From positions 1 through 53,559 of the forward strand of contig JAJRXM010000017.1 in NCBI GenBank assembly GCA_024276275.1: DNA of 53,559 nt, written 5' to 3'. The notes beneath the pieces were generated by a model, which saw nothing but the letters and a program-made list of their open reading frames with translations, ran no database searches and was not told the DNA's origin. Made by a program: the position numbers and the translations under genes. How positions within the stretch are numbered: the first letter of the stretch is position 1; every line of letters begins with the position of its first letter. This DNA is from Candidatus Zixiibacteriota bacterium (lineage in GTDB: Bacteria > Zixibacteria > MSB-5A5 > GN15 > FEB-12). Of the stretch, positions 1-53,559 are shown in pieces.

Positions 1-117
1 GCGGAGCTTGATACACTTTTGAACAGAACTGATTCTTTCTTTTTCTCTGCATGTACAGATTCTGATAACATCTGATATTCTCCATACCGCCCTACTTACA
101 CGTTTCAACTTTCTGTC

Positions 118-597
118 TCACTTATATTGGCACGGAGGGGAATTAGAACTTGGAAGCGTCGCAGGTGAGTATACACCAAAATCTGTTGTATAAGATAATT
201 GATAAATATTATATGGTTGAGTTGTTAAGGTTAGAGTGTTCCCGGTGGGGTCTCCTGTGACAGCAAAGTAAATAGACACTAAAGCACCGGTGTCCGGGGG
301 AAGATCCGGTAAACTTCTGTCAGTTGATGATACCAATCTTAATGCGATGCGATTATTTAATGAATCAACATTTGCCGCTTCAGCTATATTGAAATAGTCT
401 GTACGATGTCCCGAAGTGGAAATTGAGAGATAATCCAAATTAAATGCCTCCGATGACCAACTGATAGGGATATCAAACTGCGAAACAGGCAAAGAATTGC
501 GAGCCAAAATATCTATTCGCATAGTGTCCTTTTCTATTCCAATCAGTTGAGACGAAAACCCTACAGTATCAGCCACTACACGTACAGGTGTCAGCAT
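118..597 (-). pseudogene. Cohesin-like C-terminal part of frameshifted M43 protease gene
   Basis: This open frame continues the protein encoded at 591-1829, but in a different frame. The upstream frame ends in STIFRGC-stop just after a PKD domain. This frame reads on from the same point as RMLTPVRVVADTVGF, so one lost base near 597-603 would restore a single protein of about 570 residues. The segment (MRIDILARNSLPVSQFDIPISW, then PPDTGALVSIYFAV) has the layout of cohesin-like beta-sandwich modules: a segment like N-x-x-P-I-S-x-F, then a late Gly-rich turn before a hydrophobic strand. No convincing start codon context exists at 597, which also argues that it is a continuation. It ends with TGA at 118. 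Nothing recognisable was found in the remaining 117 bases to the window edge. Confidence 0.5.
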
Positions 598-1829
598 CCG
601 CGAAATATAGTTGAGTCCAATGTCGAAGCAGTGAGAGTGATAGTGTAGGTTCCCGTATCCGGGAAGGAATGAGTCGGTGACTGTTCAGTAGAAAAAGTAC
701 CGTTACCGAAATCCCAATTCCAGTCGAGGATAGCAACATCCGAAGTTCCTGTGAAGTTAACCGTAAGTGGGAGATTACCAATAGTCAGGTCAGCGTCTGT
801 TTGTGCATGTAGACAAATATCGCCATATCCGTCTTGGTCGGCATCAATTTGAGCCGGATTGTAAATCTGAGGACAATTATCGACGACATCAAGAATACTG
901 TCACCATCATAGTCCGAACTGTCAAAGAGAAACAATTCCGTACGTAGGTTTAACAATGTCCAAATCTGTTTGTCAATTTGTTCCTGTGTGAAAATATCTT
1001 TGCAAACCTTGTTTGAATAAGACATAATATTGTTTACCGGCGGATTGTAGGTTTGACTGCCGCATCCGGGTAGTGTTGTTATCTCGTTGTTATAGATACA
1101 AGAATCTGAAACTCTATTCTGGAGAGTCGGGTCTGCAGAAGTTGAGCATAATAAGTCCCCGGCTGTCGAACAGTTTGAACCGTCAGGGCATTCGGCACCA
1201 AATGCAGTTTCGTGGGTGTGATACAAGAAAAAATAATGACCGACTTTGTGTGTAATAGTCGAACTTTCTCCAGGGAGACCAGAACACCAACTATTCATAA
1301 TAATCCCCTGCACCGGTGAACTCGGAAACGACGACAAACCGCAGAAAGGAACATTATCAACAAACCAGATATTGAGAGTGTTGGTTACAACATCTCGCTG
1401 TCGTAAGAGATTGACCATCTCAAGCGTATTTGTATTGTAGAAAAAGCTGTCACTATGAATTTCATTTTTGTAATATTCGTTCCCGTAGAGAAAGCGGAAA
1501 AAGCGAAAACCGACTTGTTCGTAATGCATATTGAGATCAATCTGGGTTTGGTTTAGTTGCTCATCAGTGATACCTCCGGTACCGTCACTTCGACGAACTA
1601 CATGGAAAGTGACAGGTACATAGTACAATGTAGCAGCTTTTTTACTGTACTGATATGATATGCCGCTCAAGTAATCAGGAAGAGAATTTTGCAGTGCCAT
1701 TATTTCGGGTGTAACTATCGTCCCGCATTCTTCAGAAATTTCAGAAGGTACAACAGTTACTGCCAAGGCTGTGACAATAAGAGCAGTAAATAACATTTTT
1801 TTTAATCGAGAGTATAAAAGAACCATCAT
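591..1829 (-). CDS. Secreted M43 (pappalysin-like) metalloprotease, catalytic Glu lost, 3' frameshift
   Basis: The product has an N-terminal signal peptide (hydrophobic stretch about residues 12-27), an M43-type zinc protease domain, a thrombospondin type 3 repeat (DYDGDSILDVVDNCPQIYNP, about residues 307-340) and a PKD domain ending the frame. The zinc motif reads THKVGHYFFLYHTHE: His194, His198 and His204 are kept. The family HExxHxxGxxH motif has Lys195 in place of the catalytic Glu and Phe201 in place of Gly. The Met-turn is present (NNIMSYS). As written, the enzyme should bind zinc but not hydrolyse peptides. The frame is broken after the PKD domain; the missing module lies at 118-597. 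The start at 1829 is the first Met of an MM pair and has no clear ribosome site. The gene is divergent from the envelope operon. Together, the lost catalytic residue and the frameshift suggest a decaying gene. Confidence 0.75.
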   Translation of the reverse strand: MMVLLYSRLKKMLFTALIVTALAVTVVPSEISEECGTIVTPEIMALQNSLPDYLSGISYQYSKKAATLYYVPVTFHVVRRSDGTGGITDEQLNQTQIDLNMHYEQVGFRFFRFLYGNEYYKNEIHSDSFFYNTNTLEMVNLLRQRDVVTNTLNIWFVDNVPFCGLSSFPSSPVQGIIMNSWCSGLPGESSTITHKVGHYFFLYHTHETAFGAECPDGSNCSTAGDLLCSTSADPTLQNRVSDSCIYNNEITTLPGCGSQTYNPPVNNIMSYSNKVCKDIFTQEQIDKQIWTLLNLRTELFLFDSSDYDGDSILDVVDNCPQIYNPAQIDADQDGYGDICLHAQTDADLTIGNLPLTVNFTGTSDVAILDWNWDFGNGTFSTEQSPTHSFPDTGTYTITLTASTLDSTIFRGC

Positions 1830-2297
1830 TATATTAGTATGACTTTTGAATGCCTGTTTCGTACATCATCTCTTAATTTGAAATAGTATACTAATATATT
1901 TATACAATGAGATATGGTATTGTTACATTCTTTGTTTTTCTTTTCTTCATTTTTGTTCGTCATTTATGTAAATCCTGACCAATGAAAGTTACCGACATTT
2001 TAATCTTAATATAAAATTAACAGAATCTAAACATAGGTTTAACAATTCTCTAACATCTAACAACTAGTATACATTATAATGTTCTGTCAGTAAATAAATA
2101 TGTTAACTATACAACAAGTTCTTAAAGCTATTCATGATTACCTCGTTCTATATACAATAAGTTTTATGTTTCTATAAGTATGAAAGAGTATGAATCAATT
2201 ACTCATAGTTGTATATAAATAGTACTCTTTTTAAATTTATATAAAATATTGTTTAGTAATGTCGAAATAAGTAACACTAAATTTATAGGAGAATTTA
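1830..2297. other. Divergent AT-rich intergenic region
   Basis: This 468-base gap lies between the minus-strand M43 gene and the plus-strand envelope operon. It is very AT-rich. The only firm element seen is a ribosome site (TAGGAG) ending about 8 bases before the ATG at 2298. No promoter could be called with confidence, and no small gene or RNA is apparent. Confidence 0.5.
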
Positions 2298-2816
2298 ATG
2301 ATAAAAAACAAAACATCAATAGTTTTGGTGTTTACGGTTCTGCTGTTTTTAATTTGTTTATTGCCAATAAATATTAAAGCAGATGATGTTATTGGTACTG
2401 TAACTGATAGTGACACCGGGGTTCCATTACCTAACGTGGTCGTTAAAATTTTAGAAACCGGAGATAGCACTAAAACGGATAACAACGGTAATTATTTTAT
2501 ACCTAATGTTGTTAACGGATCTTATACATTATTAGTTGGGGCTTTAAACTATACGCCATTAGTATTCACTCGAACAATAGGTAGTTGTTGTGTCGGAATA
2601 AGAGGGAATGTAAACGGAGATCCGGCAGATCAGATTGATATATCTGATTTAGTTTTTCTAGTCGGGTTTATGTTTCAAAGTGGTGTGATACCTCCTTGTA
2701 TGGAGGAGGCAGATATCAATGGCTCCGGAGGAGTTGCTCCAATTGACATCAGTGATCTTGTTACTTTGGTAGCATATATGTTTCAAGGTGGAACGGATCC
2801 TTCGCCATGTTTCTAA
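2298..2816 (+). CDS. Secreted carboxypeptidase-regulatory-like protein with dockerin tail
   Basis: This 172-residue secreted protein has a signal peptide (about residues 1-28, ending NIKADD). A carboxypeptidase-D regulatory-like beta-sandwich follows (VIGTVTDSDTGVPLPNVVV...NGNYFIPNVVNGSYTL, about 31-85). A CC-hinge (GSCCVGIRGNVNGD) leads into two dockerin type I-like calcium loops, each followed by an IDISDLV.LV helix, ending in a Cys. Such tails are common on exported FCB proteins and probably mediate attachment or folding, although no partner is proven. A good ribosome site (AGGAG) precedes the ATG. It is the first gene of a same-strand run reaching 10814. The next gene starts 35 bases downstream and has a near-identical ribosome-site context (ggagaattta). 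Confidence 0.8.
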   Translation: MIKNKTSIVLVFTVLLFLICLLPINIKADDVIGTVTDSDTGVPLPNVVVKILETGDSTKTDNNGNYFIPNVVNGSYTLLVGALNYTPLVFTRTIGSCCVGIRGNVNGDPADQIDISDLVFLVGFMFQSGVIPPCMEEADINGSGGVAPIDISDLVTLVAYMFQGGTDPSPCF

Positions 2817-2851
2817 AACGAACTCTATATACAAATTTTGGAGAATTTAAA

Positions 2852-4375
2852 ATGAAAGTTACAAATATTATTATATTGTTGACTCTTTTATTACTCGTAA
2901 CTCCTGTTACGAAATCTGATACAACTTATGTGAATGTTGATATAGTACCTTATGGTACATTTACCGGTAACGTTCAAATAGGTGGATCTGATCATTCCGG
3001 AACTTTTATCTCTGTCTCGGGGACTAATATTGTAGGTGTAACTGATGCTTTTGGCGATTATACAATTATCGGTGTTCCAATTGGAGTTTATAATTTAACG
3101 TTTACAAAATGCGGTTATACGAATAAAACAATCAACAATCAATTCATCGCATCAGCCGGTCAAGTTAATACGGTTCCGTCGACTACCTTATCAGCAGATA
3201 ATAATACTGAAATTCAACTCTTTGGGGTAGCGATGGCATCCTACACATATGATGACTTTACTTCTGCGATATCGCAGTTTACTGCACTAATAAATAGTAC
3301 TCCTACAGGGGTGTATGCTCCGCTTGTTCGCTATAGACTAGGACTATCATATGCCAATCTTGATAATCTTGATTCAGCTATTTCAAATTTTAGTCAATGT
3401 ATCAATGATTTTCCCTCTGATTCTATTGTACCGATGGCATATTATTGGCGTGGTGTGTATAAAGCAGCACAAAATGATTTTAACGGTGCCTTAAGTGAAT
3501 ATCAATTTGTTGTAAACAATTTCCCTACCAGTACTGTCGCAGGGAGAGCTCAATATAGAATTGGAAGAACTTACGAAGATTTGAATAATACAACTGCTGC
3601 TATAGCTGCTTATCAATCGGTTGAAACAAATTATCCACTCTCATCAGATGTTACATCGGCAATTTTTAATGCCGGATGGTTATACTATACCAGTGATAAC
3701 TTTTCATCTGCAATTGTTGAATTTAGCAATCTTGTAACGAGCTATCCTACTTCTGTTGAAGCGGAAAAAGCAAGTTATTACAAAGGTATGTGTTATTATA
3801 ATCAGGAGAATTTTACACAAGCTCTTGCTGAATTTAATAGTTCTATCACATCATATCCTGCGGGCGATAAACTTACTGATTGTTGGTATTATCGGTCTAA
3901 TTGTAAATATAAGCTTGAAGGTTATACTTATTTAGATGCCAAAGCAGACTATCAATATATTGTGACAAATTTCCCGAGTTCTGATAGAGCACCTCATGCA
4001 AGATATTACTTAGGAAGTTGTGAATATAATTTAGATAATTATACCGTAGCATTAACTCTTTATCAAAGTTTTTTGACAAATGAACCAACTAATGATTGGG
4101 TTCCGCAAGCTGTCTATAAAATTGCTACAACATATTATAAAAACGGTGATTATGCTCTTGCTCTCGCTCAATACACAGCATTTTATAACACCTATGGAAA
4201 TGATAAAGATGCCGGTGATGCTCATTATTGGGCAGGAAAATGCAATGAGAAACTTTTAAATGATATAGCGGCTCATGATGAATACTGTACTGTTATTTTG
4301 CAATATCCAAATTGTTCAAAAATCAGTAATGCTATAACAAGAAGAGACTTAATCGGATTGGCTACATGTCCATAA
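2852..4375 (+). CDS. Exported TPR protein with N-terminal regulatory-like beta-sandwich
   Basis: The start is placed at 2852 because the residues from there (MKVTNIIILLTLLLLVTPVTKS) form a signal peptide, and GGAG lies about 9 bases upstream; the longer open frame from 2807 overlaps the previous gene. The mature 507-residue chain begins with a carboxypeptidase-regulatory-like module (GTNIVGVTDAFGDYTIIGVP). It continues with about nine tetratricopeptide-like repeats of the YbgF/BamD style (YRLGLSYANLDNLDSAISNF; YRIGRTYEDLNNTTAAIAAY; YYLGSCEYNLDNYTVALTLY). Such periplasmic TPR proteins act as scaffolds for envelope assembly. The stop codon overlaps the start of the transglutaminase-like gene by 10 bases (atgtccataa), indicating translational coupling. 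Confidence 0.75.
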   Translation: MKVTNIIILLTLLLLVTPVTKSDTTYVNVDIVPYGTFTGNVQIGGSDHSGTFISVSGTNIVGVTDAFGDYTIIGVPIGVYNLTFTKCGYTNKTINNQFIASAGQVNTVPSTTLSADNNTEIQLFGVAMASYTYDDFTSAISQFTALINSTPTGVYAPLVRYRLGLSYANLDNLDSAISNFSQCINDFPSDSIVPMAYYWRGVYKAAQNDFNGALSEYQFVVNNFPTSTVAGRAQYRIGRTYEDLNNTTAAIAAYQSVETNYPLSSDVTSAIFNAGWLYYTSDNFSSAIVEFSNLVTSYPTSVEAEKASYYKGMCYYNQENFTQALAEFNSSITSYPAGDKLTDCWYYRSNCKYKLEGYTYLDAKADYQYIVTNFPSSDRAPHARYYLGSCEYNLDNYTVALTLYQSFLTNEPTNDWVPQAVYKIATTYYKNGDYALALAQYTAFYNTYGNDKDAGDAHYWAGKCNEKLLNDIAAHDEYCTVILQYPNCSKISNAITRRDLIGLATCP

Positions 4376-5967
4376 ATCGCCTGACAGCATCAAAATTACT
4401 CATCGGAGTACTTCCGGCTTTGCTTATTTTAGCTGCTTCGGCAGTTGCGATGTATAAGATAAAATTTCTTGGATATAATCTTGAAGCTGTAACACAATCC
4501 GAGAGTTATCATCTTGAAATGGTTATGGATTTTAACGGTCATAGCTCTCCGGTGGAGATTAGCATGGCATTACCTAAAAGTCTTCCGAATCAAACAGTAA
4601 GTGATGAAGCCTTTGGATCTGAAGATTTAAAATTTAGTTTTCAAAAAACAGGTATAAACCGGCGAGGAAAATGGAGCTCTAGTTCTATTGAGGGTAAACG
4701 GCAACTTAATTATACCGCTACTATAATAACGAAGAACATTAAATATGAAATTGATTCTACGGTAATGCTTTCGCAGCAGATTCCAAATAATGCGGCACTC
4801 TATTTGTTACCTGACAGAATGATTCAATCGGAAGATCCTGCAATCAATGTCTTAGCAGATTCTTTACATTTATCAAGCGATAGTTCTGTATTATATAATA
4901 GTAAAATCATTTATGAGTTTGCAACATTCGGTTTGAAGTATGTAAGATATTCGGGAACTATTGATGCGGTAACTGCCTATCATCTCAATGAAGCATCTTG
5001 TGGTGGAAAATCCCGTATAATGGCGGCATTAGCAAGGAACTTAGGTATTCCGGCCCGATTAGTAGGTGGGAAAATATTATCTTCCGGTCAATCAAAAGCA
5101 ACTCATATTTGGGTTGAGTTTTTTGTTAATGGATATTGGGTGCCGTTTTGTCCAACAAATAAATATTTTGCTGAAATTCCTTCTAATTATTTGATATTAT
5201 ACTATGGTGAGGTACCATTTATCACCCATACAAAAGATATCAATTTTAAATATTACTTTAATCTAAAAAAACGATTAACTTCGACTGTTGCCGGTCTTAA
5301 TAAGTTAAAAAAGAATCCTCTTGATATACTAAATATATGGGCTACATTCAAAAAAGTTGCTATTTCATTAGAGCTGTTAAAAATAATTATCATGTTACCT
5401 ATTGGAATTTTAGCTGTTGTCTTTTTTAGAAATATTGTAGGACTCGAAACTTTCGGTACATTTATGCCTGCACTTATAGCTATCGGGTTTCGGGATACCG
5501 GGCTATGGAACGGTATGTTATTGTTTTCATTGATAATGTGTTTTGGGTCGGTGGTTAGGATTGTCTTGGATAAGCTACATCTATTGCACACTCCTCGTTT
5601 GGCAATTCTACTCTCTACTGTTGTTTTGTTTAATCTTGCTTTGACTGCTGTCGGAGTTTCGTTAGGATTTCTCAACTTTGCCCGAGTTGCTCTGTTTCCG
5701 ATGATTATCCTGACGCTGACTGTTGAACGTCTTTCTATTATAACTGAAGAATCAGGTATTTGGAACGCATTGCGTATCGCATTATTGACAATGATTGTTG
5801 CATCATCATCTTATGCAATTATGTCTTCTAGATTTCTACAATCAATTGTCATTACTTTCCCTGAAACAATTTTAGTGGTGATTGCGATATATATTTATAT
5901 CGGTCGATATAGTGGATTTCGGTTGATCGAATTTACTCGTTTCAAACACCTATTAGTAAGGTCTTAA
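4366..5967 (+). CDS. Transglutaminase-like protein fused to a C-terminal 7TM domain
   Basis: The architecture matches the family known as 'inactive transglutaminase fused to seven transmembrane helices'. There is one N-terminal membrane helix (about residues 10-29), a periplasmic region, a transglutaminase-like core (about 190-280) and a hydrophobic multi-helix domain from about 345 to the end. The core keeps Cys in EASCGGKSRIMAALARNLG and His in KATHIWVEFFVNGYW. The third catalytic position reads CPTN rather than a clear Asp, so activity is uncertain. In known genomes this family is genetically linked to RimK-like ATP-grasp ligases, as here: the ligase starts 3 bases after this stop. I infer a membrane module that handles a peptide or amino-acid product of the ligase. 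Confidence 0.85.
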   Translation: MSINRLTASKLLIGVLPALLILAASAVAMYKIKFLGYNLEAVTQSESYHLEMVMDFNGHSSPVEISMALPKSLPNQTVSDEAFGSEDLKFSFQKTGINRRGKWSSSSIEGKRQLNYTATIITKNIKYEIDSTVMLSQQIPNNAALYLLPDRMIQSEDPAINVLADSLHLSSDSSVLYNSKIIYEFATFGLKYVRYSGTIDAVTAYHLNEASCGGKSRIMAALARNLGIPARLVGGKILSSGQSKATHIWVEFFVNGYWVPFCPTNKYFAEIPSNYLILYYGEVPFITHTKDINFKYYFNLKKRLTSTVAGLNKLKKNPLDILNIWATFKKVAISLELLKIIIMLPIGILAVVFFRNIVGLETFGTFMPALIAIGFRDTGLWNGMLLFSLIMCFGSVVRIVLDKLHLLHTPRLAILLSTVVLFNLALTAVGVSLGFLNFARVALFPMIILTLTVERLSIITEESGIWNALRIALLTMIVASSSYAIMSSRFLQSIVITFPETILVVIAIYIYIGRYSGFRLIEFTRFKHLLVRS

Positions 5968-5969
5968 TT

Positions 5970-6848
5970 ATGGCTCTCTTAGATATATTCAAAAAACTTC
6001 CTTCTAAAAAAGGGATTATAGGTATTAATAAAAGAAATTTGGATTTAATTTATACTCATAATAAACGAACCTTTTTCCCAAATGTTGACAACAAACTACT
6101 CTGCAAGAAAGTATTAAAAGAGCATAATATACCTGTACCTAAAACATTGTATGTAGTTGATTCTCCAAGAATGCTCAAAAAATGGAAACCTGAGCTTGCA
6201 TCGCTTAATCATTTTGTTATTAAACCAAATCGTGGGTTTGGAGGGAACGGTATTAAGCTTATAAAAAGAATAGATGATATTTTTTATAGTTCAGGTGAAG
6301 AAATTACACAAGATGATATCAATTTCCACTTACAACACATATGTAATGGTGCCTTTTCTATCGATAATACTTCAGATACAGCTTATTGTGAAGAGACAAT
6401 AACCAACCATCCGGAACTTTCTCTGTTTACTTTAGACGGACAAGAAGGTATTACAGATATTCGAATAATTTATCAAGACAATTTCCCTCTTATGGCTATG
6501 TTGCGTGCCCCCACAAAAGAATCAGATGGGAAAGCCAACCTGCACCAAGGAGGAATTGGAATTGGTATCGATTTACATTCTTCTTTGACTACAAACGGAT
6601 GTCATAAGAACAATTTTATTACAGAACATCCTGACAACAAAACAGTTCTCAAAGGACACGAGATTCCATTTTTTCAAGAGATGTTGGAGTATGGGGCAAA
6701 GATAAGTGATATCGTAAACTTAGGTTATATTGGTGTTGATTTTGTATGTGATGCCACCCAAGGTGCATTGGTTTTGGAAGTAAATGCTCGTCCGGGTCTT
6801 AATATCCAATTAGCTAATCAAGATGGTTTAGGAACTAAAATAAAATGA
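5970..6848 (+). CDS. RimK-related ATP-grasp alpha-L-glutamate ligase-like protein
   Basis: This 292-residue cytosolic protein belongs to the alpha-L-glutamate ligase-related ATP-grasp family. Visible elements are the N-terminal GINKRNLDLIYTHN segment, DNKLLCKKVLKEHNIPVPKT, the nucleotide-binding strand and glycine-rich loop HFVIKPNRGFGGNGIKLI, and the metal-binding C-terminal strand GVDFVCDATQGALVLEVNARPG with Asp, Glu and Asn in place. ATP-grasp ligases join a carboxylate to an amine through an acylphosphate; the substrate here is unknown. The pairing with the upstream 7TM transglutaminase-like gene is the recurrent arrangement described for this family. The stop TGA overlaps the next start (ATGA), which also proves that TGA is used as a stop in this genome. 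Confidence 0.85.
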   Translation: MALLDIFKKLPSKKGIIGINKRNLDLIYTHNKRTFFPNVDNKLLCKKVLKEHNIPVPKTLYVVDSPRMLKKWKPELASLNHFVIKPNRGFGGNGIKLIKRIDDIFYSSGEEITQDDINFHLQHICNGAFSIDNTSDTAYCEETITNHPELSLFTLDGQEGITDIRIIYQDNFPLMAMLRAPTKESDGKANLHQGGIGIGIDLHSSLTTNGCHKNNFITEHPDNKTVLKGHEIPFFQEMLEYGAKISDIVNLGYIGVDFVCDATQGALVLEVNARPGLNIQLANQDGLGTKIK

Positions 6849-8569
6849 AATACTATATATTAAATATTGTAGCATGGGTTGCTGCTGTTTGTGTTATTAT
6901 CTTTGCTGTTGTAAGTTCCGGTTCTTTTCAAGATTCGCGTATAAAAATAATTCACATCAGTAACCAATCTTCTATTGATACTTCTACTGATATGCAAGGA
7001 GATACAGAAAAATCAAAGAAGTCTACCCTTGATGAGACAGATAAGATTTTATTTACAAACGATAAATCTGATAGTTTAATTTATTATAGTTCCGTACCGG
7101 AAGCAGTTACGCTCAACGATTCGTCATTACTTTTTTTTGAAACGGGAAATTATAAAACTGCAATTGAGTTATTACAGGCTGCACTTAAATTAGACTCTGC
7201 CTATGCACGGGCTTACTATAATTTAGGTGTCGCAAATCACAGATCAAACAAGCTTGGGAATGCAATAAAGTTCTATAAAAAAGCATCTGATATAAGGCCG
7301 TATTATTACGAACCTACTTATAACTTAGGTGTTTTATATACATCTATAGATAAGAACCTTGAAGCAATTAAATGGTTTAAAAAAGCTGCCTCAATCAAGG
7401 GGAATCGTACCTCAGCATCGGCACATTATAATTTAGGGATATTATATAAAAAAATAAATAAACTTGTAAAATCCGAAGCAAGTTATCGTGAAGCACTACG
7501 ATTGAGACCGGATTATATAGAAGCTCGTTTTAACCTTGCTCTTTTAAAGATAGATCAAGATGACTGCCAAGCAGGCGTGAAAGAACTTGAAAAATGTAAA
7601 AATCTTGGTTTCAATAAACCAAAACTCTATCGAAACCTTGGGTTATGTTACAATAAGCTTGGACAGTATGAAAAAGCAGTTTTATCATATCAAAAAAGAG
7701 CAGAACTTGAAAATAGTGCTGTGGCATGGTATAATCTGGCAATCTTAAATAAAAAAATCGGTAAATTTGATGCTGCTGTTAATGCTTATGTACGCTGTCT
7801 TGAAACTGATAGCACTTATTATCAAGCCAGTTATAATTTAGCGGCATTGTATAATAAGTTGGACAAAAAAGACAGTGCCTTATTTTATTATCAACAAGCA
7901 GTTACTTTAAATACTAATTACTCAAAGGCTTTTTATAATATTGCTTTATTACATTATGCAAATAGACAATTTGATTCAGCAATAACATATTATAATCGCG
8001 TAATAGAATTAGACCCCGAAAATATGAAGGCTCTTTATAATCTCGGCTTATCCTATAATAAAATAAATAAACTTCAAGATGCTGCCGATATATATACAAA
8101 GCTAATTGATAGTGATCCAACTAATACAAAAGGACTTTATAACTTAGGTACTGCCTATCTAAAACTCGGAATTTTTGATTCCGCCTTAGTATGTTTTAAT
8201 CGTCTCGTAAATCTATCACAAGAACCAAAAGCATTTTACAACAGAGCTAAAGTGTATAGTGAACTTGGCGATTTTGGCAAAGCAAAGCTTGATTATGAAA
8301 AGGCAATTGAATTAAAAGTTGACTACGCCAAAGCTTATCACAACTTAGCCATCTTACAAGAAAAATCAGAAAATTATACTAAAGCGGTTATTTTGCTTAA
8401 TAAAGCAATTGAATACGATTCAAAAAATTGGAAGACGCATTGGAAGTTAGGGCAAGTTTTAGTTAAAATGAACCGAATTGATGACGCCATGAATGAATAT
8501 GCAATGGCGGCGAATAATAAGCCGTCTTCGAAAAAATTTAAAAAAGAATATGATGAATTATTTAAATAG
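6845..8569 (+). CDS. Membrane-anchored multi-TPR protein
   Basis: This 574-residue protein has one N-terminal membrane helix (about residues 5-25), a low-complexity Ser/Asp/Lys linker, and from about residue 85 a near-continuous array of some 13-14 tetratricopeptide repeats (AYYNLGVANHRSNKLGNAIKFY; AHYNLGILYKKINKLVKSEASY; ALYNLGLSYNKINKLQDAADIY). It is probably anchored in the inner membrane with the TPR superhelix in the periplasm, acting as a protein-protein scaffold for the operon's products. It overlaps the ATP-grasp gene by 4 bases. It lacks any catalytic domain that I recognise. Confidence 0.75.
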   Translation: MKYYILNIVAWVAAVCVIIFAVVSSGSFQDSRIKIIHISNQSSIDTSTDMQGDTEKSKKSTLDETDKILFTNDKSDSLIYYSSVPEAVTLNDSSLLFFETGNYKTAIELLQAALKLDSAYARAYYNLGVANHRSNKLGNAIKFYKKASDIRPYYYEPTYNLGVLYTSIDKNLEAIKWFKKAASIKGNRTSASAHYNLGILYKKINKLVKSEASYREALRLRPDYIEARFNLALLKIDQDDCQAGVKELEKCKNLGFNKPKLYRNLGLCYNKLGQYEKAVLSYQKRAELENSAVAWYNLAILNKKIGKFDAAVNAYVRCLETDSTYYQASYNLAALYNKLDKKDSALFYYQQAVTLNTNYSKAFYNIALLHYANRQFDSAITYYNRVIELDPENMKALYNLGLSYNKINKLQDAADIYTKLIDSDPTNTKGLYNLGTAYLKLGIFDSALVCFNRLVNLSQEPKAFYNRAKVYSELGDFGKAKLDYEKAIELKVDYAKAYHNLAILQEKSENYTKAVILLNKAIEYDSKNWKTHWKLGQVLVKMNRIDDAMNEYAMAANNKPSSKKFKKEYDELFK

Positions 8570-8588
8570 TAAAGCAAGGGGTGTTGCA

Positions 8589-9710
8589 ATGAACAAAATT
8601 ATCATTCTATTTATTAGTGTAAGTTTAATAACAGTATCCGGAATATCTGCATCTAATAACGACCTTGATATTGAACTTCAGTATGGAGGGTTCTATGAAT
8701 CAAATTTATATCATTCTTTTGCTGATTCTCTTGAAGCCGCTTCAATGCTCAATAATTTTAAAATGGATGTTTCCAAAAAAATAACACAGTCAAAACAATG
8801 GAACCACAAATTTACCGTATTTACAGATATGGATTTATATCCAAGCTACTCTAATCGTAATAAAACATCATTCGGTTTTGCGTATGAACCTGATTATAAA
8901 TACAGTAAAAAAGGAAAACTGTCGGGTGATTTTTCTTATTCTCGACGTAACAAAGACTTGATTGATGATAGCGGACAAATTCTTTCAAGAACTTTAAAGA
9001 AAAATGATTTAGACCTTAGTGTAAAAAATCGGTATAAATTCAACAAGTTGATTACCAAACAGTTTTTTTCATATGCCGACCATAATTATAATGAGACATA
9101 TGATACAAATAATGTCAAAGCTACATCGTATGATTATAGTTCTATATTTTTTGGTGGATCATTAAAATATAAATATAATAAAAAAATTACCGCTAAGTTT
9201 AAAATTATGTCTGAAAAAAGAAATTATAAAGAACGAAACACATATGCTGTTGTCACAGGTGTACGTGCCGGAGGTCGACTGGGAATTAGAGAATTTCGAG
9301 AAAATTCATATACTTTTCAAATAGAATACGAGTTTAACAAACAATATGCTGTAAGTTTTGATTCCGAATTCCGGCGTCGTTCAGAAAATTACGAAAATTT
9401 TTATGGGTATGACCAATGGCAGCAAAAAGCAGAGTTAAAACTTGGTCTTATTGAACATAACAATCTCAAAATTTCATTCAGAATTAAATCAAAAAACTAT
9501 GAGAATTATCATACAATCTATACTCGTGCAATCAGTCCTACTGAAAGAGTTACTATTGACTATACAGATTTTCAGATAAAAAATGAATATGAGTTTTCTC
9601 CCTCTTTCAGTTTTCTTTTGTTTGTAAGAAATTTTGATAAAACATCAAATGATCAAACTTTTGCTTATAAAGATATAACTATCGGAAGCGGTTTTACCTG
9701 GTCATACTAA
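8589..9710 (+). CDS. Predicted outer-membrane beta-barrel protein
   Basis: The start at 8589 is chosen because it has AAGGGG about 7 bases upstream and begins a signal peptide (MNKIIILFISVSLITVSGISAS); the open frame extends further upstream inside the previous gene. The 373-residue product is rich in alternating polar and aromatic strands separated by short Asp/Asn/Lys turns. It ends in an aromatic residue (GSGFTWSY), as expected for a BAM-inserted outer-membrane barrel. No named family could be assigned. Its place after two TPR scaffolds suggests the outer-membrane component of the same envelope system. Confidence 0.55.
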   Translation: MNKIIILFISVSLITVSGISASNNDLDIELQYGGFYESNLYHSFADSLEAASMLNNFKMDVSKKITQSKQWNHKFTVFTDMDLYPSYSNRNKTSFGFAYEPDYKYSKKGKLSGDFSYSRRNKDLIDDSGQILSRTLKKNDLDLSVKNRYKFNKLITKQFFSYADHNYNETYDTNNVKATSYDYSSIFFGGSLKYKYNKKITAKFKIMSEKRNYKERNTYAVVTGVRAGGRLGIREFRENSYTFQIEYEFNKQYAVSFDSEFRRRSENYENFYGYDQWQQKAELKLGLIEHNNLKISFRIKSKNYENYHTIYTRAISPTERVTIDYTDFQIKNEYEFSPSFSFLLFVRNFDKTSNDQTFAYKDITIGSGFTWSY

Positions 9711-9731
9711 TCTGCAAGTAGGAAATATGTT

Positions 9732-10814
9732 TTGAAAACTACTATACAAAATCATAAGTTTAAATCAAAATTCAAATTTTGTATAGTAGTTTTATTATCT
9801 CTTATAATTGTTGCCGATATTCAGTCAAAATCTCTTGGAGAGAAAAGCAAGATAATTGCTGAAGCTATCACACAAAAATATGAATCTGTTTTTTCAAATC
9901 TTGATATTAAAATTCAAAAACATTTTGCTCTTCGAAAATATCGTGTCTCCGGCGACAGTTCACATATTATCTCTATTATTGACGATTTAAAATTGACAAT
10001 TAAAAAGTTACAAAGTGATTTACAACACTTTTCTGATACTCTCTATATATATCAAAGGGAAAAAGTATTATTAGAAAAGATGAATCCGAAAACCAGAAAA
10101 GGAAAAGCTCGGAGAACTTTATTTCAAGAGAATGCAAAAATGCTCTTCTATCTAAATTTTCTATATAATACAAATACCTTAGCAGACTATAAGCTTGAAC
10201 TTCCTGTCTATAAGGATCTATTAAAATCCTGCATTTTACATTTGCAAACTATTGATTACCAAACTTTCTTAACAGACACAACCACTCTACGAGTATATGC
10301 TCCACAAGCGGTAAATTATGTCTATTATTTACAACAGTTACAAGTCATAGATTTTCGAGAGAACTATCTTTATGCCTTTCAACAAACTTTTCCTGATTCA
10401 TCAGATTCAAAATTAAATAAGAAAGAATTTCGGGACAAATTGTATGGACTTACTCATTTCATTATATCAGCAAGCAGATATTACCAAATGCCTGTTGATA
10501 GTATTGAATTTAAATGGGTATTACAATATTTTGATAATAATAGTAAGAAAATTCTAAATAAAGCTACGCTTGACATAATTGCTGAAGTAGGTATCTGTTA
10601 TAAATTAGCTGAGTATCAAAACCATAAACCATTAAAAAAGTGTATAAAAAAAGTTATTAGAAGTTTTAATAATAAACATAATATGATTCTTTCTCCAAGC
10701 GGTAACTCTGATGTATCAAAAGGAGAACACCGTAATATCCTTGCCATTATGCTGCTTTCTTGGGGGGATAGTTTATTGCAAGGCCCTAATTTGTCTCAAC
10801 AATACATAAAATAA
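9732..10814 (+). CDS. Exported helical protein of unknown function, possibly DUF3541-like
   Basis: The gene starts with TTG at 9732, preceded by AGGAAA at a good distance. An N-terminal hydrophobic segment (CIVVLLSLIIVADIQS, about residues 17-33) marks a signal peptide or anchor, followed by about 325 mostly helical residues. A segment near residues 235-295 (LTHFIISASRYYQMPVDSIE, then DIIAEVGICYKLAEYQ) resembles, from memory, proteins annotated DUF3541 that can accompany transglutaminase/ATP-grasp operons; this assignment is tentative. It is the last gene of the operon. No terminator hairpin was seen after the stop. Confidence 0.5.
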   Translation: MKTTIQNHKFKSKFKFCIVVLLSLIIVADIQSKSLGEKSKIIAEAITQKYESVFSNLDIKIQKHFALRKYRVSGDSSHIISIIDDLKLTIKKLQSDLQHFSDTLYIYQREKVLLEKMNPKTRKGKARRTLFQENAKMLFYLNFLYNTNTLADYKLELPVYKDLLKSCILHLQTIDYQTFLTDTTTLRVYAPQAVNYVYYLQQLQVIDFRENYLYAFQQTFPDSSDSKLNKKEFRDKLYGLTHFIISASRYYQMPVDSIEFKWVLQYFDNNSKKILNKATLDIIAEVGICYKLAEYQNHKPLKKCIKKVIRSFNNKHNMILSPSGNSDVSKGEHRNILAIMLLSWGDSLLQGPNLSQQYIK

Positions 10815-10945
10815 CTTTGAGGACAGGTTGTTGAAGTTGTTTGTAACTAATAGGACTATATTGAGCTTTATTATAATGAAGCCTAGTTGATTAGATAATC
10901 TTACAATTTGGCTTAGAAGTAATAAAAATAATTTATACGTTATAG

Positions 10946-11137
10946 TTAAGGACATACACTCGGAACTGCTCCATCTGAGAATATATAAAAAACTACATTT
11001 CCACGGACACCGATACAACAAGGCAAAACAGGATCAAATTTAAAAACAACAGCAACATATAAACCTTGATATGTACCTTGAGTTGAATTCCTACCTTTCT
11101 CTCTAATTAACTGCGACTTAACTGATATGGATTTTAT
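10946..11137 (-). pseudogene. Collapsed dockerin-tail remnant
   Basis: Directly downstream of hypE on the same strand, an open stretch without a start reads ...STQGTYQGLYVAVVFK, then LPCCIGVRGNV, then YIFSDGAVPSVCP-stop. CCIGVRGNV matches the hinge that precedes dockerin loops elsewhere in this window (CCVGIRGNVNGD in the 2298 gene), and the final turn-Cys matches a dockerin end. The two Asp-rich calcium loops between them are missing. I read this as the eroded 3' end of a former secreted dockerin protein. The rest of the 10815-11144 gap shows nothing else. Confidence 0.4.
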
Positions 11138-11144
11138 TTAAATT

Positions 11145-12206
11145 CTAACAAATACGTGGTAACTGTTCTCCGACAGGCATGTCAATAATTCTCCAAGTAC
11201 CTAAGAGAGTTTGAAGTTGTACCAGCCCCGGTTTTTCAGATATAACGTCACCGATTATAGAGGCGTCTTTGCCAAGAGGATGAGAACGCATTGCCTGTAG
11301 AACTTCTTTCGCTTTATCCCGTTTGGCAACTACAATCATTTTACCTTCATTGGCAATATATAATGGATCGAGTCCGAGTATTTCACAGGTTCCTGTTACA
11401 GGTTTGTTGACTCGGATAAACTCTTTTTTAATTCGTATTCCTACATTAGAAGATGTGGCGAACTCATTTAAGGTAGCCGCAACACCTCCGCGGGTAGGAT
11501 CACGAAAGGCATGAATAGAAGAGCCTCCAATATGTAAGGCTATTTGTACTAGTTCATGAAGTGCGGCAGTGTCGGATTTAATAGGTGATTGGAATGATAG
11601 GCCTTCCCGTTGTGATAATATACAGATTCCGTGGTCGGCTATAGTTCCGCTCAGAATTATAATGTCATCTTCCTGCAGGCAGTCGGCACCGATTTTGTAA
11701 TCATGTTCTATTATTCCAATGCCTGATGTGTTGACGAAAATTTTATCTCCTTTGCCTTTGTTGACAACTTTAGTATCACCGGTTACAATTTTGATTCCGG
11801 CAACAGCAGCGGCATTTTTCATGGAGATAACGATTTTTCTTAAATCTGCAATAGGAAAACCTTACTCAATAATGAATCCGCAGCTAAGATAAAGCGGTTT
11901 TGCCCCTGCCATTGCTATATCATTTACAGTTCAGTTGACAGCAAGTTCTCCAATATTACCACCAGGAAAAAAGATAGGGTCAACAACATACGAATCGGTA
12001 GAAAAAGATAATCTTAGGTTATCTATGTTTAAAACTGCGTTATCATCTTGTTTATTTAATTCATCATTGGCAAATGCCCAAACAAAAAGCTTTGAAATCA
12101 AGTCATTCGACATCTGTCCACCGGAACCGTGAGCAAGTTGAATTCTGTCATGCTCGTTGATTGGAAGGGGACAGTTGAATTCTTCAGGGTTTATAGGTTT
12201 TTTCAT
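11145..12206 (-). pseudogene. hypE: hypE, carbamoyl dehydratase HypE, interrupted by two in-frame stops
   Basis: HypE dehydrates the carbamoyl group on its C-terminal Cys to a thiocyanate that becomes the CN ligand of [NiFe] hydrogenases. The frame keeps the family sequence throughout: LAHGSGGQMSNDLI, FSTDSYVVDPIFFPGGNIGELAV at the N-side, DPTRGGVAATLNEF in the middle, and the essential C-terminal PRIC. Two stops interrupt it in the same frame: TGA at 11931-11933, where homologues have Gly (LAVN-stop-TVNDIAMAGAKP), and TAA at 11862-11864, where homologues have Glu (GFIIE-stop-GFPIADL). Each is one G-to-T change in the sense strand from GGA and GAA. Everything between the stops is well conserved, so this is either very recent loss or sequence error. 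It starts directly after the hypD stop. Confidence 0.85.
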
Positions 12207-13301
12207 TTACAGGTTCTCCTGCCTATGATAAGCATAGTATGCGGCACAAGCTCCCTCTGAAGAAACCATCGTAGCACCAAGAGGATTTTTGGGAGTACAC
12301 TTTTTTCCAAAGGCAGGACATTCATGCGGTTTTTTTATACCTTGCAAAATAGTACCCGATATACATTCTTTCGGTTCATCAACTGAAATATCATTAATAT
12401 TAAAAACCTTTTCAGCATCATAAGATGCCATTTCATCACGCAGAGTAATTCCGCTATGAGGAATAACACCAATTCCCCGCCATTTTTGATCAGAGATTTG
12501 AAATACTTTATTGATTACTTCCATCGCAGGGATATTACCTTCTCTTTTTACTACCCGTGAATATTGATTTTCAACTTCATACCGTCCCTCTTCGAGTTGT
12601 TTGACTACCATGAGAATTCCTTCAAGAATATCAACAGGTTCAAATCCGGTAGCAACTATCGGCAGCTTATATTTTTCTGTAAGAGGATAGTATTCTTCTA
12701 ATCCCATAATAGTACAGACATGACCTGCGGCAAGGTATCCGTTGACCCGATTTTGAGGAGAACTTTGTAAGGCAATAATTGCCGGCGGAACAAGAACATG
12801 AGAAACTAAAAGAGAAAAATTATTTATTTTCTGTTCGTTAGCCTGCCAGGCAGCCATGGCAGTAAGGGGAGCAGTTGTTTCAAAGCCGACAGCAAAGAAA
12901 ACAACTTTTTTATCTGGATTATCTTTAGCAATTTTTAAAGCATCGAGCGGAGAATAGACAATGCGAACATCGCCGCCCTCAGATTTTATCATGAACAAAT
13001 CTTTCTTCGAACCTGGGACACGAAGCATATCACCAAACGATGTAAAGATAACATTATCACGAGCAGCAATAGCTAAAGCTTTGTCAATTTTCTCAAGGGG
13101 AGTGACACAGACAGGACAACCGGGACCGTGTACAAGTTCAATTGATTTGGGAATAAGTTGGTCGATACCATGTTTCATTATAGAATGTGTCTGTCCGCCA
13201 CACACTTCCATGATAACCCAATCTTTGGTTGTAGCAGTATGAATTTCATCGACTATTTTTTTGGCAATTTCAGGATTGCGGAATTCATCAAGATATTTCA
13301 T
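12207..13301 (-). CDS. hypD: Hydrogenase maturation protein HypD
   Basis: This 364-residue protein has the typical family length. HypD is the iron-sulfur scaffold that, with HypC, assembles the Fe(CN)2CO unit. Diagnostic motifs are all present: [17 protein letters not shown] (about residues 32-48), [11 protein letters not shown] (about 58-68), [24 protein letters not shown], and the C-terminal cysteine-rich segment ending in GACAAYY that holds the [4Fe-4S] cluster. It overlaps hypC by 4 bases and abuts hypE, so these three are translationally coupled. Confidence 0.95.
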
Positions 13302-13582
13302 CCTTTATTCTCTTTCTTCAGAGGCATACCAAAAATATCGAGACCTTCTTCTGCAGCTTTGGCAGTCATTTCATCCCAAAGTTCAAATGTTTTTTTTGCT
13401 TCTTCTTCATCGATTACATTAAGAGCAAATCCGGCATGTACAATAACATACTGACCGATTTCAACTTCAGGAACATAAGCTAGACATGCCTCTTTGATTG
13501 TTCCGGCGTAATCTATCTTACCCATTTTTATACTTTGTTCTTCATTGATTTCTATAACTTTTCCGGGAATAGCCAGACACAT
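13298..13582 (-). CDS. hypC: Hydrogenase assembly chaperone HypC
   Basis: The start is placed at 13582 because the family always begins MCLAIPG with Cys2, which binds the Fe(CN)2CO unit and the large-subunit precursor; the upstream residues of the longer frame lie inside hypF. The 94-residue product reads [16 protein letters not shown], with the [16 protein letters not shown] beta-barrel segment and a C-terminal helix. A longer C-terminal extension than in the shortest homologues ends in a Lys-rich tail. It starts 1 base after the hypF stop and overlaps hypD. Confidence 0.95.
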
Positions 13583-13583
13583 A

Positions 13584-15863
13584 TTACACCTCTTTCTTTT
13601 GTTCAGATAATGTTGCATCAGCAATAATTATCTGTCCTAATGCCAATCCACCATCGTTGGTCGGTAACTCTTTATGTATAAGTACGGTAAAATTTTCACT
13701 TTGTAAACGTTTATAGATATATTCAAAAAAGATTTTATTCTGAAACACACCACCGCTTAAAGCTACAGTCTGTAGACAGTACTTATCGCGTGCCGCTATA
13801 GCAGATGCAACAAAATATTCGGCTAATTGGTAATGGAAATAAAGTGCGATTTCAGATAACGGTTTGCTTAGCAAAATCATCTCTACAATAGTTTTTATAA
13901 GTGATGAAGTATCAATGACGGAACTAGTCGGTTCAATAGGATGTACCGAAAGAGCAGAAGAGTTCAAAGCAATATTCGCAGCAGCCTCTAATTCAATTGC
14001 CGCTTGTGCTTCATAATTAATTTCCTGTTTGATATTAAGCAATGCAGAGACCGCATCAAACAAACGACCACAACTTGAAGTTAGCGGACAGTTGATTTTT
14101 TTATCAATCATCTGATAGACTATGTCTGCTTTATTCTTATCTAAAGATTTAACAAAAGGTAATTTGTTTGGGATATCTTTTCCATAAACAGAATATAAAT
14201 AAGATAACGCCATCCGCCACGGTTCTTTGACAGCTGCAGTTCCACCAGGTAGAGGCACTTGCTTGAGAGAACTAAACCGTTCAAATCCGGATGTATTACC
14301 AATTAATACTTCTCCACCCCAGATAGTTCCGTCTGAACCGTATCCGGTGCCGTCGAGAATAATGCCGATTGTTTGGTTATAAAAATTATTTTCTGCCATT
14401 ACAGAAACCATGTGGGCATGATGGTGCTGAACAGCAACAGAAGGGAGGTTTTGTTTTTTTGCCCATTTTGTAGATAAATATTCAGGATGCATATCGTATG
14501 CAATATATTTAGGTTTAATTTCAAGAATTTTTGAAAAATGTAAAATTGAATTTTCAAAAAAACTATATGCCTTTGGATTATCTAAATCGCCGATGTATTG
14601 ACTGAGAAAAACAGAATCTTCTCTTGAGAGTGCGATTGAATTTTTTAACTCACCTCCGACAGCAAGGACACCATGCGTTATTATTTTATTGATGAAATTA
14701 GGAAGTGGAACGAAGCCACGAGAACGTCTTATGATTTGAGGCAAGTCTGCTGAAACACGTACGATTGAATCGTCACACCGCTGTAAAATATCCCGATTGT
14801 GTAAGAGGAAAAAGTCTGCAACCTCTGACAATCGATTGATTGCTTCCTGATTGTCAATAGCGATAGGTTCTTCAGATACATTTGCTGATGTCATGACAAG
14901 ACAATCATATCTGTCTTGTAACAGCAAATGATGTATAGGCGAGTAGGCAAGCATAAAGCCAAGATACTGATTGTTCGGGGCGATACTTTCAGGAAGCGTG
15001 CCGTTTCTCTTTTTCTGTAATAAGACAATCGGTCGTTTGTAATTTTGCAGCAGTTCAATTTCTTTCTCTGAAACATAACAGAACTTTTGTATAGTTTGTA
15101 AATCTTTTGCCATGAGTGCAAACGGTTTTTCCGCTCGTCCTTTACGTTCACGAAGCTTTTCTATCGCATTACGGTTATGAGGGTCAACAGCAAGATGAAA
15201 ACCGCCGATACCTTTTACGGCTACAATTTTACCGTTTAGCAAGAAAGAAATAATGTTATTAATCGGGTTGTAAGAACTAATGGTATCAGAACCGTTGTGT
15301 AGTGTAAGTTGTGGTCCGCAGACAGCACAGGCGTTTGGCTGAGCATGGAAACGTCGATTTAACGGGTCGTCATATTCTCTCTGACAATCTGAACATAACG
15401 GAAACGAGGACATCGATGTTAACGGGCGGTCGTATGGAATCCCTTTCACGATTGTGTAGCGTGGTCCACAGTTGGTGCAGTTGATAAACGGGTATAAATA
15501 ACGACGGTCATTTGAATCAAAAAGTTCATGCAGACAATCTTCACAAGTTGCAATATCAGGGGAGATAAATGTTTTTGGTGTTGTGTTATGACTGCTTTTT
15601 TTTATGAGAAATTCAGAATCTTTAATGATAGGAATTTCATTGATTGAGTACTGTGTGATTCTTGATAACGGCGGTGGAGAAGACTTAAGACGTTTATGAA
15701 ATAATTCAAGTTTCGTTTTCTCACCCTCTATTTCAATAATAACACCGTCTGAATTATTGCTGATATATCCACAAAGAGCAAGTTCATTGGCAAGACGATA
15801 GACAAAAGGTCTAAATCCCACACCCTGTACAATACCGTTGATGACAATTTTTTCTCTTATCAT
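13584..15863 (-). CDS. hypF: Carbamoyltransferase HypF
   Basis: This 759-residue protein is full length. HypF makes carbamoyl-adenylate from carbamoyl phosphate and transfers the carbamoyl group to HypE. Domains in order are: an acylphosphatase domain (VNGIVQGVGFRPFVYRLA, about residues 8-90), two zinc-finger motifs (CEDCLHELF...CTNCGPRY and CSDCQREY...CAVCGPQ, about 105-185), a YrdC-like domain (KGIGGFHLAVDP onward, about 200-380) and a Kae1/TobZ-like domain (AVQHHHAHMVSVMAEN and ILDGTGYGSDGTIWGGEVL, about 475-740). It lies between hypB and hypC in the minus-strand operon. Confidence 0.95.
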   Translation of the reverse strand: MIREKIVINGIVQGVGFRPFVYRLANELALCGYISNNSDGVIIEIEGEKTKLELFHKRLKSSPPPLSRITQYSINEIPIIKDSEFLIKKSSHNTTPKTFISPDIATCEDCLHELFDSNDRRYLYPFINCTNCGPRYTIVKGIPYDRPLTSMSSFPLCSDCQREYDDPLNRRFHAQPNACAVCGPQLTLHNGSDTISSYNPINNIISFLLNGKIVAVKGIGGFHLAVDPHNRNAIEKLRERKGRAEKPFALMAKDLQTIQKFCYVSEKEIELLQNYKRPIVLLQKKRNGTLPESIAPNNQYLGFMLAYSPIHHLLLQDRYDCLVMTSANVSEEPIAIDNQEAINRLSEVADFFLLHNRDILQRCDDSIVRVSADLPQIIRRSRGFVPLPNFINKIITHGVLAVGGELKNSIALSREDSVFLSQYIGDLDNPKAYSFFENSILHFSKILEIKPKYIAYDMHPEYLSTKWAKKQNLPSVAVQHHHAHMVSVMAENNFYNQTIGIILDGTGYGSDGTIWGGEVLIGNTSGFERFSSLKQVPLPGGTAAVKEPWRMALSYLYSVYGKDIPNKLPFVKSLDKNKADIVYQMIDKKINCPLTSSCGRLFDAVSALLNIKQEINYEAQAAIELEAAANIALNSSALSVHPIEPTSSVIDTSSLIKTIVEMILLSKPLSEIALYFHYQLAEYFVASAIAARDKYCLQTVALSGGVFQNKIFFEYIYKRLQSENFTVLIHKELPTNDGGLALGQIIIADATLSEQKKEV

Positions 15864-15882
15864 GCGAATACAAAAATATTCT

Positions 15883-16554
15883 TTAAATTTCTTTTTTCTT
15901 TAGTATCACTTGTTCAAGAAGCCAATCTATCCATGTATCTAATCCTTCACCGGTACGGCAGGATAGTTCGAAAATTTCAAGTTGTCCGTTTATCTGTCTT
16001 GCATTTTCTTTCACTTTGTGAAGTTCAAAATCGGAAAATCCCAGCAGGTCTGTTTTGTTTACGACCATAACAGATGATTTACGAAACATTCCCGGATATT
16101 TGAGTGGTTTATCATCGCCTTCAGTTGTGCTAATGAGAACAATTTTCATATCCTCTCCCAAATCATAACTTGAGGGGCAGACTAAATTTCCGACATTCTC
16201 AATAACAAACAGGTCAATTTCGTTCAGGTTAAACTGCTGTATTGATTTGTGAATCATATTGGCATCAAGATGACAGCTTCCACCTGTTACAATGGGACGT
16301 ACCAATTTCCCTCCTGCTTGAATCAGGCGGTCGGCATCATTTTCAGTTTGAACATCTCCTACAACTAAAGCTATGTTGAGTTTATCTTGTAAAAGTCCGA
16401 GAGTTTTTTCAAGCAGAGATGTTTTACCGGAGCCCGGAGAACTGACAAGATTGAAGACAAATACTTTGTTTTCTTGAAACTTTGTGCGTAACTCTTGTGC
16501 CAATAAATCATTTTCTGAGAGGACTTTTTTTTCTATAGCTATTTTATCAGGCAT
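15883..16554 (-). CDS. hypB: Hydrogenase nickel-insertion GTPase HypB
   Basis: This 223-residue GTPase acts with HypA in nickel delivery. The P-loop is SSPGSGKTSLLE (about residues 38-49), followed by GDVQTENDADRL, the conserved GGSCHLDA metal-site segment, FVIENVGNLVCP and the guanine-specificity motif NKTDLLG. The N-terminus (MPDKIAIEKKVLSENDLLAQ) has neither a histidine-rich stretch nor the high-affinity CxxCGC nickel motif seen in some homologues. Nickel storage, if any, must therefore come from another protein. It follows hypA by 12 bases. Confidence 0.95.
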   Translation of the reverse strand: MPDKIAIEKKVLSENDLLAQELRTKFQENKVFVFNLVSSPGSGKTSLLEKTLGLLQDKLNIALVVGDVQTENDADRLIQAGGKLVRPIVTGGSCHLDANMIHKSIQQFNLNEIDLFVIENVGNLVCPSSYDLGEDMKIVLISTTEGDDKPLKYPGMFRKSSVMVVNKTDLLGFSDFELHKVKENARQINGQLEIFELSCRTGEGLDTWIDWLLEQVILKKKEI

Positions 16555-16566
16555 TTTAGCTCCCTT

Positions 16567-16911
16567 TTAATCTTCTGCTTCAATGTATGCTATTTCGAGT
16601 TCATTTCCGTGACTCATTTTAATATCATTAGACTCACAATTTGGACAGATAAAAACAAATTCAAATACCTCAAAATTATGTTGGCAATTATTACAGCAAC
16701 CTTTTACAGATATTGTTTCAATATGTAAATCTGTTTTTGCCAATATAGTGTCTTTAGTTATAGCTTCAAAACCAAACTGCAAAGAATCAGGGACAACATC
16801 TGTTAATGCACCTATTCGCATAGAAACCAACGTAACAGTCTTGAGGTTACGATTCTTGACTTCTTCTAATACAGTCTTAACAATTGAGGATGCGATAGAA
16901 AGTTCATGCAT
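16567..16911 (-). CDS. hypA: Hydrogenase nickel metallochaperone HypA
   Basis: The start at 16911 gives the invariant MHE N-terminus whose His2 is the nickel ligand; GGGA lies about 8 bases upstream. The 114-residue product carries the zinc site as two Cys pairs (GCCNNCQHNFEVF and ICPNCES). It is the first gene of the minus-strand hypABFCDE operon, divergent from the group 1 hydrogenase operon. The acidic C-terminus (ELEIAYIEAED) is normal for the family. Confidence 0.93.
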   Translation of the reverse strand: MHELSIASSIVKTVLEEVKNRNLKTVTLVSMRIGALTDVVPDSLQFGFEAITKDTILAKTDLHIETISVKGCCNNCQHNFEVFEFVFICPNCESNDIKMSHGNELEIAYIEAED

Positions 16912-16963
16912 GCTAATTTCCCAAAATTTTAATATACATATCAAAAATAAAAAAAACTATCAA

Positions 16964-16992
16964 GTTATAATCTTATAACGAGTTTAACACAA
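16964..16992 (-). promoter_or_regulatory. Predicted sigma-70-type promoter of the hyp operon with overlapping palindrome
   Basis: On the minus strand TTGTGT (16992-16987) and TATAAC (16969-16964) are separated by 17 bases, about 50 bases upstream of the hypA start. The -10 overlaps a perfect inverted repeat, GTTATAA-N2-TTATAAC (16964-16979), a plausible operator. The match to consensus is moderate and the assignment is by eye. Confidence 0.45.
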
Positions 16993-17069
16993 ATGCTATG
17001 AACCATACAATATAGTATATTTAGTGTGTGACAGTATACAAAAACAATACTAAAAGAGTAATTTATTGC

Positions 17070-17098
17070 TTGACTCAAGTCAAGTTAACTTATATTAT
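17070..17098 (+). promoter_or_regulatory. Promoter of the group 1 hydrogenase operon with FNR-like box on the -35
   Basis: TTGACT (17070-17075) and TATTAT (17093-17098) are separated by 17 bases, a near-consensus sigma-70-type promoter about 88 bases before the small-subunit ATG. The -35 lies inside a perfect inverted repeat TTGAC-N4-GTCAA (17070-17083), which resembles the TTGAT-N4-ATCAA sites bound by Crp/FNR-family regulators. A regulator bound there would cover the -35, so repression is the simpler expectation; class II activation usually centres near -41.5. A perfect AGGAGGG ribosome site (17176-17182) precedes the gene. Confidence 0.6.
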
Positions 17099-17186
17099 AA
17101 TGGATAATAAGATTAAGTTATCTATTTAATATGTTTAATAATAAATAATATATATAAATAAAACATAACTCCCCCAGGAGGGTCTT

Positions 17187-18302
17187 ATGACGGATTCCCC
17201 AAAAATAATAACTACCTATGATGTACTTAAGCAACATGGTGTATCTAGACGTTCATTCATTAAGTTTTGTTCAATGACTGCTGCAGCACTTGGGTTGGAC
17301 TACACGATGGTGCCAAAGATTGTTGAGGCTATGGAAACAAAACAGCGTATACCGGTGCTTTGGCTTCACGGATTAGAGTGTACTTGTTGTTCAGAGTCAT
17401 TTATCAGATCGTCGCATCCGTTAGTTCAGGATGTAATCTTTAATATGATTTCTCTTGATTATGATGAGACTTTACAGGCAGCGGCAGGGCATCAAGCCGA
17501 GGAAATTCGTAAGAAAATCATAAAAGAATACCCTGGTCAATATATTCTTGCAGTAGAAGGGAATGCACCTACCAAGGATGGCGGTGTTTACTGTACTATT
17601 GCAGGAGAGTCATTTGTTGATATTCTAGAAGAAACAGCCGAACATGCCTATGCTGTTGTTGCATGGGGGTCATGTGCTTCTAACGGATGTGTACAGGCAG
17701 CGGCACCAAATCCAACCGGAGCACAACCTGTCCACGAACTGATTACGAATAAACCGGTAATAAATGTCCCGGGATGTCCTCCTATTGCCGAAGTGATGAC
17801 CGGAGTCTTAACATATATTCTCACCTTTGGAAAACTTCCTGAATTAGACCGTTTTAAAAGACCGACTATGTTTTATGGGCAAAGAATACATGATAAGTGT
17901 TATCGTCGGTCATTCTTTGATGCCGGACAATTTGTTGAGCAATGGGATGATGACGGTGCCCGTAAAGGCTGGTGTTTATATAAAATGGGATGTCGTGGTC
18001 CGATGACTTACAATTCTTGCTCTACCATAAAGTGGAACAATGGTGTTTCATTCCCTATCGGTTCAGGTCATGGATGCCTCGGTTGTTCTGAGGATAATTT
18101 TTGGGATAACGGCTCATTCTATAACCGTTTGAGTTCAGTTCCTCTTCCAGGTGTTGAGTCAACTCCTGAAGAAATTGGCAAAATTGCTGCTGTAGCAGCA
18201 GGTGTTGGTGTCGGTGCTCACGCTGTTTCACATATTATCAGCAAGACAATAAAAAATGCTAAAGAAAAAAAAGCTGAATCTAAACCTGAAGAAAAGGAAT
18301 AG
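17187..18302 (+). CDS. hyaA: Group 1 [NiFe] hydrogenase small subunit, six-Cys proximal cluster
   Basis: The 371-residue product begins with a Tat signal (SRRSFIKFC, residues 20-28). It carries the electron-relay clusters of a membrane-bound uptake hydrogenase. The proximal site reads [11 protein letters not shown] (Cys65, Cys67, Cys68), [10 protein letters not shown] (Cys163, Cys168) and VPGCPP (Cys197). Cys67 and Cys168 are the two additional cysteines that define the oxygen-tolerant [4Fe-3S] proximal cluster, as in E. coli Hyd-1; standard enzymes have Gly at both positions. Medial and distal ligands are present ([22 protein letters not shown]). A C-terminal hydrophobic helix ([19 protein letters not shown]) anchors it, followed by a charged tail. 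It is very similar to HyaA along its length. Confidence 0.95.
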
Positions 18303-18311
18303 GGAAGAACT

Positions 18312-20036
18312 ATGGGAACAAAAAGAATCGTAGTTGATCCGGTTACACGCATTGAAGGACATTTGCGTATTGAGGCTATCCTTAATGATAAAGGTGTAAT
18401 AAATGACGCTATTTCATCAGGTACAATGTGGCGCGGATTAGAAGTAATATTAGAAGGGCGTGACCCTCGTGATGCCTGGGCATTCTGTGAACGTATTTGC
18501 GGAGTTTGTACTACTGTACATGCATTAGCTTCGGTACGTTGTGTCGAAGATGCTTTACAGATTAAAATTCCGAAGAATGCTGAAATTATTCGAAACATTA
18601 TGTTTCTCACTCAATTTGTACAAGACCATGTAATTCATTTCTATCATTTACACGCTCTTGATTGGGTAGATATAGTTTCTGCGTTAAGTGCAGACCCAAA
18701 AGCAACGGCAACCTTAGCACAATCTGTTTCACCGGGTAAACATAACGCAACTCCGGGATATTTTTACGATATAAAAAATACACTTAAGAAATTTGTCGAT
18801 TCAGGTCAACTCGGACTTTTCCAAAATGCCTATTGGGGACATCCTGCCTACAAACTTCCTGCCGAAGCAAATCTTATGGCAGTTGCTCATTATCTGGAAG
18901 CATTAAAATGGCAAAAAGAGATTATTAAAATTCACACTATTTTCGGAGGTAAAAATCCTCACCCGAATTATCTCGTAGGTGGTATGGCATGCACTATTGA
19001 TTTAAATTCTGATAATGCTATTAATATGGAACGTCTCAACATGGTGAAAGATTTAATTGATAATGCTTTTGATATTGTTGAGAATATGTATATCCCCGAC
19101 CTTCTAGCTATCGCTTCATTTTATCCTGAATGGACAAAATATGGTGAAGGTCTTGGTAATTTTATGTCTTACGGTGATATTCCGCAAACGAATATCTATG
19201 ATAAGAGCAGTTATAAAATCCCGGCCGGCATCATACTCAATAAAAACCTGAGTGAAGTTCATGAAGTTGACCAAAGAGATACCGGTCAGATTCAGGAAGA
19301 AATCTCTCACAGCTGGTATGAATATCCATCAGGAGCAGATTCACTTCATCCTTGGGAAGGTGAAACAAAGCCGAAGTATACCGGACCAAAACCACCGTAT
19401 AAAAATCTTGATGAAAACAATGCCTATACCTGGCTTAAAGCTCCCCGATGGAAAGGTCATGCGATGGAAGTAGGTCCGCTTGCTCGGATGTTGGTCGGAT
19501 ATGCTTCCGGTGATGATGACTTTAAAGAAGTTGTAAACGCTGCTTTGGGCAAATTGAAACTTCCTGCGACGGCTCTTTTTTCTACTCTTGGGAGAACAGC
19601 AGCCAGAGGTTTGGAAACTCAACTTTGTATACATTGGTTAAAACAGGAATATAACAGGCTGATTGATAATCTGAAACTTGGCGATACCAGAGTTGCCGAT
19701 ACTACCATGTGGGAACCGAAAGACTGGCCGAAAGAAGCAAAAGGTGTCGGTCATACAGAAGCCCCTCGCGGTGCATTAGGCCATTGGATTAAAATAAAAG
19801 ATGAAAAGATTGATAAATATCAAATTGTAGTGCCGAGTACATGGAACGCATCCCCAAAAGATGCGAAAGGTCAACCAGGAGCTTACGAAGCAGCACTAAA
19901 AGGAACTCCGATGGCTGACCCTGACCAACCGGTTGAAATTTTAAGGACAATTCATTCATTTGACCCTTGTTTAGCCTGTGCGACTCATGTTATCGGACCT
20001 GACGGTAAAAAACTATCTGAAATAGTAGTAAGGTAG
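18312..20036 (+). CDS. hyaB: Group 1 [NiFe] hydrogenase large subunit
   Basis: This 574-residue subunit holds the NiFe active site. It starts with DPVTRIEGHLRIE. The L1 motif is ERICGVCTTVHALAS (about residues 59-73) and the L2 motif FDPCLACATHV lies near the C-terminus, supplying the four Cys ligands. The chain extends 14 residues past the L2 motif (IGPDGKKLSEIVVR); this peptide is removed after the conserved His by the protease encoded two genes downstream. It is co-transcribed with the small subunit (gap 9 bases) and cytochrome b (gap 9 bases). Confidence 0.96.
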   Translation: MGTKRIVVDPVTRIEGHLRIEAILNDKGVINDAISSGTMWRGLEVILEGRDPRDAWAFCERICGVCTTVHALASVRCVEDALQIKIPKNAEIIRNIMFLTQFVQDHVIHFYHLHALDWVDIVSALSADPKATATLAQSVSPGKHNATPGYFYDIKNTLKKFVDSGQLGLFQNAYWGHPAYKLPAEANLMAVAHYLEALKWQKEIIKIHTIFGGKNPHPNYLVGGMACTIDLNSDNAINMERLNMVKDLIDNAFDIVENMYIPDLLAIASFYPEWTKYGEGLGNFMSYGDIPQTNIYDKSSYKIPAGIILNKNLSEVHEVDQRDTGQIQEEISHSWYEYPSGADSLHPWEGETKPKYTGPKPPYKNLDENNAYTWLKAPRWKGHAMEVGPLARMLVGYASGDDDFKEVVNAALGKLKLPATALFSTLGRTAARGLETQLCIHWLKQEYNRLIDNLKLGDTRVADTTMWEPKDWPKEAKGVGHTEAPRGALGHWIKIKDEKIDKYQIVVPSTWNASPKDAKGQPGAYEAALKGTPMADPDQPVEILRTIHSFDPCLACATHVIGPDGKKLSEIVVR

Positions 20037-20045
20037 GAGGATGAT

Positions 20046-20783
20046 ATGGGTGATGTAGTACAACCGATTAATCCGGAAAATGTCAAAGGAAATCCACACG
20101 AGTATTTCCGAAGAAAATATGTATGGAGTTGGCCGATTCGTATTTTCCATTGGGTAAATGCGGCTGCAATTATCAGTTTATTTTTTACCGGACTCTATAT
20201 TTCTCAACCTCAACTTGCTCCTGCCGGCGAAGCGTATAATAACTTCGTCATGGCAAATGTACGGATGATACATTTTGCTTCTGCCTTTATTTTTGTTATT
20301 AACTTTTTCTGGAGAATGTATTGGTTTTGGATGGGTAGTAAATATGCCCGTTCAGGATTCCCGTTTTTTTGGAAAAAAAGTTGGTGGCAAGATTTGTTCC
20401 GTCAGGTAATGGATTATATCAAACTTGAAAAAGGGCATATTCACATGGGACACAATGCTCTCGGCGGTTTGGCATATACATTCGGTGTTATAGGGCTAGG
20501 ATGGCTTCAGATTTTAACCGGGATGGCAATGTATTCGGAATCAAACCCGAAAGGGATTATAGCATCTTTGACCGGATGGGTGATTCCACTTAGCGGAGGC
20601 TCTTTTCAAGTTCACATGTGGCACCATCTCTTTGCCTGGGGATTTATTGTCTTTTCGATAATACATATTTATATAGTAATTTATGACGGACAAGTTTATA
20701 AAAACGGTCTTGTCACATCAATGGTTTCAGGGGTGAAATTTTATCAAGAAGGTGATATTGACCGCGATGATTGGCTTAAATAA
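20046..20783 (+). CDS. hyaC: Ni/Fe-hydrogenase b-type cytochrome subunit
   Basis: This 245-residue integral membrane cytochrome passes electrons from the hydrogenase small subunit to the quinone pool. It has four membrane segments (about residues 34-52, 76-96, 140-162 and 195-215) and candidate haem-ligating His residues in RIFHWVNA, MIHFASAF and HMWHHLFAWGFI. Its length and order match HyaC-type subunits. AGGAGG precedes the ATG. The presence of this gene confirms a membrane-bound respiratory enzyme rather than a soluble one. Confidence 0.92.
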   Translation: MGDVVQPINPENVKGNPHEYFRRKYVWSWPIRIFHWVNAAAIISLFFTGLYISQPQLAPAGEAYNNFVMANVRMIHFASAFIFVINFFWRMYWFWMGSKYARSGFPFFWKKSWWQDLFRQVMDYIKLEKGHIHMGHNALGGLAYTFGVIGLGWLQILTGMAMYSESNPKGIIASLTGWVIPLSGGSFQVHMWHHLFAWGFIVFSIIHIYIVIYDGQVYKNGLVTSMVSGVKFYQEGDIDRDDWLK

Positions 20784-21258
20784 CAAACCGATTTTAGTTT
20801 TAGGAATAGGCAACCCACTTCTTTCTGATGACGGAGTGGGTTTGCAATTACTTGAAAATATCTCTAAGAAATCAAATCAATTTTCTGATAAAATAGAATT
20901 TATGGACGGTGGGACACAGGGGATAGCTTTGTTAGGGCGGATAGCTGATAGAAAAGCAATTTTATTTCTTGATGCAGTCGCTCGAGGTGAAGCTCCCGGA
21001 ACAGTACATGAATTAACAGGTGATGAGATTTTAAACTATAAGTCGGAAAATAACTCTGCTCATGAAAGCGGAGTACCTGCTATTTTACAAACAGCAATGT
21101 TAACCGGTGACTTACCTGAGAAAGTTTTTGTTATAGGTATTGAACCTGATGAACTGAAAACGTATATCGGTCTTTCAAAAAAAGTCACACAGTCATTAGA
21201 TGATGCCGAGAAAAAAGTAGTATCTCGACTTAATATGCTTTTAGAATCTATAGAGTAA
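20767..21258 (+). CDS. hyaD: Hydrogenase maturation endopeptidase (HyaD-type)
   Basis: This protease of the HyaD/HybD family removes the C-terminal peptide of the large subunit after nickel insertion. Nickel-sensing and substrate elements are visible: GIGNPLLSDDGVGLQLLE, FLDAVARGEAPGTVHEL and AHESGVPAILQTAMLTGDLP, the last containing the His ligand. I chose ATG at 20767; a GTG at 20752 in frame is possible, and both lie inside the cytochrome gene. Immediately after the stop begins a repeat-rich intergenic region. Confidence 0.9.
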   Translation: MIGLNNKPILVLGIGNPLLSDDGVGLQLLENISKKSNQFSDKIEFMDGGTQGIALLGRIADRKAILFLDAVARGEAPGTVHELTGDEILNYKSENNSAHESGVPAILQTAMLTGDLPEKVFVIGIEPDELKTYIGLSKKVTQSLDDAEKKVVSRLNMLLESIE

Positions 21259-21281
21259 GTAGTTGGACAATTATTCGATAT

Positions 21282-22136
21282 CATCCCAAACTTCCGCAGT
21301 GTCATCCCAAACTTGATTTGGGATCCAACATTGTTGTTTTCAAATATCTTTTGAATTCCTCTCCGTGCTTGACACGGAGTCCAGTGCAGAAACAATCAGC
21401 AGCTATCTCGAAATCATAAAACAAACACACCTCAATTCACTCTTAAAAGAGGGAAAACAATTGTTTCCGATGTTCTCAGGACGTACAGTTGTTTCTAATG
21501 TCTCGAGTTGTACTTTGTAGTGTTCAGGCCTGCCTGAACCTTTTAGACTATGTTGAATCCCACTAAGTTAAGTTTTAGATTCTTTCGTGCTGTCAGGCGT
21601 CCCCGCCTGACAGCTTTTCGTACATAAGAATTGTCAGGCGAGGACGTGCGACAACACGTGTTAACAACTTCTCTACAAAATAAAAGTAGTTAGCAGCTCT
21701 TTCATGTAATGTACGAATACTTTTATGAGAGAGAATATGAAAACAGAACGAGACTATATTATTGTTATCAACACAAAACTTGTAGTGAAAAACCTTTTAT
21801 CACAAAACGAACCCATTTTTTGTGTCAGGAAAGGGTTCCTGACATCGCTTGTGTGGAAGGGAGAAATCGTGCAAGGCAGACGTCCCCGTCTGCCTGTATT
21901 CTCATAAAAGTTTTATCAAAAAGAAGAGAAAACTAAAAAGAACTAAATTTGTACGAAACAAAGCCATTTTGCTGTAAATGAAAGAGTGAGAAAAGATTAC
22001 AGCGGAAAAGTTCAAAAGACTGGATCCCAAATCAAGTTTGGGATGACATTTTACGATGGAATGGAAGTTTAGAAGAATTGCTTTTGTAGGGGTGTTTCGT
22101 GAAACTTCTATCATTGGCAGTCGAGGATGTCTGCCA
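21282..22136. repeat. Cluster of palindromic repeats bounded by a 27-bp inverted repeat
   Basis: The 887-base gap between the two convergent hydrogenase operons has no credible gene. A 27-base sequence at 21301-21327 recurs inverted and exact at 22021-22047; each copy is itself a hairpin (ATCCCAAA-CTTGA-TTTGGGAT). A partial extra copy lies at 21282-21294. Further hairpins are CTCCGTG-CTTGA-CACGGAG (21361-21379, same CTTGA loop), GTTCAGGC/GCCTGAAC (21522-21539), GCTGTCAGGCG-TCCC-CGCCTGACAGC (21589-21614), TGTCAGGAA/TTCCTGACA (21823-21844), AGGCAGACG-TCCC-CGTCTGCCT (21874-21895, same TCCC loop) and an imperfect TGGCAG...CTGCCA (about 22115-22136). Two families sharing loop sequences with compensating stem changes point to mobile palindromic elements, possibly also serving as terminators. 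Confidence 0.75.
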
Positions 22137-22145
22137 TGCACGCTA

Positions 22146-22616
22146 CTAAGAAAGAATATTAAATGATAATTCTAATAATTCTGTTTTAATTCTATCTGTT
22201 AATTCTATTTTTGCTTTTAGTACTTCTGGGGAGAGTTCTGTGCCGTAGTCAAAGTTTTTCCCTTCAATTCCATAAACAAGCATAGTTTTGGGCAACTTAT
22301 CAAGTGTTTTCGCTAGTTGAACAGCTTCGGGAAGTGCAAACAGGTGTGATGAAGTTTGAAAAAAGTCTGTTTGTAAACTTTCTTTTGATAAATCAATTGT
22401 ATGAATAGTGCCTGCTTTAGAATCAGATTTTACGGCATCAATCAAAATGACATGATCGAAATCTTCCCACAAATTAATAAGAGCGATACCTTCACCCGAT
22501 GACCTTTGTATTGTACAGTTTTTAATATTACATTCCGATAAACTGTCGGCTATTTCTAATCCGACAGCATCATCTGAACGATATTTGTTACCTATGCCGA
22601 TTACCAGAACAGACAT
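22146..22616 (-). CDS. Hydrogenase maturation protease for the group 3b enzyme
   Basis: This 156-residue HoxW/HycI-type endopeptidase is the last gene of the minus-strand hydBGDA-like operon. The family signature GIGNKYRSDDAVGLEIADSL is at the N-terminus, with LIDAVKSDSKAGTIHTIDL in the middle and a metal-binding His in QTSSHLFALPEAVQLA. It is distinct in sequence from the protease at 20767, as expected because each protease is specific for its own large subunit. It starts 1 base after the large-subunit stop. Confidence 0.9.
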   Translation of the reverse strand: MSVLVIGIGNKYRSDDAVGLEIADSLSECNIKNCTIQRSSGEGIALINLWEDFDHVILIDAVKSDSKAGTIHTIDLSKESLQTDFFQTSSHLFALPEAVQLAKTLDKLPKTMLVYGIEGKNFDYGTELSPEVLKAKIELTDRIKTELLELSFNILS

Positions 22617-22617
22617 A

Positions 22618-23916
22618 CTATTCTCGGTCTATAGTTACTTTTAGAAAGTGACAGGAACATGAAATACAAGGGTCATAATTTCTGATAGCCTGTTCACATT
22701 TCCATGTAATTTCTTCATCAGGTAAATCTATGATTAATGGAATCAGTTCCCGTAAATCAGATTCAATCGAATTTTGGTTTTGTGATGTCGGTGGAACAAT
22801 ATTTGCATCAGTTATCAATCCCTCGGAATCAAGATTATAGCGGTGATAACAAATGCCACGGGGTGCTTCGGTGCAAGCGTACCCGACAGATTCTTTTGGG
22901 TCGATTTCAATATACGGTGATTTTGGTTCTTTGTAGTTTTCAATTATACGGATTGATTCGTTAACAGCATGCAGTACTTCTACGGCACGAACAATAATAC
23001 TTTGAAATGGGTTATAGCATTCTTCTTTTAAGCCTGCATCTTTGGCTGCTTTTTGAACTTCGGGAGAGAACTTATCAAAGTTCAAAGAATAGCGTGCTAA
23101 CGGACCGACTTTATATTTACCTCGTTCTTTTAGTTTGCAATGCAGTGAGGTAGAGTGCTCAACATGTTCTTCTTCAAAATGTTTTTCAAAATCAGAAACA
23201 TCAATATCAAGTCCTCTGTTTGAAACAAGCCGTCCTTCATTAAACGGATATTCATCGGGATGTCTGAGAGCGACGAATTCATAATCTTGCTGAAAATCAG
23301 GATATTCTAATGAAGAAGTAAGCTTTATCATACTGTGTGCGGCGGTTCTTGCCCATTTTAAGTTTTCTAACAAAGAGTGGAAGTCTTTTTTGGTCGGTAA
23401 TTTATAAAATCCGCCTACTCTAACATTGATAGGATGGATTTCTCTACCACCCAGTAAAGTAACAAGTTCGTTGCCGATTTTCTTTAAGCGTAAACCTTCA
23501 TTGACAACATCAGGATGATCTTTTGCCATTTGAATAGCATCCTGATAGCCTAAAAAATCAGGAGCATGGAGCATGTATACATGCAGAACATGACTTTCAA
23601 TCCATTCGCCGCAATAAATCAGACGGCGTAGTTCACGTAAGTTGTCATTGATAGTTAACCCCAGTGCATTTTCCATCGCATGTACCGCACCCATCTGATA
23701 TGCAACAGGGCAGATACCGCAAATACGGGCGGTAATATCAGGAGCTTCAGAATAATGTCGGTCTCTTAAAAATGCTTCAAAAAAACGGGGTGGTTCAAAA
23801 ATTTTGAATTTGACATCTTGAACTTTGTTATCTTTTATTTTTAGATAGAGACTGCCTTCACCTTCAACTCTGGCGAGATAATCAACGTTTATAATTTTCG
23901 TATTACTTTTGCTCAT
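22618..23916 (-). CDS. hydA: Group 3b [NiFe] hydrogenase large (alpha) subunit
   Basis: The catalytic subunit of a soluble NAD(P)-linked hydrogenase of the sulfhydrogenase type. The N-terminus reads [19 protein letters not shown]1 is [20 protein letters not shown], and L2 near the end is [14 protein letters not shown], with a short tail after His to be cleaved. The start is uncertain: ATG at 23916 is given because it begins just before the conserved region; ATG at 23931 and 23955 are in frame. All overlap the 3' end of the small-subunit gene, indicating tight coupling. Confidence 0.92.
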
Positions 23917-24691
23917 GGAAGATACTTTCATTTTTAAATTCTTCACTGTTGGCATTTATTCCCCGATATATTCTAATTAATTCCTCTTTAGACATACCCG
24001 TTTTTTCAAACTGGCCGCTTAATGATTTAATATTCGGGTCTTCGGAAGGTCCAAAACAGCTATAACAGCCTCGGTTATATGCAGGACAGATAGCATCGCA
24101 GCCGGCATGAGTAACAGGCCCAAGACAGGGAATGCCTTTTGAAACCATAACGCAAATATTTCCGCGTCTTTTACACTCCATACAAACAGAATATGTAGGG
24201 ATATTCGGTTTTCTCCGATTCAGATATGCATTACAAACTTCAACTAATGCATTTTTATTTATAGGACAACCTCGTAGTTCAAAGTCAACTTTTACATGGT
24301 CAGATATCGGAGTTGAGTTCTGTAAGGATGATATATAATCAGGGTTGGCATAGACGATATTAATAAATTCGTTTACATCTTTAAAGTTTTTTAAAGCTTG
24401 AATACCCCCCGATGTTGCACATGCTCCGATAGTAATGAGTGTTTTAGAGAGTCTCCGAATTTTATGAATCCGTTCGGCATCGTGGGCTGAAGTAATAGAA
24501 CCTTCTACTAAAGAAATTTCATACGGTCCTCGTATAACGGCTCTGGTTGCTTCCGGGAAAGATGCTATTTGTATAGAATCGGCAATAGCTAATAAGGCAT
24601 CTTCACAATCAAGGAGAGAAAGCTGACAGCCGTCACAAGATGCAAATTTCCAAACCGCTAATTTCGGCTTTCGTGCTGTATTTAAAGGCAT
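23903..24691 (-). CDS. hydD: Group 3b [NiFe] hydrogenase small (delta) subunit
   Basis: This 262-residue iron-sulfur subunit has no Tat signal, so the enzyme stays in the cytoplasm. Cluster ligands lie in [19 protein letters not shown] (about residues 14-32), [61 protein letters not shown]. The proximal motif is the standard CxxC type without additional cysteines, unlike the group 1 enzyme nearby. It lies between the flavin subunit gene (gap 1 base) and the large-subunit gene. Confidence 0.93.
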
Positions 24692-24692
24692 G

Positions 24693-25559
24693 TTAAATCT
24701 CCCTTTTCTTAATTAAATCTTTTACGCTGTCATAATTAAACACAGGGCCGTCTTTGCAGATAATTTTTCCTGTATATTGGCAGTGTCCGCACAAGCCTAC
24801 TCCGCATTTCATATTTCGTTCAAGGGAAACATAAATATTTTTGGGGTCAAGCTCTCTTTGTTGAAAGGCAACAGCGGTGTATCTCATCATAATTTCCGGA
24901 CCGCAGAGAAAAGCAGTTGTATTGACAGGGTCAAAATTTGCATTTTTAATAAGTGTTGTTACTACCCCGACATTTCCCATCCATTTTTTATCGGCACGGT
25001 CAACGGTAACATATAAATCAAAATCAAACCGCCCTCGCAACGATTCCAGTTCTTTTTGGAAAATAATATCTGACGGCATACGAGTTCCGTATAAAATAGA
25101 AATCCGTTTGTACTTTTCCCTGTTATTCAAAATATGATATAATACAGGACGAAGCGGAGCTAAACCGATACCTCCTGATACCACAACTATATCTTGTCCT
25201 TCAGCTTTTTCAATCGGCCAATGAGAACCGTAAGGCCCCCGTACTCCAAGTATATCGCCAACTTTAAGCCGACGAATTGCTCTGGTAACAGCACCGACCA
25301 TCCTAATTGTATGAACCAGTTTATCGGGTCGATCCGGGTTACCGCTTATTGAAATAGGCACTTCACCGCAACCATGCACATAGAGCATATTAAATTGTCC
25401 TGGCTTAAAATGAAAAGATGTTTCTCCGTATTCAGCCGCTAGTTCAATAGTAAAAGTATCTTCTGTCTCTTTTCGTATTCTCTTGATTACATACAGCTCC
25501 GGTATAAATGCTGAATTTGTAATCTGAGTCTCAATCGGTTTGTTATTTGATAGGCTCAT
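24693..25559 (-). CDS. hydG: Group 3b hydrogenase FAD/NAD(P)-binding (gamma) subunit
   Basis: This 288-residue flavoprotein of the dihydroorotate dehydrogenase electron-transfer/ferredoxin reductase family links the hydrogenase to NAD(P)H. An FAD-binding barrel ([20 protein letters not shown], then [19 protein letters not shown]) is followed by an NAD-binding fold ([42 protein letters not shown]). The C-terminal four-Cys motif [12 protein letters not shown]...ICKDGPVF binds a [2Fe-2S] cluster. Its start overlaps the cyclic-nucleotide-binding gene by 17 bases. Confidence 0.92.
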
Positions 25560-26006
25560 CGTATATATCCAATAGTTGTAGTCTTAACGCCATTAATTCA
25601 TCTTCCATAAGGTTGACAAATCGTTTCATCATATCATATCCCAATTCATGATCTTCGTCACATTTTTTTCTTAAACAGTTTCCGTCTAATGCAATAGCTC
25701 TTGTTAGTTCCATTGCTCGGCAGTCGAAATGCCTGAAATATGGAGCAACCAGCCACGACCATCCTAATACATGGTTGTTTCCCAATGTTTGAAAAACAAT
25801 ACTCCCTTTTGAGGTCGGAAAACTTCCATTGCTAATTTTCCTTCCCGAATAAAGTAAAACAGGTCAGCTTCGTCACCCTCATGAAACAAATATTCGCCCG
25901 GGTTTATCCGAACATTTTTTGCACAACCAACAATAAGCTCGATATGCTTCTTATCCATCCCTTTTAAAAAGGGATGTTCTGCTAAATATGATTCTAAATT
26001 TTTCAT
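25543..26006 (-). pseudogene. Cyclic-nucleotide-binding-domain protein, single-base frameshift
   Basis: Two overlapping frames (25764-26006 and 25543-25785) together give one Crp-like sensor of about 154 residues. The first part reads HPFLKGMDKKHIELIVGCAK and GEYLFHEGDEADLFYFIREG. The second reads TLGNNHVLGWSWLVAPYFRH and RAIALDGNCLRKKC. They join if one base is restored at the four-T run 25807-25810 (AAAA in the sense strand), giving RPQKGSIVFQTLGNNH. There is no C-terminal DNA-binding domain, so it is a ligand sensor rather than a transcription factor. Such genes are often found between hydB and hydG in group 3b operons, suggesting control of, or association with, the hydrogenase. Confidence 0.8.
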
Positions 26007-26007
26007 A

Positions 26008-27174
26008 TTAGTTCTCCGCCTGAGCTAATTGCTCGGCTTGAGCAGTTACTTGCTCTTGTAAACTTTTGGTTTCTTCGGTTATATCTATTCCGACAGGGCA
26101 CCAGACAATGCAACGCCCACAGCCGACACATCCGAGTGTATTAAATTGCTCCTGCCAGCTCGCTAACTTGTGGGTCATCCACTGACGGTATCGTGATTTA
26201 ATTGATGCCCGCACTGTTCCTCCGTGGATATATGAATATTCCATACTAAAACAGGAATCCCACGTTCTGATTCGTTCGTTATCTTCACCTGTTAATGAAG
26301 TGACATCTTCGATATTTGAGCAGAAACAGGTGGGGCAGACCATTGTGCAGTTTCCGCATGAAAGGCAGCGTTTGGCTATATCTTCCCAATGGGGATGGTT
26401 TAGATTATCTAGAAGTAGTTCTTTTAGATTCTTTGTCTCAAGTTTCCGTCCCATATTTTCGCTTGCCGATTTAATCTTTTTTACGGCTGTTTCAATATCA
26501 TTATCTGACGGTTCAGAGAGCGGTAATTTTTTTAAAAATGTAAGTCCGTTTTTTGTGCCTGCTTCAATAAGAAAGTTATGTCCATTGTCATCAATTAATT
26601 CTGTTATAGCGATGTCAAATCCACTTTTTGCTTCAGGCCCCGACTGAGTTGATGTGCAAAAACAACTGTTACCTGCTTCGGTACAATTAGTTGTGACTAT
26701 CAGCAAGTTGTCGCGCTGTTCTTTGTAGTAGTTATCAATATACTCACCCTCGATGAATATTTTATCCTGAATAAGTATAGCCTGCAATTCACATGGTTTT
26801 ACTCCCAATAATGCGAGTTTATCAACGGAGTCATTTTCTTTGATAATAGTAATTTTCCCGTCAACTCGTTTTGTTTTCAAAATAGTCAAACGGGGAGGGA
26901 ACAGGTATTTCTTAAATGAAAAAGGGCCGACATTATAGCCAAATAATGCTTTGTCATTTCTTTCTTTTAAGCGATATGAACCTGCTTCATGAACATCGGT
27001 TATTCCAATCGGCAGGTCGCTGATGCTGTCCAACTCATCGTAGATAATTGTCTCATCTCTGACTGTCGGGCCGACTGTTTTGAACTTTTGTTCTTTAAGT
27101 AAAGTTAATAAAGAATCAATTGAGCATTTATCAGCTATATACTTAGTGTTTTTTGCTATCGTTAACTTCTTCAT
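26008..27174 (-). CDS. hydB: Group 3b hydrogenase iron-sulfur (beta) subunit
   Basis: This 388-residue protein is the beta subunit of sulfhydrogenase-type enzymes, related to anaerobic sulfite reductase subunit A. Two [4Fe-4S] ferredoxin motifs lie near the C-terminus: [16 protein letters not shown] (about residues 287-302) and [17 protein letters not shown] (about 353-369). Extra Cys residues occur earlier ([21 protein letters not shown]). It is the first gene of the operon hydB, sensor, hydG, hydD, hydA, protease, the same order as in Pyrococcus. AGGAC precedes the ATG. Confidence 0.92.
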
Positions 27175-27695
27175 TTTGTCCTATCACAATTAGTTAGTAT
27201 ATAAAATTACTGTTTCTTACTATTTAATATCGACAAGCGACACCAATTATTCATTTATTTTAAATTAATTCTATGTTAATTATATTATTTTAAGAATTGT
27301 AAATAATTTCTCTATCTGCTTCCTCCGATACTGAATAATAGTTGTATATAAATTTGGCTAGAATGCTATACATTTAAGAAATATAATAAATGCAATTTGT
27401 AGCTAAAACTTCCGTGTGTTAAATAACTCAAGCTTGTTTTAAGCTACATAGCCTATTTGGCAATCAAAGAAATATTGTTCTTTTATACAAGAATTCGATA
27501 GGAGAATAGTGTGGAAAATTTTTGGAGTTAAATAATACTAAATTATAACCGGGAGAGTGAGGTTACTTTAATACAGAGAAACTGTGATAATTTTTATAAA
27601 TCATCAAGATATAATAAAGTGGGCATGATCGGCGTCTTGGCGTAATACTAATTACTGGTTTGGTTGTTGTTTTAACACCGATGCTTTGTTTTTTC
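27175..27695. other. AT-rich intergenic region
   Basis: This 521-base stretch lies upstream of the minus-strand hydB operon and downstream of the HGHWH protein gene. It must hold the hydB promoter, but no element with convincing -35/-10 spacing was found. No gene, tRNA or clear hairpin was seen. Confidence 0.45.
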
Positions 27696-28118
27696 TTACT
27701 CAGTCTTTGAATTCTCATTCATGACTTTTATTTTTGGAGTATTGTGCCAATGGCCATGTTCGGCTGACCATGTTTTTCCCTCAGGTACTTCGCCAGGAGG
27801 TTGTGGAGTCAATTGCTTTTGTGGCGTCCCCGGTGTTAAACTTGGTTTAGAACCTGAAGCATCATGCCAATGACCGTGTTCCGCTGACCAAATTTTTCCC
27901 TCAGGTACTTCGCCGGCAGGTTGTGGGGTCAATTGTTTTTGTGGCGACCCTGATGTCGAACCCGGTGTCAAGTTTTGTACTTGAGTCGGTTGTGATGCAG
28001 GGGATTGTGGGGGGGAAGATGGGTTATTGTTCGACCAAAAGTAAGTTGTACCAACTCCTATTACAGCGACAATGATCACGACAAACAGTAATTGGTTCTT
28101 TTTAGAATTTGAGAGCAT
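27696..28118 (-). CDS. Membrane-anchored protein with two HGHWH repeats
   Basis: The start is placed at the ATG at 28118, which has AAAGG 9 bases upstream; a TTG three codons earlier is possible. The 140-residue product has one N-terminal membrane helix (about residues 10-28), a Pro/Ser/Gln-rich linker, then two near-identical units separated by about 38 residues, each QKQLTPQP-x-GEVPEGK-x-WSAEHGHWH. The histidine-rich HGHWH end suggests metal binding but this is inference. Similar 'GKxWSxEHGHWH' tails exist in other bacterial proteins of unknown role. It lies directly upstream of the group 3b hydrogenase operon on the same strand, separated by 521 bases. Confidence 0.7.
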   Translation of the reverse strand: MLSNSKKNQLLFVVIIVAVIGVGTTYFWSNNNPSSPPQSPASQPTQVQNLTPGSTSGSPQKQLTPQPAGEVPEGKIWSAEHGHWHDASGSKPSLTPGTPQKQLTPQPPGEVPEGKTWSAEHGHWHNTPKIKVMNENSKTE

Positions 28119-28444
28119 ATTTTTCAACCTTTTCTTTTTGGAATGAACTTATTGGCTGCTGATACGACCTAGAACCTTTTGTCAAATCATGAAAAATGGC
28201 GGGGTTCATTAGACGACCTTCGCAACTATTTAATGTATGATATAAACTTGCTTTAATCAATTCTTAATTTAAATAAATTTTCTTTGCAATATGTAATAGT
28301 ATATTTAATTTAGAGTAAATTACATTCAGGTGTGTGAATCTATTTGTAAATATATCAGTTACATTAACTATTGTCTTTTTCAAGAATTCAGTTACTTTAT
28401 TATGTGTAAGTTCACATTTTAAAATAAGTAATATTCTTTCGACT
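28119..28444. other. Intergenic region with a repeat shared with 36.76 kb
   Basis: This gap separates divergent genes (HGHWH protein and sigma factor). Bases 28208-28224 (ATTAGACGACCTTCGCA) recur exactly at 36756-36772 beside an IS remnant, and the likeness continues for about 15 bases (ATGTATGA). This suggests a leftover of a mobile element end. Just before it lies AAAAATGGCGGGGT (28192-28205), also found in the serine recombinase gene at 48221-48234. An open frame runs into the sigma gene from 28334 but has no family-like content. Confidence 0.5.
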
Positions 28445-29014
28445 ATGACAAAAACAAACCAATCTAGATATAAAAAACTCATAGAGAGTTGTATTGAAGG
28501 TGATGAAAGTGCCTGGGAAGAATTAGTTGAAAAAATAACTCCGGCAATATTGTCTGTTTGTCGCACTATGAGACTATCATCTGAAGAATCGTTAGATATC
28601 TTTGGTCAGGTTTGCTATCTGCTGTTACATAATTTATCGCAATTGAAGTCATCTGATAAAATAATTGGTTATGTGTCGACAATTACTCGCCGAGAGATAT
28701 TAAGAATCATTCGCAGAAAGCAACTTTTTGATACTATTGACCCTGAAATCAGAAAATCTATTTCTGTAACAGAATTCGAAAATCCGGAAGTTTTATTAAA
28801 ACAATCTGAAAGTTCGGAAAAATTGATTAAAGCTGTAATGCAACTTCCGGAAAAAGAATACAAGTTGATACGACTCTTATTTTTAGATGAAACGGAACCT
28901 AGTTATGAAGAAATTTCCAAAAAATTGAATATTCCGGTATCTTCAATTGGACCGACGAGAATTCGTATTTTGAATAAACTTAAGAAAATTTTACAAAGAA
29001 AAGACAGAAAATAA
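28445..29014 (+). CDS. RNA polymerase sigma factor, ECF-like
   Basis: The start at 28445 (MTKTNQSRYKKLIESC) is preferred because conserved content begins there; the frame is open upstream. The 189-residue protein has sigma region 2 (CIEGDESAWEELVEKITPAI; DIFGQVCYLLLHNL; IGYVSTITRREILRIIRRKQ) and region 4 (QLPEKEYKLIRLLFLDE, then YEEISKKLNIPVSSIGPTRI), with nothing between, as in ECF sigma factors. It heads a compact operon with an unknown 195-residue protein (gap 51 bases) and a TPR-CHAT peptidase, and probably controls that operon and its own synthesis. No zinc-binding anti-sigma factor is adjacent. Confidence 0.82.
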   Translation: MTKTNQSRYKKLIESCIEGDESAWEELVEKITPAILSVCRTMRLSSEESLDIFGQVCYLLLHNLSQLKSSDKIIGYVSTITRREILRIIRRKQLFDTIDPEIRKSISVTEFENPEVLLKQSESSEKLIKAVMQLPEKEYKLIRLLFLDETEPSYEEISKKLNIPVSSIGPTRIRILNKLKKILQRKDRK

Positions 29015-29065
29015 ATTATGTATTTTATACTCTTGTCATGTCTCTTAAAGAAACAGAGGTGGTAA

Positions 29066-29653
29066 ATGAATTATAATCAAGATATAATTGAACAACTGAC
29101 TGCTCTTTTAAGAGGTGAGTTAAAGGGAAAACAGAAAAAGACTCTATTAGAGGAGTTACAATTGGATTCTGAATTATCAGAGATGTTTGAACTTTTGAAA
29201 AAAATGCATGAAGTCAGACATCCTGAGTCAAACCAGATAATATCTGCCTCCAAAAAATTATCTAAAACTCTTTTTACTGACTTTTTAAAAAAACAATTAT
29301 CACATAAGACTGATTTTGGTGTACGGGTTTTTGACTCAGCACTTCTTCCGCTACCTGAAGGTGTTAGACCTGCCTCGGTGGATACTCGTCTGCTAAAATA
29401 TCATGTCGGAGAAGCTATTGTAGAATTAACAGTATATCCGATAACTATTGATTCAGTAGAAATAATAGGACAGATTGCAGGAATTGAGAATAATAAAAGT
29501 ATTAAAGTTATTGCTGAAGTCAACGGTGAAAAGAAAGAAGTAGAAGTAGATGAGTTTTGTCTTTTCCGTTTTGAGAGAATCGATATAGGGAGTTGTCGTT
29601 TATTATTTTCCTCTGAGAATTCTAAAGAAGGAATTATTGAATTAGAATTATGA
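29066..29653 (+). CDS. Unknown protein between sigma factor and CHAT peptidase
   Basis: This 195-residue soluble protein has a good ribosome site (GAGGTGG). The first 80 residues are helical and charged (IIEQLTALLRGELKGKQKKT), like the N-terminal part of anti-sigma or FecR-type proteins, but there is no zinc-binding HxxxCxxC motif and no membrane helix. The C-terminal half (about 115-195) is predicted to be a beta-sandwich (VELTVYPITIDSVEIIGQIA; KEVEVDEFCLFRFERIDIGS), reminiscent of carboxypeptidase-regulatory-like folds. Its stop overlaps the next start as ATGA. An adaptor or regulator linking the sigma factor to the CHAT protein is possible, without direct evidence. Confidence 0.55.
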   Translation: MNYNQDIIEQLTALLRGELKGKQKKTLLEELQLDSELSEMFELLKKMHEVRHPESNQIISASKKLSKTLFTDFLKKQLSHKTDFGVRVFDSALLPLPEGVRPASVDTRLLKYHVGEAIVELTVYPITIDSVEIIGQIAGIENNKSIKVIAEVNGEKKEVEVDEFCLFRFERIDIGSCRLLFSSENSKEGIIELEL

Positions 29654-32403
29654 TTGATGTACATATCATAAGGCAGCTTAAAAGCAAAAAAGACTTTAGT
29701 GATTTATTGCAGTTAGATTATAATAATGACTGCAAGTTGTCTATTTCTGAACTCAGTAAAAGTTTGAATGAACTGTATCGAATAAGTATCAGCGATGCTG
29801 ATACTTATCTAAGCACTGTTATTAACTGTTCGAAATATATTCCAAAAGAACATCATAATAAACTTCTAACTATGCAGGCACGTCTGTCTTTGTGGAAAGC
29901 TGATTATAACAAAGCCTTATTTTTTTACAATAAAGCCCTAGCCCAAGTTCTTTCTAAAAGAGACTTTTATGCTTCTGCTATGATTCGTAAAGGAATGATA
30001 GAAGTTTACATGTACCTTTCGGAATATGATGAAGGTCTTAAAACTGGAAAAAAAGCTTTAGAGTATTTCAAGAGAAAAAATCTACTAAACCATGCTGCTC
30101 AGGTCATGACAAATATCGGAAATATCTATCATCGTATGGACAAAAACCGTTTAGCTCTTTCATATTACGATAAAGCAAAAGATATATTTTCTCAACAGGG
30201 TGGAGTTGCCTGTGCAATTGTAGATTTTAACAGAGCAAATATATTTGCTAATATGAATGAACTAACTAAAGCAAAGAAATTATATATTGAAGCCGGTTTA
30301 TTCTATAAGAATTCACAGATGGAACTTGCATATCAACAAACAGAGTATTCTATCGCATATCTTTTCTTTTTAGAAAGTAAATATACCGATGCATTACGTT
30401 TGTTTGAAAAAGTTTATGATTCTTTTGAAGAGTTAGGAGATAAAACATCAGCAGCTGTGACACAACTTGATTTAGCAGAGTTAAATTTACAACTAAATCA
30501 GTATGGTTCTGCTATTATGCTTTCAGAGATGATAATTCCAATTTTCAGAAAATATAAGATGCCATACGAAGATGGAAAGGCGTACTATTTTTCAGCAATC
30601 GCCAAATTAGAACTCGGTGATATTTTTCAAACTCAAAAACTATTGAAAGAAGCCAAAAAAGTTTTTGTGAAAGAGAAAAACAATTTGTGGTTGGGGATGA
30701 TTGAAAACGCTAACAATTCTCTTTTTATATCAAATAAGAAATATAAAAAAGCACTGGAAGCATCTATATCAGCTAAAAAGTATTTTAGAAAAAGTAAAGA
30801 TATAAGACGTGAACATGATGCTGATATCTCACATATTCAAGCATTGTTTCTTTCAAAAAATGAAAAAAGAGCTATCTCAAAGTTAAAACAATTACAAAAT
30901 AATAGTATTACTTTGGAACAGCAACGCAAGATTCATGCTCTTTTGGGTGAATACTATTTTAAAAAGAAAATGTATCAGCTAGCTCAAGAGGAATTTAAGA
31001 ACGCTGTTCGTATAATTGAAATAATGATGGAAGCACTTTATTATGAAGAGATTAAGTTTTTCTTTGCTGCCGATAAATTTAAAATATATTCTCGTATAGT
31101 TGAATGTTCCTTATGCTTAGGCAAAGTAGAGACTTCATATTTTCAAAATTTGAACGCATTATCATTACTGAATGAAAAAATTATCCCAAAAAGTTCTCTA
31201 AAAGGGAAAGTACCTGATAAAATTTTATCTCAAATAAATTCACTACGTCATATTTTATCTCAGGCATATAAATTTCCACAAAAAGGAGAACGAAGTGCAG
31301 TAGCTGTTCATGATATTCAAAAAACTGAAAAGCAGTTATGGCATTTTGAACAAAAAGCAAGAGTTTCTTATAATTTTGATAAACAAAAAAATAGAAAGAC
31401 TGTCGATAAAACATCTGTTTTTATACCTAATAAAAATGAATTAGTTTTAAACTATTTTATATCTGAGAACAAAGTTGGTGTTTTTGTGCAATCAAAGAAT
31501 GATCTTTCATTTATTGAATTACAAATAACCCTACAAGAATTAACCGAACTTATAAGAAAAATTCAGTTTTTGTTTGAACAGTCACTACACAAGACAGGTA
31601 TTGCAAATTCTATTGAAATCAAAAGAGCATATTTACTGAAGTTATATCAATTACTTATAGCTCCAATTCAAATTAAAGATGAAACAGAAAGAGTTTATAT
31701 TATTCCCGACGGTATATTAACTCAAATTCCATTTATAGCATTATGCGATGATTCGGGTAAATATCTCAAAGACAGATATGCTGTCTCAATAATAACAGAC
31801 CCTAATTCGATGAATAATAATGCCGCTGAAAAGATTGATTTTTCCAAATTACAAAATTCAATATTTTCTGTTTCGCACGAATCATTACCTTTTGTCGATA
31901 TCGAAGGGGATAAAATTCATAATAGATTTAAAAAGTCTTTCTGTTATAAAAGGCAAAAAGCAAACACTTTAAATCTAAAAAGAGAGTTGAAAGAATCTAC
32001 AGGTTTTATCCATTTAGCTGCTCATGCTTCCAGATCATCTGAGAACCCTCTTTTTTCTCGAATTTTACTTTCAGACGGGGTTCTTTTTCCGTTTGATTTA
32101 TTTGGACAAGGTATTCAAGCAGAATTAGTTACACTTTCAGGTTGTCAAACAGCCGCTCCTGGGTTAAATTACGGTAATACGTTTTCTTTAGCTAAAACAT
32201 TTTATCGAGCCGGAAGCAGATTTGTACTAGCCTCATTATGGCCTATTGATGATAAAGTAACTATGATGTTTATGAATGAGTTTTATTATCAACTTTCGAA
32301 AATAAAAAATGTTGAGAAATCGTATACAAATGCAATACAAAAAATATCTATACAAATAACCGACCCTGCTTTTTGGGGAGCATTTATTTTAATTGGAAAA
32401 TAA
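29650..32403 (+). CDS. TPR-CHAT caspase-like peptidase
   Basis: This 917-residue cytosolic protein has roughly 450 N-terminal residues of tetratricopeptide repeats (QVMTNIGNIYHRMDKNRLAL; ATRV-type helices throughout), a middle region of helices, and a C-terminal CHAT domain (about 660-917). CHAT domains are caspase-family cysteine peptidases. The dyad appears intact: His792 in GFIHLAAHASRSSENP and Cys832 in LVTLSGCQTAAPG, followed by the usual GNTFSLAKTFYRAGSRFVLA and SLWPIDD segments. It is encoded between an unknown protein gene (overlap 4 bases) and a secreted subtilase gene (32-base gap). The TPR part may sense a partner that activates the peptidase; the substrate is unknown. Confidence 0.88.
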   Translation: MIDVHIIRQLKSKKDFSDLLQLDYNNDCKLSISELSKSLNELYRISISDADTYLSTVINCSKYIPKEHHNKLLTMQARLSLWKADYNKALFFYNKALAQVLSKRDFYASAMIRKGMIEVYMYLSEYDEGLKTGKKALEYFKRKNLLNHAAQVMTNIGNIYHRMDKNRLALSYYDKAKDIFSQQGGVACAIVDFNRANIFANMNELTKAKKLYIEAGLFYKNSQMELAYQQTEYSIAYLFFLESKYTDALRLFEKVYDSFEELGDKTSAAVTQLDLAELNLQLNQYGSAIMLSEMIIPIFRKYKMPYEDGKAYYFSAIAKLELGDIFQTQKLLKEAKKVFVKEKNNLWLGMIENANNSLFISNKKYKKALEASISAKKYFRKSKDIRREHDADISHIQALFLSKNEKRAISKLKQLQNNSITLEQQRKIHALLGEYYFKKKMYQLAQEEFKNAVRIIEIMMEALYYEEIKFFFAADKFKIYSRIVECSLCLGKVETSYFQNLNALSLLNEKIIPKSSLKGKVPDKILSQINSLRHILSQAYKFPQKGERSAVAVHDIQKTEKQLWHFEQKARVSYNFDKQKNRKTVDKTSVFIPNKNELVLNYFISENKVGVFVQSKNDLSFIELQITLQELTELIRKIQFLFEQSLHKTGIANSIEIKRAYLLKLYQLLIAPIQIKDETERVYIIPDGILTQIPFIALCDDSGKYLKDRYAVSIITDPNSMNNNAAEKIDFSKLQNSIFSVSHESLPFVDIEGDKIHNRFKKSFCYKRQKANTLNLKRELKESTGFIHLAAHASRSSENPLFSRILLSDGVLFPFDLFGQGIQAELVTLSGCQTAAPGLNYGNTFSLAKTFYRAGSRFVLASLWPIDDKVTMMFMNEFYYQLSKIKNVEKSYTNAIQKISIQITDPAFWGAFILIGK

Positions 32404-32435
32404 TTTTAACCATAAATATATAGAGTGCCTAAAAA

Positions 32436-33892
32436 ATGAGACGATACTTAAAACAATCTACGTTGATTGCAATTTTTACTCTTCTTTTAATGTTTGGAAC
32501 AACTATTGCCGGAGGGAAAAAGCCGGTGAAGCGGTTGTAAAAGTAAAGGGTAATACCCAAGCAATTTCTGTTGCGACAGATTTAGATGCTGTTGTTATTG
32601 ATTCAATACCTTCAAAAAGAACTTATTTGTTTAAATTTTCAAAAGCCCGTTCTGTTGATGAAGTTGTTGCAAAATTAAACAGTAATGCTAATGTCGAATC
32701 AGCAACAACTAATACTACTATAGACCTTCCCGAAGTATTTCAGATTAGTCAGGGTTTTCCTGATGAATCAGAACCTATTTTCAATAAAGGAATATCTCCA
32801 AAGAATTTTTATGCTCAGGAAGGTTCTTATGATATCGGTATTGATTCAGCACAACTAATTTCTACGGGTAGTAATGTAATAATAGCAGTAATTGATAACG
32901 GTATAGATTATTCACATCCTCTTATACAAAATTCTTTGATTCTTACAGGCCATGATTTTATATCAACAGGTAGTGATGCATCTGAACAACCGGGTACCAT
33001 TTATGGACATGGTACTTTTGTTACCGGTTTACTTCTTTTGACAGCACCTGATGCTTCGATTATTCCACTTAGAGCTTTTGATGGTGAAGGAGTTGGAGAT
33101 CAATTCAAAGTTGCTAAAGCTATTGATTGGGCGGTACGACACAAAGCAGATATTATAAATATGAGTTTTGGTACTACCGAGATGATTGAGGCGTTACGTA
33201 TTGCTATTGAAGATGCTACAAACAATAATGTAGTGTTGGTCGCAGCATCAGGTAATGAAGGGAGTGAATTACCGTTTTACCCTGCAGCTCATCCCGATGT
33301 AATAGCGGTTGCATCTGTAGATACGTTAGAACTGTTAGCCGGTTTTTCAAACTATGGGGGCTATCTGGATTTAGTTGCTCCGGGAGTGAATATTTATTCT
33401 GCTTTAGCAGGTGATTATGATTGGGGTACTTGGAGCGGAACTTCGTTTTCGGCTCCGATTGTAAGCGGTACTATTGCCATGATGAAACAAATTGAACAAG
33501 GTTATTCTCCTGCTCAAATACAAGACCATTTGAGAAATACTTCCCGTGTTGAATTGAAATGGGGGGCAGTATCTGTGCCAGATAATCAATACGGGTATGG
33601 AATGATAAACTGTTACGATGCTGTAGCACAGCTTTCAATAGGAGACTTAGATAAGAACGGCATTCGGAATATGACAGATTTAACTATAATGGTAGACTAT
33701 ATTACTAACAGAAATTCCGGTGGTAACAATACTGATATAATAAAAACTGAATACGTTATTCCTGAAGCATTAATTGACTTAAACTGTGATGGTGATGTGA
33801 ATGCCTCGGACGTTGCTGTAATGGTACATCATGTTTTCGTGAAATGGCGTGATTTTAAACCTTGTTATCAGTCACAAGGGAAAAATAAATGA
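32436..33892 (+). CDS. Secreted subtilisin-like (S8) protease with dockerin tail, frameshift near start
   Basis: ATG at 32436 begins a clear signal peptide (MRRYLKQSTLIAIFTLLLMF...TTIAGG), but that frame stops after 34 residues. The mature protein lies in the -1 frame (AGEAVVKVKGN onward). The switch point is GGGAAAAAG (32514-32522), so one lost A restores a protein of about 485 residues. The longer frame from 32393 has no signal peptide and overlaps the CHAT gene. The catalytic triad is intact: Asp in IAVIDNGIDYSHP, His in YGHGTFVTG, Ser in GTSFSAPIVSG. The C-terminus carries dockerin-like calcium loops (GDLDKNGIRNMTDL; DLNCDGDVNASDVAVM). It is probably secreted or surface-held and co-transcribed with the sigma-CHAT genes. 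Confidence 0.8.
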
Positions 33893-33920
33893 TTATATAT
33901 CACATCTATAGATAGATTGA

Positions 33921-33957
33921 AAAAAAACCTCTGTTTTTGTTAAACAGAGGTTTTTTT
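33921..33957 (+). terminator. Rho-independent terminator after the CHAT/subtilase operon
   Basis: A strong hairpin (AACCTCTGTTT / AAACAGAGGTT, loop TTGTT) is flanked by an A run upstream and seven T downstream, 29 bases after the subtilase stop. It closes the operon that starts with the sigma factor gene. The A-rich left flank makes it potentially bidirectional. Confidence 0.9.
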
Positions 33958-34144
33958 AAAAATTATTAAATTTATGTATTTTTTTCGCATTGTTAATCCT
34001 CTTTAAACTAAATCAACATAAATAGGTATTCATACAACAACCGTCAAATGCCTTTTTTCTAAGGTGTCAGGAGGTGGTGGATAAAAACTGTTTTATCTTT
34101 ACATCATTTTAATAGGAAATTGAATTAACTATCTTGGAGATTTT

Positions 34145-36553
34145 ATGAGAAAAGCTATAACTATTTTGTTCATCAGCGTACTATTAGTTTCAGGTACAAT
34201 TTTTGCTGCACCGGATTTTAAAGTTAAAAATTCCGACATGCAGTCATCAGAAAATTATGTACAAAATGAAATAATTGTCAAATTTAAAACAGGCGTAGAA
34301 AAATCAAAAACAATTAACAGTCTTGGTTGTACAACAATAGAAGAAAATACTAAGGGCGGATTTACAAAGATCGCTATTCCGGCAAATAAGACTGTAGAAG
34401 AATTGGTCGCTGCATATAGTGCTGACCCAAATGTTTTATATGCAGAACCAAATTATATATACACATCATATTTTGTTCCAAATGACCCCTACTATTCTTA
34501 TCAGTGGCACATGCCAATGATAAACACAGAGCAGGCATGGGATCAAAATTCTGGTTCCGGTGTAATAGTAGCAGTTTTAGATGTAGGTGTTGCCTATGAA
34601 GACTTCGATGTTTATGCTCAAGCACCTGATTTAGCACAAACAAATTTTGTACCCGGATATGATTTTATCAATAATGATGCTCATCCTAATGATGATAACG
34701 GTCATGGAACTCATGTTGCAGGTACAATTGCTCAATCAACTAACAACAATCTTGGCGTGACAGGTGTTGCATACAATTGTTCTATTATGCCTGTTAAAGT
34801 ACTTGATGCTGCCGGTAGTGGAGCAACCGATGTTATAGCGAACGGAATTTATTTTGCCGCTGACAATGGGGCAAAAGTTATAAATATGAGTTTAGGGTCA
34901 AGCTTTTCATCAACTATTATGGAAGAAGCTTGTATTTATGCCAAGAACAAAGGTGTGATAATTATTTGTGCCGCAGGTAACTCTGGTCGTAAAGTTTTAG
35001 AATATCCTGCTGCTTATAATTCTACTGTTTCTGTATCATCGGTACGTCTTGATTCAACGTTGGCAGGCTATTCAACATATAACGACTCGGTAGATATAAC
35101 TGCTCCGGGTGGTGATACCGGTGTTGATCAGGATGGTGACGGATATGTTGATGGTGTTTTACAGCAGACTCACGACGGTTCTAATTATACATCTTTTAGT
35201 TACTATTTTTATCAAGGAACATCGATGGCATCTCCGCATGTTGCGGGTGTTGCTGCCTTAGTTATTTCTGCTTCAGGAGGTACATTAACTCCTGATGAAG
35301 TTCAAGCTATATTACAAAATTCAGCAGTTGATTTAGGTTCAGCAGGTTGGGATAATCAATACGGGTATGGTCTTGTTGATGCAAATGCTGCAATACTTTT
35401 AGTTGCCCCGAATACTGATCCTCCTTTAGCAGCTTTTACCGGTTCACCAACTTCCGGTGATGTACCATTGACGGTAACTTTTACCGATCAGTCTACTAAC
35501 AATCCAACAGCATGGGCATGGGACTTTGGAGATGGTGGAACTTCTGCTACTCAAAATCCATCTTATACATATAGTGTAGCAGGTACATATACAGTATCAT
35601 TAACAGTTACAAATGCTAATGGCTCTGATATAAAGACTAAAGTTAATTATATCTCCGCAACAGATCCTCCTGCCAACCCACCGGTAGCGGACTTCAGCGG
35701 AACACCAACATCCGGTGACACTCCGTTAACAGTTGATTTTACTGATTTATCTACAAATGGTCCAACATCTTGGGCATGGGATTTTGGTGATGGCGGTACA
35801 TCTACTGCTCAAAATCCTTCATATACCTACAATACTGCCGGTACTTATACAGTAGCATTAACAGCTACTAACGCGTATGGTTCGGACACTAAAACAGCAA
35901 TAGACTATATTACTGTTACTGATCCACCGGCAGCCGGAACTATGTATGTTCAGAATGTTGTTGTTACTCGTTCAACTCAGGGAATAAACTCAACCGGTTA
36001 TTGTACTGTGACTATTTATGACAATGCCTCTCAACCTTTAGCAAACGCTACAGTAAATGTAATCTATGATGGGCCATCAACAGGTTCGGGTTCAGCTTTA
36101 ACAGGAACTGATGGTACAGTTACTTTTTCTACAGCAAGAATTAAGAGAGCTGTTGGTGAATGGTGTTTTGAAGTAACAAATGTTACTCATGCATCAAACA
36201 CCTATGATGCCGCATCAAATGTTGTAACCAAAGCTTGTGAAAGTGGAGTTGTATTCTCAAACGGTAATGGTGAGATTTTGGGGATTCCTGGGAAATTTGG
36301 ATTAAATCAAAACTATCCAAACCCGTTTAACCCAACAACAGAGATTTCATTCAGTTTACCTGAAGCATCAACTATTGTTCTTGAAGTATTTAATATCAAC
36401 GGTCAAAAGGTAGATCTGTTAGCCTCGGGTTCATTTACTTCCGGTAATCATACAGTAACTTGGGATGCTACTAATAAACCGTCCGGTATTTATTTCTACC
36501 GTTTAACAGCCGGAGAGAATATAGTAACCAAAAAAATGCTACTTATGAAATAA
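34145..36553 (+). CDS. Secreted S8 subtilase with two PKD domains and type IX sorting tail
   Basis: This 802-residue exported protease has the following order: signal peptide (MRKAITILFISVLLVSGTIFA); an inhibitor-like propeptide (about 38-106, NEIIVKFKTGVEKSKTI, ending ADPNVLYAEPNYIY); a peptidase S8 domain with Asp146 (AVLDVGVAYED), His187 (DNGHGTHVAG), oxyanion Asn279 and Ser360 (QGTSMASPHVAG); two PKD domains (about 430-510 and 520-595, each with WAWDFGDGGTS); an Ig-like segment; and a C-terminal type IX secretion sorting domain (LNQNYPNPFNPTTEISFSLP ... GIYFYRL ... KKMLLMK). Most subtilases carry Asp-x-Gly at the first site, and here Val takes the middle position (DVG). It is a stand-alone gene between two terminators and preceded by TTGGAG. 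Confidence 0.92.
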   Translation: MRKAITILFISVLLVSGTIFAAPDFKVKNSDMQSSENYVQNEIIVKFKTGVEKSKTINSLGCTTIEENTKGGFTKIAIPANKTVEELVAAYSADPNVLYAEPNYIYTSYFVPNDPYYSYQWHMPMINTEQAWDQNSGSGVIVAVLDVGVAYEDFDVYAQAPDLAQTNFVPGYDFINNDAHPNDDNGHGTHVAGTIAQSTNNNLGVTGVAYNCSIMPVKVLDAAGSGATDVIANGIYFAADNGAKVINMSLGSSFSSTIMEEACIYAKNKGVIIICAAGNSGRKVLEYPAAYNSTVSVSSVRLDSTLAGYSTYNDSVDITAPGGDTGVDQDGDGYVDGVLQQTHDGSNYTSFSYYFYQGTSMASPHVAGVAALVISASGGTLTPDEVQAILQNSAVDLGSAGWDNQYGYGLVDANAAILLVAPNTDPPLAAFTGSPTSGDVPLTVTFTDQSTNNPTAWAWDFGDGGTSATQNPSYTYSVAGTYTVSLTVTNANGSDIKTKVNYISATDPPANPPVADFSGTPTSGDTPLTVDFTDLSTNGPTSWAWDFGDGGTSTAQNPSYTYNTAGTYTVALTATNAYGSDTKTAIDYITVTDPPAAGTMYVQNVVVTRSTQGINSTGYCTVTIYDNASQPLANATVNVIYDGPSTGSGSALTGTDGTVTFSTARIKRAVGEWCFEVTNVTHASNTYDAASNVVTKACESGVVFSNGNGEILGIPGKFGLNQNYPNPFNPTTEISFSLPEASTIVLEVFNINGQKVDLLASGSFTSGNHTVTWDATNKPSGIYFYRLTAGENIVTKKMLLMK

Positions 36554-36566
36554 TATCTTTTTGTTT

Positions 36567-36612
36567 GATATTAAAAAAACCGGTAATTATTATTACCGGT
36601 TTTTTTAATATC
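36567..36612 (+). terminator. Rho-independent terminator, 21-bp perfect stem
   Basis: GATATTAAAAAAACCGGTAAT (36567-36587) pairs perfectly with 36592-36612 around a TATT loop, 14 bases after the subtilase stop. The GC core ACCGGTAAT is flanked by A and T runs on both sides, so it can terminate in either direction. Confidence 0.9.
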
Positions 36613-36755
36613 ATTGATTTCTGAATCTTATAATACTTAAACTTAAGTACTAAATCAAATTTTCTAATAGTGTCTCTCTAGCTTTAATAGCAGACGGTTT
36701 ATATCTTTGTAAGCGACTTATAAAAAAATGTAAGACCCAATACTAAGTAGGGACA

Positions 36756-37083
36756 ATTAGACGACCTTCGCACTTTTTGATGTATGAATTAAGTAACAAT
36801 GAGATACTGTAACAAACTCTTGATAGTAAGATAGAGAAGGTTGAAGTCAGCCATGTGAAGGGTTATGCATAATCCGAGACTGCTTTCAAATAACGGTCCC
36901 TGCTATCTCAAGGCTATCTTATAAAATAAAAAAATGTTACATATTCGTTGTCGTTTATATCAGCCACAGTTTCAAAGCAAGATTGAACAATATCATGCGT
37001 TGATTGAAAAATTTAATCTGCTTATTCATTATTATACTCCTGAAGAACTCAAACTCGAAATTGTTTCCTTTGTAAAACGTTAA
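36756..37083 (+). mobile_element. Decayed insertion sequence remnant (rve/IS3-like transposase)
   Basis: Fragments of a DDE integrase-type transposase are readable at 36855-37083: HNPRLLSNNGPCYLKAIL, an in-frame stop, then MLHIRCRLYQPQFQSKIEQYH and FNLLIHYYTPEELKLEIV, ending in stop at 37083. They correspond to the usual ...PRLLSDNG...HIRC.PYHPQ.QGKIER.H...YYSPEELK... region of IS3/IS481-like transposases. The catalytic Asp of SDNG is Asn here, and frame breaks occur upstream. The element is dead. Its left side contains the 17-base sequence also present at 28208. The remaining sequence of the 36613-37239 gap is featureless. Confidence 0.7.
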
Positions 37084-37239
37084 GATTAAGAAAACAAGAG
37101 AACCAAAAACAAAGAAGAAAAGAATAAAGATTACTGAAAAATAAAGAACTTGTATTAACTGACACTATGACATAATTTAGACTATGAGCTGTCCAAACGC
37201 TTCTGACGACATACATACCAAACCACAAAGGAATACAGA

Positions 37240-37962
37240 ATGAGAAAACTATATATTGTACTGGCTTTATTATTATTAGTATCAGGAGATATAGAATCCC
37301 AGGAAACGTTTTCACAACAGTATGTGTTATTCAAAGCGGAGCGGTTTGGTTCGAGTGATGCAAATGGATATAAATATGGAATCTACTATGGTTCAGAACG
37401 TGGGATTCTACCCAACGCTACAGAAAGAAAAGTCTATGCTATCTACGACAGCAAACGCCCGCTAAATGACCTGCATGTGGGAACTACAAATGTCATTGAA
37501 CTGGAGGCAAAGACAACAATTCTTAGCCTATCTTTCAAAGACGGCTTCAAGCCAACGGCCAATGAAAACCTTCTGATCGACTTGTCTGTACAACCATTGA
37601 ATCGATACTACCAAAGCATTGTCTTGGATATTGCAACATTGGCAATTACTTACACTTCTATTGATGGCTCCACTCTCCTCGATTTTGAAAACATGCGTAA
37701 TGATGGGATATCCTCTGAGCACGAATATCTTACTCTTATTCGTAGAGATGTGAGTTACACCTCTAAGAAGATGCGCAAACAAATGGCTCCACAAACCATT
37801 CAAGTCGGGCGCTACAGTGGTCAAGATTTGTTTGATGCTATGAAGGCAGTAACGGTGGAGGAGGTCCGCAACTATCTTCTTTACGTCAAAAAATCACCCA
37901 AGAAATTCATAGGTAAGCAATGGATATTTTCAGAAGTATACGCTACCTGGCTTCTTCAGTGA
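37240..37962 (+). CDS. Exported protein of unknown function, N-terminal part of a WG-repeat gene split by TGA
   Basis: The 240-residue product starts with a signal peptide (MRKLYIVLALLLLVSGDIESQ) and has no domain that I recognise; the middle looks like a mixed beta fold (VYAIYDSKRPLNDLHVGTTN; ANENLLIDLSVQPLNRYYQS). It ends at TGA 37960-37962. The same frame stays open straight through to the WG-repeat protein that ends at 39420, with no intervening stop. The two parts therefore look like one protein of about 726 residues with a single stop codon. Base composition is visibly less AT-rich than in neighbours, which suggests acquisition. It follows the IS remnant. Confidence 0.6.
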   Translation: MRKLYIVLALLLLVSGDIESQETFSQQYVLFKAERFGSSDANGYKYGIYYGSERGILPNATERKVYAIYDSKRPLNDLHVGTTNVIELEAKTTILSLSFKDGFKPTANENLLIDLSVQPLNRYYQSIVLDIATLAITYTSIDGSTLLDFENMRNDGISSEHEYLTLIRRDVSYTSKKMRKQMAPQTIQVGRYSGQDLFDAMKAVTVEEVRNYLLYVKKSPKKFIGKQWIFSEVYATWLLQ

Positions 37963-38019
37963 GCGAGCGAAGGGGATCTCTCAGAGCCTATTAGTGGAGA
38001 TCCTTCAGCAGGAGTCCGT

Positions 38020-39420
38020 TTGCAGATGGACATAAAATACGGTTTTCCGCGTATTAGCTCCGTTTCTCAAGCACTTCACGGTATGGATATAGATTATTTG
38101 CTCAATGCGTTCATAATGTCAATGAACGGGGAGTTACTCTATCAGAAGGATATTGCTGACATAAGGATGATGCTCCAGGGAGAGCAATCTACAATCGTCG
38201 ATGTTGTACTATTGTCGACTGATGGTCAATTATATTATGGGGGGTTTACCTTACTCCCTTCATCACAAAACCCTGGTTGGAAAAAGGCCGATAAAAATTT
38301 ACCTCCAGTCTCGCTCTTGCCAGTAAAACGTGGTGACAAGTGGGGTTTCATAGATGTCACTGGTAAAGAGGTGATCCCCTTCGTATTCGATCAAATAAGA
38401 GACCGAAAAACACCATTCAAGAATGGAATAGAAGCAGTAAAACAAAGGGATAAATGGGGATATATCAATTTAGCTGGAGAATGGGTGTTGCCCCCCGAGT
38501 GGTCTTCAGCGAAAAATTTCCGCGGTGAACTTGCAGCCGTAAATGACAAGGTATCATTCTTAACGGTTGAATGGGGTTTCATTGACAGACAAGGATCTAC
38601 AGTTATTCGGCCGAGGAAACTTCCTTTCGCCGCATTCTTCTCTGACGGTCTATGCCAAGTATTGGAAAATGATCTAACTGGATTTATGAATACCAAAGGT
38701 GAAATCGTTATTTCATGTAAATACTACGATGCAAAAGAGTTTACCGAAGGGTTGGCGTCAGTGCAGCTTGAGAAAAACGGCAAATACGGCTATATTGATC
38801 GTACTGGAAAAACGATACTTCCTTACCATTATAGCTCAGCATACCCATTTTATGATGGCCGAGCGCTAGTATCAACTGATGATGGCTCGTTTATCATCGA
38901 TAAGCAGGGCGATATTAAAGCAACATTCGAAGAAACTCCTGCCCATACTTTTTTCGCCAAACAACGTGTGGTTAATGATCGTATTCGAGCCTCAAGAGAT
39001 GGTAAATATGGTTTTATGGACGGTAGCGGTAAGCTTGTAATACCCATTCAATATGTAGATGCTAAGTCGTTCTTTGGTGACGGATTGATAGGTGTTACAC
39101 TTACCGGGATAAAGGGCAAAGGTAATGAAAAAGAGGGTGGCTGGTTTTTTATAGATAAAGATGGGAATACTGTAATCAAAGAAACCTTTGAACAAATCAG
39201 CAGGTTTTCTGAGGGACGGTGCTGGGTTAAGAGAAACGGTAAATGGGGATTGATTGACACCGATGGTAAACTTTTGACTTATCTCAAATACAATATAATG
39301 CCCACACCCTTTCGCAATGGTGTTTCGAGAGTAACATTGGAAGTGGATTCCGGAGGTCTGTTACCCGAGATATTTTATGCATATGTTTCAAGAGATGGAT
39401 TAATCATTTGGGAACCATAA
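38020..39420 (+). CDS. WG-repeat protein, C-terminal part of the TGA-split gene
   Basis: This 466-residue region is made mainly of about nine WG (KWGFID) beta repeats from about residue 105: KWGFIDVTGKEVIPFVFDQI, KWGYINLAGEWVLPPEW, EWGFIDRQGSTVIRP, LTGFMNTKGEIVISCKY, KYGYIDRTGKTILPYHY, KYGFMDGSGKLVIPIQY, GGWFFIDKDGNTVIKET, KWGLIDTDGKLLTYLKY. WG repeats form surface-binding beta structures of unknown general role. The frame is continuous with 37240-37962 apart from one TGA; internal initiation at ATG 38026 is possible but no ribosome site is obvious. If separately translated it would lack a signal peptide. Confidence 0.7.
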   Translation: MQMDIKYGFPRISSVSQALHGMDIDYLLNAFIMSMNGELLYQKDIADIRMMLQGEQSTIVDVVLLSTDGQLYYGGFTLLPSSQNPGWKKADKNLPPVSLLPVKRGDKWGFIDVTGKEVIPFVFDQIRDRKTPFKNGIEAVKQRDKWGYINLAGEWVLPPEWSSAKNFRGELAAVNDKVSFLTVEWGFIDRQGSTVIRPRKLPFAAFFSDGLCQVLENDLTGFMNTKGEIVISCKYYDAKEFTEGLASVQLEKNGKYGYIDRTGKTILPYHYSSAYPFYDGRALVSTDDGSFIIDKQGDIKATFEETPAHTFFAKQRVVNDRIRASRDGKYGFMDGSGKLVIPIQYVDAKSFFGDGLIGVTLTGIKGKGNEKEGGWFFIDKDGNTVIKETFEQISRFSEGRCWVKRNGKWGLIDTDGKLLTYLKYNIMPTPFRNGVSRVTLEVDSGGLLPEIFYAYVSRDGLIIWEP

Positions 39421-39631
39421 CGGCTAAATACAAAGCAGAGATACAATCTCAATTTGATTTTAAAGCGGGCGGTTGCTGACGACATTAGAACGTATTTAGA
39501 TCCACTTGACGAAATATATATTACAAATATAAATACAAAAATTATCTCTTTAGTTGGATGATTCTTTTACTCGAATAATTGAAGATTTACAGCTTTTAAT
39601 AATCAAAATTAAGTAATTGACTATTTCGTAA

Positions 39632-39639
39632 TATCTTTG
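39632..39639 (+). promoter_or_regulatory. Bacteroidota-like TAnnTTTG element
   Basis: TATCTTTG lies 12 bases before the ATG at 39652, which lacks a ribosome site. This matches the -7 box of Bacteroidota promoters; no TTG at the expected upstream spacing was found, so support is partial. A second copy, TATATTTG, lies at 40561-40568, 4 bases before an ATG at 40573. Confidence 0.3.
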
Positions 39640-39651
39640 CTCATTAACTAA

Positions 39652-40425
39652 ATGAGTGACCACATCCCAGATGATTTAGTACAAAAAGTTTTTTCAAGCT
39701 TTCTATCTATTTTTGATAGTTTTGCCTCAAATGAAAATCTGATAAACATATCCAACAAAGAAGAACTTGTTGATAGATACAATGAAATGGTAAATTTCGA
39801 TTTACTTAAATACTATGAGAAAGATGATACTGAACTTACTCAAATGATATTTTCAAGTATTGGTGATTTTTCAGACTTGTTTCCGATGGATAAAAAATCC
39901 AATATTCAAGAGCAATTAGCAAATATTGAACGATTGAAATCTGTCAATAAGGATCACATTTCATCCGATATTGTTAGAGAAAGAATGCCACTATGGACTT
40001 TAGCAACTAGAGTACTTCGTATCAAATGGACTTGTGATTGTCGGCATAAACTAGATATTGAAGAGTTAATTATTCGATCAGAAAAAGGTGATCACGAAGC
40101 ATTTCTTAAATTAGTCAAACTTGATTCTATATTTTTAACTTCAGAATATGGTCGGAAAATTCTTTCCGAATGCGAACTTAGAGAAGATCAAGATTTCAAG
40201 AAGAAACTATCAAAAGCTTTAAAACCAGATCTAAAGTTTTGGAATATTAGCAGTTATAGAAATTATTTTGCTCTTCATATTTTGTCAAAATTAGGATATG
40301 AAGATAAACCATATCCTGAATGGTCAGATTTCCTAGAACAAAACGGATTTAAGAATTATGAAGATGAAAGAACCGTTGCTAAAGCTTGTAATCGTTATAA
40401 AGTCTTAAAAAATTATCCTAAATAA
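39652..40425 (+). CDS. Hypothetical protein of the mobile island
   Basis: This 257-residue soluble protein is not recognised. It is acidic and helical in the first half (DDLVQKVFSSFLSIFDSFAS). In the middle lies WTCDCRHKLDIEELIIRSEK, and the C-terminal half repeats short helices ending in KVLKNYPK. No signal peptide, membrane helix or catalytic motif was seen. It opens the island whose later genes encode Rep, restriction-modification and recombinase proteins, so an accessory role in the element is likely but unproven. Its start lacks a ribosome site. Confidence 0.55.
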   Translation: MSDHIPDDLVQKVFSSFLSIFDSFASNENLINISNKEELVDRYNEMVNFDLLKYYEKDDTELTQMIFSSIGDFSDLFPMDKKSNIQEQLANIERLKSVNKDHISSDIVRERMPLWTLATRVLRIKWTCDCRHKLDIEELIIRSEKGDHEAFLKLVKLDSIFLTSEYGRKILSECELREDQDFKKKLSKALKPDLKFWNISSYRNYFALHILSKLGYEDKPYPEWSDFLEQNGFKNYEDERTVAKACNRYKVLKNYPK

Positions 40426-40509
40426 TCAAAATAATTTCTCTATACACCACAACAATTTAGACATCAAATAACTCATATCGTGTCATAATCTATCTAATAA
40501 ACTCCGAAT

Positions 40510-40776
40510 ATGACAGCAAATGCACTGTTTGCTGTTGGATGCTATTTAGCAAGTCATGTCTATATTTGCGACATGTTCAAAAGCGAAATAAAAGATCCTT
40601 GTATAGTTATCGAAGATGATCTCACCGATGAAGATGTCAATCGTCTTTATCAGGTTGTAGAGCTACTCTTTCAATGGGATCAAGACAATCAAATCCAAAA
40701 AAATAAATCAAAGGAGTTATCCAATGCAAGATCAGATTCTTGTCGAAATGAAACCATTGCAAAATCAAAATCCTAA
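40510..40776 (+). CDS. Small hypothetical protein of the mobile island
   Basis: The frame from 40510 gives 88 residues. An ATG at 40573 (MFKSEIKDPCIVIEDDLTDE), just after a TATATTTG element, would give 67 residues and may be the true start. The product is acidic and helical (DEDVNRLYQVVELLFQWDQD) with a Lys/Ser-rich tail. No family was recognised. Its 3' end overlaps the next gene by 53 bases, where codon content favours the next gene. Confidence 0.4.
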   Translation: MTANALFAVGCYLASHVYICDMFKSEIKDPCIVIEDDLTDEDVNRLYQVVELLFQWDQDNQIQKNKSKELSNARSDSCRNETIAKSKS

Positions 40777-41020
40777 AAAAGCTACAGTCGATATTACTTT
40801 TGATACTACACACGGAGAATTAACAATTAAAAAGCTAAATGTTATTCATCAAGATGGCAAAGATCCGTGGGTCGCATTTCCTCAAATAAATTATCCTGAT
40901 AAAAATACAGGTGAATTTAGGAATCTCAGAATCGTTTTCCCTGGATCTCGACTTAAGAAAGCAATCACCGATGCAGTTCTTAACGAATATTCAATCCTTT
41001 GTCATACAGATGAAAAATAA
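40724..41020 (+). CDS. SpoVG-like small protein
   Basis: This 98-residue product is preceded by a good ribosome site (AAGGAG). The core VDITFDTTHGELTIKKLNVI, DGKDPWVAFPQINYPDKN and RIVFPGSRLKKAITDAVLNE resembles SpoVG-family proteins found on plasmids and phages of various bacteria, where a small DNA/RNA-binding beta fold carries a VAFP strand. The likeness is moderate and the role unknown. It lies directly upstream of the Rep gene. Confidence 0.5.
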   Translation: MQDQILVEMKPLQNQNPKKATVDITFDTTHGELTIKKLNVIHQDGKDPWVAFPQINYPDKNTGEFRNLRIVFPGSRLKKAITDAVLNEYSILCHTDEK

Positions 41021-41025
41021 ATTTT

Positions 41026-41065
41026 GTAGTCCTCTATACTGGTCACTCAACTTTAGAGGATCTAC
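41026..41065 (+). repeat. Hairpin between the SpoVG-like and rep genes
   Basis: GTAGTCCTCTA (41026-41036) pairs with TAGAGGATCTAC (41054-41065) with one bulged base and a 17-base loop. It has no U tract. It could be a double-strand replication origin hairpin for the Rep protein encoded just downstream, or an attenuator; both are inference. An open frame over 40911-41210 looks non-coding. Confidence 0.4.
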
Positions 41066-41212
41066 AGCCGTCCTAGGTGGGTTTAATGATGAATTAGATC
41101 CGCCTTTACGGTTTACTAATCGCATTTCAATTTATCTCACTTCCTTTTACCAACTTTCTCTTTTCTCTTTCACACTAATTCCAATTTTTCGAAATACCTT
41201 CAGAGGTTAATT

Positions 41213-41962
41213 ATGTCTAATTCTCTTAAATCTTTACCTTCACTTGACTATTATAAGAATAATCGCAACAAATTTTGTGGATGTTGGACATTAAGAGGTC
41301 AATTGAAAGTGAATAACAATAATATAATCCGTTATTCACGACTTACATGTAAAAGATGGACATGTCCTGATTGTGGAATTAAGAGAGTGCGGATGTTAAA
41401 GCATGCGATAACAAAAATTGCTAGAGAAAAGAACCTCAATCGCTTCTTAACTTTAACACTTGATCATAAAACTTGTACGCCTGAAGAGTCATTAAAGTAC
41501 ATTCGGAATTGTTGGAATAAATTCAGAACATATTTAAAAAGAAAACATGGTCAATCGATCACATTCATTGCTATTGTAGAACCTCAAAAATCTGGTCATG
41601 CACATTTACATATTTTAGTAGATAGATATATTGATCAAAGATGGATTTCTAATAAATGGCGTTCTGTTGGTGGTGGTCGTATGGTATTTATTAAACAGGT
41701 TGATATTCATCGCATCAGCAATTATTTATCAAAATATTTAACTAAAGAACTCTTACTATCACATTTTTTTAGTAAGTATAGGCGATATACAACTTCTCGT
41801 GATATTCAAATGTTTCCAAAACAAAGCAATGGTACGTGGGAATTAATCAAAAGACCACTCAACAGTTTTGTTAAAGCTGTTGGAATTGAGTTTGCTGATT
41901 CCTTTGTTAATAAAGATGGTGAAATGGAATGGTTTACAATAATGGACACTAAGATATTATAA
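41213..41962 (+). CDS. rep: Rolling-circle-type (HUH) replication initiator
   Basis: This 249-residue protein shows the three motifs of HUH endonucleases that nick DNA to start rolling-circle replication. Motif 1 is FLTLTLD; the metal-binding His-x-His motif 2 is SGHAHLHILVD; motif 3 is ISNYLSKYLTK with the catalytic Tyr candidate. An N-terminal zinc-finger-like segment (CKRWTCPDCGIKR) precedes them, as in many plasmid and phage Rep proteins. AGAGG lies 7 bases before the ATG. Its presence in an island with a serine recombinase suggests an element able to replicate as a circle after excision. Confidence 0.75.
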   Translation: MSNSLKSLPSLDYYKNNRNKFCGCWTLRGQLKVNNNNIIRYSRLTCKRWTCPDCGIKRVRMLKHAITKIAREKNLNRFLTLTLDHKTCTPEESLKYIRNCWNKFRTYLKRKHGQSITFIAIVEPQKSGHAHLHILVDRYIDQRWISNKWRSVGGGRMVFIKQVDIHRISNYLSKYLTKELLLSHFFSKYRRYTTSRDIQMFPKQSNGTWELIKRPLNSFVKAVGIEFADSFVNKDGEMEWFTIMDTKIL

Positions 41963-41966
41963 TTAC

Positions 41967-42004
41967 TTGACAAGCTATGCTTGGCATGGTTATAATTATA
42001 ACCA
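41967..42004 (+). promoter_or_regulatory. Promoter and palindromic operator of the RHH-mod-res-recombinase operon
   Basis: TTGACA (41967-41972) and TATAAT (41991-41996) are both perfect consensus boxes, separated by 18 bases, about 33 bases before the ribbon-helix-helix gene. The -10 lies inside an 18-bp perfect palindrome TGGTTATAATTATAACCA (41987-42004). Ribbon-helix-helix dimers often bind such sites and repress their own promoter, so the product of the next gene is the obvious candidate ligand. Confidence 0.7.
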
Positions 42005-42028
42005 ATAACAGAAAAAAATAGGTGATTT

Positions 42029-42193
42029 ATGCTGAAAAAAAAATCAGTTCGTAGAGATGGGAAAATGATTCATGTACGGCTTGATGAGAAGTTACATAAA
42101 AAACTGAAAATCAAAGTCGCTAAAAATGATTTGACTATACAAGAATGGGTATATCAGGTTATTGAAAATGAACTTCTAAATAAGAAAAAATAA
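42029..42193 (+). CDS. Ribbon-helix-helix DNA-binding protein
   Basis: This short gene encodes 54 residues: a basic N-terminus (MLKKKSVRRDGK), one strand (MIHVRLDEKLHKKLKIK) and two helices (NDLTIQEWVYQVIENELL), the classic Arc/CopG fold. AGGTGA precedes the ATG. It sits directly under a strong promoter with an 18-bp palindrome on the -10 and 3 bases before the type III methyltransferase gene. I infer an autoregulator that delays or limits expression of the restriction-modification genes. Confidence 0.75.
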   Translation: MLKKKSVRRDGKMIHVRLDEKLHKKLKIKVAKNDLTIQEWVYQVIENELLNKKK

Positions 42194-42196
42194 AAT

Positions 42197-44127
42197 ATGC
42201 AAAACTTAATGGATGACCTCTTAAAGATATTAAAAAAAGACGATAGGTATTTTTCCGAAGGTAAGTTATTAAAAAACAAATTAACTGAATTAGCATTCAA
42301 GCTTGATATTGAACTTATCGAGAGTCTTTTATCTGATAAAAACTCAAAAGCTCACTTTTTTATTGAAAAAGATATTAAAAAGAAAAAAATTATTATTTTT
42401 GATAAAGACAAATTCATTTCATTTGTTAATAATAAAGAGTTCTTACCTGATTCTTATACATCCTTTAAGAATAGAATCGGTTTACAAGTTAACAATGAAA
42501 GTATTAAAGAAAATAATGATGTTGTTTTAGCATGGGCATACAAAGATTGTATTCTCGAAGGTGGTCAGGATAAAGAAGATCAAAAACGGAACGAGATATT
42601 TTATAACGAAACACTTTCTCCTGATGAAATAGATAGATTATTTGAACCAAAAGTGTTAACCAATTTCAAAAAATTTAACCGTAAAGGTAAAGAGAAGATC
42701 AAAGAGTTTAATAGTGAAGACAATTTTATTATTAAAGGGAATAATCTTCTTGCTTTACATTGTTTAAAAGAAAATTTAGAAGATTGATTAAACTTATTTA
42801 CATTGATCCTCCCTATAATACTAGAGGTGCCGCCAATACTTTTTCATATAATAATTCATTTAATCATTCTTCATGGTTAACATTTATAAAGAATCGAGTT
42901 GAAGTTGCTAAAGAAATGATGACAAAAGATGGGCTATTTATAGTTTCGATAGATCATTCGGAGTTGTTTTATTTGGGTGTTATACTTGACGAAATTTTTG
43001 GAAGAGAAAATAGATTAGGAGTAATTGCTGTTGTCCATAACCCTGGCGGAAGACAAGATGATAAATTTTTTCCTACAGCACATGAAAATATGCTTGTTTA
43101 TGCGAAAGATTATGAACATGCTCAAATAAATACGATTGGAATATCAGATGAGAAGTTATCTGAATTTAAATTTTCAGATAAGTACGGAAAGTATAAACTA
43201 AGAGGATTTCGTCGAAGTGGAAGTAATTCTCTCAAGAAAGAACGACCAGGATTATTTTACCCAATTTATTATAATCCTAAGAAGAGTGAATTCTATTTGG
43301 AGAATAAACTGGACAGTATCAAATTATTGCCTATTGATGAAAGAGGTGTTGAAAGATGTTGGCGATGGGGTAGTTTAACATTTACTGATCGATTAGAAAA
43401 ATATATTGAAGTAAAAAAAGTAAAAGAGAAATATGAACTTTACACTAAAGAAAGAGAATCTGATTATAAGGGAGAGAAAGCAAAAACTATATGGAATAAG
43501 CCTTATTATACTGGGCAGACAGCCACTAATGAATTAAAGAAATTATTTGGTAGAAAATCATTTAGTTATCCGAAATCTCCTTTTCTTATGAGAGATATAA
43601 TAGCTATCGCAACAAATGAAGGCGATTATGTATTGGATTTTTTTGCAGGAAGTGGTACTACAGCAAGTATTGCTCAAAAAATGGGTAGGAAGTTTATAGC
43701 AATTGAACAAATGGATTATATTGAAGATGTTCCTTTTCAGAGAATATTGAAATCAATTAATGGGGAAAAAGAAAGTATAAACGATTCTTTGAATTGGAAG
43801 GGAGGAGGTTCTTTTGTGTATGCGGAATTGATGGAATGGAACGAACGATATATTTCAGAAATTCAAGAGACGAACACAACTCAAAAACTATTAAAGATAT
43901 ACGAGAAATTTAAAGGTGAAGCATTCTTTAGATACGATATTGATTTAAAAAAATTCGATGTAAAAGAATTTAACAAATTATATCTTATTGAACAGAAGCA
44001 AGTTTTATATGAGTGTATTGATAAGAACCATCTTTATGTAAATTTTAGTGAATTAGATGACTCTACTTACAAAGTTAATGCGGAAGATAAAAAGCTTAAT
44101 AAAGAGTTTTATAAGAGAAGTTTATAA
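42197..44127 (+). CDS. mod: Type III restriction-modification DNA methyltransferase (Mod), frameshifted
   Basis: Mod recognises the DNA site and methylates adenine. Two frames (42197-42787 and 42760-44127) form one protein of about 643 residues. The first carries the N-terminal helical region and the lead-in FIIKGNNLLALHCLK. The second carries motif IV LIYIDPPYNTRG and, later, the AdoMet motif VLDFFAGSGTT, the usual DPPY-before-FxGxG (beta class) order. They join if one A is restored in the A4 run 42771-42774, giving CLKEKFRRLIKLIYIDPPYN. With the frame broken no methyltransferase is made, and Res would be inactive or harmful. It is coupled to the RHH gene upstream and to res 2 bases downstream. 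Confidence 0.88.
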
Positions 44128-44129
44128 TT

Positions 44130-46784
44130 ATGGCAAATGGACAAATATTAGTAGAGAAATTAGATTCAGTTTCAAATTTAGGATTTCTAAAACGATATAA
44201 AGCGTTGCCTGATTATATAGTTGATAATTTGAATCAGAATTTCCAAATTAGAAAATATCAAAAGGAAGCAATTGCACGTTTTATTTATTATAAAACCGAT
44301 TATCCTGATAAAACACATCCGATCCATTTGCTTTTTAATATGGCAACTGGAAGCGGAAAGACACTTCTAATGGCATCGAATATACTCTATCTCTTTCAGC
44401 TTGGATATAGAAATTTTATTTTTATTGTTAATAGTACCACTATAATAAAAAAGACTAAAGCAAACTTTCTTGAGAAATCATCACCAAAGTATCTTTTTGA
44501 AGAAAAAATAGTTTTTAATGATAATGAAGTTTTAATACAAGAAGTCGATAACTTTGAAGGTGTAAATCAGGAAAATATAAATATTCTATTTACGACAATT
44601 CAAGGACTTCATTCTCGTGTATGGAATCCACAGGAAAATTCCATTACATTTGAGGATTTCAAAGATAAGAAAATAGTGTTTCTCTCAGATGAAGCTCATC
44701 ACATTAATGCACTCACTAAAAACATTTCAAAGATGTCTAAAACAGAAAGAGAAGAAAGCACAAGTTGGGAAAAAACTATTAATAAAGTATTTCAAAGTAA
44801 TACAAACAATGTAATGTTAGAATATACAGCAACAATAGATTTATCTAACAATGACATCCGCGAAAAATATGAAAATAAAATAATATATCAATACACACTT
44901 AAAGAATTTAGAGAAGATAAATTTTCTAAAGACGTTCAAATAATTCAATCTGATCTTGATCTAATGGATAGAGTTTTGCAGTCAGTTCTATTGAGTCAAT
45001 ATAAGCGGAAGGTTGCTGAAAAGTATCAAATACATCTTAAGCCAGTTATTTTAATTAAATCTCATAAAACAATTGCTCAATCTGAACAAGCAGAACAACA
45101 ATTCAACGATATGATAAAGAATCTAAAAGTTATAGATTTAAAAAATATCGAAAAGAGTAATAAGAATGGTATTATAAAAAAGGCATTTTCATTTTTTAAG
45201 AATAATAAAATTACTTATAGCAATCTTGTTAGAGAGATTAAGTTTGATTTCTCTCAGGAAAAATGTATTTCTATTAATTCAAAATCTGATAGTGAAGAAA
45301 AGCAGATTAAAGTAAATACACTTGAAGCAGATCATAACGAAGTAAGAGTTATTTTTACTGTAAATATGCTTAATGAGGGATGGGATGTTCTGAACCTTTT
45401 TGATATTGTCAGGTTATATGAGACCAGAGATGTCAAACATGGAAAAGCAGGTAACACTACTATTTCGGAAGCTCAACTAATTGGGCGTGGAGCAAGATAC
45501 TATCCATTTGTTAATGAGGAAAGTCAGGATAGATTTAAGCGTAAATATGATGAGGATATTAATAACGAGTTGAGAGTATTAGAAGAACTACATTATCATA
45601 GTCTTAATGATTCACGCTATATCTCTGAGATAAAAGCTGAACTTGTTAGATCAGGTATTGCACCGTCTGAAGAAAATAGAAAACAAATTACAGTTTCAAT
45701 AAAAGACAAAATTAAGAAAACCAAGTTTTGGAAAAATGGAATTTTATTTGTCAATGAGAGAGAAGAAAATAACCGACAATCTGTAAAAAGCATGAAGGAT
45801 ATTATTTCAGAGACTTTATTTCAGCATCGTTTGAAAGTTGGGATAACAACAGAAACAAGTGTTTTTGAAGATACTAAAAAAGATGATCCAACTAATTCAA
45901 AATCAGAAATTAAGAGCAAGACAATTAAAATGAATTCAATTGAAAAGCATATTAATAGAAAAGCACTTGATAGAAATAACTTTTACATGTTTTCAAACTT
46001 AGTTAAATATTTTCCAAACTTAAAATCAATTGAAGAATTTATTACCTCTGAGAAATATCTTGGTGAAGTAGAAATTGAGATATATGGACTAAAATCTCAA
46101 TTGCAGGCTTTAAATAATCATGATAAATATAAAATTGCATTAAAAACATTTAATGAATTATCTGATAAAATAAAAATGAACACTACTGATTTCATCGGAA
46201 CAAAAGAATTTAAAGGATATAAATTAAATAAAAAAATATCAGATATTAAAACGAGTGATATTTTAATAGGTGGAGATGATAAGAAATTTGGTGTTGCGAT
46301 GAGTAGTGAAAAGACTCCAGAGGAACTTAGATTCAATCTAAAAACTGCTGATTGGTATTTGCAGGATGAAAATTACGGAACTGCTGAAGAAAAATATTTG
46401 ATTTTGTTTATTCATCATGCAATGGACGATTTGAAGAAAAAATATAAAGATATTTATCTTTTAAGAAATGAAAGAGATTTCAAAATTTATAGGTTTTCGG
46501 ATGGCAAAGCCATTGAACCAGACTTTGCATTATTTCTGACAGAAAAGAAAACAGGGAAACCTTTATCTTTTCAGTTATTTATAGAACCTAAAGGACAACA
46601 TTTAATAAAACATGATGAATGGAAAGAAGGATTTCTTAAAGAGATTGAAGATAATTTTGAAATAATTCATTTATTTGATGCTGATAATTATCGAATTATT
46701 GGACTTCCTTTCTATAATGAAATGACTACCAAGCAAGAATGTAAGAAGGTGTTTAATACAAAGTTGAGCATTTCAAATGGATAA
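44130..46784 (+). CDS. res: Type III restriction enzyme Res subunit
   Basis: This 884-residue subunit combines a superfamily 2 helicase with a C-terminal nuclease and works only in complex with Mod. Walker A is LFNMATGSGKTLLMAS (about residues 68-83), Walker B is VFLSDEAHHI (DEAH), a later helicase motif is VRVIFTVNMLNEGWDVLNLF followed by EAQLIGRGARYYPF. The C-terminal PD-(D/E)xK candidate is AIEPDFALFL...LFIEPKGQH. The full length is intact. Its stop overlaps the recombinase start by 8 bases. Confidence 0.92.
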   Translation: MANGQILVEKLDSVSNLGFLKRYKALPDYIVDNLNQNFQIRKYQKEAIARFIYYKTDYPDKTHPIHLLFNMATGSGKTLLMASNILYLFQLGYRNFIFIVNSTTIIKKTKANFLEKSSPKYLFEEKIVFNDNEVLIQEVDNFEGVNQENINILFTTIQGLHSRVWNPQENSITFEDFKDKKIVFLSDEAHHINALTKNISKMSKTEREESTSWEKTINKVFQSNTNNVMLEYTATIDLSNNDIREKYENKIIYQYTLKEFREDKFSKDVQIIQSDLDLMDRVLQSVLLSQYKRKVAEKYQIHLKPVILIKSHKTIAQSEQAEQQFNDMIKNLKVIDLKNIEKSNKNGIIKKAFSFFKNNKITYSNLVREIKFDFSQEKCISINSKSDSEEKQIKVNTLEADHNEVRVIFTVNMLNEGWDVLNLFDIVRLYETRDVKHGKAGNTTISEAQLIGRGARYYPFVNEESQDRFKRKYDEDINNELRVLEELHYHSLNDSRYISEIKAELVRSGIAPSEENRKQITVSIKDKIKKTKFWKNGILFVNEREENNRQSVKSMKDIISETLFQHRLKVGITTETSVFEDTKKDDPTNSKSEIKSKTIKMNSIEKHINRKALDRNNFYMFSNLVKYFPNLKSIEEFITSEKYLGEVEIEIYGLKSQLQALNNHDKYKIALKTFNELSDKIKMNTTDFIGTKEFKGYKLNKKISDIKTSDILIGGDDKKFGVAMSSEKTPEELRFNLKTADWYLQDENYGTAEEKYLILFIHHAMDDLKKKYKDIYLLRNERDFKIYRFSDGKAIEPDFALFLTEKKTGKPLSFQLFIEPKGQHLIKHDEWKEGFLKEIEDNFEIIHLFDADNYRIIGLPFYNEMTTKQECKKVFNTKLSISNG

Positions 46785-48348
46785 AGCTCTTATATATACT
46801 CGTGTATCTTCTAAAGAACAAGAGCGAGATGGTTTTTCAATTCCAGCACAAATTAAACTATTAAAAAAATACGCTGAAGATAATAATTTTCAAGTTGTTA
46901 AAATATATGAAGAATCTGAATCTGCAAAAGGATCAGGGCGGAAGAAATTTAATGAAATGTTAGATTATATTAAATTAAATCCAGATATAAAATATTTACT
47001 ATGTGAAAAAACAGATCGACTCTCAAGAAATTTCAAAGATATTGCTACTCTTGATCAACTCATAAATGATAATGATCTAACTATAAAATTAGTAAAAGAA
47101 AATTCAGAACTTAGTAAAAATTCTCGATCAAATGAAAAATTTATGTTTGGCATTAAAGCTTTAATGGCTAAAAACTATGTAGATAATCTTTCCGAAGAAG
47201 TTAAAAAAGGAATGAATGAAAAAGCATCTCAAGGGGTATTCCCAGGTGGTAGTATTCCGCTAGGTTATCTTATTGATAAGAATACAAAAAAGATTTATGT
47301 CGATCCAAGTAGATCTCATTTAATAATAGAAATGTTTCAAATGTATGCTGAAAAGAAAGCATCATTAAGTTTAATATCAGCATGGTCAAAAACTAAATCT
47401 TTGAAAATGCCTAGAAGCGGTCGATCAGTTTCAAAAAGCCAAGTGGAAAGAATTCTCAAAAATCCTTTTTACTATGGTGAATTTAGATGGGCTGGTAAAA
47501 TATTCAAAGGATCACATGAACCTATAATTAGTAAATCATTATTTGACTCTGTTCAGAATGCTTTTAAATCTCATAACAAACCTCACTTAAATAGAAAAAG
47601 TTTTGCATTTGGTAGTTTGATTGTATGTTCAGAATGCGGTTGTAAAATTACAGCACAAATCAAAAAAGGTAAATATGTATATTACCATTGCACAGGTATG
47701 CGAGAAAAACACAGTAAGTGTTACGTTCCTGAAAATAACATAGTTCAACAGTTTAGAAACGGATTGTTACCGATTTCTATTAATCAAAAATCAGCTATTA
47801 AAATATTAGATAAGTTTAAAGAACAAGAAGAGATTATCTATTCAAATCAATCAAAAGATAAACATAGAATTGAACAAAGACTTGCTCAATTACAAAAATG
47901 GTCAGAGCAAAGTTATATAGATAAGCTTGAAGAGAAGATCACCGAAAGCCATTGGCAAAACATCACCGCAAAATGGGGGGATGAAACATCGACACTACAA
48001 AATAGCATGGCGGTGAACGCTTCCCCGATCCATAAAATTAAGACTGTTGAGAAAATATTAGAACTCTTACAAGTTCTTCCGTCACTTTGGGATACAAGGA
48101 ATTTGACCGATAAAAGAAAAATGGTTGATTTGTTATATTCGAACTTTGTTTTAGACGGTGTAACTCTATGTTATACATACAAAAAGCCCTTCAACAATGT
48201 TGCTGAAGGGACTCAAAGTAAAAAATGGCGGGGTCAACCTCACTCTCAGCAAACTTGTGTAATGTTCGAAAATAGTATTTCTATCCGTTATAAATATGAA
48301 AACGGGATTAGACAAAAACACATTTTTTTTGAACCAATTAAATCTTAA
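46777..48348 (+). CDS. Large serine recombinase
   Basis: This 523-residue site-specific recombinase has an N-terminal resolvase domain with nucleophile Ser11 or Ser12 (IYTRVSSKEQERDGFSIPAQ), a recombinase domain (IPLGYLIDKNTKKIYVD; ILKNPFYYGEFRWAGK), a zinc-ribbon motif (CSECGCKITAQIKKGKYVYYH, then C and C further on), and a coiled-coil C-terminal region. It probably integrates and excises the island. The extreme C-terminus (from about residue 465) follows a GC-rich hairpin (CCCTTCAACA...TGCTGAAGGG, 48187-48210) and has unusual composition, so the true end may have been changed by integration. It is the last gene of the island. Confidence 0.9.
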   Translation: MDKALIYTRVSSKEQERDGFSIPAQIKLLKKYAEDNNFQVVKIYEESESAKGSGRKKFNEMLDYIKLNPDIKYLLCEKTDRLSRNFKDIATLDQLINDNDLTIKLVKENSELSKNSRSNEKFMFGIKALMAKNYVDNLSEEVKKGMNEKASQGVFPGGSIPLGYLIDKNTKKIYVDPSRSHLIIEMFQMYAEKKASLSLISAWSKTKSLKMPRSGRSVSKSQVERILKNPFYYGEFRWAGKIFKGSHEPIISKSLFDSVQNAFKSHNKPHLNRKSFAFGSLIVCSECGCKITAQIKKGKYVYYHCTGMREKHSKCYVPENNIVQQFRNGLLPISINQKSAIKILDKFKEQEEIIYSNQSKDKHRIEQRLAQLQKWSEQSYIDKLEEKITESHWQNITAKWGDETSTLQNSMAVNASPIHKIKTVEKILELLQVLPSLWDTRNLTDKRKMVDLLYSNFVLDGVTLCYTYKKPFNNVAEGTQSKKWRGQPHSQQTCVMFENSISIRYKYENGIRQKHIFFEPIKS

Positions 48349-48485
48349 CCTGTAGTAATAGCAACTACTTACGAGAAACACAGTATCTGGTGTTTCTTCC
48401 TATTATCTGTTGTTTTTGCTAGTTTTGTTAGAAAACTGTTAGAAAGAAGTGTATGTCAAAATAGAATTATTAATATAAAAGTGAA

Positions 48486-49229
48486 TTATATTTCTTTATT
48501 ATAGAACCTATCAATATCGGATTGTTTCGGTTTCAAGTACGGATAATTGTTTGTCCGATGTATTTTATTATGACAACCTCTATGAACATATATAATTTCC
48601 TCAGGGAAGTAATTTACGTGGTGTCCAATTGAATTATGAAAACACATTTTTTCATTGCAGACAGTACATAATTCATTTAAAGCTTCAGCTGTATCCCAGT
48701 CATCAAATGAATGTACTTTTTTCTTACAAACAATACATTCTTGTATTAAAGAATTCTTATAATTTTCTCTACATTCTGTTGAACAATATTCCCCTTCATT
48801 TTGAAAGTCCTTTTTACAATAGCAACAAAAACCAATATCCCAATCATAAACTCCATTATCAGTATCAATAAATATAGATATATTTTCAAATTCGATAGAA
48901 CTACGAGGTGCATAGAAAGAAAGACGACATGAACATTGTGTTTGGAACAGTCTACTTAGTTCATATTTTAATAAATGTCTTCTTTCCCAATTGGGTACGC
49001 TGTTTGCGAATTTCCAATAAAAAAGTGGTCGTGTATCATTCCAAATTGCAACATCTTCTGTTCCACGCATATCAGCATAATAACAAGCTTGAGTATTTCT
49101 TAGATAGAAAAGGTTTGGTTTATTAGTGGATTCACTATATCCAAGATTAACAAGAAATTTGCCGTTTTCTTTGAGTGTTTTAAAAATATAACTGTATATT
49201 TGGTTACCAAACTTATCTCTTGGAATCAT
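48486..49229 (-). CDS. HNH-like protein with zinc-finger cysteines
   Basis: The start is placed at ATG 49229 (MIPRDKFGNQIYSYIF), 16 bases after the preceding gene's stop and with GAG upstream; the frame is open to 49331 but only by overlapping that gene. The 247-residue product has a first half of unknown fold and several Cys pairs (CCYCKKDF...YCSTEC; CIVCKKKV; CTVCNEKMC). The C-terminal segment HHVNYFPEEIIYVHRGCH followed by NKIH is typical of HNH endonuclease-like zinc sites. Its role is unknown. It could be the flanking target of the island insertion or a home-defence gene. Confidence 0.6.
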   Translation of the reverse strand: MIPRDKFGNQIYSYIFKTLKENGKFLVNLGYSESTNKPNLFYLRNTQACYYADMRGTEDVAIWNDTRPLFYWKFANSVPNWERRHLLKYELSRLFQTQCSCRLSFYAPRSSIEFENISIFIDTDNGVYDWDIGFCCYCKKDFQNEGEYCSTECRENYKNSLIQECIVCKKKVHSFDDWDTAEALNELCTVCNEKMCFHNSIGHHVNYFPEEIIYVHRGCHNKIHRTNNYPYLKPKQSDIDRFYNKEI

Positions 49230-49245
49230 AGATTTCTCAAATCTT

Positions 49246-51267
49246 TTATTTACTATTTTGCAATAGATGTTGATAGTACTTGGAATTACTTTTATAGTCT
49301 GAACGTTGTGAACCATATTTGAGATATTCAATAAAATGCTCTTGTGCTGTCGTTTGATTGTCTTTATTCAAAGCAACCGTCATCTTTATCAAATGTCCCC
49401 CGGGAGAATTTTTATTTTGAATAAACAAAGAATCGGCAACCAGATTTGCCATGTTATATTGTTTCAAATAAATATATGTTAATCCTAACCCTTCTGATAC
49501 AAAAGTAGTTTTTGGTGATAGCCGATGTGCTTCTTTAAATACTTTTAGAGCCTCTTGATATTTTCGTTGTTTTTGATACAATTGTCCCAATTCGTTATAA
49601 ATTACATGATACTTTTTTGTCACCAAGGCTTTTTTATATAAACTTTCTGCTTTATCATATTGACCTTTTTTACTATAAAGAGTAGCCAACACTTGCAAAA
49701 AATCAGCCTGATTAGGTTTTTCATCTACCAATTTTTTTGCTAAAACAAACGCTTTAGAATACTTTTTTCTGTTCATCAAATCATATACCTGATTTAATAT
49801 TTCATATTCAGGAAAAAATCTGTTCATCTCAATTACTGCTGTATTATATCGGTTTTTGTCCCTAAGCCGTTTTGTATATGCCACCCATCCACCTCGGTCT
49901 TTATTACCGTAGTGTTTCAAAATTGAAAAAGTTCTCTGCTCAGAAGAAAAAACATTTGTATAAACACTCAAATAAGAAAATGTTATAAATGATGTTAGTA
50001 TGATGTATATTGTGACAGTTCTCACCGTTAATAGATTTCTATCATCTTTCAATTTATAAACAGCTAATAAACATGGGGTTAATAAGGTTAATGACATAAG
50101 ATCCCAATCTCTTGCCAAACCTAAAACAGGATCAATTGTTACTAAAAAAAATAATGAACCGATGGAAAATAATATCAGCAATTTCGTTATAAAACCATTA
50201 GAATTTTCTTTAAATCGTAATAAATACAAAATTATTATAGTAATTACCCCCGGAAAGATTAAGATACTTAAATTTAGTAAATCTAAAATATGTTTGAAAG
50301 ATAAAATCGAATAGTCTGGATAATGTTGTTTTCCTTCATAAAACGGCAAAAATATCTGAGCAAATTTGATGTTTAATATATTCAATAAAATTAATACCAA
50401 AACACCGACTGTTAATATAGAAATTGTTATGTAAGTAAATTTCTTTTCAAAAATTGATATTATTTTGTCTGAATTCTGTTTGTATATACATAAAAATATA
50501 AGTCCTAATAAATAATAAAATGCCTGTAAGTGCATAGACATAGAGATTAATAATAGTAATATTAAGAACCAAAACAATTTTTTCTCTAATACAAAGCATA
50601 AAGATATATTTATAAATGTTACTGCTGCCGCCCATAGCAAAGGATAGTATTCAACATATCCAAAAAACAATAGCATGTTGCCCGAGAAACAAAGAGTGAC
50701 AAATCCAAAAATCCTTGTTTTGGAATTATCACAAATTTTTCCAATAATGGAAATAAAATTTAGCAATACAATAAACCCACTTACTATTGAAATTCCCTGG
50801 AAAGCAATCAAAGCTGTTTTAGTACTATATCCACCCAGTAATTGCTGTATATTTTTTATTAATAAAATTGAACCCGGTTCTATCCAGTTATTCGTATACG
50901 CTTTATCAAGTCCGAAAACATTTAGCAAAAAATACCCGTCACCCAAAAAATGTGTTTCAACTCTAAAGAGATAAAAAATTGCTGTACAAAAAATAATAAA
51001 CAGTAGCTTTGGCGAGATTCGTTTTCCCCAAAGCAGATTGTCAACTTTTGAAAATACCTTATCGAAAAACTGTATAGGTATCGGAGCAAACATCAGATAA
51101 ATAACGATTACAACAACCGCCCAATACAGGTAGGTGAATATACTCGGTAAGAACTGAAGATGGTTTATCCCCCACATTGACTCTAACGGATAAAATGATG
51201 CCACTCCAAATAAACACAAGGTAAATAAGAGAGAAAGATTGATTAAATAATTTTTATACGATTTCAT
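49246..51267 (-). CDS. Polytopic membrane protein with C-terminal TPR repeats
   Basis: The start at 51267 (MKSYKNYLINLSLLFTLCLF) is preferred to 51282 because the preceding residues lack conservation-like content. The 673-residue protein has about 11-12 membrane helices in the first 430 residues and a C-terminal TPR region (about 510-650: FLQVLATLYSKKGQYDKAES; VIYNELGQLYQKQRKYQEAL). Motifs FFGYVEYYPLLW and LGLARDWDL resemble glycosyltransferase-family (GT-C-like) membrane proteins common in FCB genomes. A role in surface glycan transfer is plausible but not shown. It is followed on the same strand by the HNH gene. Confidence 0.65.
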   Translation of the reverse strand: MKSYKNYLINLSLLFTLCLFGVASFYPLESMWGINHLQFLPSIFTYLYWAVVVIVIYLMFAPIPIQFFDKVFSKVDNLLWGKRISPKLLFIIFCTAIFYLFRVETHFLGDGYFLLNVFGLDKAYTNNWIEPGSILLIKNIQQLLGGYSTKTALIAFQGISIVSGFIVLLNFISIIGKICDNSKTRIFGFVTLCFSGNMLLFFGYVEYYPLLWAAAVTFINISLCFVLEKKLFWFLILLLLISMSMHLQAFYYLLGLIFLCIYKQNSDKIISIFEKKFTYITISILTVGVLVLILLNILNIKFAQIFLPFYEGKQHYPDYSILSFKHILDLLNLSILIFPGVITIIILYLLRFKENSNGFITKLLILFSIGSLFFLVTIDPVLGLARDWDLMSLTLLTPCLLAVYKLKDDRNLLTVRTVTIYIILTSFITFSYLSVYTNVFSSEQRTFSILKHYGNKDRGGWVAYTKRLRDKNRYNTAVIEMNRFFPEYEILNQVYDLMNRKKYSKAFVLAKKLVDEKPNQADFLQVLATLYSKKGQYDKAESLYKKALVTKKYHVIYNELGQLYQKQRKYQEALKVFKEAHRLSPKTTFVSEGLGLTYIYLKQYNMANLVADSLFIQNKNSPGGHLIKMTVALNKDNQTTAQEHFIEYLKYGSQRSDYKSNSKYYQHLLQNSK

Positions 51268-51573
51268 AATTCTATACCACATAAAATCAATTAACTATAA
51301 AAGCTTCATATAATCAATACTGAAATAAAATGTTTCCCCGATAATCAAAATTTTATAAATTAATTATTTTTGTTGTCAAGACGAGGTTGTATTTTTGGTA
51401 CTAATCCTCGTCTTGATAGTTGTACAGATAGAACGATGTTCTATTGCGATAAGATTGCTCAACAACCCTTAACGCAGTAGGCCTAGAGATGAGGGACTAA
51501 CGAGGTATTTTTTCTATACATCAATTAGTATATTTAAGTATTAGATAGAACTTTAATCTATATATAATAAAGT
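51268..51573. other. Intergenic region with hairpins
   Basis: The 306 bases between two minus-strand genes contain a perfect 11-bp stem TCAAGACGAGG (51376-51386) / CCTCGTCTTGA (51406-51416) with a 19-base loop, and a smaller TAGAAC/GTTCTA hairpin just downstream. Neither has a U tract, so they are not ordinary terminators. The region may be a palindromic repeat or the leader of the membrane-protein gene. Confidence 0.5.
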
Positions 51574-52911
51574 TCAGGAACATACAGGTGCTGATCCGGG
51601 TGGTGAACCAAACATATAATTAACTAAATGTACTAAGTCGGAAATATCAATTTGTCCAGAGCCATTAGTATCTCCCTCATCAGGGCATGGTGGTGGTGAA
51701 CCCTCTTGAAACATAAAAGCAACTAAATATACTAAATCGGATATATCAATAGAATTACTATTATTCACATCACCTGCGAAGTTACAACAGTAGTTGCAGT
51801 TATCTTGATATTTACCTATTAATAGACCACACTTACTACTGTCTTCATCACAAGGTGAATAAGAGGAAATAAAGAAATTATTATTTTCAATATCACAAAA
51901 GAGAGGGTCTTCAAATATAGTGTTTACATCAACAATTGTAGAGTCATAGCTACCAACAATACTACCTCCGTTATTTTGATAAAAATCATTGCACGAGAAT
52001 GTAGGTAAGGCATTATTACCACTTACTAATCCTGTAGTACCATTGAATGCAACTATATTTCTCTTGAATTCTAAATTACTGTTTTGATTAAATATTGCTA
52101 ATGCGGCTCCCCCTAGTAAAGCATCATTGTTTACAAATGTACTTCTTGAAATTGATACATACGATGTACGGTCAACATAAATAGTACCCCAACCATCCGT
52201 ATAGTTTGACTGAAATAGGCAATTTAATATTTGTACCTCACTAGGTGAATCATAATATATGGAGATTGTACCGCCATGAAAATCAGAAAAATTAGAATCA
52301 AAAATACAGTTCTCTATTGTAGCACCTGCATTAGTTGCTAAGTTAATCGCACCTCCAGAACCATTATCAGTAGTTGAGTTATTTTTGAAAGTACAATTTT
52401 TAATTATAGGAGTGGCAACTGATGATGAACTAAATACTTGAATAGCACCACCTATTAGTGCGGTATTATTTTCAAAAATACAGTTTTCAATTGTCGGCGA
52501 TGAACTAATAAATATAGCTCCTCCAGAGCCTATGGGAACATATCCGGCATTGCCATTTCTAATAGTAAAACCTGATAATATTGATGAACTAGTTTCACTA
52601 TTATTAAATTTGAAAGCCCTTGTTTGACCTGCAAGTTCACAATCAATTATTGTAACATCGGGACCATTAATTGATTTAACCTCAATTGCTTTTCCCATAA
52701 AATCAAGATTTACATTTCCTTCCCCTTTATAAGTTCCAGGGTATACTAATATAAGATCACCGTTATTGGCAATATTTATAGCATCTCCTATCTTGTCAGT
52801 ATTATACACATAAATTGTTGCAGCTTTTATCTGATTAACGAAAATAAAGCATAAAAAAGTAGTTACTAATAATTTAATACTATACTTGGTATTTGATACT
52901 TGACTCTTCAT
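51574..52911 (-). CDS. Secreted right-handed beta-helix protein with dockerin tail
   Basis: This 445-residue protein has a signal peptide (ending NQIKAATIY) and a parallel beta-helix built from repeats like ATIENCIFDSN, TIENCIFENNTALIGGAI and SVATPIIKNCTFKNN (about residues 60-340). The N-terminal part resembles pectate-lyase-like or DUF1565 solenoids, in which no catalytic residues can be named. A Cys-rich hinge (YCCNFAGDVNNSN) leads to two dockerin-like loops each with IDISDLV-LV helices, ending PVCS. GGAG precedes the ATG. It is probably a surface polysaccharide-binding or adhesin-like protein. Its upstream region holds a sigma-54-type promoter and a structured leader. Confidence 0.8.
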   Translation of the reverse strand: MKSQVSNTKYSIKLLVTTFLCFIFVNQIKAATIYVYNTDKIGDAINIANNGDLILVYPGTYKGEGNVNLDFMGKAIEVKSINGPDVTIIDCELAGQTRAFKFNNSETSSSILSGFTIRNGNAGYVPIGSGGAIFISSSPTIENCIFENNTALIGGAIQVFSSSSVATPIIKNCTFKNNSTTDNGSGGAINLATNAGATIENCIFDSNFSDFHGGTISIYYDSPSEVQILNCLFQSNYTDGWGTIYVDRTSYVSISRSTFVNNDALLGGAALAIFNQNSNLEFKRNIVAFNGTTGLVSGNNALPTFSCNDFYQNNGGSIVGSYDSTIVDVNTIFEDPLFCDIENNNFFISSYSPCDEDSSKCGLLIGKYQDNCNYCCNFAGDVNNSNSIDISDLVYLVAFMFQEGSPPPCPDEGDTNGSGQIDISDLVHLVNYMFGSPPGSAPVCS

Positions 52912-52925
52912 GATGCTTTCTCCAG

Positions 52926-52964
52926 TTAAAGTAATCTTAGTTTTAAATTTTTTTCTTTACTCAT
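52926..52964 (-). CDS. Possible 12-residue leader peptide
   Basis: ATG at 52964 opens MSKEKNLKLRLL-stop, ending 14 bases before the beta-helix gene. AAAGGAG lies about 11 bases upstream. It lies in a transcribed leader below the sigma-54-type promoter, so translation coupled to the beta-helix gene is possible. There is no homology to judge from. Confidence 0.3.
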   Translation of the reverse strand: MSKEKNLKLRLL

Positions 52965-53041
52965 AATAGAAACAACTCCTTTGATTTTAATTAGCTTACA
53001 CAACTCTTAATAAAATCTTCTATTTCACCTCCTAATTATTA

Positions 53042-53094
53042 CTCATCCAGTTCGGCTGAAATGCGATTGCAACAAAACAGCCAAACTAAATGAG
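53042..53094 (-). ncRNA. 17-bp leader hairpin, structured 5' UTR
   Basis: Read on the minus strand, the arm at 53094-53078 (CTCATTTAGTTTGGCTG) pairs with 53058-53042 (CAGCCGAACTGGATGAG) over 17 bp around a 19-base loop. Fourteen are Watson-Crick pairs and three are G-U pairs. On the plus strand the same three positions would be C-A mismatches, so the structure is favoured only in minus-strand RNA. There is no U tract after it; a strong AGGAGGTG ribosome-like site follows within about 20 bases. A regulatory leader element is the best reading. Confidence 0.6.
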
Positions 53095-53174
53095 GATTGC
53101 TACAGAACCAAAACTCTCGAAAGATTCGGTTATTTATGTTTACTGTAAATAAATGTCCTACGCCAAAAGACTAT

Positions 53175-53191
53175 TGCAATTGCTGTGCCAA
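53175..53191 (-). promoter_or_regulatory. Sigma-54-type promoter
   Basis: On the minus strand the sequence reads TTGGCACAGCAATTGCAA, matching the -24/-12 consensus (TGGCAC...TTGCA) with exactly 10 bases between the GG and GC dinucleotides. Transcription would start near 53163 and run through a 250-base leader to the beta-helix gene. The 3' end of a Fis-HTH gene of the sigma-54 activator kind is immediately upstream. Confidence 0.75.
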
Positions 53192-53296
53192 AGTTGAACA
53201 GTAATGCGATAAATCGTATAATGTGTTGAATGCGAACAGAATGTGAAGTGAAGTTGGATTATAATAGACTAGAGTGTTTGTGATAATTCAAGAAAA

Positions 53297-53402
53297 GAGT
53301 CGAGTTTAGAGTCGAGGTGAGTCGAGCTAAAACTTAACGTGTTGTTTACTAAAGAGATAGGAGGACTAAAACTCGACTATGCATAGTCGAGGTGAGTCGA
53401 GG
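53297..53402. repeat. GTCGAG repeat array, candidate enhancer sites
   Basis: The hexamer GTCGAG occurs repeatedly within 106 bases: at 53299, 53311 and 53321 and again at 53386 and 53396, in a larger unit GAGTCGAGGTGAGTCGAG (53309-53326) that recurs as AGTCGAGGTGAGTCGAGG (53385-53402). A perfect 20-bp palindrome CTCGACTATGCATAGTCGAG covers 53372-53391. The array lies about 105-225 bases upstream of the sigma-54-type promoter, the usual place for activator binding sites. Confidence 0.65.
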
Positions 53403-53436
53403 TATAAAAGAAAGGATATATATGTAGTAGATTATA

Positions 53437-53559
53437 TTAAAGATAACTTGGATTGGATTGATGAAGATTGTATTTTTTTATTCTTCTGCGTATAGTGGTT
53501 TCACTTACATTAAGGATACGAGCAACTTTGCTTTGATTCCAATCGGTCTTTTCAAGTAA
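53437..53559 (-). CDS. 3' end of a Fis-HTH (NtrC-type) regulator gene, truncated by window edge
   Basis: The last 40 codons read LLEKTDWNQSKVARILNVSE and TTIRRRIKKYNLHQSNPSYL, followed by TAA. This is the C-terminal Fis-type helix-turn-helix found in sigma-54-dependent activators and some response regulators (typical pattern: ...NW.Q.KAA..LGIS..TLRRRLK.Y.L). The gene continues beyond the window on the minus strand, so the ATPase domain cannot be checked. It is adjacent to the GTCGAG array and the sigma-54-type promoter. Confidence 0.8.
   Translation of the reverse strand, partial: LLEKTDWNQSKVARILNVSETTIRRRIKKYNLHQSNPSYL

Follow-up and report, generated by a model that had tools for sequence, protein, structure and literature searches.

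A CRISPR-Free TPR-CHAT Protease Module with an ECF Sigma Factor, a Predicted Anti-Sigma Factor, and a Subtilase Looks Like a Cousin of Craspase

Introduction

The role of a caspase-like TPR-CHAT protease whose gene shares an operon with those of a sigma factor and a subtilase is the question raised by a locus of a Zixibacteriota genome. The nearest known precedent is the type III-E CRISPR system Craspase (Csx29, Csx30, and CASP-sigma), whose locus likewise encodes a TPR-CHAT protease, an ECF sigma factor, and an inhibitor of sigma; cleavage of that inhibitor, Csx30, by Csx29 has been demonstrated (PMC10028731). An initial annotation, made from the sequence alone, suggested for the present locus a sigma-controlled cascade, with a 195-residue protein as a possible adaptor or CHAT substrate, and pointed to the part that CHAT proteins take in bacterial proteolytic cascades of defense or death. 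The DNA analyzed, referred to as the window, is a stretch of 53,559 nucleotides from a metagenome-assembled genome of 3.39 Mb with a completeness of 95.4%.

Organization of the Operon

The genes form one run on the + strand in the order ECF sigma factor, P195 (195 aa), TPR-CHAT (917 aa), and a subtilase denoted S8a, followed by a strong terminator. A second subtilase, S8b, lies past the terminator and is often, though not always, found near the module. The features are:

28445..29014, + strand, ECF-type sigma factor of 189 aa with sigma2 and sigma4 regions (TIGR02937 E 2.4e-20; present in 71/73 CHAT loci)
29066..29653, + strand, P195, 195 aa, an open reading frame that overlaps the TPR-CHAT start
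29066..29299, + strand, P195 residues 1-78, predicted class-I anti-sigma domain, three-helix bundle plus helix 4 (AF2, alignment, profile hits)
29321..29653, + strand, P195 residues 86-195, conserved beta-sandwich, to the stop codon (AF2 strands 293-401 in the numbering of the sigma-P195 fusion)
29330..29389, + strand, P195 residues 89-108, FDS...PLPEGVRP...DTR loop, candidate TPR-CHAT docking site (conservation)
29650..32403, + strand, TPR-CHAT protease, 917 aa (AF2; Foldseek rank 1 is Csx29)
29731..31032, + strand, TPR superhelix, residues about 28-461 (AF2 model, conservation)
31627..32400, + strand, CHAT protease domain, residues 660-917 (PF12770)
32023..32025 and 32143..32145, + strand, catalytic His792 and Cys832, a predicted dyad, conserved
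32436..32518, + strand, Sec signal peptide segment of S8a, in a frame that differs from that of the enzyme body (in-frame equivalent in locus L034)
32528..33892, + strand, S8a body with prodomain, S8 domain, and C-terminal dockerin-like repeats, offset by a one-base frameshift (PF00082, PF22148, PF00404)
33921..33957, + strand, intrinsic terminator, 16-pair stem then T run (-19.4 kcal/mol, z -6.45)
34145..36553, + strand, S8b, second subtilase, with a type IX secretion tail and PKD domains (PF00082 E 1.9e-62, Por_Secre_tail E 1.2e-10)

The operon is real and not an accidental grouping. Its sigma factor gene, TPR-CHAT peptidase (PF12770 E 1.7e-38), ATGA overlap between P195 and TPR-CHAT, and terminal hairpin had all been read correctly in the initial annotation. 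The S8 subtilase described there also stands (PF00082 E 1e-44, PF22148 E 1.1e-7, PF00404 E 3.9e-4). The 32-base gap proposed between the last two genes leads to ATG 32436, which opens a clear Sec signal peptide (MRRYLKQSTLIAIFTLLLMFGTTIAG...) in a frame of only 34 codons, and not to the frame of the subtilase body.

The sigma factor scores 72.8 bits against TIGR02937 (cut-off 42.9), while the Pfam profiles for regions 2 and 4 fall slightly under their cut-offs. Sigma2 and sigma4 are its only regions and it matches the sigma70-ECF profile, as is characteristic of ECF members, and its fold matches include SigW and SigE.

Other features of the window lie on either side of the operon. At 27696-28127 on the - strand is a 143-aa protein with a tandem segment PPGEVPEGKxWSAEHGHWH and a hydrophobic N-terminal segment that matches no Pfam family, and the gene at 38020-39420 encodes a protein of 466 aa that has seven WG beta repeats. 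Some 5 kb downstream of S8b, the stretch 41213-48345 carries genes for a REP_ORF2-G2P replication-initiator-like protein, a serine recombinase, and type III restriction-modification, which give it the look of an integrated element.

Linkage and Distribution of the Four Genes

The linkage of CHAT to a sigma factor and a secreted subtilase, as first annotated, is strongly supported. The neighborhood search proposed as its check (sigma, CHAT, and S8 genes together) was carried out on a non-redundant set of 73 homologous CHAT loci, each flanked by 1.8 kb or more on either side. Within 1.6 kb of CHAT, sigma is found in 71/73 loci, P195 in 69/73, S8a in 71/73, and all three in 68/73, very far from the refuting outcome of genes that never occur together. 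Because so many loci are complete although the window's genome holds just 12 S8 genes in 3.4 Mb, the four-gene linkage is far beyond chance. Seeding the search with P195 instead recovers CHAT in 19 of 20 loci, the remaining one being cut at a contig end, and S8a comes next in most cases where the contig continues.

The module is widespread and inherited together. CHAT homologues occur in 53 of the 61 genomes from the same genus, family, and order, and the order sigma-P195-CHAT-S8a is retained down to 20-25% CHAT identity within the module's own CHAT subfamily. Beyond Zixibacteriota, named contigs add Acidobacteriota (about 45 loci), TA06, and others; the order in Acidobacteriota is permuted, mostly to sigma-CHAT-P195-S8a. 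Full-length P195 (E < 1e-20) is patchy within Zixibacteriota, being present in 52 of 132 genomes. Over 73 quartets, the pairwise distance matrices of sigma, P195, CHAT, and S8a show correlations of 0.87-0.94, compared with 0.40 or less after label shuffling within clades, which indicates joint inheritance of the whole set rather than contact.

The module is rearranged in L052 (3188-8985), where CHAT is divergent on the opposite strand and sigma-P195-S8a are contiguous without it, with the four genes still together. The only other CHAT gene of the window's genome, L053 (G000:C80:24011-28689), is divided between two frames and has another ECF sigma gene ~3 kb away.

P195 as a Predicted Anti-Sigma Factor

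P195 matches no family in Pfam or NCBIfam. In its sister clades, the H-x3/4-C-x2-C signature of zinc anti-sigma factors is present, as HxxxCxxC in a divergent Zixibacteriota clade and mostly as HLxxGCxxC in Acidobacteriota. The zinc ligands are gone from P195 of the window's clade, which places the window's protein outside the ZAS (HxxxCxxC) group, and a profile comparison between the window clade and the zinc clade gives a probability of 97.9% (E 5.6e-13). When used genome-wide, the N-terminal profile of P195 finds other proteins, 19 of the 20 checked directly following an ECF sigma gene and 19 of the 20 carrying the zinc motif. The best sequence match in the PDB is RsiW, which is weak (E 0.29).

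The predicted structure is in keeping with this kinship. The class-I anti-sigma domain (ASDI) is an N-terminal three-helix bundle plus a fourth helix, and zinc is optional for the class, zinc-free members being common (PMC7406223). An AlphaFold (AF2) model of a sigma-P195 read-through protein, in which TAA was read as Gly (pLDDT 87.3, pTM 0.69), gives P195 helices at 208-222, 228-240, 242-256, and 260-285, three short and one long, and then the beta sandwich. P195 thus combines the predicted ASDI helix pattern with homology to anti-sigma domains encoded beside ECF sigma genes. The sigma domains of the same model lie at an rmsd of 11.4 Å from anti-sigma-bound sigmaE (1or7) and 22.3 Å from RNAP-bound sigmaE (6jbq), which is a weak comparison. 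No TM helix is predicted in P195, which argues for a cytoplasmic, soluble protein.

Conservation of P195 peaks not in the anti-sigma domain but in the loop FDSxxLPLPEGVRP that opens the beta domain, where D90, S91, and R101 are invariant (32 sequences, all clades). The beta domain itself has fold matches only to generic sandwiches (CrdA, isoamylase domains). Arg101 was considered as the cleavage residue and rejected, since Pro comes next in most members of the window clade. Homology, ECF-gene neighbors, and the predicted helix pattern make the assignment of P195 as an anti-sigma factor well supported. Of the two roles suggested by the initial annotation, that of adaptor gives way to this known kind of protein, which fits best, and that of CHAT substrate is plausible.

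The TPR-CHAT Protease

The protease consists of a TPR array followed by a CHAT domain with a His/Cys dyad, and neither a signal peptide nor a TM segment is predicted in it. The intact His792 and Cys832 first read from the window are both there; H792 is kept in 87/88 homologues, C832 in 88/88, and the nearby H788 in 88/88. That the dyad is conserved like structural residues across 88 sequences from several phyla indicates that catalysis is under strong selection.

The TPR part contains residues as invariant as the dyad in the 88 homologues (N155, R162, D164, N194, and D274), with N158 and N344 nearly so. Residues N155, N158, N194, D274, and E277 occupy positions 9-13 of the A helices in successive TPR repeats. 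Positions 9-13 of the A helix face the concave side of a TPR superhelix. Such an invariant polar ladder on the concave face argues for one conserved ligand, which may be the P195 loop or a common cue.

In the AF2 model (pLDDT 86.7, pTM 0.83), residues 833-843, directly after the catalytic Cys832, have a pLDDT < 50 and are disordered, which might fit a protease in need of activation. The top Foldseek match is Csx29 (8eey_B, E 8.9e-15), with separase and DdvA also high. VIA-align gives Z 23-26 for the Craspase TPR-CHAT and Z 26-29 for TPR receptors such as Rap.

The Subtilase and Its Frameshift

S8a has the marks of a secreted S8 subtilase. Its Asp-His-Ser triad positions are conserved (24 homologues) and its relatives carry signal peptides, which the window has out of frame. 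In L034, of the same genus and the closest relative, the signal peptide and body lie in one frame, as they do in relatives, and the window copy is therefore frameshifted between signal peptide and prodomain. This one-base frameshift is either a mutation or an assembly error; a programmed frameshift is rejected because the closest relative uses one frame. As a consequence, the window copy may not yield an active secreted enzyme. Broken CHAT or S8a frames are also seen in L035, L041, L058, L065, and L096, so disruption of the module is not rare.

Comparison with Known Systems

The module shares three kinds of component with Craspase and differs from it in several respects. Craspase activation needs Cas7-11 and a guide RNA, neither of which applies to the window's module: the genome has no match to a RAMP/Cas7-11 gene (PF03787), and no CRISPR-like repeats lie within 20 kb. 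Membership of type III-E Craspase is rejected since the genome lacks a RAMP gene. The TPR part is also longer than in Craspase, and a secreted subtilase is added as the fourth member. Profiles of P195 give no sequence match to Csx30 among PDB chains, and the miss in fold is compatible with kinship.

Other systems pair a sigma factor with a protease or a CHAT-domain protein. In DdvS/DdvA of Myxococcus xanthus (8rot, 8rw5; PMC4374960, PMC12288465), an ECF sigma factor is likewise under a CHAT-domain protein, and DdvA, whose chain is named CHAT domain-containing protein, matches the window's CHAT with a Foldseek E of 2.9e-11 and a TM of about 0.48. DdvA is labeled a transmembrane anti-sigma factor and has CHAT in the same protein, whereas the module has a separate soluble anti-sigma factor and TPR-CHAT, plus the subtilase. 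In CalpL/CalpT/CalpS (PMC11417357), cyclic tetra-adenylate activates a Lon-type protease that carries a SAVED domain, and the module is without these domains. A caspase-like protease adjoins a sigma factor, as in the module, in the sigma-70 and metacaspase operons known from Myxococcus and elsewhere (PMC3501461) and in ECF/caspase/TPR neighborhoods (PMC8195603); their proteases are Peptidase_C14 metacaspases or EACC2-caspase rather than TPR-CHAT, and the available parts of these two reports describe no anti-sigma or subtilase partner.

Across 5.4 million open-access papers, CHAT domain and extracytoplasmic function occur together only in the Csx29 paper. No description of the four-gene module was found in the open literature, the 2021 ECF re-classification (PMC7826278) standing outside this search. 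The module looks like a cousin of Craspase that does without CRISPR, with protease-gated anti-sigma signaling, a known principle, joined to a secreted subtilase.

A Proposed Protease-Gated Sigma Switch

The operon is probably a protease-gated sigma switch, in which P195 holds the sigma factor, TPR-CHAT cleaves P195, and S8a is the secreted output. Soluble P195 would keep the ECF sigma factor inactive through predicted binding until a cue activates the cytoplasmic TPR-CHAT, the gate of the switch. A conserved ligand, be it P195 or a presented cue, would be recognized by the TPR groove, upon which the disordered catalytic loop would become ordered. The His792/Cys832 dyad would then cleave P195, a step proposed by analogy with Csx29, the best fold match, and its cleavage of a sigma inhibitor (PMC10028731). 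Free sigma factor would take RNA polymerase to its regulon, which probably includes its own operon. S8a would be exported, and the signal peptides of its relatives indicate action outside the cytoplasm, for which reason it is best read as the output of the switch rather than a step of a cytoplasmic cascade.

Several observations count against the switch. The Cas7-11 and guide RNA that activate Craspase are both absent. No conserved autoregulatory promoter was found 5' of sigma, no bipartite motif rising above shuffles in the window clade; a stronger signal in Acidobacteriota was discounted as it looks like relatedness. The window's S8a is frameshifted, and the Pro after the invariant Arg101 of P195 in most window-clade members speaks against cleavage at that bond.

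Alternatively, the module may sense peptides or nutrients, with peptides made by the subtilase imported through an Opp/Dpp-type transporter, bound by the groove as in an RRNPP receptor, and the protease then set on the anti-sigma factor. In 32-35 of the 45 Acidobacteriota loci (among L101-L153), a full peptide ABC transporter of this type (two ATPases, two permeases, and SBP_bac_5) lies directly upstream of the module and an HD_5 gene downstream, a setting that points to the use of extracellular protein or peptide. The TPR domain resembles peptide-bound Rap (RapF 4i9c, Z 28.9, rmsd 4.4, 347 residues) and its ladder is invariant, but TPR folds are widely alike. We consider this reading rather unlikely, as none of the Zixibacteriota loci has the transporter and the window's genome contains no SBP_bac_5 protein, so that import by this route is rejected as a general mechanism. 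Somewhat less probable still is release without cleavage, by which TPR-CHAT would displace or sequester P195 as a co-anti-sigma factor or partner switch and its protease would serve another substrate. The conserved P195 loop and TPR groove would fit such a docking pair, and DdvA of M. xanthus, itself CHAT domain-containing, is an anti-sigma factor (PMC4374960); the near-perfect retention of His792 and Cys832 speaks against it, indicating strong selection on catalysis.

The defense or death cascade of the initial annotation is unsupported, and an antiphage or cell-death system, in which infection is sensed and the sigma factor switches on defense genes, seems improbable. Such a role has precedents in Csx29-Csx30-CASP-sigma (PMC10028731) and CalpL/T/S (PMC11417357), which are CRISPR-linked protease, anti-sigma, and ECF systems, and in the antiphage island of M. 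xanthus under DdvS control (PMC12288465). However, PADLOC finds no defense system in the module, its hits on the module proteins being only a generic subtilase, a weak IetS, and TPR, while the genome lacks a RAMP gene, the constant Acidobacteriota neighbors are transport and HD genes, and S8a is secreted. That P195 is a mere adaptor joining sigma and CHAT is very hard to credit: its missing zinc ligands and lack of Pfam or NCBIfam matches would allow it, but zinc-free class-I anti-sigma domains are common (PMC7406223), and it is opposed by the kinship of P195 with zinc anti-sigma clades as well as by the 19/20 neighborhood result.

A Wider Theme and Its Meaning

The gene set of the proposed switch has counterparts elsewhere. 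In these genomes, CHAT proteins from other subfamilies, which served as controls, mostly lie next to ECF sigma and HxxxCxxC anti-sigma genes as well. Sigma/anti-sigma/CHAT is thus a general arrangement, of which the window has the soluble subtype with S8a. In the loci L154-L173 of the same phylum, which look like an envelope version of the switch, CHAT is an exported protein of ~900-1150 aa with an N-terminal export signal, the anti-sigma factor carries a single TM helix, and transcription is often divergent. ECF sigma, anti-sigma, and CHAT are common to these loci and the module, whereas S8a is not adjacent there as a rule.

Tentatively, TPR-CHAT-gated anti-sigma switches could form a broad CRISPR-independent class with cytoplasmic, exported, and DdvA-like fused forms, and type III-E CRISPR would have drawn its Csx29, Csx30, and CASP-sigma from that class. 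The form seen in the window would be tied to secreted proteolysis, its TPR groove reading a conserved peptide-like ligand.

The module points to cleavage of a sigma inhibitor by a caspase-like protease as a conserved design of bacterial signaling and no oddity of CRISPR. It would offer natural comparators for Craspase that work without guide RNA, as well as a possible origin of Csx29, Csx30, and CASP-sigma. As its components are small, soluble, and adjacent, the proposed cleavage of P195 by CHAT is directly testable, and the switch would give a function to a TPR-CHAT subfamily present in dozens of uncultured Zixibacteriota and Acidobacteriota.
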